Positions 1 through 32,373 of a DNA stretch of 32,373 bases are shown here, one piece after another. The DNA comes from a virus. Made by a program: the position numbers and the translations under genes. The notes beneath the pieces are model-generated. The model was not told the origin of the DNA and did not search any database. It saw nothing but the letters and a program-made list of their open reading frames with translations. The stretch covers positions 1 through 32,373 of IMG/VR virus record IMGVR_UViG_3300021181_000031; one strand, written 5' to 3'. Positions within the stretch are counted from its first letter, which is position 1. Each line of letters begins with the position of its first letter.

Positions 1-104
1 CTTTCTTCTAATTCTTTGATGCGTCTTTCCATCTCAAAATAGGCCCATACTTTAAATCCAGTATATGATACAATCGCGATCCCTAAAACAATCCATTCAA
101 TCAT
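1..104 (-). CDS. small membrane protein, cut by the window edge
   Basis: The start codon is at 104 and the gene runs out of the window at base 1, so only the first 34 residues are seen. They form one hydrophobic segment (IVLGIAIVSYTGF) followed by a charged, coiled-coil-like stretch (MERRIKELEER). One membrane span followed by a helix is common among small phage membrane proteins, including inner-membrane spanins and proteins near holins, but nothing here is diagnostic. It has the same direction as the tail-fibre genes upstream on the minus strand and begins 10 bases from the divergent gene at 114. Function unknown. Confidence 0.5.
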   Translation of the reverse strand, partial: MIEWIVLGIAIVSYTGFKVWAYFEMERRIKELEE

Positions 105-113
105 AGGTATACC

Positions 114-362
114 GTGCGTTTTCTTTTATTGATTCTTTTGCCATTTACAGCTCTTGCAGATATAACAGTTGATGAATATCGAAAGCTAGTCATTTCTTCT
201 CTTTTGTCTGAGGAGGAATCACTTTATTTCCTTTATGATGCTCATAGGCTAGATCAAGCCAAAAAATTCTATCACGGATGTATATCTCAGAATCATAAGA
301 TAATTGATTGGCTAAGTTCATCGGATTTCCCACCTAATTTATTAATTAACAATTCCAAATAG
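114..362 (+). CDS. small secreted or periplasmic protein with signal peptide
   Basis: The start is GTG at 114, with a weak GGT-type ribosome site upstream. The first 15 residues form a textbook signal peptide: a positive N-terminus, a hydrophobic core (FLLLILLPF) and an ALA cleavage site before Asp-16. The mature part is about 67 residues, mostly helical and charged, with one cysteine near the middle. It is the only plus-strand gene in this part of the window, and its last 21 bases overlap the 3' end of the convergent tail gene at 342. An exported small protein beside a membrane/coiled-coil gene suggests host lysis or envelope modification, but that is inference. A 43-codon minus-strand frame lies opposite it, so the gene itself is probable rather than certain. 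Confidence 0.55.
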   Translation: MRFLLLILLPFTALADITVDEYRKLVISSLLSEEESLYFLYDAHRLDQAKKFYHGCISQNHKIIDWLSSSDFPPNLLINNSK

Positions 363-1913
363 TTTAAAGTGACCTGTTGTTATATTACCAGCAGATGGCA
401 ATATCTGGAAACTATTTACGGCAGTTGTTGTAGTATTGTAATTAGCTGATCCTTCATATGTCCAAGCGCCTGTTGAACTTTGGAATTCATATCCTGTACG
501 GAATGAAGTTTTATTAAATGTTGTATTGGATGGTTGATCAATTCTCAAAGTTCCAGCAGCAGGAAAAGTTGTTGACGTGTTGGCAAATGTTGTTAATGGG
601 ACTCCAGCATAAGTACTAGCGAAATTTTGGAAAAGTGATGTCTCAGTACATAGAAAACCTTGATCTACATACCCTGTGGTAATAAATGAACTCCCGGAAT
701 TTGTTGAATATTGCAACTGCAATACAACATCAGTTCCACTTATAGTGACTCCATACCATATAAACATATATTGGTCAAAAGCATTCGTCATTCCTGTGAA
801 TAATAAAGATGCGCTTGAACTTGCGGTTTGAGAAGAGATCAAAACCATACTTCCACTTGCATTCTTATAGGTTGGAAATGCTGTTGGGCCATTAGAAGTG
901 AGCACCTGACCTAAAGTTCCTCCACCATTTATCAATCCCAGTTCAAGATTTAGCGGTACTTGCGTTGTTGTATTAATAGTTGAACTTGAACCTGTAAACT
1001 CACATGCAGATATAGATATTGAACCCGCACCTGTGATGGAATTTGTATTCGATGAAAGAATTGTAGAATTTGATAAGGTTAAGGAAGATCCAACAGATAT
1101 TGCCGATGCGGTTCCTGAATTGAAATAGCAACCATCGACAAGATTGTTACCACTTCCTCCTATGGTTAACCATGTTTGGTTATTTGTTCCCGCATTAGTC
1201 GTGTTCTCGTTATCCATTTTGTTTGAATAGTAAAGAACTGAACCTGTTAATGAAGATGTAACCGCACATGGTATCTCAGAACTATAAACTGTTAAAGTCC
1301 CTGAAGAGATAGTGCTTGGATTTGTTGAGGTTTGACCTGTACCATTGCTATTAGTGAAATTGCAGTTATCGATAATAATGAAACCCGTTCCTGTCATCTG
1401 AAATAACTGAGTAGCGGTATCCGATATATCCCCATTCGAAGTATACAAGAAAAGCTCACCTTGAGGATGAGTATTTGAATATTGGATTCCTGGAACGCCT
1501 CCCGAAATGTCTAAAAAACAACCAACAATTCCAACGCTAAGACCTAATGTTCCTTCACAAACAATGATAGGGGCACCATTAGACACTAACCTTATATTAT
1601 TGACAGCATTAAGTGTAGCTCCAGTTGAACCAAATGTTAGTGTTCCAATAATAGTAACACCTGAAGAATTTGTACCTGCTCCATTTATAGATGAAGTTAA
1701 ATTAACATCATCTGGGATTGTCAAATTTTCCGTATATGATCCATCTTGAATATATACTGTTCCCCCTCCAACTGCATTTGCAGCCGCAACTCCAGCTGCT
1801 ATGGTGCTATAATTTGCACCTTCACCAATTACACCAACTATAATTCTCGCCACATGTAGATCTGTGCCCCCCGGACCTTCTCCACCTTCTCCAATTGTTC
1901 CTGCCTGACTCAT
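342..1913 (-). CDS. tail fibre or appendage protein with beta-helix-like domain
   Basis: This 523-residue protein is rich in Ser, Thr, Gly and Asn. It begins with MSQAGTIG and a glycine-rich linker. Residues of roughly 25-320 read as a right-handed beta-helix of the pectate-lyase-like kind: they open with an ANYSTIAAGVAAAN segment and GGTVYIQDGSY, the usual first rungs of phage tailspikes that place a substrate groove, and continue with short repeating strands such as TLTFGSTGATLNAVNN. The last 190 residues resemble a compact beta-sandwich receptor-binding head. It is the last gene of the minus-strand tail-fibre run, 3 bases after the gene at 1917, with which it shares its N-terminus. No catalytic residues can be assigned, so binding versus depolymerase activity is open. 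Confidence 0.7.
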   Translation of the reverse strand: MSQAGTIGEGGEGPGGTDLHVARIIVGVIGEGANYSTIAAGVAAANAVGGGTVYIQDGSYTENLTIPDDVNLTSSINGAGTNSSGVTIIGTLTFGSTGATLNAVNNIRLVSNGAPIIVCEGTLGLSVGIVGCFLDISGGVPGIQYSNTHPQGELFLYTSNGDISDTATQLFQMTGTGFIIIDNCNFTNSNGTGQTSTNPSTISSGTLTVYSSEIPCAVTSSLTGSVLYYSNKMDNENTTNAGTNNQTWLTIGGSGNNLVDGCYFNSGTASAISVGSSLTLSNSTILSSNTNSITGAGSISISACEFTGSSSTINTTTQVPLNLELGLINGGGTLGQVLTSNGPTAFPTYKNASGSMVLISSQTASSSASLLFTGMTNAFDQYMFIWYGVTISGTDVVLQLQYSTNSGSSFITTGYVDQGFLCTETSLFQNFASTYAGVPLTTFANTSTTFPAAGTLRIDQPSNTTFNKTSFRTGYEFQSSTGAWTYEGSANYNTTTTAVNSFQILPSAGNITTGHFKLFGIVN

Positions 1914-1916
1914 CTT

Positions 1917-2738
1917 TTACCTTGGTGTTGTTAAGTTTAAGTTTATATAAAATAAATCAATAGATCCAGATGGAGTATTACCTGTATTGGAAATAATCAT
2001 AAAGAAAGGTGAAATAGCAGCTGTTGGTATATTCGTTGTTATCGGACCACCTGCAACTAAGGTTCCATTTATAAAATAACTAATTGATGTTCCAGAAGCA
2101 TTAACCACAATTCCATAATTTACGAATCCTGTTGTAGCTATAACAGATGAATTTACAGATGTTGTAGTTGATGAATTAGTGCTATTCAAAACATAACTTC
2201 CAGCATTAACGCTATTAGTATAGCTAATGAATACTCCATTTATAGGAGGAACAGTATTTTGGGTAGATGTCCAATCTGATAATCCCACGTAAAATGTATA
2301 GCTATCGGTTACATTAGAAAGTGCATCTAAATCTATAACGAAGTTGATGCTTAATTGTCCACCGCCTAATGCAATTGGATTTCCAGTTGCATTGTCACCT
2401 AATGTTAATGATTGGCTTCCAGCACCTGTTTGAAATCCCAACAATCCCGGATGACCAAGTAAGCCATCAATTTCAGAAAAAACACCTGCTTCTACCCAAT
2501 CTAATTTATTTTCTGATCTTAAAAAATCATCAAACTCTTGAAGTTGAGAATTTGGTGTAAATGATTCCGTACTAACTATATTTAAAGTATTTCCTGAAGC
2601 ATTTGTAGATATTCCTCCAACTCCTAACACATTTAAAATATGACTAACTGATGTTGCTGAACCTGTATTTGCGGTTAAGGTTATCTCATTTCCTTCACCC
2701 CCACCACCTGCAGCTCCGATTGTACCTGCTTGACTCAT
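1917..2738 (-). CDS. tail appendage protein with lectin-like domain
   Basis: A 273-residue protein that starts MSQAGTIG like its downstream neighbour, suggesting both dock on the same virion partner through a common N-terminal peptide. After a glycine linker come a segment typical of phage fibre shafts (NTGSATSVSHILNVLGVGG) and a C-terminal domain of about 190 residues with alternating beta strands (LSINFVIDLDAL, YTFYVGLSDW, VNYGIVVNASG). That pattern looks like a concanavalin-type jelly roll. A similar domain ends the protein encoded at 3088. The probable role is host-surface binding. It lies 2 bases after the gene at 2741 in the same transcription unit. Fold assignment is by eye only. Confidence 0.65.
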   Translation of the reverse strand: MSQAGTIGAAGGGGEGNEITLTANTGSATSVSHILNVLGVGGISTNASGNTLNIVSTESFTPNSQLQEFDDFLRSENKLDWVEAGVFSEIDGLLGHPGLLGFQTGAGSQSLTLGDNATGNPIALGGGQLSINFVIDLDALSNVTDSYTFYVGLSDWTSTQNTVPPINGVFISYTNSVNAGSYVLNSTNSSTTTSVNSSVIATTGFVNYGIVVNASGTSISYFINGTLVAGGPITTNIPTAAISPFFMIISNTGNTPSGSIDLFYINLNLTTPR

Positions 2739-2740
2739 CT

Positions 2741-3079
2741 TTAACCTGATACATTATATTGTGAAACAAGATAGATGCTTCCAGATGTTCCCGAAACAAA
2801 TGTACCCTTAATATAGATCTGTGTTCCAGCAGGACAGTATTGTGTATTAGGATTTCCTGTTTTAAGCTCATCATAAAGCCAGAAAGAATTGGCTGGGCAG
2901 ACATCATAGTCATTCACACCATCTATGGAAACGGTCACTAATGTTCCGCTTGCATTCACCATCTTCAAGATTATAGAAGGGTAAAGCAATGGACCACCTA
3001 TTGCAATATAGGAACCTGCTAATGAAGTAGAGTTAACGCTTCTTAGCAGTTCCCATGAAATTCTAGTTGTATATGACAT
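2741..3079 (-). CDS. small tail-associated protein
   Basis: I place the start at the ATG at 3079 (MSYTTRISW), because AGGA lies 6 bases upstream in the mRNA; a longer frame to 3103 would overlap the preceding gene and lacks that signal. The product is 112 residues with beta-type sequence, a short conserved-looking centre (VSIDGVNDYDVCPANSFWLYDEL) and two cysteines. It sits between two tail-fibre genes with gaps of only 8 and 2 bases, so it is co-transcribed with them and probably a virion appendage subunit or fibre chaperone. No family recognised. Confidence 0.6.
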   Translation of the reverse strand: MSYTTRISWELLRSVNSTSLAGSYIAIGGPLLYPSIILKMVNASGTLVTVSIDGVNDYDVCPANSFWLYDELKTGNPNTQYCPAGTQIYIKGTFVSGTSGSIYLVSQYNVSG

Positions 3080-3087
3080 AATTATCC

Positions 3088-4374
3088 TTATTGTAAACCA
3101 CATTGATAAGATGCCAAGTCTACTTCAGCATGACCTCCAGCAGATGTAGAATAGATGATGTAGGGAATAACAGTAAGAGCCGAAGTGAAGGTGTAAGCTG
3201 CCACTGCAGTAGGTGTGACACCATTAAGAAGATATGTAACTACTCCACCTGCACTGACAAGAACCTCAACTGTAAATATAGTGGAAGCAGTTACCGATTG
3301 AGTAGTGGATGTAACTGTATTACCACCTCCACCAACTTGAGTTTGTAATTCAACTAGACCTGCTGTGGAATGGACACCAATGGTCGCATAATCGGTATAG
3401 CCTCCAGGTATTGTTGCTTGGTAGGTTTGCACTTTGCGAAAGCCAACATATAGATCAGTCACATCCGCTAATGTTGCAATGCTAAATGCTGCTTTGACGT
3501 AGAATGCTGCTGAGGTTCCTATTACGAATGCATTCTTAGCATTCACAGTATTTCCTTCTGTGATTTCAATAGATTTAGAGGCGGCTCCTGTAATGGTATC
3601 AATATCCAAACCATCTCCAAGAGTGGTGCTAACAGAAGGAGCAATAGCCGTTGAAACAGTGGTATTATATTGCTCGAATTGTGCACCCCATTGAGGTACT
3701 GACCATATATTATATGTATTGATGGTAACAGCTGCAACCCCTCCAGTACTTGCACTCATAGAAGGGATTCCGGTGAATTTTGGAACAAATGTATTCTCAG
3801 TATTAGAAACATAAACAGCAGCTGGTGGGGATCCGGCCCCTTGTCCCATAATGACTTGTCCATTAGCCAGAGGAGTGATAGCAGGAACACCAGTTGTTCC
3901 AGTCGTGAGTACACCATTATCAGCAGTGGTCAATCCACCGATGGTATTAGCTGCTGTGGAATATAATAGCTGGTTAATTGTGGTAGTTGAAGGATATGTT
4001 GCTGTACTATAAACAGGTGCACTTGATGCTCCAGCACTCTGCAAAACTTGACCTGATGTTCCTGCTCCTGTCGATGTGGTGGAATTAGCTCCTGTAGCAT
4101 ATAGAACGCCATCTGTAGTTAATGGAGCGCTTACCACAAGATCACCGCTTGAGTTAGCTAATTGTATCCAATTAGCGGACAAAACTCCACCTGTAGTACT
4201 CAAATTTAACAATTGCCAGATACCATTACTTGGCCATATCCATACTTGTCCAACAAGATAGTTAACGTCAGATGAATTGACTGGAGCCCTTACATCAAAG
4301 TGCGGATAGATAACACTTTGTCCAAATGTTGAGGGAAAGCCTATTCCATATAAATTTTGATTTGGCTGTGTCAT
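3088..4374 (-). CDS. tail fibre protein
   Basis: First gene of the minus-strand tail-fibre operon, with a strong AAAGGAGG ribosome site 5 bases before its ATG. The 428-residue product has a short N-terminal head, a W-rich patch (VGQVWIWPSNGIWQLLNLS), then a shaft of repeated Gly/Thr/Ala units such as GVLYATGANSTTSTG and GQVLQSAGASSAPVYS; each resembles the degenerate repeats of trimeric phage fibre shafts. From about residue 240 a C-terminal beta-sandwich domain follows, similar in strand pattern to the lectin-like module of the gene at 1917. The expected role is receptor recognition at the distal end of the tail. Confidence 0.7.
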   Translation of the reverse strand: MTQPNQNLYGIGFPSTFGQSVIYPHFDVRAPVNSSDVNYLVGQVWIWPSNGIWQLLNLSTTGGVLSANWIQLANSSGDLVVSAPLTTDGVLYATGANSTTSTGAGTSGQVLQSAGASSAPVYSTATYPSTTTINQLLYSTAANTIGGLTTADNGVLTTGTTGVPAITPLANGQVIMGQGAGSPPAAVYVSNTENTFVPKFTGIPSMSASTGGVAAVTINTYNIWSVPQWGAQFEQYNTTVSTAIAPSVSTTLGDGLDIDTITGAASKSIEITEGNTVNAKNAFVIGTSAAFYVKAAFSIATLADVTDLYVGFRKVQTYQATIPGGYTDYATIGVHSTAGLVELQTQVGGGGNTVTSTTQSVTASTIFTVEVLVSAGGVVTYLLNGVTPTAVAAYTFTSALTVIPYIIYSTSAGGHAEVDLASYQCGLQ

Positions 4375-4378
4375 ATAG

Positions 4379-4428
4379 CCTCCTTTTTAGTAAATTTAAA
4401 ATTATAATATATAAATATTTATGGAAAT
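4379..4428 (-). promoter_or_regulatory. probable promoter and leader of the tail-fibre operon
   Basis: On the minus strand a consensus -10 box (TATAAT) occupies 4401-4406, inside a very AT-rich stretch. The -35 region is weak (TTTCCA at 4422-4427, spacing 15). The ribosome site AAAGGAGG at 4379-4386 follows. This is the only place where the minus-strand fibre genes can start transcription inside the window, since they are nearly contiguous. The poor -35 box hints at a phage activator or modified host polymerase. Confidence 0.35.
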
Positions 4429-4485
4429 GATTTAATTGCACACAAATTAACATTGTGGCATTGTGATAATAAAAAAGAGATACCT

Positions 4486-4644
4486 ATGAGAGATACAATA
4501 ATGCGTGTCAGGTTGCCTACTGATCTTTATAAAGAATATAAGAAACTTTGTGTCGACCTGGACTTGTCTTTACCGGCTCAAACTGAATCTTTGATATGCA
4601 ACTTTGTGACAATCCATAAGCAAAACAAGGCAGTAATGAAATGA
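4486..4644 (+). CDS. ribbon-helix-helix DNA-binding protein
   Basis: I choose the ATG at 4486, preceded by AAGAGA, over an in-frame ATG at 4453. The 52-residue product begins with MRVRLPTDLYKEYKKLC, the beta strand plus first helix of the Arc/CopG ribbon-helix-helix fold (alternating R-x-L-P residues), followed by a second helix around SLPAQTESLICNFV. Such proteins bind DNA as dimers and often autoregulate. As first gene of the packaging module, immediately upstream of a small gene and the large terminase, it could regulate this cluster, or act as a terminase accessory, since P22-like and T7-like packaging modules often begin with small DNA-binding proteins. The stop codon overlaps the next start (ATGA). 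Confidence 0.55.
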   Translation: MRDTIMRVRLPTDLYKEYKKLCVDLDLSLPAQTESLICNFVTIHKQNKAVMK

Positions 4645-4829
4645 ATAAAAAGCACGGACCTCCTTCATATAAGGAATTAGAAAAAGATATAAAGAAATTC
4701 AAATATTGCTTATTAATACTAAGCGAGATTGTTTTGGATGTATTGGGATCAACAAATATGGATAGGTTTATGGAAATAGTAAATAGATACGGTGCTAGTG
4801 TAGCTGAGTATGAAGAAAAATATGACTGA
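4641..4829 (+). CDS. small protein of unknown function upstream of terminase
   Basis: A 62-residue acidic/basic protein with a Lys-rich N-terminus (MNKKHGPPSYKELEKDIKKF) and a hydrophobic helix (YCLLILSEIVLDVLGS). It starts with a 4-base ATGA overlap to the ribbon-helix-helix gene and ends inside the first codons of TerL, so the three are translationally coupled. No family recognised. The position suggests a role in packaging or its regulation, but the sequence does not show one. Confidence 0.55.
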   Translation: MNKKHGPPSYKELEKDIKKFKYCLLILSEIVLDVLGSTNMDRFMEIVNRYGASVAEYEEKYD

Positions 4830-6099
4830 TCCTTTAAGCAAGAAACAGATGGAGTTTATAATTAATTCTACAGCTAAGTGGAATTTGGCTCATGGTTCTG
4901 TTCGCTCAGGGAAAACCGTTGGTACACTATTTAGATTCATGCAAGCTTGCAAAAACTGCCCTGATAGTCAAATATTCATGGTTGGGCATAGTTCGGATAC
5001 GATATTCCAGAATGCTGTTAGATTACTGCTTGAGAGTTCCCAACTAGCCTTATTCCGACCTTTCTGTACATGGCATACTGGTAATCGTGAACTCAAGTTC
5101 TTCGATAAGACAATAAAAACTATGGGTGCTAAAGATGAAGGTGCCATAGGTCAGTTTCAGGGAAAAACCATGTCTTTGGTATATTGTGATGAGATGACAT
5201 TATACCCCAATTCCATAATAGATATGATTGATACGCGTCTAAGTAACCCTCACAGCATGGGTTTTGCTAGTATGAATCCTTCCCACCCTGATCATCAGCT
5301 TAAAAAGTGGATAGACAAAGCAGAAGCAGGAGATAAGAATTACTATTCTCTACACTTTAACCTAGATGATAACCCTTATGTCGATGAAAATTACAAGCAA
5401 CGCATTCGTGATAGCCTCTCTGGTTTATTTTATAAGCGTAATTATCTTGGGCTTTGGTGTCTTGCGGAGGGGGCTATTTTTGACTTTTTTGATAGAAAAG
5501 TTCATGTTGTTTCTCGCCCTCCTGCTGCCGCTGATTATTGGATTGCTGGAATTGATTACGGAACTATTAATGCATTTGTTTGCCTAATTATTGGTATAAG
5601 TACCGGTCAATATAGCCAAACAGGGAAAAGAATGTGGGTCGAAAAAGAATATTACTGGAATTCTAAGCAAACACAAAAGCAAAAAACGAATTCAGAATAT
5701 GCAAACGACGTTCAAGAATTCTTAGAGCCATATTCTATTAAAGGAATATACCTTGATCCTAGTGCTGAAGCATTTCAACTTGAATTGAAGAGAAGAGGGA
5801 TGCATGTTATTCATGCTTACAACAATGTAGAAAATGGAATACAGATTATGACAAGTGAGATGTCAAAAGGTAACCTGTATATTCTTGAAGAATGTAAGAA
5901 TACCATTAGAGAAATCGAAAGTTATGTATGGGACCCAAAGAAAAGCGAAAAAGGGTTCGACGAGCCACTAAAGAAGGATGACCATTGTCCAGACGCACTT
6001 CGCTATGCAATTTCAACACATAAAGTAAACATATATGACCCCTATAAGGACAAAGAAAGAAATAACGAATGGAAAATGAATAGGTATCATCAATGGTAA
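4810..6099 (+). CDS. terminase large subunit (TerL), packaging ATPase and nuclease
   Basis: A 429-residue motor protein that translocates DNA into the prohead through the portal and cuts the concatemer. Residues 29-36 (GSVRSGKT) form the Walker A loop and 123-128 (LVYCDE) the Walker B motif with catalytic Glu-128. The C-terminal RNase H-like nuclease has the expected acidic residues: Asp-249 in AGIDYG, Asp-316 in YLDPSAEA, and Asp-390/391 in DDHCPDAL. Length and motif order match the Terminase_3/6 type of podoviruses. Two starts are possible, ATG 4810 or ATG 4822; both overlap the previous gene. A 164-bp stretch (5113-5276) recurs without a mismatch in the truncated copy at 6982-7145. Its usual TerS partner is not adjacent; a candidate lies at 28572-28997. 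Confidence 0.92.
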   Translation: MKKNMTDPLSKKQMEFIINSTAKWNLAHGSVRSGKTVGTLFRFMQACKNCPDSQIFMVGHSSDTIFQNAVRLLLESSQLALFRPFCTWHTGNRELKFFDKTIKTMGAKDEGAIGQFQGKTMSLVYCDEMTLYPNSIIDMIDTRLSNPHSMGFASMNPSHPDHQLKKWIDKAEAGDKNYYSLHFNLDDNPYVDENYKQRIRDSLSGLFYKRNYLGLWCLAEGAIFDFFDRKVHVVSRPPAAADYWIAGIDYGTINAFVCLIIGISTGQYSQTGKRMWVEKEYYWNSKQTQKQKTNSEYANDVQEFLEPYSIKGIYLDPSAEAFQLELKRRGMHVIHAYNNVENGIQIMTSEMSKGNLYILEECKNTIREIESYVWDPKKSEKGFDEPLKKDDHCPDALRYAISTHKVNIYDPYKDKERNNEWKMNRYHQW

Positions 6100-6386
6100 A
6101 GAAAAATAAGACTGATAATTATCCAGAAAATGTAAAATACGATACTGCTATCGACTATAGCGCACATGTTTCATTCGTACCCGTGAAGAAAATTGATTCA
6201 CATTTCAATCCACGTATATTTCTTGATGATGAGAAGATCGATATCGGATATGTAATACGACTAATAACTGTATTGATGCAAGAAATAGAAAAACACAAAT
6301 GGGATGCAAGAAACTTAGCCCTTACTCTAAATCATAGTCTGATAAGGCTTTTGGCTTATCTTGAAGTTAAGAGAGATCAACAATGA
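6093..6386 (+). CDS. conserved-looking small protein after terminase
   Basis: A 97-residue protein whose start overlaps the end of TerL by 7 bases, implying coupled translation. The N-terminal half is polar (NYPENVKYDTAIDYSAHVSF), the C-terminal half a helix pair (VIRLITVLMQEIEKHKWDAR, NLALTLNHSLIRLLAYLEVK). No membrane span or known motif. Lying between TerL and the portal it may be a packaging accessory. Function unknown. Confidence 0.65.
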   Translation: MVKKNKTDNYPENVKYDTAIDYSAHVSFVPVKKIDSHFNPRIFLDDEKIDIGYVIRLITVLMQEIEKHKWDARNLALTLNHSLIRLLAYLEVKRDQQ

Positions 6387-6493
6387 ATAATTAGATTAAA
6401 GTTAACATAATTGATATTATCAGACTAGGAAAATGAACTAATCTTGTTGAAACTCATTCTACATCAACATATTTATTTGTCAAGGAAAAAATT

Positions 6494-6730
6494 ATGAACG
6501 AAGTAATTACTTTAATCAAAGAACTAAATATACAGACTATCGTGCCAATGATAGCCATCATGTGGTATTTCACTAGAGATTTGAGAAATCAAATCCTAAA
6601 TCTAGAGAAAGATATGAAAGAAGATAGACTAGAAACTCATAAGAAATGCGAAGCAATGAATCATAGGACTGATAAGCTTTATGAAATGTTTATTTCATTG
6701 CTTAAAGATAATAAGAGGAATAGACATTAA
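6494..6730 (+). CDS. single-span membrane protein with cytoplasmic coiled coil
   Basis: A 78-residue protein with an AAGGA ribosome site 7 bases upstream. Residues about 12-27 form one hydrophobic segment (IQTIVPMIAIMWYF), followed by a charged helix with coiled-coil spacing (ILNLEKDMKEDRLETH). This shape recurs at 27195-27389. It could be a holin-like or membrane-anchoring protein; one span plus a long charged tail is less typical of a classical holin. About 110 bases without a gene precede it, in which I see nothing beyond AT-rich sequence. Confidence 0.6.
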   Translation: MNEVITLIKELNIQTIVPMIAIMWYFTRDLRNQILNLEKDMKEDRLETHKKCEAMNHRTDKLYEMFISLLKDNKRNRH

Positions 6731-6758
6731 TACCCTCTTCTGTTATGCTATTCCCTTT

Positions 6759-6807
6759 GCAAACCTAGGATCGCTTCCGAAAAGTGGCATCTCACCACCT
6801 GGTTTGC
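6759..6807 (+). ncRNA. three-way-junction leader RNA, copy 1
   Basis: A 49-base element that folds as a perfect three-way junction. Closing stem GCAAACC (6759-6765) pairs with GGTTTGC (6801-6807). Inside are a small hairpin (GGA/TCC, loop TCGCT), a GAAAA linker, a hairpin GTGG/CCAC with loop CATCTCA, and a CT linker. Copy 2 at 8466-8515 has the same junction bases (TA, GAAWA, CT) but different, compensating stem bases, which strongly supports selection on the fold. In both copies the element ends about 30 bases before a Shine-Dalgarno site and start codon. Here that start (6841) opens a terminase fragment. It matches no riboswitch or ribozyme core that I know. Confidence 0.65.
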
Positions 6808-6840
6808 ACTCACAATGAGATTAACTTGAGAGGTTTATCA

Positions 6841-7200
6841 ATGGAAAAAAGAAAAAATAGTTCAGATACGATATTCCAGAATGCTATTAGATTATTGCTA
6901 GAAAGCCCCCAATTGGCCATATTCCGCCCTTTCTGTAAATGGCATCGTGGTAAGCGTGTACCTAAATTCTTTGACAAGTCCATAAAAACTATGGGTGCTA
7001 AAGATGAAGGTGCCATAGGTCAGTTTCAGGGAAAAACCATGTCTTTGGTATATTGTGATGAGATGACATTATACCCCAATTCCATAATAGATATGATTGA
7101 TACGCGTCTAAGTAACCCTCACAGCATGGGTTTTGCTAGTATGAACCCCTCTCACCCCGATCATCAACTTAAAAAGTGGATAGACAAAGCAGAAGGATGA
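6841..7200 (+). pseudogene. truncated second terminase copy fused to a foreign start
   Basis: The frame opens with GAGAGG, ATG and six non-terminase residues (MEKRKN), then continues in frame as TerL residues 61 to about 174 (SSDTIFQNA to KKWIDKAE), and stops two bases after Gly-119. It keeps the Walker B region (LVYCDEMT) but lacks Walker A and the whole nuclease, so it cannot be a working motor. Most of it is a diverged allele: its protein differs at several positions in the segment before 6982 (for example WHRGKRVPKF against WHTGNRELKF). Bases 6982-7145 are identical to 5113-5276 of the intact gene. It is flanked by the leader RNA and an HNH gene, as expected for sequence carried in by a homing element. 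A dominant-negative or regulatory role is possible but unsupported. Confidence 0.75.
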
Positions 7201-7237
7201 TTCAAAGCCTGCACAAGATTGATTTAGTAAGTTATTA

Positions 7238-8041
7238 ATGAATTTATTAGAATATAATCCAAAAAAACCTCATAAATCTATTTTTAAATTAGATCTTCAA
7301 GATAAACATATAGGAAAATATCATGTAATAAAAAGAGATGAAAATAAATATGGAAATTGGAAATGTATTTGTGAATGTGGAAATCGATTGAGTATAAGAG
7401 GGACAAGATTAATAAAAAATGAAAGAGAATTCTGTAAAAAATGTAAACCTAGAAAAACAAAAGAAAAAAATAATCGATCTAGACAGTGTAAAAAATGCGG
7501 AAAATCATATGAAATGTCGGAAAATGCTAAACATTCAAAATTTTGTAGTAAAATATGCTCTAGAGATTTGAAAACAATATGCAAAATTTGTGGCAAAGAA
7601 TTCCCTCCCAGGAAAGGAACACAGAATGTATTTTGTTCTTTACAATGCAAAATAAAAAATCATTATAAAATTAATGAAGATGGGTGTTGGATATGGGTGA
7701 ATGTACATGAACACGCATATGGGTCTCAGATAAGTTTTGATAATAAGAGATACACATTTACAAGAATTGCTTACGAATTATCTAAAAGAGAAATACCCAA
7801 AGGAATGTTTTTAACTCGTAAGTGTAAGAATTATAAATGCGTAAATCCTGATCATCATGAAGTTATTACAAAAGAAAGATTCTACAAATTGTGTAATCAT
7901 AACAATGTTACTAAAAGAATTAACGTCGAAATTGTGGAAAAAATCATAGAGTTGCATGAATGCGGATTAAATCCTGAAGAAATTGTTAAAAAATATTCTA
8001 AAAATTTTAAATATAAATCTTTTAGAAAAACTTCATCATAA
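7238..8041 (+). CDS. HNH homing endonuclease with zinc ribbons
   Basis: A 267-residue, very lysine-rich and AT-rich protein. The N-terminus (YHVIKRDENKYGNWKCICEC, then CGN and CKKC) is a zinc-ribbon DNA-binding module often joined to phage HNH enzymes. Two more treble-clef style cysteine sets follow (CKKCGKSYEM, CKICGKEF with later CSLQC). The nuclease domain lies around residues 145-205: CWIWVNV, then RKCKNYKCVNPDHHEVIT, matching the R-x-C-x-N-x-x-C-V-N-P-x-H signature of phage HNH endonucleases. A C-terminal helix-turn-helix-like stretch (VEKIIELHECGLNPEEIVKK) would aid target recognition. It sits 37 bases after the terminase fragment, implying that it cuts, or once cut, a terminase allele. 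Confidence 0.8.
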   Translation: MNLLEYNPKKPHKSIFKLDLQDKHIGKYHVIKRDENKYGNWKCICECGNRLSIRGTRLIKNEREFCKKCKPRKTKEKNNRSRQCKKCGKSYEMSENAKHSKFCSKICSRDLKTICKICGKEFPPRKGTQNVFCSLQCKIKNHYKINEDGCWIWVNVHEHAYGSQISFDNKRYTFTRIAYELSKREIPKGMFLTRKCKNYKCVNPDHHEVITKERFYKLCNHNNVTKRINVEIVEKIIELHECGLNPEEIVKKYSKNFKYKSFRKTSS

Positions 8042-8102
8042 AAGGAATATCTATTGTATATATCCCCACAGAAGCAAATTTACCAATAATGGAAGCTGGA
8101 CG

Positions 8103-8344
8103 ATGGAAAGAGGAACAGAAAATTCAGAAAAATTCGAAAAAACTATAACATTAAACGATCAGTCTTATGAGGTTATTCAACATTGCATAGAAAAATTACT
8201 TTTTTTATGTACAAAGAAAATAAAAATAAAAATATTGAATACTTTAGATTGAGACTTAAAGACTCAGAAAAATCACCGTTTTCTAAAGATTTATTATTAG
8301 AATGGATTTGCGCTATCGAAGAAAGAGAGAAGGGCAAGAAATGA
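8103..8344 (+). pseudogene. small gene split by a 7-T run (frameshift or programmed slip)
   Basis: The frame from ATG 8103 (MERGTENSEKFEKTITL) runs to 8252. The frame one base back begins at an ATG at 8207 (MYKENKNKNIEYFRLRLKD) and ends at 8344. They meet at CTTTTTTTA (8199-8207), which reads T-TTT-TTA in the upper frame, a valid slippery heptamer. A -1 shift joins 35 and 45 codons into one coherent, helical, charged protein of about 80 residues. Only the 8103 start has a GGA-type ribosome signal; 8207 has none, which favours one original gene. Cause may be an indel mutation, a homopolymer sequencing error, or real slippage. Function unknown. Confidence 0.45.
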
Positions 8345-8356
8345 GAAAAATGCTAT

Positions 8357-8385
8357 GATAAGAGTCGCAGCGAACGACTATTATC
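8357..8385 (+). other. hairpin in the intergenic region
   Basis: Arms 8357-8367 and 8375-8385 pair over 11 positions with one mismatch around a 7-base loop (CAGCGAA). No T-run follows, so it is not a normal rho-independent terminator; it may shield the 3' end of the upstream mRNA or pause transcription. Between this hairpin and the leader RNA at 8466 I see only a short CTTG/CAAG hairpin near 8396 and no gene. Confidence 0.4.
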
Positions 8386-8465
8386 GGTAAAACAGCTTGT
8401 GACCAAGTCTTGTTTTGTTCCTTCAAATTAACTCAATATACAGTGGAAAGTCAAACATTATTTTA

Positions 8466-8515
8466 GCAAGCCTAGCTCGACGGAGCGAATAGCGGAACTC
8501 TACCGCCTGGCTTGG
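8466..8515 (+). ncRNA. three-way-junction leader RNA, copy 2, upstream of HNH gene
   Basis: Same architecture as copy 1 at 6759. Closing stem CAAGCC (8467-8472) with GGCTTG (8509-8514); hairpin GCTC/GAGC (8475-8486) with a GACG loop; linker GAATA; hairpin GCGG/CCGC (8492-8506) with loop AACTCTA; linker CT. Stems 2 and 3 differ in sequence from copy 1 but pair equally well, while the junction bases are kept. The spacer to the start codon also matches copy 1 (CAAT, GAGAT, AAC, then AGAGGT). It therefore looks like a 5' leader that controls translation of the HNH gene at 8546, or a structured part of the mobile unit. Confidence 0.68.
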
Positions 8516-8545
8516 CTTTTCAATAGAGATAACAGAAGAGGTGTT

Positions 8546-9043
8546 ATGTCGAATTGTCAAATATGTGGAACTCCATTCACAACAAGACGTCCAAATTCTT
8601 GTCAAAGATGTTATTTTAAAAAAAGACATGAAGAAAGATATAAGAAAAAATCAAGACAATGCATTTCATGCGGAGGAATTTTCCAAATTGGTCATAATGT
8701 ATATTGTGATTCGTGTAAAAATAACATTAAAAGCTGTGAAGATCATCATAGAATCTATTTTGGCAGAAAGTTTTATAAATCTGTAAATGCTTATTGGGTA
8801 TGTTGTAGATCAAAAATGCCTTGGGCTCATCGATGGGTTTGGATGAATCTTAAGGGAGAAATTCCAAACGGTCTTGATGTCCACCATATAGATGGGAATA
8901 AAGATAACAATAAGATTGATAATTTACAATTGATAACTAGATCTGAACATCAAAGAAAACACTGGGAACAAGGAGACCATGATCACGAAATGCAGATAAG
9001 AATAGAAACTCTTAGAAAATATAGAAAGAAATTGAAAAAATAA
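8546..9043 (+). CDS. HNH homing endonuclease next to the portal intron
   Basis: A 165-residue protein with two N-terminal zinc-binding cysteine sets (C4/C7 with C19/C22; C39/C42 with C54/C57), then an HNH_3-type nuclease domain: HRWVWMNLKGEIPNGLDVHH, with His-113/His-114 as metal and base residues, Asp-116, Asn-118 (DGNKDNN) and a distal RSEHQRKHW. The start is the ATG after AGAGGTGTT. It ends 16 bases before the portal start codon, thus just outside the group I intron, not inside it. A free-standing homing enzyme next to an endonuclease-free intron is the arrangement known as collaborative homing. The strongly structured 5' leader sets it apart from neighbouring genes. Confidence 0.82.
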   Translation: MSNCQICGTPFTTRRPNSCQRCYFKKRHEERYKKKSRQCISCGGIFQIGHNVYCDSCKNNIKSCEDHHRIYFGRKFYKSVNAYWVCCRSKMPWAHRWVWMNLKGEIPNGLDVHHIDGNKDNNKIDNLQLITRSEHQRKHWEQGDHDHEMQIRIETLRKYRKKLKK

Positions 9044-9059
9044 AGTTTTAAATGATAGG

Positions 9060-11465
9060 ATGACCTTAATCTGAATTTACGAGGTAAAGGTGACATTTTA
9101 TTATCCTCCGTACTAATTCCGCGGAGGAAGAGCCATAGTAAAAGGGAATAATGCCTTGGAACCTAACCAAGGGAACATTAGACAATGGCTCGACAACCTA
9201 GCCTTATATGGGTTGTATAAATCTCCCCTGATTGACTTGGAAGCCCGACAGGGTGACAGGGCGCAAGGGTAATGCTAGCGTGAACGACTGAGTGGGGAGA
9301 CACTAAAAAGTGATGCGACAGTCTGAACACGACGAATAAATAAAGGTCGTGAGGGATTCTCGAAGAAGATCCCCGCTTACTAAGTAAGTCATTAAGTAAC
9401 AGTATGGTATAGCAAATTTCAGCCAATCGAACAATCGCGCTGGAACCAATCTAATATTGACACATTATTTTACGCTGGCTCACAGACCTTCGTGAACCGG
9501 TATTTCAACTTCACGCCAACGCAAAGTTACAATCAGTATTATTTCAATCTGATTCAGCAGCCTATCAACATGGTTACAGGCTATGAACGTCAGCATAGGA
9601 AGAACTTTAGCTATATTCCTTGTGAGGGAGCAGATCCACAGACGACAGACCAGTATACGAAGCTAATGACACATGTTGCTAATGCTGGAGCAATTCATGA
9701 GCAGAAGTCGAAGGCCAAGGAACTCGCTGCTATATCAGGTATGGTTTTAGCTCAGCCCTATCTAGACTTCAATGGAGATGATCAAGCTCAGGGTGAACTT
9801 AAACTTAAAATCTGGGAATACAATGCTTTTCTAGTTGATCCTTATTTCCGCTCTCCAGATATGTCAGATGCCCAATTTGTTTGGTGCCAAGAATATATTA
9901 GTAAAAAAGAAGCCGAGGATAGATTCCCTGGTAAGACTGACGTGATTGCACCAATGGCTGGAACACCGCAACGTTATGGCACTTTCTATTTCCTTCCTGA
10001 GAACTATAATATGGCCCGCAATGACCTTATGGTCCTGTCCTATGTATGGTATAAATGGCGTAGGAAGAAGAAACGTCTCTATAGCCGTAAGAGGAATCAA
10101 TTCTTTGATTATGCAGGAGGAGACGATCAATTAGAACAAATTCTATATAATATAGATGATATGGAATCTGTTACTGTTGATGTGCCATGTTGGAAACTAG
10201 CTGTAGTATTGAATGAGCAATTAATGTACCAAGGTGATAACCCTCTTGGATTTGACGGATGTCCTTTTATCCCATACTATTGGAACTATGACCCTCATAT
10301 CAACTACTATGATCTAAGGGCTAGGTCATTGGTACGTACTATGAGAGATCCTCAATTTCTATATAACTATAGGGTAATTACGAATAATGATATCACTACT
10401 GCGACAATTAATGCGGGTTGGAAGAGGAAAATCGGTGCTGTTGCTAATGAGGATAACCTTAAGAAATCTGGTCAAGGTTGGGATATCATCATCAATGAAG
10501 GATATGAATTATCTGACTGTGAAAAGATTATACCAAGTGGAGTCCCTGAGTCAGACTTGGCATTAGGGAAGGAAATGGCTGATCTTATTTACGCAACAGC
10601 AGGAATTAATCTTGAAAACTGGTCTGGACAGAATGACAAACAGATTAGTAGCTTAACATTGCTGATGAAACAAGCTGCAAATCTTATGGTATTCCAGAAG
10701 TACTTTGATCAATGGGATTTCTCTGATAAGTTATTAGGAGAAAGATTACTCCAGATAGTTCTTAATAACTGGAATGCTGCTAAAGTAGGCTTGCTTATTG
10801 GTGAAGAACCTTCCCCATATTTCTATAGCAAGATTTTCTCTAAGTTCCAAGTCATAGTTGAAGAAAGCGATCTTACTCCTACACAACAGAATCTACAAGC
10901 TCAACAAATGATGGATATTAATGCTACTTTCGGTAGAGAAGTATTCACCCCTTCTCAGATTATACCTAAGCTTAATATTACTGGTAAGGGTGAGATCATA
11001 CCCATGCTTCAGCAACAAGAACAACAAGCACAAGCTGTACAAGCAGAAGCCCAGAATATCCAACATGCATTCGAAGAAGCTAAGCTTAAAGAGATGCTTT
11101 CTAAGGCCACTAGTAACATCGCAATGGCCAGGGAAAGACATGGAAGGGCTGAAAGTAATATCGGACTGTTCGAAGAACGCTTGAGCGAGATAACTAAGAA
11201 TAGAGCTCTTGCAACCAAAGAAAAGATGGAAGCACTTGAGAAATTGGTTGACGTTATTGCTAAATACGGTGAAATTGAAAGTATGCTTAAGTTGAATCAA
11301 ATAGAGACTTTCGACTATAATCAGTCTTTCCAGGAAGATATAGAAAAGCGAGAGGCTAAAACGACATCTGAAAGCAATAAATTCATTGAAGAGTTACTAG
11401 GTCAATCCCAAATAGGTAGTCAAAGAGAAATGTCTAATTCAGGCATGAATCAAAATGGATTATGA
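9060..11465 (+). CDS. portal protein, interrupted by a group I intron
   Basis: The portal is the dodecameric ring at the capsid vertex through which TerL pumps DNA. The large exon 9407-11465 reads YSKFQPIEQSRWNQSNIDTL, then FYAGSQTFVNRYFNF and MVTGYERQHRKN, a conserved N-terminus of P22-type podoviral portals, and ends in a long Gln/Ala/Glu-rich helical barrel region. The portal frame is blocked upstream by a TAA at 9393, and similarity begins well before the GTG at 9492, so that GTG is not the start. Joining 9060-9067 (ATG ACC TT) to 9407 restores an ATG-initiated 688-residue protein (MTLYSKFQPIE). Unspliced RNA would end after four codons. The start has only a weak ribosome site (GATAGG directly before ATG). 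Confidence 0.85.
9068..9406 (+). ncRNA. group I intron in the portal gene
   Basis: A self-splicing intron of about 339 bases without an internal reading frame. Core pairings visible: P1, exon ACCTT (9063-9067) with guide GAGGT (9081-9085), giving the required U-G at the splice site; P10, exon GTA (9407-9409) with TAC (9078-9080); P2 GAGCCAT/ATGGCTC (9130/9185); P3 TCTCCCC (9222) with GGGGAGA (9294); P4 CTTG/CAAG (9236/9264); P5 GCCC/GGGC (9243/9259); P7 GACTG (9286) with CAGTC (9319); P8 CACT/AGTG (9301/9309); P9 ACGAC/GTCGT (9329/9346); P9.1 GGGAT/ATCCC. The GAACGACTGAG and GCGACAGTC segments correspond to the conserved R and S elements. The intron ends in G at 9406. A 5' site at 9071 (P1 with one mismatch) is the alternative and also keeps frame. 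Confidence 0.9.
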
Positions 11466-11560
11466 CATCGATTTTTAGTTTACCTAAATAATTATTGTTA
11501 TTTGCTAAATAGATTAAAAGTTTGAAAGAAAAACTGCCCAAATAGGGCTAAGGAGAGGTT

Positions 11561-11779
11561 ATGGCGGGTCAAAGAATTGATGATCATAAATGGTGGGCAG
11601 GTGGGCGTTCTAAAGGTTCTATTTTCCCTGAAGGTGCAAAGACAAAACAAGAATATGGTGCCGATGGATCAGGTCATCTAAGCAATTATGAGGATACAAG
11701 CGAAAAGATTCGCGATACTCAAGTTATGAGTAAAAGAAAGGTTGAAAGCCATCCTCATAAGCCTGGGACAAGAAACTAA
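11561..11779 (+). CDS. small virion-associated or assembly protein
   Basis: A 72-residue basic protein, rich in Gly, Lys and Asp (DDHKWWAGGRSKGSIFPEGA), with a good AAGGAGAGG ribosome site. It is unlikely to form a hydrophobic core on its own. Together with the proteins from 11908 and 12525 it makes a trio of short, disordered, lysine/glycine-rich products between portal and scaffold genes, a place where podoviruses often keep head-completion or decoration peptides. No family recognised. The 95 bases before it hold a GCCC/GGGC mini-hairpin just ahead of the ribosome site. Confidence 0.6.
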   Translation: MAGQRIDDHKWWAGGRSKGSIFPEGAKTKQEYGADGSGHLSNYEDTSEKIRDTQVMSKRKVESHPHKPGTRN

Positions 11780-11782
11780 ATC

Positions 11783-11889
11783 TTATGTAAAGGCAAATGA
11801 TGGGTCTATCTGGTGACAAATTTATTCTCCAAATGAGATATACACAGATATACAAAATCCCCTGAGTGGGTTTGATTCCCACTACATAA
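11783..11889 (+). ncRNA. tRNA-like fold (acceptor stem plus T-arm)
   Basis: TTATGTA (11783-11789) pairs perfectly over 7 bp with TACATAA (11883-11889). The 3' arm is directly preceded by a 5-bp hairpin GTGGG/CCCAC with a 7-base loop TTTGATT (11866-11882): exactly the spacing and loop type of a tRNA T-arm stacked on an acceptor stem. The 76 bases between do not form a D-arm and anticodon arm; they fold instead into one irregular hairpin (GGG/CCC, TATCTG/CAGATA, ATTT/AAAT). There is no CCA. It lies in the leader of the gene at 11908. It may be a decayed tRNA, a tRNA mimic, or chance pairing in AT-rich sequence. Confidence 0.35.
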
Positions 11890-11907
11890 ATTAAAGTAAG
11901 GATGCAT

Positions 11908-12186
11908 ATGACAAAAGATTATAAAGATAGAATCTCTTGCAAGTCTCATTTCGCTGATAGAACTAAAATTATCTATCAAAGAGAAAAATTTGAACCTGAA
12001 GATGCTAAAAATTCTCCTTGGGATTACCGGTGTCCTCAATATGATCAGAGATCTAGCAATTTCATTAATGCGGGCACTCATTATGGAGTTTCTCATGCAC
12101 AACCAGTCGGTCATGAAGGTAACCCCAAGAAAGAAGGAGTTCCTTTTGGACGTGTGAAGACAATGAGAGTGGATGAGGTTGGTTAG
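11908..12186 (+). CDS. small protein of the portal-scaffold interval
   Basis: I start at ATG 11908, which sits 6 bases after AAGGATG; an ATG two codons earlier is too close to that ribosome site. The 92-residue product (MTKDYKDRISCKSHFADRTK) is polar, rich in Gly, Pro and His, with aromatic patches (SPWDYRCPQYDQRSS). It is followed without a gap by the gene at 12187. Probably a virion or assembly protein by context. No family recognised. Confidence 0.6.
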   Translation: MTKDYKDRISCKSHFADRTKIIYQREKFEPEDAKNSPWDYRCPQYDQRSSNFINAGTHYGVSHAQPVGHEGNPKKEGVPFGRVKTMRVDEVG

Positions 12187-12534
12187 ATGAAGATTGTGAA
12201 TAAAAAAGATTTTCTAATGCTTGAATCCGGAACTTTTTTTGCAAAGGGAATTAAATGGTCATTTGATAGTTTTTGTGTTAAAGGAGAATCATTAGAAGAT
12301 GATTTTTTTTATACAGATCTAGTTTCAATAAAAGCGTTTGACTCGCGTCAACTAGCTGACAGACAAGAAGAAATGATAGAAAAATCAACCTCTTATCCTA
12401 TCATGTTAGAAGAAATGAGAGATGGTTGTTTTTGTGATGAAGATATATTCTTAATATTTGAAAAAGAAGATTTGATCAAAATTCGTGATCTAATCACAAT
12501 TACTGTGAAAAAAATAGGTAGTTTATGGCAATAG
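12187..12534 (+). CDS. unknown protein, 115 aa
   Basis: Begins directly after the stop of the preceding gene. The sequence is acidic with hydrophobic strands and a helical end (SFDSFCVKGESLEDDFFYTD, EDLIKIRDLITITVKKI). Codon use is more AT-rich than in the structural genes, as for other accessory genes here. Its stop overlaps the next start by 10 bases. Function unknown. Confidence 0.6.
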   Translation: MKIVNKKDFLMLESGTFFAKGIKWSFDSFCVKGESLEDDFFYTDLVSIKAFDSRQLADRQEEMIEKSTSYPIMLEEMRDGCFCDEDIFLIFEKEDLIKIRDLITITVKKIGSLWQ

Positions 12535-12737
12535 CACTTCAAGCCAATCAACCAAATAGAGAACAGCCTAAGAAAGTAGGTAAAGATAGATTCGCCCATA
12601 CCGCAAACACTAAATTCGGAATGGGTGACAATTATGGTTCTGGAATTAAGGCTAAACTTGGCACAATGAGGGAAGGTGTTGGTATGGTTAAATTATCTCA
12701 GAAGAAGTTGGGCACTCCTCCACGGTCCTTGGTTTAA
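12525..12737 (+). CDS. small basic protein
   Basis: A 70-residue, lysine- and glycine-rich product (QPKKVGKDRFAHTANTKFGM) with low hydrophobicity. It overlaps the preceding gene by 10 bases, and its 3' end overlaps the convergent gene at 12688 by 50 bases. Composition resembles the protein at 11561. It may be a structural or DNA-binding peptide. The long tail-to-tail overlap supports the view that the following minus-strand island was inserted into this block. Confidence 0.55.
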   Translation: MAIALQANQPNREQPKKVGKDRFAHTANTKFGMGDNYGSGIKAKLGTMREGVGMVKLSQKKLGTPPRSLV

Positions 12738-13101
12738 ACATTGGATATTTTTCTCTAACTTTTAATTCGATTTCATTTCTTATTTTGAATAATTCTAGAT
12801 CTATTTCATTTTTAATATGAATTTCCATATTTGTATTCATTCGATTAATACATTGATTATATTCTATCAAACCTATGGGATTATTTATATCTGGAAATTT
12901 TGAATCAATAAATCCTCTACCGCATCCAGAACAAACTATACATAAATCTTTCACTATGCCATTTTCATCGAAGTGGTGGAATTTTAAATTAATAGATTTA
13001 TTAAATTCATCTTCTGAAACATATTTGGAGAATGTTATTTGATCATCTTTTTCATAAATAAATCTTTCATCATTCTTGACTTTTATAATTTCGTTTTCCA
13101 C
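12688..13101 (-). CDS. unknown protein with a cysteine cluster (minus-strand island)
   Basis: A 137-residue protein, last gene of the three-gene minus-strand island. Residues about 52-62 contain CIVCSGCGRG, a possible zinc site, in a mixed acidic and basic protein that ends with a long charged helix (EIDLELFKIRNEIELKVREK). Its start overlaps the end of the previous island gene by 19 bases. Not recognised. Confidence 0.55.
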   Translation of the reverse strand: MENEIIKVKNDERFIYEKDDQITFSKYVSEDEFNKSINLKFHHFDENGIVKDLCIVCSGCGRGFIDSKFPDINNPIGLIEYNQCINRMNTNMEIHIKNEIDLELFKIRNEIELKVREKYPMFKPRTVEECPTSSEII

Positions 13102-13592
13102 AATTTATCCATCAAATTTGTATAAGATTTCTCACCTGCTATCTGTCCATAGATATATTTTATCTTATTATCAGGTAAATCCTCAGGATGAGGTGCTGCT
13201 AATTTTTCTCTATGATTGCTATATTGATCTATTGACCATAATACATACTCGTTTTCAGTTACATTTCCAGTTATATATTGCGACCAAAGTTCTTCAGGGG
13301 GAAGAAGCCAACATATTTCTATGATATCGGTATGAGATTCAGCCCTAAAAAGATAACTATTAGTTTGCGGAGTGGGTTTCGTTAGCCTTGGCTGCCATAA
13401 CATCCTTTTATTAATTCCATCTTCTGCCGTCCTAGGATGAGCAAACAAATATACATAAGGACTATGCATCTGCATAGTTAAGCTATCAGTATTCTTCTTT
13501 AGGCAATCTTCTGCACCTTGGAAGATATTTGCTTCCTGATCTTTCTTCAAGTGCAAAAGTCTATCGTGAGTTTCAAGACGGCTTATCTTCAC
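13083..13592 (-). CDS. unknown protein, 169 aa (minus-strand island)
   Basis: Middle gene of the island. It has a Trp/Pro-rich centre (HTDIIEICWLLPPEELWSQY) and a C-terminal helix (GEKSYTNLMDKLWKTKL). The sequence looks like a folded cytoplasmic domain (PYVYLFAHPRTAEDGINKRM) without membrane spans or a clear catalytic motif. It overlaps both island neighbours by about 20 bases, so the three are translated from one mRNA. Function unknown. Confidence 0.6.
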   Translation of the reverse strand: MKISRLETHDRLLHLKKDQEANIFQGAEDCLKKNTDSLTMQMHSPYVYLFAHPRTAEDGINKRMLWQPRLTKPTPQTNSYLFRAESHTDIIEICWLLPPEELWSQYITGNVTENEYVLWSIDQYSNHREKLAAPHPEDLPDNKIKYIYGQIAGEKSYTNLMDKLWKTKL

Positions 13593-13764
13593 TTTTACAC
13601 CTTAAACAATTTTCCCATTTTGAAAAACAAGCTACCAAATCTTTTTCTTTATCCAAAAATATTAGACATCCCTCCTCAATAATGCATTCTTCAATATTTT
13701 CAAATGAGAAATGAGAATGTCCATCAGATACAAAATAATTTTTCACATATTGCCATAAAATCAT
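13573..13764 (-). CDS. unknown small protein, first gene of the minus-strand island
   Basis: A 63-residue protein (MILWQYVKNYFVSDGHSHFS) with a C-x-x-C pair near its end (CLRCKSED). Only about 45 bases separate its start from the divergent scaffold gene at 13810, so promoters for both directions would overlap; I see no convincing -35/-10 pair for either. No family recognised. Confidence 0.5.
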   Translation of the reverse strand: MILWQYVKNYFVSDGHSHFSFENIEECIIEEGCLIFLDKEKDLVACFSKWENCLRCKSEDKPS

Positions 13765-13809
13765 TATTTTAGTAAAAATAGCCTAGATAATGTTACCAAA
13801 GGTTAATAT

Positions 13810-14457
13810 ATGACAATACCACAAGATAATCAAGCACAAATCCAAGATCAGAAACAGCAAGACAAGGAATTCAACTTTAGAGCACTTACTAAGCAGTTAG
13901 AGCTTCAAAAAGCAGAGACAGAGCGTTTATCAAGGGAGTTAGAAGCAAGAAAGTCTATACCAGTAGATGACGATGATGATGATGAACCATATGTTGCACC
14001 TAAAAAGTTAGAAAAAAAACTCGCTAAGTTCGGTCAGGAAACCATGCAAAATACGGAAAATCAGATACAAAAAGCTGTTCATATTGCCTTAGAGAAGGAA
14101 CGAGAGAATAATTGGCTTGATCAGAATAAAGATTTTCATGATATCATGCAGCCAGCTATGCTACAAAAATTCATGGATGCTAAACCCGATCTTGTAAAGA
14201 ATATACTTGCGATGCCAGATACATTCGAAAGGCAAAAACTAGTATATGCAAACATAAAAGCACTAGGAATCGATAAACCAGCCTCAAAAGAGCCTTCTAT
14301 TCAGGACAAAGTTGATGCCAATAGACGCAATCCCTACTATCAACCTTCAGGTGTTGGTACCGCTCCTTATGCTTCAGCTGGTGACTTCAGTGCTCAAGGC
14401 CAAAAGCAAGCTTATGATAAAATGCAGGAATTAAAGAATAGATTGAGAATTGGATGA
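13810..14457 (+). CDS. scaffolding protein
   Basis: A 215-residue, highly charged and mostly helical protein placed just before the coat gene, as scaffolds are. Residues 1-50 are Gln/Glu/Lys-rich and predicted coiled coil (KQLELQKAETERLSRELEA); a run of six Asp follows near residue 57; then comes a helical domain (WLDQNKDFHDIMQPAMLQKF). The C-terminus (DKMQELKNRLRIG) is a short basic helix, the part that binds coat in several podoviral scaffolds. It would direct prohead assembly and leave before or during packaging. The next gene starts inside its stop codon. Confidence 0.75.
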   Translation: MTIPQDNQAQIQDQKQQDKEFNFRALTKQLELQKAETERLSRELEARKSIPVDDDDDDEPYVAPKKLEKKLAKFGQETMQNTENQIQKAVHIALEKERENNWLDQNKDFHDIMQPAMLQKFMDAKPDLVKNILAMPDTFERQKLVYANIKALGIDKPASKEPSIQDKVDANRRNPYYQPSGVGTAPYASAGDFSAQGQKQAYDKMQELKNRLRIG

Positions 14458-14744
14458 AAGAAAAATTCATTCCTTATTGTACTTGCACATATTGCAATAA
14501 TTTAGTTTACGCAAAAAATGGTAAATTAGCGAATACTCCCGTTTGTGGGCCAGAATGCAGAAAAAAAAGTGAGGAAAGAAAAAAATATGAAATTCGAACT
14601 ATGATTAACGAAGGTTTATTTGGACCTCCCTGGAATATATCTGAATTCCCAGAAAAAACAGAGGGTTGGTTTGAATTCCAAAGATCTCTGTTAAAAGATC
14701 CAGAATATTATCTGAAATATTTTTTAGATAAGTTAGATAAATGA
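14454..14744 (+). CDS. zinc-finger protein between scaffold and coat
   Basis: A 96-residue protein with a cysteine cluster at its start (CTCTYCNNLVYAK, then CGPEC), typical of a small treble-clef or zinc-ribbon, followed by an alpha-helical charged part. It overlaps the scaffold gene (ATGA) and the next gene by 4 bases. AT-rich codon use and the zinc site resemble accessory genes rather than the flanking structural genes, so it is probably a late addition to the cassette. Function unknown. Confidence 0.6.
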   Translation: MKEKFIPYCTCTYCNNLVYAKNGKLANTPVCGPECRKKSEERKKYEIRTMINEGLFGPPWNISEFPEKTEGWFEFQRSLLKDPEYYLKYFLDKLDK

Positions 14745-14974
14745 AAACAGAAATGAAAATGATGCAAAATGGTAACTATGATTTAGTTATTAGCTCAATT
14801 CAACATGAATGTTCATCTAAAGATTTTACTTGGCGAAGTATTGAATATGGTTGGCAACCAGGAAGATTAAGGCTTCAAATAGAATCTGGTGATCCATATG
14901 AAGATGGTTTTAGTTCTGAAATAGATATTTCATATTGTCCATTCTGCGGATATAAATCTATAGAAAATAAATAA
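14741..14974 (+). CDS. small protein with C-terminal YCPFCG zinc knuckle
   Basis: A 77-residue protein coupled to the previous gene by a 4-base overlap. It ends in ISYCPFCGYKSIENK, with Cys-24 region (HECSS) as possible second half of a metal site. The same ending (IEYCPLCGMRAKK) is found in the protein at 27525, so the two probably belong to one small phage family. Function unknown. Confidence 0.55.
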   Translation: MKTEMKMMQNGNYDLVISSIQHECSSKDFTWRSIEYGWQPGRLRLQIESGDPYEDGFSSEIDISYCPFCGYKSIENK

Positions 14975-14997
14975 TCATTTCTTTACATTAAAGTTTC

Positions 14998-15124
14998 GCT
15001 ATCCGGCGTTAAGGAAACTGCGTAAGGAGCATCGCAATCTCCATCAGCGTTAGTGGATATCGCTACCCACACATGATATGAAAGAAAATAGATGTAGTTA
15101 GGTTCGTCTACCGATCTTCATATC
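14998..15124 (+). promoter_or_regulatory. structured leader of the coat gene
   Basis: This 176-base gap before the coat gene holds two folds. TATCC (15000-15004) pairs with GGATA (15055-15059), enclosing GGAG/CTCC (15026/15039). GATATGAA (15075-15082) pairs perfectly with TTCATATC (15117-15124), enclosing GTAG/CTAC. Three short direct repeats, GCGTTAAGGA (15006), GCGTAAGGA (15020) and GCGTTAGTGGA (15047), lie in the first fold. No clear promoter is visible. Likely a translational control or mRNA-stability leader for the most abundant virion protein. Confidence 0.45.
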
Positions 15125-15150
15125 TCATCAACATATTACCAAGAGGTAGT

Positions 15151-16119
15151 ATGTCTATTACGACTACGGGAAACTTGGGGCCTCTTATTTTACAGAGCTT
15201 AGCCCCAGCAATGCTGTACGTACCAACACCAACCATGAATTACATTACGGTTTGCGACAAGGTTTCAATGCCTGTCGGTGGTGGTACTACATGCAGATTT
15301 ATGCGCCCTCGTGCTCTACAGCCCCCTACGGTTCAACTTGGTAACGCAGGAATAGATCCTCCAGCACAAATTCCCCAAAGGGATATCATAGACGCACAAA
15401 TGGCGTTTTTTGGAACTGGATGCATCATAAATGAACAAGTAATTATTCAAGATCAAGAGGGTGTATTAGCTTGGGTGAGTGAAAGACTCGCTGTTGCTAT
15501 GCGCCAAGCCGAGGATTTAATCTTACGAGATTACATCGTTTCAGCTGCTTCCCAGATCAATGCTGGTGGTGGTTCTAACGGTGATAATCCAACTAACCTA
15601 GGAGTTAGTGACTTTAGTTTAGTTGCGACTACTTTGGATACCAACAATGCCTATAAGTTCATGAGTGGTATTGAGGGAATGGATCGTTTTGGATCCGGTC
15701 CTATCCGTTCTGCTTATTTCATGCTTACAAGCACGGAATTGCAAAGTGACATGGATGGACTAACTGCACAAGGATTTTTCAACCAATGGAATTATCCTCA
15801 GAATAGTTCAGCTCTACCTTCTGAATATGGTTCTGTTTATAATATTCGTATCCTCACTGCCTCTGAAGCTCCAGTTGCTAGGGGTGCAAGTGCTAATGGT
15901 CAAGACGTTTATTATAATACCGTTCTTGGAAAACAAGCTATCACACATATAAACCAAGACGGTTTTAGCATGAACTTGATTTATCGTGATCCTTATTATT
16001 CAGGTATGCTTGCACAGAATGCAACTTTAGCGGTTAAATTTGGTCAATCTCAAGCATTAACGCAAGATACAGCGATCCGTAACCTTTTAAGCACGCGTTT
16101 ATCTACGCTGTTTTTATAA
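15151..16119 (+). CDS. major capsid (coat) protein, N4 gp56-like
   Basis: A 322-residue protein with an AGAGGT ribosome site, in the expected place after the scaffold. Features that fit the N4 gp56-type HK97 fold: an N-terminal extension, a strand giving MRPRALQPPTVQLGNAGIDP, the spine helix EGVLAWVSERLAVAMRQAED followed by LILRDYIVSAA, and a C-terminal domain with SVYNIRILTASEAPV and MNLIYRDPYYSGML. It would form the icosahedral shell. G+C and codon use are higher than in the accessory genes. Confidence 0.82.
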   Translation: MSITTTGNLGPLILQSLAPAMLYVPTPTMNYITVCDKVSMPVGGGTTCRFMRPRALQPPTVQLGNAGIDPPAQIPQRDIIDAQMAFFGTGCIINEQVIIQDQEGVLAWVSERLAVAMRQAEDLILRDYIVSAASQINAGGGSNGDNPTNLGVSDFSLVATTLDTNNAYKFMSGIEGMDRFGSGPIRSAYFMLTSTELQSDMDGLTAQGFFNQWNYPQNSSALPSEYGSVYNIRILTASEAPVARGASANGQDVYYNTVLGKQAITHINQDGFSMNLIYRDPYYSGMLAQNATLAVKFGQSQALTQDTAIRNLLSTRLSTLFL

Positions 16120-16131
16120 CAGGAGGTTACT

Positions 16132-17274
16132 ATGGCTGAATATTCAAAATTAGCTCAAGGACAGATCACTGTCCAAACTACTGGAGCTGCAATAGCAGTT
16201 ACTTTGCCTTTCCAACCTCAATATGTCGATATACAGAACCCTTCCAGAATAACTGCTGGATCTGGTGTATATAGCGCGCAATGGCAATTTGATATGGGTC
16301 AAGGTGCTGCAATTGTTAATACTGCCGGTACTATCAGTTATATTACTAGTTCTACTGGGACTGGTATTTCTACTGTTTATGCTGGTTTGGGTTCCCAAAT
16401 GGGTCCTCAAATACTTTTAGGAGCTTCTGGAAGTTTTACGCAAAGTGCCACTGCTCCTACAATCACAACATCGGCAGCTCATGGCTTGTCAGTTGGTAAT
16501 GTTGTTATATTTAACAATCTCTATGAAACTGCTACTACTGGTATGCAACAGATGGCAGGAATTCCATTTGTAGTTTTGACGGTTGGTTCTACAACAACAT
16601 TCACAGTTGGTTGGAATAACAATGGTGGTAACTATACAGCTATTACAGCTGGAGGTTATCAGCCAACTGCTGGAACATATATCGCAGGATTCAAGAAAGT
16701 CCTTTATCCAGCTTTATATGCGCCTGATGTTAGTATCGTTAGTTTTATCAGTACAGCAGCAAGCGGGTTAAATACAACTATTCAGACTACTTCCCCCACC
16801 AACGTTCAAGTTGGCCAAGAAATAGCCTTCCATATCCCAAGCGTTTGGGGTACGACTCAGTTGAATTCACTCCCAAATGGAGTTGTTCCCGGTTCTCCAA
16901 TTTATAGTTATGTTGTATCGGTAACAAATGCTTATACATTTGTTATTAATACTCCATTTACTACATTAACAGCATTTAACCCTAACCAACCTTTTGCTTC
17001 TTTCCCAGGATTGAAGTTTCCAATCGTTGGTCCGGCTGGTGATGTTAACTCTGGAGGATTCCCTTATGCGGGGGCATCATTATATCCTTCACCTACTGTT
17101 TATAATGGATTCCAAGGAAGCGTAACGGTTCCCACTACCACAATCAATGGACCTGGAATACAAGGCGCATATATCAATGCGACATTCCAAGGATTCATAT
17201 TGGGTACTGGTGTGGCTGGTACTGCAACCGATATTATTTACTGGCGAGCTTATTATAATGATTATTCTAACTAA
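16132..17274 (+). CDS. virion structural protein with FCCH-like modules
   Basis: A 380-residue protein, 12 bases after coat, with a consensus AGGAGG site. It is beta-rich, Gly/Thr/Ser-rich and lacks cysteine. The segment ITTSAAHGLSVGNVVIFNNL followed by VLTVGSTTTFTVGW reads like the small beta-barrel annotated in phages as the ubiquitin-activating E1 FCCH domain; a second weaker copy follows around residues 215-280 (VQVGQEIAFHIPSVW). Such proteins are head decoration or head-to-tail proteins. A strong terminator follows directly. Confidence 0.65.
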   Translation: MAEYSKLAQGQITVQTTGAAIAVTLPFQPQYVDIQNPSRITAGSGVYSAQWQFDMGQGAAIVNTAGTISYITSSTGTGISTVYAGLGSQMGPQILLGASGSFTQSATAPTITTSAAHGLSVGNVVIFNNLYETATTGMQQMAGIPFVVLTVGSTTTFTVGWNNNGGNYTAITAGGYQPTAGTYIAGFKKVLYPALYAPDVSIVSFISTAASGLNTTIQTTSPTNVQVGQEIAFHIPSVWGTTQLNSLPNGVVPGSPIYSYVVSVTNAYTFVINTPFTTLTAFNPNQPFASFPGLKFPIVGPAGDVNSGGFPYAGASLYPSPTVYNGFQGSVTVPTTTINGPGIQGAYINATFQGFILGTGVAGTATDIIYWRAYYNDYSN

Positions 17275-17280
17275 TATTAT

Positions 17281-17304
17281 TGGGAGGGGAAACCCTCCCA
17301 TTTT
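17281..17304 (+). terminator. rho-independent terminator after coat-region genes
   Basis: TGGGAGGG and CCCTCCCA form a perfect 8-bp stem with a GAAA tetraloop, followed by TTTT. It lies 7 bases after the stop at 17274 and 10 before the next start. Partial read-through would give high coat expression and lower expression of the downstream tail genes. Confidence 0.85.
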
Positions 17305-17313
17305 AGGTGAAAT

Positions 17314-17739
17314 ATGCAAAGTCCCCCTCTAATTAGTGGCCCAATACCTCCATATTCTAACCCTCCGATTCAGCCACAATATTATTCTCCAAATATTTTC
17401 TTTATTTCTGGAATTGAATTAGGTATAAATACTATTGTGACGATGACGCAGAATACAACATTCGTCATAGGACAATTATGCCGACTTCTCATTCCACATG
17501 CCAATGGAAGCTATCAATTAACCCAACAAACAGGTTATGTGAACGCTATACCTAATCCAAATCAAGTTCAACTTGATCTAAACTCTACCCTGGCAAGTCC
17601 ATTCATCAACACATCAAAAGGATCCCAGCCCCAAATTGTTGCGGTAGGTGATATTAATACCGGACAAATAGTTTCTACAGGTAGGATTCAACCTAATTTA
17701 AACATACCAGGAAGTTTTATAAATATTAGCCCAATATGA
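17314..17739 (+). CDS. structural protein with FCCH-like fold
   Basis: A 141-residue protein with a Pro/Gln/Tyr-rich N-terminal arm (about 30 residues) and then a small beta-barrel with alternating turns (TQNTTFVIGQLCRLLIPHAN, VNAIPNPNQVQLDLNSTLAS), again like the FCCH-type module of its neighbour at 16132. An AGGTGA site precedes the ATG. Probably a virion protein of the head-tail region. Confidence 0.6.
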   Translation: MQSPPLISGPIPPYSNPPIQPQYYSPNIFFISGIELGINTIVTMTQNTTFVIGQLCRLLIPHANGSYQLTQQTGYVNAIPNPNQVQLDLNSTLASPFINTSKGSQPQIVAVGDINTGQIVSTGRIQPNLNIPGSFINISPI

Positions 17740-17745
17740 GGACAT

Positions 17746-18330
17746 ATGACTGATAAACCAGTACCAAAGAATAGTGAATCAGCTAAAGAACTAGACAGAC
17801 TAGAGAAGCAATTCGATTCATACAAAGAAAAAGTAGATACATTAACACTAGATCGGATGAATGAATCTCCAAAAAAAGAACATGAGCCACAAACCAAAAT
17901 AGCTCAGAACGATATTGCTAAAGCTCCAGATATTTACTTAAAACCTCATCGATCAATTAGTAGCAGAGAACCATTTAACGAAAAATACCGCTCTGATTAT
18001 CAATTCGCTAAAGAATGTGTTTTCTTGATTGCCGAGAATAATGAGATGAAAGGAGAAATTATCGAAATGTGGACTAAACCCTTTCCCGGAATGCCAGCAG
18101 AATTCTGGAATATACCAGTTAACATACCTATTTGGGCTCCCAGATATGTTGCAGAGCAATTAAAAAGATGTAGCTATCACGTTTTGAAGATGGATGAAAC
18201 TAAGAGAACTGGAAGAAGTATGCTTGGAGATGATGTAGGTGCTTTTGTCGTCGATTCAACTGTAAATCGACTCGATGCACACCCTGCAACAAAGAAGAAG
18301 TCAATATTTATGGGTGCTAATACATTTTAA
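17746..18330 (+). CDS. protein of the head-tail region, unknown fold
   Basis: A 194-residue protein with an acidic/basic helical N-terminus (residues 1-65, coiled-coil-like around AKELDRLEKQFDSYKEKVD) and a compact C-terminal domain rich in Trp and Pro (EMWTKPFPGMPAEFWNIPV). The ribosome site GAGGA precedes the ATG by 5 bases. Its place before the tail-adaptor gene suggests a head-completion or internal protein, not certain. Confidence 0.6.
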   Translation: MTDKPVPKNSESAKELDRLEKQFDSYKEKVDTLTLDRMNESPKKEHEPQTKIAQNDIAKAPDIYLKPHRSISSREPFNEKYRSDYQFAKECVFLIAENNEMKGEIIEMWTKPFPGMPAEFWNIPVNIPIWAPRYVAEQLKRCSYHVLKMDETKRTGRSMLGDDVGAFVVDSTVNRLDAHPATKKKSIFMGANTF

Positions 18331-18347
18331 TGTAAAGAGGTTTAGTT

Positions 18348-19550
18348 ATCAATTTACTACAAGATATAATCACTTACATTAGGCGTATATTAAAGAATTC
18401 TTCTAATTCTACTATAACTGATAATCTTATTATAGATTACATTAATAGATTTTGGTTGATGGATGTGCAAGCAAGAATGCAATTATTCGACTTCAAAACT
18501 ACTTATCAGTTCGAAACTCAACCTAATGTTGATCAATACAACATGCCGTTATATTCGGTGCAGCTTCAACCAGGTGCTCAAGTCATTGCGATGTATCCTG
18601 TCTATCAAGGATTCTTACAACCTTGCGCTGTTAATGGAATTAGGGTTCCTTTATTTACTCAATTTGACCAATTCTATAATCAGTGGCCTCCGTATGTACA
18701 GTCTTACCGTCAAATAGCTACCGGTGACGGAACTAATGGTCCATACACACTAACACTTCCGATTGGTCTTGGTGTTACAACAACTGTTAATCAACAGCCT
18801 AGCGGAATTCTTCGCGGACATGTGGATATGGCTGGTATTATTGCAACTGGAGTAAATCAGGATCCGCCAATCAATGATAATTTGAATATGAATATACCAT
18901 TCACTAGCATTATATCGGCTTTATTCTTCACTTCTACGGATGCTACAGGTGCCAATGTCATTGTGCAAGATAGCGGCCAGTTCCTAACTGGCAATGTTAA
19001 CTATGGACTGCTAATGTCACCTGGTCCTTATCCATTTGGATATTCTGCTTTACCCAATCCCATTCCCCTTCCTACACCTTATAGTACTACACAAAATACC
19101 ATTAATTATCTCACTGGTATTGCAACTAATGTATATTTCCCTACAGCAATACCCGCAGGACAAGCGATTAACGCACAGGCTTACTTCTTCGAACCAGGTC
19201 TTCCTAGGGCACTCTTATTCTACAATAACACCATCACATTAAGAAATACTCCGGATATTCAGTACTTAGTAAGTCTAGAAGCTTATCTAACACCTGCTGC
19301 ATTCCTCACACAAAGCCAAGCGGTGCAGTTCGCATATATGTCGGAATACATTAGCCGGGGGTCCGTAAGAAAAATACTATCAGATACTGGCGATTGGAAC
19401 CAGTTTAATGCTTACGAACCTCTATTTAGAGAACAGGAATTACTTGTATGGAAAAGAAGCCAAAGACAATGGACGAGCACTAGAACTGACACGATCTATT
19501 CCAATACAGGTTTCCAATCTAACTATAACCAAAGTTCAATAGGTACATAA
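18348..19550 (+). CDS. head-tail adaptor/tail protein with probable AUC start
   Basis: The first ATG in this frame is at 18456, but clear coding sequence extends upstream: LLQDIITYIRRILKNSSNST, then TDNLIIDYINRFWLMD, without any ATG, GTG, TTG or CTG start before the in-frame TAA at 18333. An AGAGG site lies exactly 7 bases before ATC at 18348, so translation probably starts at AUC, giving 400 residues. The N-terminal helices resemble podoviral head-tail adaptor proteins; the large beta-rich remainder (MYPVYQGFLQPCAVNGIRVP) would build the tail. The C-terminus has a charged helix (EYISRGSVRKILSDTGDWN). Confidence 0.7.
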   Translation: MNLLQDIITYIRRILKNSSNSTITDNLIIDYINRFWLMDVQARMQLFDFKTTYQFETQPNVDQYNMPLYSVQLQPGAQVIAMYPVYQGFLQPCAVNGIRVPLFTQFDQFYNQWPPYVQSYRQIATGDGTNGPYTLTLPIGLGVTTTVNQQPSGILRGHVDMAGIIATGVNQDPPINDNLNMNIPFTSIISALFFTSTDATGANVIVQDSGQFLTGNVNYGLLMSPGPYPFGYSALPNPIPLPTPYSTTQNTINYLTGIATNVYFPTAIPAGQAINAQAYFFEPGLPRALLFYNNTITLRNTPDIQYLVSLEAYLTPAAFLTQSQAVQFAYMSEYISRGSVRKILSDTGDWNQFNAYEPLFREQELLVWKRSQRQWTSTRTDTIYSNTGFQSNYNQSSIGT

Positions 19551-20183
19551 ATGGGTCTATTCGTTAACAATCAAAATATTCCATTTGCTCCTAATAATCC
19601 TTCTGTAGATCAACCTGATATGCAGACAAACACAAATTCGATTATTAACTGGGCTAAGGTCGATCACCAAGGTTACAATGTAAGCCAAGGTGGTTATCAT
19701 ACTGTAGTGCATTTAATCGATAATATAGTCGATCCTATGAATGTCCCTCCAGCAGGACCTTTGTTAGGAGCTGGAGAATTATATACAAAAACAATTGGTC
19801 CCGCACTTGCACCCATTACACAGGATACAGCACTATTTTACCAAACAGCAGGTGGAATAATCACCCAAATGACGGTAAATCTTGATCCTGTTCAGAGTGC
19901 TAGTAATGGTTATACATTTATTCCTGGTGGCTTTATTGTTCAATGGGGTTTTATTACCATCGTTAATGGAACAACAATTTATCCTGTTACGTATAATGTT
20001 ACATATCCCACTAAAACTGTAAATGTAACTCCTATAATAGTATGTAGGAACACTGGAACAGCAGTTATTTGTTGCGTTTATCCTATAAATGGTACAATTG
20101 GTAATACAGGTGTACAATTCAATATAACGAATAGTGATTCCACTAACTTTAAACAAATATTTTGGACTTCTATAGGTTTTTGA
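19551..20183 (+). CDS. tail protein with fibre-like C-terminal domain
   Basis: A 210-residue protein. The C-terminal 80 residues (PGGFIVQWGFITIVNGTTIY, ending FKQIFWTSIGF) resemble the gp53-like knob found at the end of phage tail fibres, where a QWG strand opens and a W-x-x-IG-F/Y strand closes the domain. The N-terminal part has a collar-like sequence (INWAKVDHQGYNVSQGGYHT). The stop codon overlaps the next ATG by one base. Likely a tail or fibre-attachment protein. Confidence 0.65.
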   Translation: MGLFVNNQNIPFAPNNPSVDQPDMQTNTNSIINWAKVDHQGYNVSQGGYHTVVHLIDNIVDPMNVPPAGPLLGAGELYTKTIGPALAPITQDTALFYQTAGGIITQMTVNLDPVQSASNGYTFIPGGFIVQWGFITIVNGTTIYPVTYNVTYPTKTVNVTPIIVCRNTGTAVICCVYPINGTIGNTGVQFNITNSDSTNFKQIFWTSIGF

Positions 20184-23100
20184 TGCAAATGCTTCAAGTT
20201 ATTCCTATCGATAAGGGCTTAAAGACTGATAGAGAAGCATTCAATATCGATAATGATAGCTTTCCGACTCTTGTTAATGCCTATCAATGGCGTGGTCGTA
20301 TAAAGAGAAAGCGAGGTACAGCTTTTCTATGTAGGCTTCAGCGATTCTTCAATTCGGCTATTACCTCTTATGGATCGATCGTATCTGTCACACTAGATGG
20401 AACTGGAAGTGCTAACTTCCTGACAGGTTTTGCCCTTCAAACAAATGGTAGCATTGTCCCTGGTACTGTCACTTTCACTGATAGTAATACGGGAGATGTT
20501 TACACAGATCCTGCAATGAACGGAACTCTATTAGGTACTCCAGCTGGATCAGGAACCATTAACTATGCCACAGGTATTATCAATATTGGAGTTGGTAATG
20601 CTGGACACATAATCACGACAGTTTCTTTCGTCTACAATCCTGCTTTACCAGTAATGGGGTTGGAATTCTTCTTTCCAAATCCTACGGTAAATCCTGGAAC
20701 TGTAGGTTTTGATACTACCTATGCTTACAATATCTCCTCAATGTTCCCTTATGCGGCTAATGATGTCAGTTTTTATTGGAATCCTGCAACAGGCTTGTAT
20801 CCAGGTTATGTAGCTAAACCAACACCAACCCAAACATCGTGGAATGGACAAAACTATCAGCAGTTCTGGACAACAAACTATCAGGGGGCAATGTGGGCTA
20901 CTAATGGAATTAACATTCCATTCACTATCACTAATATAGGCATGCAATATGCCCCAACCAATACAATTACCTATGTTTCAAATACAACAGGACCTCCAGC
21001 TACTCTAACGCTAACTATAACTAATTGCCCTTTAGTTATTGGTGATTTCGTTTTTGCTAATGAATTCACTGGAGGAACAGGACTAAACTTCCAAACAGGT
21101 TATGTCACCGCTTCTGCTCCGAATACTCCACCATTGGCCACCAAGACAATTACTATCACTTTTCCTAATGCAACTCTTTCTGCGGGGCCATTTGCTCCGG
21201 GAATCATTCAGTATGTCACGAATAGATCATCAACTACTATAGATTGCATACGCTGGTATGATGGAAGCCCGACTAACAATAGCCTAACTAATCCAGTTTT
21301 CAATAATGTATCTGGATGGGTTAACTTCCAGCCTCCCCTTTCACAAGGACCATATAGCATTGCTGACCTTCCTCCTGCTATATATTACTTGGTAGGTGCT
21401 AGAATGATCTTTCCCTTCAAGGATCGATTGCTTTTCATTGGTCCTGTTGTCCAAACTTCAGCTGCTGGCAGTCAAGTCTATCTTCAGGATACTGTCATAT
21501 ATAGCCAGAATGGAACTCCATACTACACGGCATCATATACGAATACTCCTAATGCTGCTATCGACACACCAACTAGCATTACTAATATATTTAATCCTTT
21601 ATTAGTTCCTCCTAATGAGACTGCCACTAGTCCTGCATGGTTCGAAGATCAAACAGGTTTTGGAGGATTCGTTTCTGCTGGTGTCAATGATAGTATAATT
21701 TCTGTATCACCGAATGAAGATGTGCTTATCATGGGATTCACTAAATTCCAAACAAGATTTATTTTCACGGGGAATATACTTCCTTTCGAATTCTTTATCG
21801 TTAACTCAGAGTTAGGTACAAGTAGCACGTTCTCATTTATCAATATGGATCAAGGTATCATTTCTAGGGGTAGCCGTGGATATATCATTACTAGCCAAGT
21901 TGGTGCTCAGCGTGTAGATTTGGATATACCTGATGAAGTTTTCGAGATAAATCTTCTAAACAACGGCACTGAACGTTTCACTGCACAAAGAGATTTTATA
22001 AATGAATGGATTTATTTCACCTATAATAGTGGAAACTCTGATCCCACTTCTTACATTTTTCCTAACCAGACACTACAGTTTAATTATAGAGATAATAGTT
22101 ATGCTCTGTTTAATGAGTCTTATACTACATACGGCTCTTTTACAGCACAAACAGGAATAACCTGGGCAACTTTACCTCCTTCTTTAACATGGAACTCTTG
22201 GAATACTCCCTGGAATTCTGGCAATTCTACTTTACTTCAGCCCACTGTCATTGCTGGTAACCAAGAAGGATTCGTACTATTCCGAGATGAGGATTTAGCA
22301 GGCACAAATGAATCAGTTTCACTATATATTACTAGCTATACAGATAATACTTTTACTGTATTTAATCATGGATTGAATGAAAATGACTATATTGTTATCT
22401 CAGGTATGCTAGGAACAATTGGAGCATTACTTAATGGTAATATTTTTTCTGTCTTCATGATTACTCAGAATACATTCATGCTAAATCCTTCTGTAGTCAC
22501 AGCAGGAACTACCTATTTCGGTGGTGGACTGATTACTAGGATGTATGTCCCATTCATTCAGACTAAGCAATTCCCAGTTGCTTGGGGAATAGGCAGAAAA
22601 GTTAGAATGGGTATGCAGCAATATCTTTTGACTACGACTAATTTAGGGCAAATAATCCTTCAGATATACCTAAGCCAGAATTCTGATACTCCATATAACA
22701 TGGGACCAATAGTACCTGCTGCTCAAAGCACTAATAATTCATTGATCTATAGTGATATTCTATTTACTTCACCTGAATTATACACGCAAGTTTGCAATAA
22801 TATACCTCTAGGTACTATAGGAAATGGCGTTTTTCTTACATTTATGTTTAACTACTTCACTGAGTTCTTTGTTGTAGGTAATTTAGTTCCTGGTAGCGTT
22901 TTCATAAGCGTAGGAAATGTGGCTACCTTCCAAGATAACGGTACAGGTGGATTCACTGCAACGGGTACCGGTACTTCCGTTGGTTCACTTGTAATGTATA
23001 ACCAGGGAATAATCGTGATTGCTTTCACAGTAGCTCCAACAGATGATATCGCAACGACTAATTTCAATTATTATGTTAGCAATTTACAGAACCCTACAGC

Positions 23101-23278
23101 AGCATCTCAAAATCAAATTTGGCACAGGATAAATACATCTCTTATCGGAGATACAGTGCAACTTGGATTCACAATGTCTGATACTCAGATGAGAGATTCC
23201 ACCTTCCCTAATCAGTTTGCAGAGATAGAATTACATGGCTTCCAAATGGAAGTAGAGCCTTCGGGGTACTTGGCTTGA
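20183..23278 (+). CDS. large tail protein (tail stabilisation/needle complex type)
   Basis: I start at ATG 20183 (MQMLQVIPIDKGLKTDREAF), which overlaps the previous stop as TGATG; an upstream ATG at 20162 would run deep into that gene. The 1031-residue product is the largest in the window. The N-terminus (LVNAYQWRGRIKRKRG) and the YFFPFKDRLLFIGP-type strands are typical of large podoviral tail-tube or stabilisation proteins with a beta-propeller-like core. Two FCCH-like modules can be traced (YTDNTFTVFNHGLNENDYIV with TQNTFML). It probably forms the tail hub below the portal and adaptor. Confidence 0.65.
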   Translation: MQMLQVIPIDKGLKTDREAFNIDNDSFPTLVNAYQWRGRIKRKRGTAFLCRLQRFFNSAITSYGSIVSVTLDGTGSANFLTGFALQTNGSIVPGTVTFTDSNTGDVYTDPAMNGTLLGTPAGSGTINYATGIINIGVGNAGHIITTVSFVYNPALPVMGLEFFFPNPTVNPGTVGFDTTYAYNISSMFPYAANDVSFYWNPATGLYPGYVAKPTPTQTSWNGQNYQQFWTTNYQGAMWATNGINIPFTITNIGMQYAPTNTITYVSNTTGPPATLTLTITNCPLVIGDFVFANEFTGGTGLNFQTGYVTASAPNTPPLATKTITITFPNATLSAGPFAPGIIQYVTNRSSTTIDCIRWYDGSPTNNSLTNPVFNNVSGWVNFQPPLSQGPYSIADLPPAIYYLVGARMIFPFKDRLLFIGPVVQTSAAGSQVYLQDTVIYSQNGTPYYTASYTNTPNAAIDTPTSITNIFNPLLVPPNETATSPAWFEDQTGFGGFVSAGVNDSIISVSPNEDVLIMGFTKFQTRFIFTGNILPFEFFIVNSELGTSSTFSFINMDQGIISRGSRGYIITSQVGAQRVDLDIPDEVFEINLLNNGTERFTAQRDFINEWIYFTYNSGNSDPTSYIFPNQTLQFNYRDNSYALFNESYTTYGSFTAQTGITWATLPPSLTWNSWNTPWNSGNSTLLQPTVIAGNQEGFVLFRDEDLAGTNESVSLYITSYTDNTFTVFNHGLNENDYIVISGMLGTIGALLNGNIFSVFMITQNTFMLNPSVVTAGTTYFGGGLITRMYVPFIQTKQFPVAWGIGRKVRMGMQQYLLTTTNLGQIILQIYLSQNSDTPYNMGPIVPAAQSTNNSLIYSDILFTSPELYTQVCNNIPLGTIGNGVFLTFMFNYFTEFFVVGNLVPGSVFISVGNVATFQDNGTGGFTATGTGTSVGSLVMYNQGIIVIAFTVAPTDDIATTNFNYYVSNLQNPTAASQNQIWHRINTSLIGDTVQLGFTMSDTQMRDSTFPNQFAEIELHGFQMEVEPSGYLA

Positions 23279-23754
23279 ATAATAACACTATCATCAATAC
23301 AGGTTCTTTCCTTAGAACTTCAAGGAACTTCCCGGATGATCTTAAGCAATTAGCTATTGAAGTGAATCGTGCCTATATTGAGATAGCGAGAAATGTCAAC
23401 GAACGTACCATTGGCCTATTCACAGTCACTCGCTCTACTTCTGCAGGCGAGAACTGGTTTATTACAAAGAATCAGCAACAGCAGAGTCTTAGGCAAACAT
23501 ACATTTGGGCTGACGGTAATTTAACTATACCTCATGGAATTAATCTATTTACACTAACTAACTTTGTTAGGATTTGGGGAACATTCTTCGATGGTACGAA
23601 TTGGCAGACTCTACCCTATGTTGACTTGACAAGTGTTACCAATCAGATTAATGTTAAAGTGAATGATACAAATATTGTAATCACAAAAGGTGCTGGGGCA
23701 CCACCAGCTTGCATGAATGGATTAGTAACCATAGAATGGATTTCTGTACCCTAA
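23275..23754 (+). CDS. tail-associated protein
   Basis: A 159-residue protein starting with TTG in a TTGA overlap with the stop of the large tail gene. The N-terminal helix (FPDDLKQLAIEVNRAYIEIA) followed by a beta-rich domain (YIWADGNLTIPHGINLF, WGTFFDGTNW) suggests a trimeric fibre or tail-tip subunit, a design seen in short podoviral tail proteins. No closer family recognised. Confidence 0.6.
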   Translation: MNNNTIINTGSFLRTSRNFPDDLKQLAIEVNRAYIEIARNVNERTIGLFTVTRSTSAGENWFITKNQQQQSLRQTYIWADGNLTIPHGINLFTLTNFVRIWGTFFDGTNWQTLPYVDLTSVTNQINVKVNDTNIVITKGAGAPPACMNGLVTIEWISVP

Positions 23755-23763
23755 GGAGACATT

Positions 23764-24480
23764 ATGAATTATGGCATGAATAGAACTGGAAACCTTCCCG
23801 CTGACCCTAGCGGTAAGTCTATGACTAAGCGAGGAGGAGGAAGAAATGATGTCATTCCTAAGGGTTACCGAAAAGGACAAGTACAAAACTTCACTCCTGA
23901 AATGATAGATCTATTCCAGAGTCTATTCGGATATTTAGGTCCTGATAGTGATATTGCTAGACTAGGAGGAGGTGATCAATCCAGGTTCGACGAGATAGAG
24001 GCTCCAGCTTTCAGGCAATTCAATGATGTGCTTGAAGGGATCAGTAATAGATTTAGTGGGGGATCTGGAAGAGGTAGCCTAGGAGGGCGTCGATCTAGCG
24101 CCTTCCAGAATGCTAATACAGCTGCTGCTAGCAACTTTGCACAAGACTTGGCTTCTAGGCGTCATGATCTTTCTAGGCAGGCTATCCAAGATCTGATGGG
24201 AATGAGTAATCAATTGCTAGGTCAAAGGCCTTATGAGCAGTTTTTACAACCAAAACAACAGAAAGAGCCTAGCGGATGGGAAACATTCGGTCAATCTGCA
24301 CTTAGAACTGCTGGGGGTGCTGCTGCTGGCTTTCTAACAGGTGGTCCTGCTGGCGCTGTTGCTGGTGGCGCTGCTGGTTTATATAGTGGATTGAGTGCAG
24401 GAAATAAAGGGTATGGGAACTATTCCGATACTGCGCAAGGAGATGCTTCTATGCTTAGAAATAACTACGGAGTGAGGTAA
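23764..24480 (+). CDS. probable DNA-ejection (internal virion) protein, glycine-rich
   Basis: A 238-residue protein with a GGAG-type site 4 bases before the ATG. The first 100 residues are polar and Gly/Arg-rich, the middle is helical (NFAQDLASRRHDLSRQAIQD), and residues 180-215 form a glycine-zipper membrane segment (GGAAAGFLTGGPAGAVAGG). Glycine zippers occur in podoviral ejection proteins that form the channel for DNA entry. First of three consecutive genes of this kind, which matches the usual three-gene ejection cluster after the tail genes. Confidence 0.65.
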   Translation: MNYGMNRTGNLPADPSGKSMTKRGGGRNDVIPKGYRKGQVQNFTPEMIDLFQSLFGYLGPDSDIARLGGGDQSRFDEIEAPAFRQFNDVLEGISNRFSGGSGRGSLGGRRSSAFQNANTAAASNFAQDLASRRHDLSRQAIQDLMGMSNQLLGQRPYEQFLQPKQQKEPSGWETFGQSALRTAGGAAAGFLTGGPAGAVAGGAAGLYSGLSAGNKGYGNYSDTAQGDASMLRNNYGVR

Positions 24481-24482
24481 AT

Positions 24483-25652
24483 ATGGTTACAATACTTAAT
24501 GCCCCAGCTCCAAAAAAGAACATCTGGGGAAGACTTGGCGCTACGGCTGGTCAAGGACTGGAAGAAGGCTTCGAAAGAAGCAGAATGGCTGAAGCTGAAG
24601 CATTAAAGCATGAACGAACTCTTGAGTTGCAAGGAAATGCACAGGCTTTAAGAAGTCAACAAAGTGAGAATAAAAGTCTATTCGATAAAATCAAGGACCA
24701 AAAGAGAACAGATGCCATTAGAATGAATTTCGGAGATAGAGCAGCTGAATTATATGAGTCAGCTCCTGAAGGCGGAAAAACGGCTATCATTAACTCATTA
24801 TTGGAAGCTAGGCAACGAGGATTAAATTTTGATGAATTATTAGGTAATAACGAGCAAGAAATACAGTCACCACAAAATGAATTAAATAAACAGCGCTCAT
24901 TAGAAGAAAATGAACTAAAAGAAAAGCCATCGATCAAAGCAATTGATTATGATAAAGGTTTGACACCAAAAGAGCGCGTTAGACGTCAAGAAGAACGATA
25001 TTCTAAGAATTTACCAATTTACCAAGCATCTCAAGCAAAAATTCAAGGTATAGAAGCCGAAAAAGATGCCCTAAATATACTTTCCGAGTTATCTCCTCAA
25101 ATTAAAGGTTGGCAGAAACTTAATATAAATCCTTCTACTGGTGAGTTGATAATTCCCGCTTTGGCATCCCCTGAGGCTCAAAGATTCGTGAAGACCATCA
25201 ATGATTTCACCACTAAGGCAAAAGACTCATACGGAGCACGCGTTTCTAACTTTGAGTTAGATAGATTCATGAAAAGATTGCCAACTCTTGCCAATTCTCC
25301 TGAAGGAAGAACGCAGATAATTCGGCAAATGCAGATTATCAATAATATTAACGCAGCCAGAGAATTAGCTCTTGATCAGGTAATTGATGAGCATGGAGGA
25401 ATTCGCAATATTGACTTTGACCAAGCTGAAAGAATGGCTGATAAAGTCAGTAGACCTATGATAACAGATCTTAAGAAAGAATTCACCCAGATCGATAATA
25501 GATTAGACAAGCAGTATGATAAGAAAATAAATGAAACAAAGAAAAATCTACTAGCTCCTGGTCGGGTTATGCTTGAGAAGGATGGGAAAAAATATTCTGT
25601 TCCTCAAAATCAGGTTAAGAAAGCACTATCTAAAGGTTATAATAAAATATGA
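24483..25652 (+). CDS. probable DNA-ejection protein, long helical
   Basis: A 389-residue, mostly helical and charged protein with extended coiled-coil potential (LEEGFERSRMAEAEALKHER; KELTPKERVRRQEERYSKN-like region near 165) and no membrane span. It follows the glycine-zipper protein by 2 bases and overlaps the next start by 4. Length, composition and position agree with the helical ejection proteins of P22-like phages, which leave the capsid ahead of the DNA. The identification rests on context and composition. Confidence 0.6.
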   Translation: MVTILNAPAPKKNIWGRLGATAGQGLEEGFERSRMAEAEALKHERTLELQGNAQALRSQQSENKSLFDKIKDQKRTDAIRMNFGDRAAELYESAPEGGKTAIINSLLEARQRGLNFDELLGNNEQEIQSPQNELNKQRSLEENELKEKPSIKAIDYDKGLTPKERVRRQEERYSKNLPIYQASQAKIQGIEAEKDALNILSELSPQIKGWQKLNINPSTGELIIPALASPEAQRFVKTINDFTTKAKDSYGARVSNFELDRFMKRLPTLANSPEGRTQIIRQMQIINNINAARELALDQVIDEHGGIRNIDFDQAERMADKVSRPMITDLKKEFTQIDNRLDKQYDKKINETKKNLLAPGRVMLEKDGKKYSVPQNQVKKALSKGYNKI

Positions 25653-27076
25653 ATAACTATTCTTTAGATGATGAAGAATTAGATCTAATTCCATTGGATG
25701 ATGAATTCTTTCCAACTGATGAAGAAGAAGAACTAGATATTATACCATTAGATTACGAAGATCAAGAATTCGAGTTTAATAGACCTGAAGAAATAAATGT
25801 AGATTTTCCTGAAGAACAACAAAATCAAATTAATGGTGAAGAACATATCCAAGAAAATGTAAATCCTGAAGATGAAAGTAAAAAAGAAGAAGAGTTTAAA
25901 TTCCCTGTATACCTTGATGAATCTGACAGGATAGATGCGGAAATAGACAGAAATAAGGCTCAGTTCATATCTAGAATGGGAGAAAGCGTTCTTGGTTTAC
26001 CTGGTGATATATATAATTTTCTTTCATCTTTTATTCCAAGTGAACTGTTAGGTATTGCAGGACAATATTTACCTACTTCTGAAAAATTAAGAGAAACTAG
26101 CGAATCAGCTTCTCTTGGTTATACGGCTCCAAAAAATGAAGAAGAAGAAAGAATCGGAGAAGTATTTAGCGATATTGGTTCTTTTCTTACACCTGGTGCA
26201 AAACAATATAGTCTAGCAAGGAACATTGGAATACCAGTATTTGCTAATCTAGTTAAAGAAGGGGTTGATAAAGTAGGTCTTGGGGAATTTAGCGATGAAG
26301 CCAAGATGGGAACGATGGTAGCTTTGGATATAATGCACTTAAGAAATGGAGGACCTAAAGCCTATTCTGGTAAACTATTCAATCTAAGCGAGCAATTAGT
26401 ACCTTCCGGTGCTAAGTACTCTAATCCTAGATTTTTTTCAAGTTTGAAGAATTTATTTCAGGATATGAAAAAGGGAGGAACTACTCCTTCTAAAAGCAGT
26501 TCTTTGAGAAAAATAAGGGAAATCCTCAAAAAGGGTAAAGATGGGTCCATTAATGTAGAAGAACTAATCGAATTCCGTAAATCACTCAACGAGTTACTAG
26601 ATAAGGCTAAGGCATTTAGCTTGGAAACTCCAACTAAAATAAGAAAGAAACAGATAAAGAACTTGAATAAAGTTAAGAATAAAGTTATTAAAGCTATTGA
26701 TGATTATGGCAAAACTAATCCTAAGTTCGCTGAAGTCAATAAGGCTGCAAATGAAAGTTGGGCTGCTCTTGAGTCTAGCCAAGTCATATCTAATTTTCTA
26801 CAAAAGATGGCGGGAAGTATAGTAAAGAATAGCGCTGTTCAGACCGTTCTTGGTTTAGGGTCTATTGTTGGATCAAAGGTAGCGGGAATAGGTGCATATT
26901 TAGCACCAGCAGCTATCATTTATCAAGGAATAAAGATACTTTATCAGATAGGTAAAAGTCCAACTCTCAGAAGATATTACACTAATATCATGAAAGGTGC
27001 GTTATCCGGTAATACTTCGCAAGTATTAAAGAATACTAAAGCATTGGACTTAGCTCTTGAAGAGGAAGAAGATTAA
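25649..27076 (+). CDS. probable DNA-ejection protein with hydrophobic C-terminus
   Basis: A 475-residue protein. Residues 1-90 are extremely acidic (Asp/Glu repeats such as DEEELDIIPLDYEDQEFEF). A conserved-looking core follows (FISRMGESVLGLPGDIYNFL), and residues about 405-450 form a hydrophobic, glycine-rich double segment (TVLGLGSIVGSKVAGIGAYL) able to enter a membrane. This fits the third ejection protein, which inserts into the cell envelope. The stop lies 2 bases from the convergent gene at 27079, so this ends the long plus-strand late unit. Confidence 0.6.
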   Translation: MNNYSLDDEELDLIPLDDEFFPTDEEEELDIIPLDYEDQEFEFNRPEEINVDFPEEQQNQINGEEHIQENVNPEDESKKEEEFKFPVYLDESDRIDAEIDRNKAQFISRMGESVLGLPGDIYNFLSSFIPSELLGIAGQYLPTSEKLRETSESASLGYTAPKNEEEERIGEVFSDIGSFLTPGAKQYSLARNIGIPVFANLVKEGVDKVGLGEFSDEAKMGTMVALDIMHLRNGGPKAYSGKLFNLSEQLVPSGAKYSNPRFFSSLKNLFQDMKKGGTTPSKSSSLRKIREILKKGKDGSINVEELIEFRKSLNELLDKAKAFSLETPTKIRKKQIKNLNKVKNKVIKAIDDYGKTNPKFAEVNKAANESWAALESSQVISNFLQKMAGSIVKNSAVQTVLGLGSIVGSKVAGIGAYLAPAAIIYQGIKILYQIGKSPTLRRYYTNIMKGALSGNTSQVLKNTKALDLALEEEED

Positions 27077-27078
27077 TC

Positions 27079-27195
27079 CTAGAATTCATAATCCAATGGG
27101 TCATTTCCTTCGTATTCATCTTCTTTAGTAAAAAGTTTGCATATATAATATATGATTGCCAGGTAACACCAGATGTCGCAAAATAATAGGTACAT
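27079..27195 (-). CDS. small membrane protein
   Basis: A 38-residue protein with one hydrophobic span rich in Tyr, Leu and Cys (MYLLFCDIWCYLAIIYYICK) and an acidic tail (EDEYEGNDPLDYEF). The start overlaps the upstream stop as TAATG after an AGGAGAGAAGG ribosome site. A very short membrane peptide at the end of an early-type minus-strand operon could disturb or modify the host membrane. Function unknown. Confidence 0.5.
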   Translation of the reverse strand: MYLLFCDIWCYLAIIYYICKLFTKEDEYEGNDPLDYEF

Positions 27196-27389
27196 TACCT
27201 TCTCTCCTTATTTCTTTCCTCAATGGCACATAGACGTCCGTGGAAATCCTTCATCTCCTCATGAATGGCATCTATTTGAGATGATGTATGCAAATATAGT
27301 GGTATAGTACTACCTAATACCGTCACCATAACAATCACTAACGAAATAATCATTTCCAAATTTACTTTGTTTGATTTATTTTCTTCCAT
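27195..27389 (-). CDS. single-span membrane protein with coiled-coil tail
   Basis: Starts at the second ATG of an ATGATG pair, 7 bases after GGAGG. The product (64 residues) has a span near residues 15-37 (MIISLVIVMVTVLGSTIPLY) and a charged helix (DAIHEEMKDFHGRLCAIEER). The arrangement parallels the protein at 6494 and the fragment at 1-104, so the phage carries several of these one-span/coiled-coil proteins. Possible roles: holin-like, superinfection exclusion, or membrane anchoring. Confidence 0.55.
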   Translation of the reverse strand: MEENKSNKVNLEMIISLVIVMVTVLGSTIPLYLHTSSQIDAIHEEMKDFHGRLCAIEERNKERR

Positions 27390-27475
27390 CATTAACCTCC
27401 ATTTTATTCTTTTCATGGTTTATTTTTCTTTCATGAATCTCATTACGATCTATCGAGCATGTGACTATGACTAAA

Positions 27476-27574
27476 TTATTTTCTACCTTCTTTAATCAAA
27501 TCGTAAAACATCTGATAAATCTGATCATGTAGTATCCACCCAGCATGTATAGGCCAATGTGTCTTTGACTCCAT
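27476..27574 (-). CDS. very small protein, 32 aa
   Basis: Begins with ATG at 27574, 7 bases after AAGGAG, inside the 3' end of the gene at 27525 in another frame. The peptide (MESKTHWPIHAGWILHDQIY, then QMFYDLIKEGRK) looks like a genuine short helical protein: it has a good ribosome site and balanced composition. It overlaps its neighbour by 50 bases. The roughly 80 bases after it hold no gene. Function unknown. Confidence 0.45.
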   Translation of the reverse strand: MESKTHWPIHAGWILHDQIYQMFYDLIKEGRK

Positions 27575-27959
27575 TTCTCATCTCCTTAATTTCTTTTCTC
27601 TTAGATACTAAGTATCTTAATGCGCTTTCAATGTTTTCCAAACAAAATTGAAAGCAATCATCTTCTAAATCTTCTTTAATCAAAATTTCACACGAATTAA
27701 GGAAATTTTTATTAATTATTTTATGTATGTATTTAATTTGGTATTCTGAATTATCATGTGTTGAATGGACTGTTCTAGACTTTTTAGCTCTCATTCCGCA
27801 TAATGGGCAATATTCTATATTAAATTTTCCTTTGTTAGTACCATTAACTTTTTTCCATTCAACATATAGGTAACCTTCATCATCCTCTCTGGTTTCTAAG
27901 TACTCAATCATATCACCATCAGACTCAATGATACTTAGGCACTTCCAATCATGCTTCAT
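27525..27959 (-). CDS. unknown protein with YCPLCG zinc knuckle
   Basis: I start at ATG 27959, 5 bases after AAGGAG; a GTG one codon earlier is possible. The 144-residue product has an N-terminal peptide KCLSIIESDG, identical at DNA level (as an inverted repeat) to part of the gene at 28285, then IEYCPLCGMRAKK as in the protein at 14741, and a C-terminal helical half (IEKALRYLVSKRKEI-like). It is transcribed away from the divergent promoter region at 27963-28038. Function unknown. Confidence 0.6.
   Translation of the reverse strand: MKHDWKCLSIIESDGDMIEYLETREDDEGYLYVEWKKVNGTNKGKFNIEYCPLCGMRAKKSRTVHSTHDNSEYQIKYIHKIINKNFLNSCEILIKEDLEDDCFQFCLENIESALRYLVSKRKEIKEMRNGVKDTLAYTCWVDTT
27913..27945. 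repeat. 33-bp inverted repeat, left arm
   Basis: This segment is the exact reverse complement of 28308-28340. It codes for CLSIIESDG and flanking bases near the N-terminus of the minus-strand gene; the partner codes for the same peptide in the plus-strand gene at 28285. The arms are separated by 362 bases containing the divergent promoter region and one gene. Confidence 0.9.
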
Positions 27960-27992
27960 CACATCTCCTTAATTCGAAATTAAAATTTATCC

Positions 27993-28021
27993 TTGAATAA
28001 TTGTCTGATTATCAGTATAAT
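27993..28021 (+). promoter_or_regulatory. strong sigma-70-type promoter with operator-like palindrome
   Basis: TTGAAT (27993-27998), a 17-base spacer and TATAAT (28016-28021) make a near-consensus promoter for the genes at 28039 and 28285. The spacer contains CTGATTATCAG (28005-28015), a perfect palindrome with a one-base centre that ends at the -10 box, a natural repressor site. A second symmetrical element (TTAATT, CGA, AATTAA; near 27969) lies toward the minus-strand gene. Together they suggest coordinated control of the divergent units. Confidence 0.7.
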
Positions 28022-28038
28022 AGCAAGAAAAAGGATTT

Positions 28039-28275
28039 ATGTCAATGGGAAATAAATTAGATGATCTTTCAGATGATGAGAAAAAAGAATTGAAATTTAA
28101 AGTAAAATCCATACTAAAAGGAGATCTAATAAAACAACTAACTGCCAAAAATGTATCAGTTTTTTTAGCCTGCCATATCCTTTCTGTAGCATTTATATTA
28201 GATGACTATCCTGATTATCTTGAAGGTATAATGGAACTTTCTATAGATATTTTTGATTTGATTTACGAAGTTTAG
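28039..28275 (+). CDS. small acidic helical protein
   Basis: A 78-residue protein with an AAGGA site before the ATG, first gene behind the promoter at 27993. The sequence is helical: charged N-terminus (LDDLSDDEKKELKFKVKSIL), a hydrophobic helix (VSVFLACHILSVAFILDDY), an acidic end. It lies between the arms of the 33-bp inverted repeat. Early expression and acidity would fit a host-takeover or anti-host-defence protein, but there is no direct sign. Confidence 0.6.
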   Translation: MSMGNKLDDLSDDEKKELKFKVKSILKGDLIKQLTAKNVSVFLACHILSVAFILDDYPDYLEGIMELSIDIFDLIYEV

Positions 28276-28284
28276 AGGAAAGAT

Positions 28285-28626
28285 ATGAAGAATCGCGCAA
28301 AGTGCAAGAAGTGCCTAAGTATCATTGAGTCTGATGGTGAGTTAAAGTCCTGTCCTTGCGGAGAGATTTCCGTTCATGGAAATATGCAATGCCAAGCAAA
28401 AGATTGGGCTAATTTTCTTAGGGTAGATGACGAAGGAAACGAGATTGTGCCTACTATTACAGATGCACATAAGACTAAGCCTAGCAAAGATGATCTGATT
28501 AAGATGCTAGATGAGATGATCGCTAGCATAGAAGGATTGCCAGCAACAGCTATGTTGAATCCCATTACTCATTATGACTGGGTTTCTACACTATTGTTAG
28601 TTTCGCAGTTGTTCAAGTCGATCTGA
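28285..28626 (+). CDS. zinc-ribbon protein of CxxC-IIES-CxCG type
   Basis: A 113-residue protein. Cys-7/Cys-10 (CKKC), SIIES, and SCPCG form a small zinc ribbon of a kind frequent in phage genomes (resembling DUF7695 proteins), followed by a polar linker and a helical tail (SKDDLIKMLDEMIASIEGLP). The motif belongs naturally to this protein, whereas the identical peptide in the gene at 27525 looks borrowed. The 3' end overlaps the convergent TerS candidate by 55 bases. Confidence 0.6.
   Translation: MKNRAKCKKCLSIIESDGELKSCPCGEISVHGNMQCQAKDWANFLRVDDEGNEIVPTITDAHKTKPSKDDLIKMLDEMIASIEGLPATAMLNPITHYDWVSTLLLVSQLFKSI
28308..28340. repeat. 33-bp inverted repeat, right arm
   Basis: Exact reverse complement of 27913-27945. 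It lies inside the zinc-ribbon coding region (KKCLSIIESDG) of the gene at 28285. See the left arm. Confidence 0.9.
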
Positions 28627-28997
28627 TTTGTTTCTGGTTTTTGTTGCATGGATTGTAACTGAGCTAGTACGGCTAACATTTGACCAGTCATTTCAGGGCT
28701 AATTTGATTTTGATCGATTTTATCCCATTCACCTAACATATGCTTAGATAGATGCAAAATCATTTTAGGATCGCCTTTTAAAGCTTTACTATATCTTACT
28801 GATCTTAAATTAGATTTACCACATTCTGCTTTGCTCTGCGAATAGATAGTGAAACTCAAGTTATATTTATCTTGAACTCTTCCATAAAAAGTAGTTGGAT
28901 GCATATCGAATTTAGCAGCTATTTCAGTTCCTGGGCATCCTGCTTCAATTAAGTGGTCCACTAGTTTCCAATCAATTTCTTTTTCTGGTCTAGACAT
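28572..28997 (-). CDS. terminase small subunit candidate (TerS)
   Basis: A 141-residue protein. Residues 10-45 form a helix-turn-helix (LVDHLIEAGCPGTEIAAKFD followed by MHPTTFYGRVQDKY), and the centre reads SVRYSKALKGDPKMILHLSK with HMLGEWDK. This KGDP-MLIHL-K-LGEW pattern is typical of phage small terminases and their relatives, with a variable Gln-rich tail for oligomerisation or TerL contact. TerS recognises the packaging site. It is unusual that it lies far from TerL (4810) and on the other strand; it directly follows the ParB-like gene, a pairing often seen in phages. Confidence 0.65.
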   Translation of the reverse strand: MSRPEKEIDWKLVDHLIEAGCPGTEIAAKFDMHPTTFYGRVQDKYNLSFTIYSQSKAECGKSNLRSVRYSKALKGDPKMILHLSKHMLGEWDKIDQNQISPEMTGQMLAVLAQLQSMQQKPETNQIDLNNCETNNSVETQS

Positions 28998-28999
28998 AA

Positions 29000-29479
29000 C
29001 TATTTCTTTTTAGAAAGTTTTCTACCGCAACTATCGCACTTGTCGGATTTAGTTGGGTTAGTTGAATCTTTTTTATCTTCTGGTAAATCTAACTCTAATT
29101 CAGTTTGTGTGAAACCGGCACTATAAAGCTCTTCAAGTTCGTAAAGATTAGCTAATATATCATAGTCCCACTCGCCATTATGCCTGTTATCTATAAGGAT
29201 GCGTCTCTTGATAGTCGATTCAGGCAAGTCTTTATCTATAATACATGGGATGCTAGTCCAACCGATCCATTTTGCTGCGATTACTCTTTGGTTGCCAGCA
29301 TATACAGTTAGTGATCCTTCTACGTCATTCACTAATACGGGTCTGCGCCATAGCATTTGAGGATCTGACTGAATACTCTTGCATAGAGACTCTAGAGAAT
29401 CTTTGTTAATAGTCCTAGGGTTATCCTCTAATAGCTTAAGATGGATGATTTGTATCTCTTTTATTTCTGTCATCGTCAA
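29000..29479 (-). CDS. ParB/sulfiredoxin-like domain protein
   Basis: A 159-residue protein. The N-terminal domain follows the ParB pattern: LKLLEDNPRTINKDSLESL, a strand RRPVLVNDVEG, and YAGNQRVIAAKWIGW, where the GNQR segment forms the nucleotide pocket. The C-terminus has an added zinc pair (CDSCGRKLSKKK). In phages these proteins bind DNA near the packaging site, nick DNA, or serve as CTP-dependent clamps; without the ParB helix-turn-helix, the short form is usually called a ParB-like nuclease. It lies 2 bases before the TerS candidate and probably assists packaging initiation. Confidence 0.75.
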   Translation of the reverse strand: MTMTEIKEIQIIHLKLLEDNPRTINKDSLESLCKSIQSDPQMLWRRPVLVNDVEGSLTVYAGNQRVIAAKWIGWTSIPCIIDKDLPESTIKRRILIDNRHNGEWDYDILANLYELEELYSAGFTQTELELDLPEDKKDSTNPTKSDKCDSCGRKLSKKK

Positions 29480-29627
29480 TATTTATTTCGTTTATATTTT
29501 CGTCATATTTTTTTGATGGCTCAATAGTCACACAAGTGATAAAACTCACAGGAAAAGAACAACCGAACTTAGCTTCAACATATGGATTTTTCCTTTCCAG
29601 AATTTGGTCTTGATGAATTTCACTCAT
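29436..29627 (-). CDS. small unknown protein upstream of ParB-like gene
   Basis: A 63-residue acidic protein (MSEIHQDQILERKNPYVEAK, with a short hydrophobic patch FPVSFITCVTI). It overlaps the previous gene by one base and the ParB-like gene by 44. Overlaps of this kind indicate one operon mRNA. Not recognised. Confidence 0.45.
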   Translation of the reverse strand: MSEIHQDQILERKNPYVEAKFGCSFPVSFITCVTIEPSKKYDENINEINIDDDRNKRDTNHPS

Positions 29628-29869
29628 TATGCTTCCGTTTTGTCGATCTGAATCATTTTAGCACGCCCATTGAACTTATCTTTCATGTAAATATAGTCCA
29701 GGCTTTCAGGAAACATGCAGTGATGGGCAGTGAATATATTATATACCCTCTTAGCTACTATAAGGATCTCATCCCCGGATTTATGCTTTGTAAGAATGAT
29801 AGCAAACCCATTATTATCTAGATAAGCCTTGGCACTTTCATATTGATCAACTGGAATTCGGATTCTCAT
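29627..29869 (-). CDS. small unknown protein, 80 aa
   Basis: A basic alpha/beta protein (MRIRIPVDQYESAKAYLDNN, then FAIILTKHKSGDEILIVAKR). Regular strand-helix-strand order suggests a small ferredoxin-like fold, but no family is evident. The start codon overlaps the end of the gene at 29866 (ATGA). Confidence 0.5.
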   Translation of the reverse strand: MRIRIPVDQYESAKAYLDNNGFAIILTKHKSGDEILIVAKRVYNIFTAHHCMFPESLDYIYMKDKFNGRAKMIQIDKTEA

Positions 29870-29997
29870 GAGTATATATGCCCATATATGGAAATGAAAA
29901 ATATATAATTCACTCTTTGTTTACGGTATTTTTTTCTTAAGTCAATAGATTGGCTATCCTTAAATAAGGATTCAAGTAACTTAAATTTTTCACCCAT
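29866..29997 (-). CDS. small basic protein, 43 aa
   Basis: Starts with ATG at 29997 (MGEKFKLLESLFKDSQSIDL) and ends with a hydrophobic stretch (VNYIFFISIYGHIYS). A 4-base overlap with the following gene supports translation. The ribosome site is weak (AGAAAATTTT). Function unknown. Confidence 0.4.
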   Translation of the reverse strand: MGEKFKLLESLFKDSQSIDLRKKYRKQRVNYIFFISIYGHIYS

Positions 29998-30006
29998 AAA
30001 ATTTTC

Positions 30007-30135
30007 TCATTTCTTTTTCTTCTTCATCATTTTTTCACCGGCTTCGCAATAGGGATCTCTTTTCTTGTCAGCTTTAGCAAGTCTATCTAAATCTTTATCA
30101 ATGGTTTTCTTGGCTTTCTTTATCTGCTTATCCAT
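30007..30135 (-). CDS. small lysine-rich protein, 42 aa
   Basis: ATG at 30135 overlaps the stop of the previous gene by one base (TAATG), with GAGGT upstream. The peptide is dominated by Lys, Asp and Glu (MDKQIKKAKKTIDKDLDRLA; ends KMMKKKKK) and is probably one long helix. Similar short Lys-rich peptides occur in many phage genomes. Function unknown. Confidence 0.5.
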   Translation of the reverse strand: MDKQIKKAKKTIDKDLDRLAKADKKRDPYCEAGEKMMKKKKK

Positions 30136-30242
30136 TATACCTCAATGCATGGCTGACCATCGTAAAAGCATATATAGCATTTATTCTGGAATGGTTTCAT
30201 TTCTTCTTTGCATCTGATGCATCGGCAAATCGTGTTATACAT
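30135..30242 (-). CDS. small zinc-ribbon peptide, 35 aa
   Basis: First gene of the minus-strand operon. It has two Cys pairs with ribbon spacing (CRCIRCKEEM, CYICFYDGQPC), hence a probable zinc-binding knuckle. Similar mini zinc proteins are encoded at 31140 and 32265. The next gene begins in its stop codon. Short, but the cysteine pattern and overlap argue that it is real. Confidence 0.5.
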   Translation of the reverse strand: MYNTICRCIRCKEEMKPFQNKCYICFYDGQPCIEV

Positions 30243-30267
30243 TTATGTTTTCTCGGTCAAAGTGGTA

Positions 30268-30360
30268 TGACGAGGCATTTTAAAGCCCGAGGCAACGCAC
30301 CTCGGGGTTGACTCCCCTGCCCATATTCGCGATTCAACCCAAGGGTGTCATTGTCGTCGT
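30268..30360 (-). other. structured leader element of the minus-strand operon
   Basis: In the gap 30243-30601 the stretch next to the operon is unusually G+C-rich. GACGA (30269) pairs with TCGTC (30354). Inside are two perfect 7-bp stems: CCCGAGG/CCTCGGG (30286/30300, loop CAACGCA) and GGGTTGA/TCAACCC (30305/30334). They share three bases and so may compete, as in an attenuator. No T-run follows on either strand. Read on the plus strand, parts resemble a D-loop (AAAGTGGTAT) and a T-arm of a class II tRNA, but no acceptor stem exists. Confidence 0.45.
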
Positions 30361-30369
30361 CTTAATAGT

Positions 30370-30397
30370 ATTTTATTTAACGGTGTTTTTTTTGCAA
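30370..30397 (-). promoter_or_regulatory. probable promoter of the minus-strand zinc-ribbon/ParB/TerS operon
   Basis: On the minus strand TTGCAA (30392-30397), 16 bases and TAAAAT (30370-30375) form a good sigma-70-type promoter pointing toward 30242. Transcripts would begin just before the structured element at 30268-30360. Confidence 0.5.
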
Positions 30398-30477
30398 GAA
30401 AAAGATAAGGATTTCTTATGTATGTGATCATAATATATGAAAAAAAATAAAAAAGTGGTTATGAAAAATAATTCCTA

Positions 30478-30506
30478 TTGCACGTAACGCACATGTATGT
30501 TATATT
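30478..30506 (+). promoter_or_regulatory. strong sigma-70-type promoter for early-type plus-strand genes
   Basis: TTGCAC (30478-30483), exactly 17 bases, and TATATT (30501-30506). Transcription would start near 30513, at the first base of the leader hairpin, and read the gene cluster 30602-31763. The opposing promoter at 30370-30397 lies about 80 bases upstream. Confidence 0.7.
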
Positions 30507-30514
30507 AGTTGCAT

Positions 30515-30576
30515 AGTCTATCAGCTCTCTGGTGACTAGCCTACCAAAGCTAGCAGATCGAGCGTTAGACTGATAA
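30515..30576 (+). ncRNA. long hairpin at the 5' end of the early transcript
   Basis: The first bases of the predicted transcript fold into one extended imperfect hairpin: TATCA with TGATA, GCTC with GAGC, TCTG with CAGA and CTAGC with GCTAG, capped by an 8-base loop (CTACCAAA). AGTCTA/TAGACT is an alternative outer pairing. A hairpin at the very 5' end is known to protect mRNAs from RNase E in gammaproteobacteria; a regulatory switch is also possible. Confidence 0.55.
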
Positions 30577-30601
30577 ACAAGAAGTATTATGGAGCTATGT
30601 A

Positions 30602-30763
30602 ATGCCAAGACACAGACATGATATTATATCAGATATAATATGGTTTTGTGATCGTATAAAAGAAGACTGCCTTAATATAAAAGATGAGTTGCAATTGGAA
30701 AAGTTATTGACCATACTTGATTTAGCATATCAGCTAGGAATTATAGAAAGAATAGAGGAATAA
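30602..30763 (+). CDS. small unknown protein, 53 aa
   Basis: First gene after the 30478 promoter, with GGAG 7 bases before the ATG. The peptide (MPRHRHDIISDIIWFCDRIK; ends LDLAYQLGIIERIEE) is helical with hydrophobic and acidic faces. It may be a small regulatory or host-interacting protein. No family recognised. Confidence 0.6.
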   Translation: MPRHRHDIISDIIWFCDRIKEDCLNIKDELQLEKLLTILDLAYQLGIIERIEE

Positions 30764-30767
30764 ATGT

Positions 30768-30995
30768 ATGAGTCTATTTAATATTGTGCATGTAATATTT
30801 ACGGCATTTTTATTTTGTGCATGGTTGAAACAAAAAGAGATCAATAGATCATATTTGGGTTGCATAAAATATCTAACTGAGAGCTTAGAAATGGTTACAA
30901 TTTCAATGATAAAGTTAAATGAACTTTGCGAGCTAAAAAAGGAAAGTAATAATGAAACTGAACGTCATACATCGGAAGATTTTTGGAAAGAATAG
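30768..30995 (+). CDS. small membrane protein, 75 aa
   Basis: N-terminal hydrophobic segment (FNIVHVIFTAFLFCAWL) followed by a helical, polar tail (KYLTESLEMVTISMIKLNEL). It starts 4 bases after the previous stop and overlaps the next gene by 44 bases. One span and cytoplasmic tail. Function unknown. Confidence 0.5.
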   Translation: MSLFNIVHVIFTAFLFCAWLKQKEINRSYLGCIKYLTESLEMVTISMIKLNELCELKKESNNETERHTSEDFWKE

Positions 30996-31143
30996 ATTTT
31001 ATCCTAAGGATGATTTCAGCAAGAAATTCATCTCTATATGTAGAAGTGATTATAATCCTCAGATTAGTTTTACAGAGAATCAGATTAAGCTATTGAAAGA
31101 GTTAGGATTCGAAATTGAAATACATTTGGAGTATAATTTATGA
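30952..31143 (+). CDS. small unknown protein, 63 aa
   Basis: Preceded by AAAGGAAAG, a good ribosome site, which supports ATG 30952 despite a 44-base overlap with the previous gene. The peptide (MKLNVIHRKIFGKNRFYPKD; SFTENQIKLLKELGFEIEIH) is basic with a helix followed by a strand. The ATGA overlap with the next gene implies coupling. Not recognised. Confidence 0.55.
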   Translation: MKLNVIHRKIFGKNRFYPKDDFSKKFISICRSDYNPQISFTENQIKLLKELGFEIEIHLEYNL

Positions 31144-31256
31144 TATTGATTGGAAATAAATGTAACAATTGTGGTATGAATAGATGGTACGTCACTAATC
31201 ACAATAATGCATATCAATGCATATGCTGTTCTTATATCTGGCTGGTGACGGCATGA
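31140..31256 (+). CDS. mini zinc-ribbon protein, 38 aa
   Basis: Starts in an ATGA overlap with the preceding stop. Two C-x-x-C pairs (KCNNCGMNRWY and CICCSYIW) at zinc-ribbon spacing, with little else. The downstream gene starts in its stop codon (ATGA again), so the gene is embedded in a tight translational chain, which supports it despite its size. Confidence 0.6.
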   Translation: MILIGNKCNNCGMNRWYVTNHNNAYQCICCSYIWLVTA

Positions 31257-31552
31257 AAGACAATATAACTATAAGTAGAACTAAGCTTAGGCATTTATTG
31301 GGAGATTTCCTAATGTTCTGCAAGCAGCAAAAAACTATAGATGATTTTAAGATCAAAGAATGGATCAGAAAGAATTTTCCGGAGGAATATATGATGAAAT
31401 GGGAATTTGATAATGAAGAGATCAAGGAATTTTTAGTTGATTTTCTAAGATATTTGCACGATAATCGCATGTGTTCTTTTGAATTATCCCAACTGTATGG
31501 AAGACAGGTCGAATTATCAAAAGAGTACATGAACTTCGTTAGAGATAAATGA
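31253..31552 (+). CDS. unknown helical protein, 99 aa
   Basis: I use ATG 31253, which overlaps the previous stop, rather than an upstream in-frame ATG at 31217 that lies inside the zinc-ribbon gene. The sequence (MKDNITISRTKLRHLLGDFL; KEFLVDFLRYLHDNRMCSFE) is all-helical and charged, with no motif for catalysis or DNA binding that I recognise. Confidence 0.6.
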   Translation: MKDNITISRTKLRHLLGDFLMFCKQQKTIDDFKIKEWIRKNFPEEYMMKWEFDNEEIKEFLVDFLRYLHDNRMCSFELSQLYGRQVELSKEYMNFVRDK

Positions 31553-31553
31553 T

Positions 31554-31763
31554 ATGCCAATACCATTACAGCTTTACTTATTAGATGAGGACAACACCGA
31601 GCTGGCTCAGCTTAGACGTGAAATCGAAGAAGTGGATTTGTCGTGCAATAAGGTTAGGAAGGCACTATTTGCTAGGCATAATGAACTTTCTAAGATGTAT
31701 TTGGAAATCCATCAAAGATTAGAGGTAATAGAATCAAGCATATGTAAAGGTAAATATGGATAA
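31554..31763 (+). CDS. small coiled-coil protein, 69 aa
   Basis: One base after the previous stop. Residues 12-60 are a continuous amphipathic helix (NTELAQLRREIEEVDLSCNK, LSKMYLEIHQRLEVIESS), likely an oligomerising coiled coil. Last gene of the plus-strand cluster; the convergent RusA-like gene ends 25 bases away. Confidence 0.55.
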   Translation: MPIPLQLYLLDEDNTELAQLRREIEEVDLSCNKVRKALFARHNELSKMYLEIHQRLEVIESSICKGKYG

Positions 31764-31787
31764 TCAATCCTATAAATGCAAAAATGA

Positions 31788-32213
31788 TCATCCATCAAAG
31801 AACTCTATCTTACAAAAATCAATCTTGCCTACTTGCTGGCAATATTCCCATTTTATCTTTGGATCATCATCAGCTTTTCCTCTAGCTAACCCAGGAAGAA
31901 TAAAGCTGGCTATCTCATCGCGAATATATTTAAATGCGTACTGCAAGTTATCAGAATCTAGCTGTCTCTTTCCTCCCCTAGTTAATCTAACTGTACAAGG
32001 ATATGGAAGAATCCGACTTACTCCAGAAACAGCGGTCTGATTTGCAAAAGCTGTCCATAGATACACGTATTGCTTTTTCTTGCGTTTAGTCTTAGCATAT
32101 CTAGGCTCATTGGTCATGTTTGCGGTTGAATCAACCTTTAAGGCAAAGGTCCAAACGATACTAGGTTTACTATTTTCAATTTTCTCATCCAGATCATGTA
32201 AATTTTCGTTCAT
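31788..32213 (-). CDS. RusA-like Holliday-junction resolvase
   Basis: A 141-residue protein. The conserved RusA pattern is visible at residues about 90-125: RLTRGGKRQLDSDNLQYAFK, where D-x-D-N supplies two metal ligands and the following Lys is catalytic, then YIRDEIASFILPGLARGKAD with DDDPKIKWEY for the remaining acidic residues. Length matches the family (about 120-140). RusA enzymes resolve four-way junctions during phage recombination and before packaging. The N-terminus has a Trp-x-Phe-ALKV strand and a lysine-rich loop. A plus-strand frame over the same bases is a shadow. Confidence 0.75.
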   Translation of the reverse strand: MNENLHDLDEKIENSKPSIVWTFALKVDSTANMTNEPRYAKTKRKKKQYVYLWTAFANQTAVSGVSRILPYPCTVRLTRGGKRQLDSDNLQYAFKYIRDEIASFILPGLARGKADDDPKIKWEYCQQVGKIDFCKIEFFDG

Positions 32214-32264
32214 TTGAATGCCTAAAATGTATTAAAGATTAATAGCTATTCTTCAATTTTTTTC

Positions 32265-32373
32265 CTATTCATATTTCCTGCATACAATACAAATTCTTTT
32301 ATCTTTAGGCATCCAAGTCCAAAGGTGTTCTTGGCATTCATTTTTTTTCTTCTTGCATAATCTTGTATTAATC
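32265..32373 (-). CDS. small zinc-ribbon protein, 5' end outside the window
   Basis: The last 35 codons of a minus-strand gene that begins beyond the window. The visible part (LCKKKKNECQEHLWTWMP, then KDKRICIVCRKYE) has two Cys pairs and a W-x-W typical of a short phage zinc ribbon. It precedes the RusA-like gene by about 50 bases and is probably in its operon. Confidence 0.5.
   Translation of the reverse strand, partial: INTRLCKKKKNECQEHLWTWMPKDKRICIVCRKYE

Follow-up and report, generated by a model that had tools for sequence, protein, structure and literature searches.

Two int-alpA RNA leaders with competing loop pairings precede HNH endonuclease genes in a phage genome: a proposed translational switch

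Results

Two RNA leaders lie between the terminase and portal genes

The window, i.e. the whole stretch of 32,373 nucleotides that was analysed (IMGVR_UViG_3300021181_000031, positions 1-32,373), carries two copies of a small structured RNA between its terminase gene (4810-6099) and a P22-type portal gene that begins at about 9090. Copy 1 lies at 6758-6820 and copy 2 at 8465-8529, both on the + strand. The original prediction, which had placed a terminase fragment and then an HNH gene behind one copy, and an HNH gene behind the other, describes the locus correctly. Copy 1 leads an ORF of 119 aa (6841-7200, + strand; PHROG terminase), followed by an HNH-like endonuclease gene (7238-8041, + strand), and copy 2 leads an HNH_3 endonuclease gene (8546-9043, + strand).

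The 119 aa ORF has few initial codons of its own and consists, from about codon 6 onwards, of a duplicated piece of the terminase: blastn and tblastn against 4810-6099 showed that positions 6856-7194 correspond to terminase residues 60-172, with 92% nucleotide identity. A long middle stretch of the fragment is 100% identical and its ends are more diverged, a mosaic that suggests gene conversion. The ORF is probably non-functional. The first endonuclease gene is recognised by PHROG endonuclease families (1872/4842/3593, E down to 4e-16) and gave no match with Pfam, and the second belongs to PF13392 (E 2.3e-18). Homology between the two genes was considered and rejected, as they share merely a 47-residue match of 30% in the zinc-finger part.

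Both leaders are members of the int-alpA family

A cmscan search assigned copy 2 (8465-8529) to the Rfam family RF02996, int-alpA, with 49.5 bits (E 9.3e-9). Copy 1, the weaker scorer, was missed by the fast scan of the whole window and caught by a sensitive scan (6758-6820, 37.4 bits, E 1.2e-5). Both scores are above the gathering cut-off of the family, 35.8 bits, and both matches cover the model from end to end (1-71/71). Our own covariance model, R1, gave 50.3 bits for copy 1 and 56.3 bits for copy 2, and the core of RF02996, a CUA / GAAAA / CU three-way junction, is present in both copies, as judged from the alignment and from the folds. No other Rfam family matched the RNA, HEARO and OMEGA RNAs included. 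The context that gave the family its name, an integrase and alpA, is absent from the window, where the neighbours are the terminase, the HNH genes and the portal gene; since a covariance model ignores gene context, the assignment holds despite these neighbours. We conclude that both leaders belong to a catalogued, uncharacterised RNA family, typed in its Rfam record as "Gene; sRNA" and reportedly first described by Weinberg et al. in 2017. This rules out an undescribed RNA, which the original prediction had thought possible while naming an Rfam match beforehand as evidence to the contrary.

The three-way junction is maintained by covariation

In copy 1, stem P1 pairs 6758-6765 with 6801-6808, P2 occupies 6768-6778, and P3 pairs 6784-6787 with 6795-6798, all on the + strand; the joining bases are TA (6766-6767), GAAAA (6779-6783) and CT (6799-6800). 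Folded alone, the two copies gave the same three-way junction, with minimum free energies of -13.7 and -19.1 kcal/mol (z about -2 each). The sequence is as originally described: the two copies have the junction bases in common and differ in the stems, on both strands.

Relatives were gathered in viral contigs and bacterial genomes with patterns of the conserved core. A covariance model built from 61 of them yielded 194 above-threshold matches over the loci searched. In the 61-sequence alignment, 93.9% of the cells of P1-P3 were paired. The covariation score reached 0.551, compared to 0.129 ± 0.012 after shuffling and at most 0.150 when the partners were slid, and 211 cells were changed on both sides, as opposed to 65 in the shuffles. 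At the junction, CCTAG, CGAA-AG and CC-CCTGG show little or no variation among these sequences, most of these bases having been demanded by the search patterns. Judged from this alignment, the three-way junction fold is under selection, as had been argued from the two window copies.

Loop L3 has two complementary sites downstream

Hairpin 3 ends in a loop, L3, to which two elements further along the leader are complementary. One, E1, is found 6 nt past the junction; the other, E2, lies at the Shine-Dalgarno (SD) site. In copy 1, L3 (CATCTCA, 6788-6794) can form 6 bp with E1 (TGAGAT, 6816-6821; -5.9 kcal/mol) or 5 bp with E2 (6827-6833; -4.9 kcal/mol), whose TGAGA (6827-6831) overlaps the SD sequence GAGAGG (6828-6833). 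In copy 2, L3 (AACTCTA, 8496-8502) can form 5 bp with E1 (TAGAG, 8524-8528; -4.7 kcal/mol) or pair with E2 (AGAG, 8537-8540), which is part of the SD sequence AGAGG. All these elements are on the + strand. The tract GAGAT...AGAGGT, taken at the outset for a kept spacer, is indeed kept, but it is more than a spacer, as it holds both elements.

The pairings in the window are short (4-6 bp), and they were assessed in the family by a permutation test, in which the downstream DNA of each leader was matched against that leader's own loop and against those of all the others. Because this DNA is identical for own and foreign loops, the choice of the best match cannot bias the test. We tested 123 of the 136 leaders, leaving out those with no start codon 22-70 nt after the junction. 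Own loops matched E1 over 5.59 bp, compared to 3.48 bp for foreign loops (n=123, p 2e-21), and E2 over 5.02 bp, compared to 3.71 bp (n=123, p 1e-19). With a strict non-redundant set (n=73) the own and foreign values were 5.47 and 3.39 bp for E1, 5.14 and 3.69 bp for E2. At least 4 bp with both elements were available to the own loop in 89% of the 123 non-redundant relatives, and to a foreign loop in 26-28%. The signal was seen separately in the bacterial-genome set and in the viral set. Regions upstream of the RNA or after the start codon, used as controls, gave no own-loop effect (p 0.8 and 0.9), and the reversed region gave a smaller effect of composition (3.52 versus 3.04).

As E1 resembles an SD sequence, the E2 signal could partly derive from E1 alone. 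With the SD-consensus positions masked, E2 still tracked its own L3 strongly (2.37 versus 0.96 pairs, p 6e-10). In 13 sequences sharing the same register, all 6 pairs of the L3-E1 pseudoknot were double-changed and 89.7% of the cells pair; these sequences were picked for their register, so that the permutation remains the unbiased test. The L3 bases used for E1 and for E2 overlap by 90%, which makes the two pairings mutually exclusive, and their median energies are nearly the same (-7.6 kcal/mol for L3:E1, -7.5 kcal/mol for L3:E2).

The leaders are placed at a fixed distance from a start codon

An SD-bearing start codon was found 25-40 nt after the junction in 82% of the hits, compared to 2% of random positions in the same DNA, the distance being fixed at about 32 nt. 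In copy 2, folding of the tail revealed a further hairpin, P4 (TAACA/TGTTA, 8530-8546, + strand), whose loop holds the SD/E2 region (GAAGAGG is enclosed) and whose 3′ arm extends to the A of the start codon. Family-wide, P4 often encloses the SD region, and its arms match better within a leader than between leaders (3.82 versus 2.79 bp, p 2e-13). T runs resembling an intrinsic terminator were present upstream of the start codon in just 2 of the 123 leaders, and transcription attenuation was rejected on this basis. The fixed placement of the start codon and the near absence of T runs favour a cis leader acting on translation. The original prediction of a translational leader is supported in this respect, and the L3 pairings add a candidate mechanism to it.

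Genes led by the RNA

Among the 85 ORFs that follow viral copies, we found the families HNH_3 (12), Endonuclease_7 (10), HNH (6), GIY-YIG (4), NUMOD3 (3) and NUMOD4 (2). HNH_3, Endonuclease_7 and GIY-YIG should hardly overlap in a single protein, so at least 26 of the 85 led genes encode endonucleases. For 85 control ORFs from the same contigs, no such endonuclease family appeared among the 25 families listed, which include all those with at least 2 members. The situation is different in bacterial genomes: there, the ORFs after the RNA mostly belong to no known family, the neighbours include integrases (18) and AlpA (8), and the context is the int-RNA-ORF-alpA order of integrated elements. In an example from E. 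coli the order is integrase - RNA - hypothetical protein - HTH regulator - ... - ash. As one leader precedes unrelated genes, the link to HNH genes, though strongly enriched in phages, is not a rule. The idea of a leader of homing endonuclease genes is thus largely supported for phage copies and does not extend to the bacterial ones, which lead unrelated proteins.

BLAST against annotated phages gave no match for the leader of copy 2; of four leaders used as queries, a single one found matches, in two Pseudomonas phages. Known carriers include the cultured Pseudomonas phage vB_PaS_IME307 and E. coli elements. Another carrier, L288, has three int-alpA copies (4502, 5595, 5959) between terminase and portal, and its terminase (2638-4317, 559 aa) appears to bear an intein, being interrupted by an extra CVTGETIITT...VVKN stretch.

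Insertions in the neighbouring portal gene

The portal gene of the window contains a 207-nt group-I-like intron at 9200-9406, between the CT and the G of a Leu codon. The assignment is a reading of the sequence (a P1 pairing CAACCU with GGGUUG, and a final intron base G); an Rfam intron model found nothing at 9200-9406, even at E 10, and the portal gene is continuous in 65 of 80 relatives. The possibility that a group I intron holds the second HNH gene was rejected, because the intron-like stretch sits inside the portal gene, after the HNH gene.

Upstream of the intron-like insertion, the same gene carries a short hairpin insert with stop codons, one of two types seen in portal genes (9105-9145, about 33 nt, CCTCCG...CGGAGG), at the site FYYPP|W, as in L250 and L260. 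Similar stop-containing hairpins, again upstream of an intron-like insertion, were seen in L272, L236 and L259 at EQS|RW, the inserts in these five relatives being about 32-39 nt long. The other type was seen in six related phages. In these (L239 at 2995-3064, L224, L242, L256, L251 and L289) the portal gene has an insert at EQS|RW, directly after a CGG codon, of 47, 48, 48, 53, 53 or 54 nt. Each has a hairpin of about 18 bp with co-varying arms, stop codons and an A-rich tail, and the gene resumes at TGG. In three of the six the length is not divisible by three, so that a functional portal protein would require the gap to be skipped; the last triplet before TGG is CGN in 4 of 6, matching the CGG 'take-off' codon. 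By analogy, these inserts resemble the translational bypass of T4 gene 60 (PMC5009743). According to one proposal, the T4 insert is what remains of an intron and gives protection from a homing endonuclease next to it (PMC5009743).

Genes led by int-alpA lie directly upstream of portal genes with such an intron or insert in the window (8465-9043, next to 9090) and in L236, L272, L273, L275 and L288; the led gene is an HNH gene in the window, L236 and L288, and a short ORF of 48 aa in L272. The arrangement looks like collaborative homing, in which a free-standing endonuclease would be paired with an endonuclease-less intron. Portal starts are seemingly non-standard (ATC, ATA, ATT, ACG or CTG) in L213, L214, L220, L224, L251 and others, with a good SD sequence upstream and a conserved [STA]FYYPPW downstream; the window portal uses GTG.

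Discussion

We propose, with a probability of about 0.72, that both window RNAs are cis-acting on/off switches for translation of the following gene. The rigid, nearly invariant three-way junction would present L3, and L3 would pair either with E1 or with E2, at the SD site of the next gene, often displayed in P4. Pairing with E2 would mask the ribosome-binding site and turn the gene off; pairing with E1, acting as a decoy, would leave the site free and turn it on. A trigger at the conserved junction, be it a ligand, a protein or the timing of transcription or ribosome loading, would tip the balance, and the invariance of the junction suggests that something binds it. Because E1 is transcribed before E2, the leader may initially adopt the on state, with a possible later shift in the balance. 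In this phage the switch would limit two HNH-type mobile endonuclease genes, and elsewhere the same module would control the first gene after the integrase of integrated elements.

The trigger might be a small molecule that binds the junction (CCTAG, CGAAAAG, CCTGG) and selects one of the pairings, as in a ligand-sensing riboswitch. This would fit the two-state architecture, and a junction with no variation across 61 diverse sequences whose stems differ freely, an invariance partly due to search patterns that fixed the junction. The led genes, nucleases and unknown proteins, share no common pathway though, and suggest no ligand. We regard a riboswitch as rather improbable; it would be compatible with the proposed switch, as its trigger.

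About equally improbable is a static pseudoknot, in which L3:E1 alone is real, serving as a junction stabiliser, a protein site or a standby platform for the ribosome, and the E2 match reflects the SD likeness of E1. E1 is the stronger match on average and its position is fairly fixed, but E2 follows L3 outside the SD consensus, as the masked test showed (examples are L008 TTAACG, L033 AACCAA, L120 GAGCAAT and L175 GGTAT).

Still less probable, in our estimation, is a trans-acting sRNA with an anti-SD-like loop that binds other mRNAs and lies before a gene by coincidence. The Rfam type points that way, and many L3 loops are CCUUC-like and would suit many SD sites. This reading has to face the covariation of L3, extending past the SD consensus, with E1 and E2 of the same leader, the fixed spacing of the start codon and the near absence of terminators; overlapping, isoenergetic L3 pairings would be expected of a translational switch that acts in cis rather than of an sRNA. 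The idea that the RNA belongs to the mobile endonuclease itself (as target, homing or transposition signal, or guide) and is not a regulator would account for two copies in one phage and three in L288, often beside endonucleases, and is very unlikely, given that in bacterial elements the RNA precedes genes other than nucleases and that its 3′ part is tuned to the SD sequence and start codon.

Returning to the cis-acting switch, a broader and more tentative version of it is that int-alpA is a portable bistable sensor-switch, common to phage endonuclease cassettes and to integrated satellites or prophages, whose junction might sense a phage or host signal and whose loop might move between decoy and SD site. 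If so, translation of mobile endonucleases, and of the accessory gene that comes first in integrated elements, would be confined to the right stage of infection.

For an orphan Rfam family so far filed as an uncharacterised sRNA, the analysis offers a candidate translational switch acting in cis, which can be tested through the precise prediction that two loop pairings exclude each other. Phages would use one switch to lead mobile endonuclease genes of unrelated families, whose products need restraint, and integrated elements would employ the same switch after their integrase. As int-alpA is present in cultured Pseudomonas phage vB_PaS_IME307 and in E. coli elements, the prediction can be tested at the bench. 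A full-text literature search for int-alpA returned the name merely listed, and a search for the motif or a comparable leader nothing relevant; the Rfam record mentions neither an E1/E2 switch nor a link with phage endonucleases. Mechanism and endonuclease association thus appear undescribed in these sources, which do not include the original family description.

Comparison with known systems

The window copies share with RF02996 the three-way junction and its conserved bases. The 3′ tail of the RF02996 consensus (AgGG) falls in the E1 region and the model stops before the SD site, whereas the window leaders extend to SD/E2. In preQ1 or SAM-II riboswitches a loop pairs with the SD region and sets translation; their junctions and conserved bases are different, and int-alpA adds the putative decoy E1 and has no known ligand. 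HEARO and OMEGA RNAs also lie near HNH-type nuclease genes, as int-alpA does, but they are much larger and unrelated in structure.

A functional parallel is found in phage T4, where RNA structure sequesters the ribosome-binding site of homing endonuclease genes (Edgell et al., PMC2988022), among them I-TevI, I-TevII, I-TevIII, segB and mobE (PMC2988022). The likeness is that of an RNA structure before a phage homing endonuclease gene that hides its ribosome-binding site, and copy 2, directly before the HNH_3 gene and with an L3 predicted to pair with its SD site, fits this class of leaders in these two respects. The T4 leaders are simple hairpins, bypassed by late promoters that lie inside them, whereas int-alpA has a conserved junction and two competing loop pairings. 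Translation of mobile endonucleases must be limited. T4 achieves this with RNA that hides the ribosome-binding site (PMC2988022), and we propose that int-alpA may play a comparable role.
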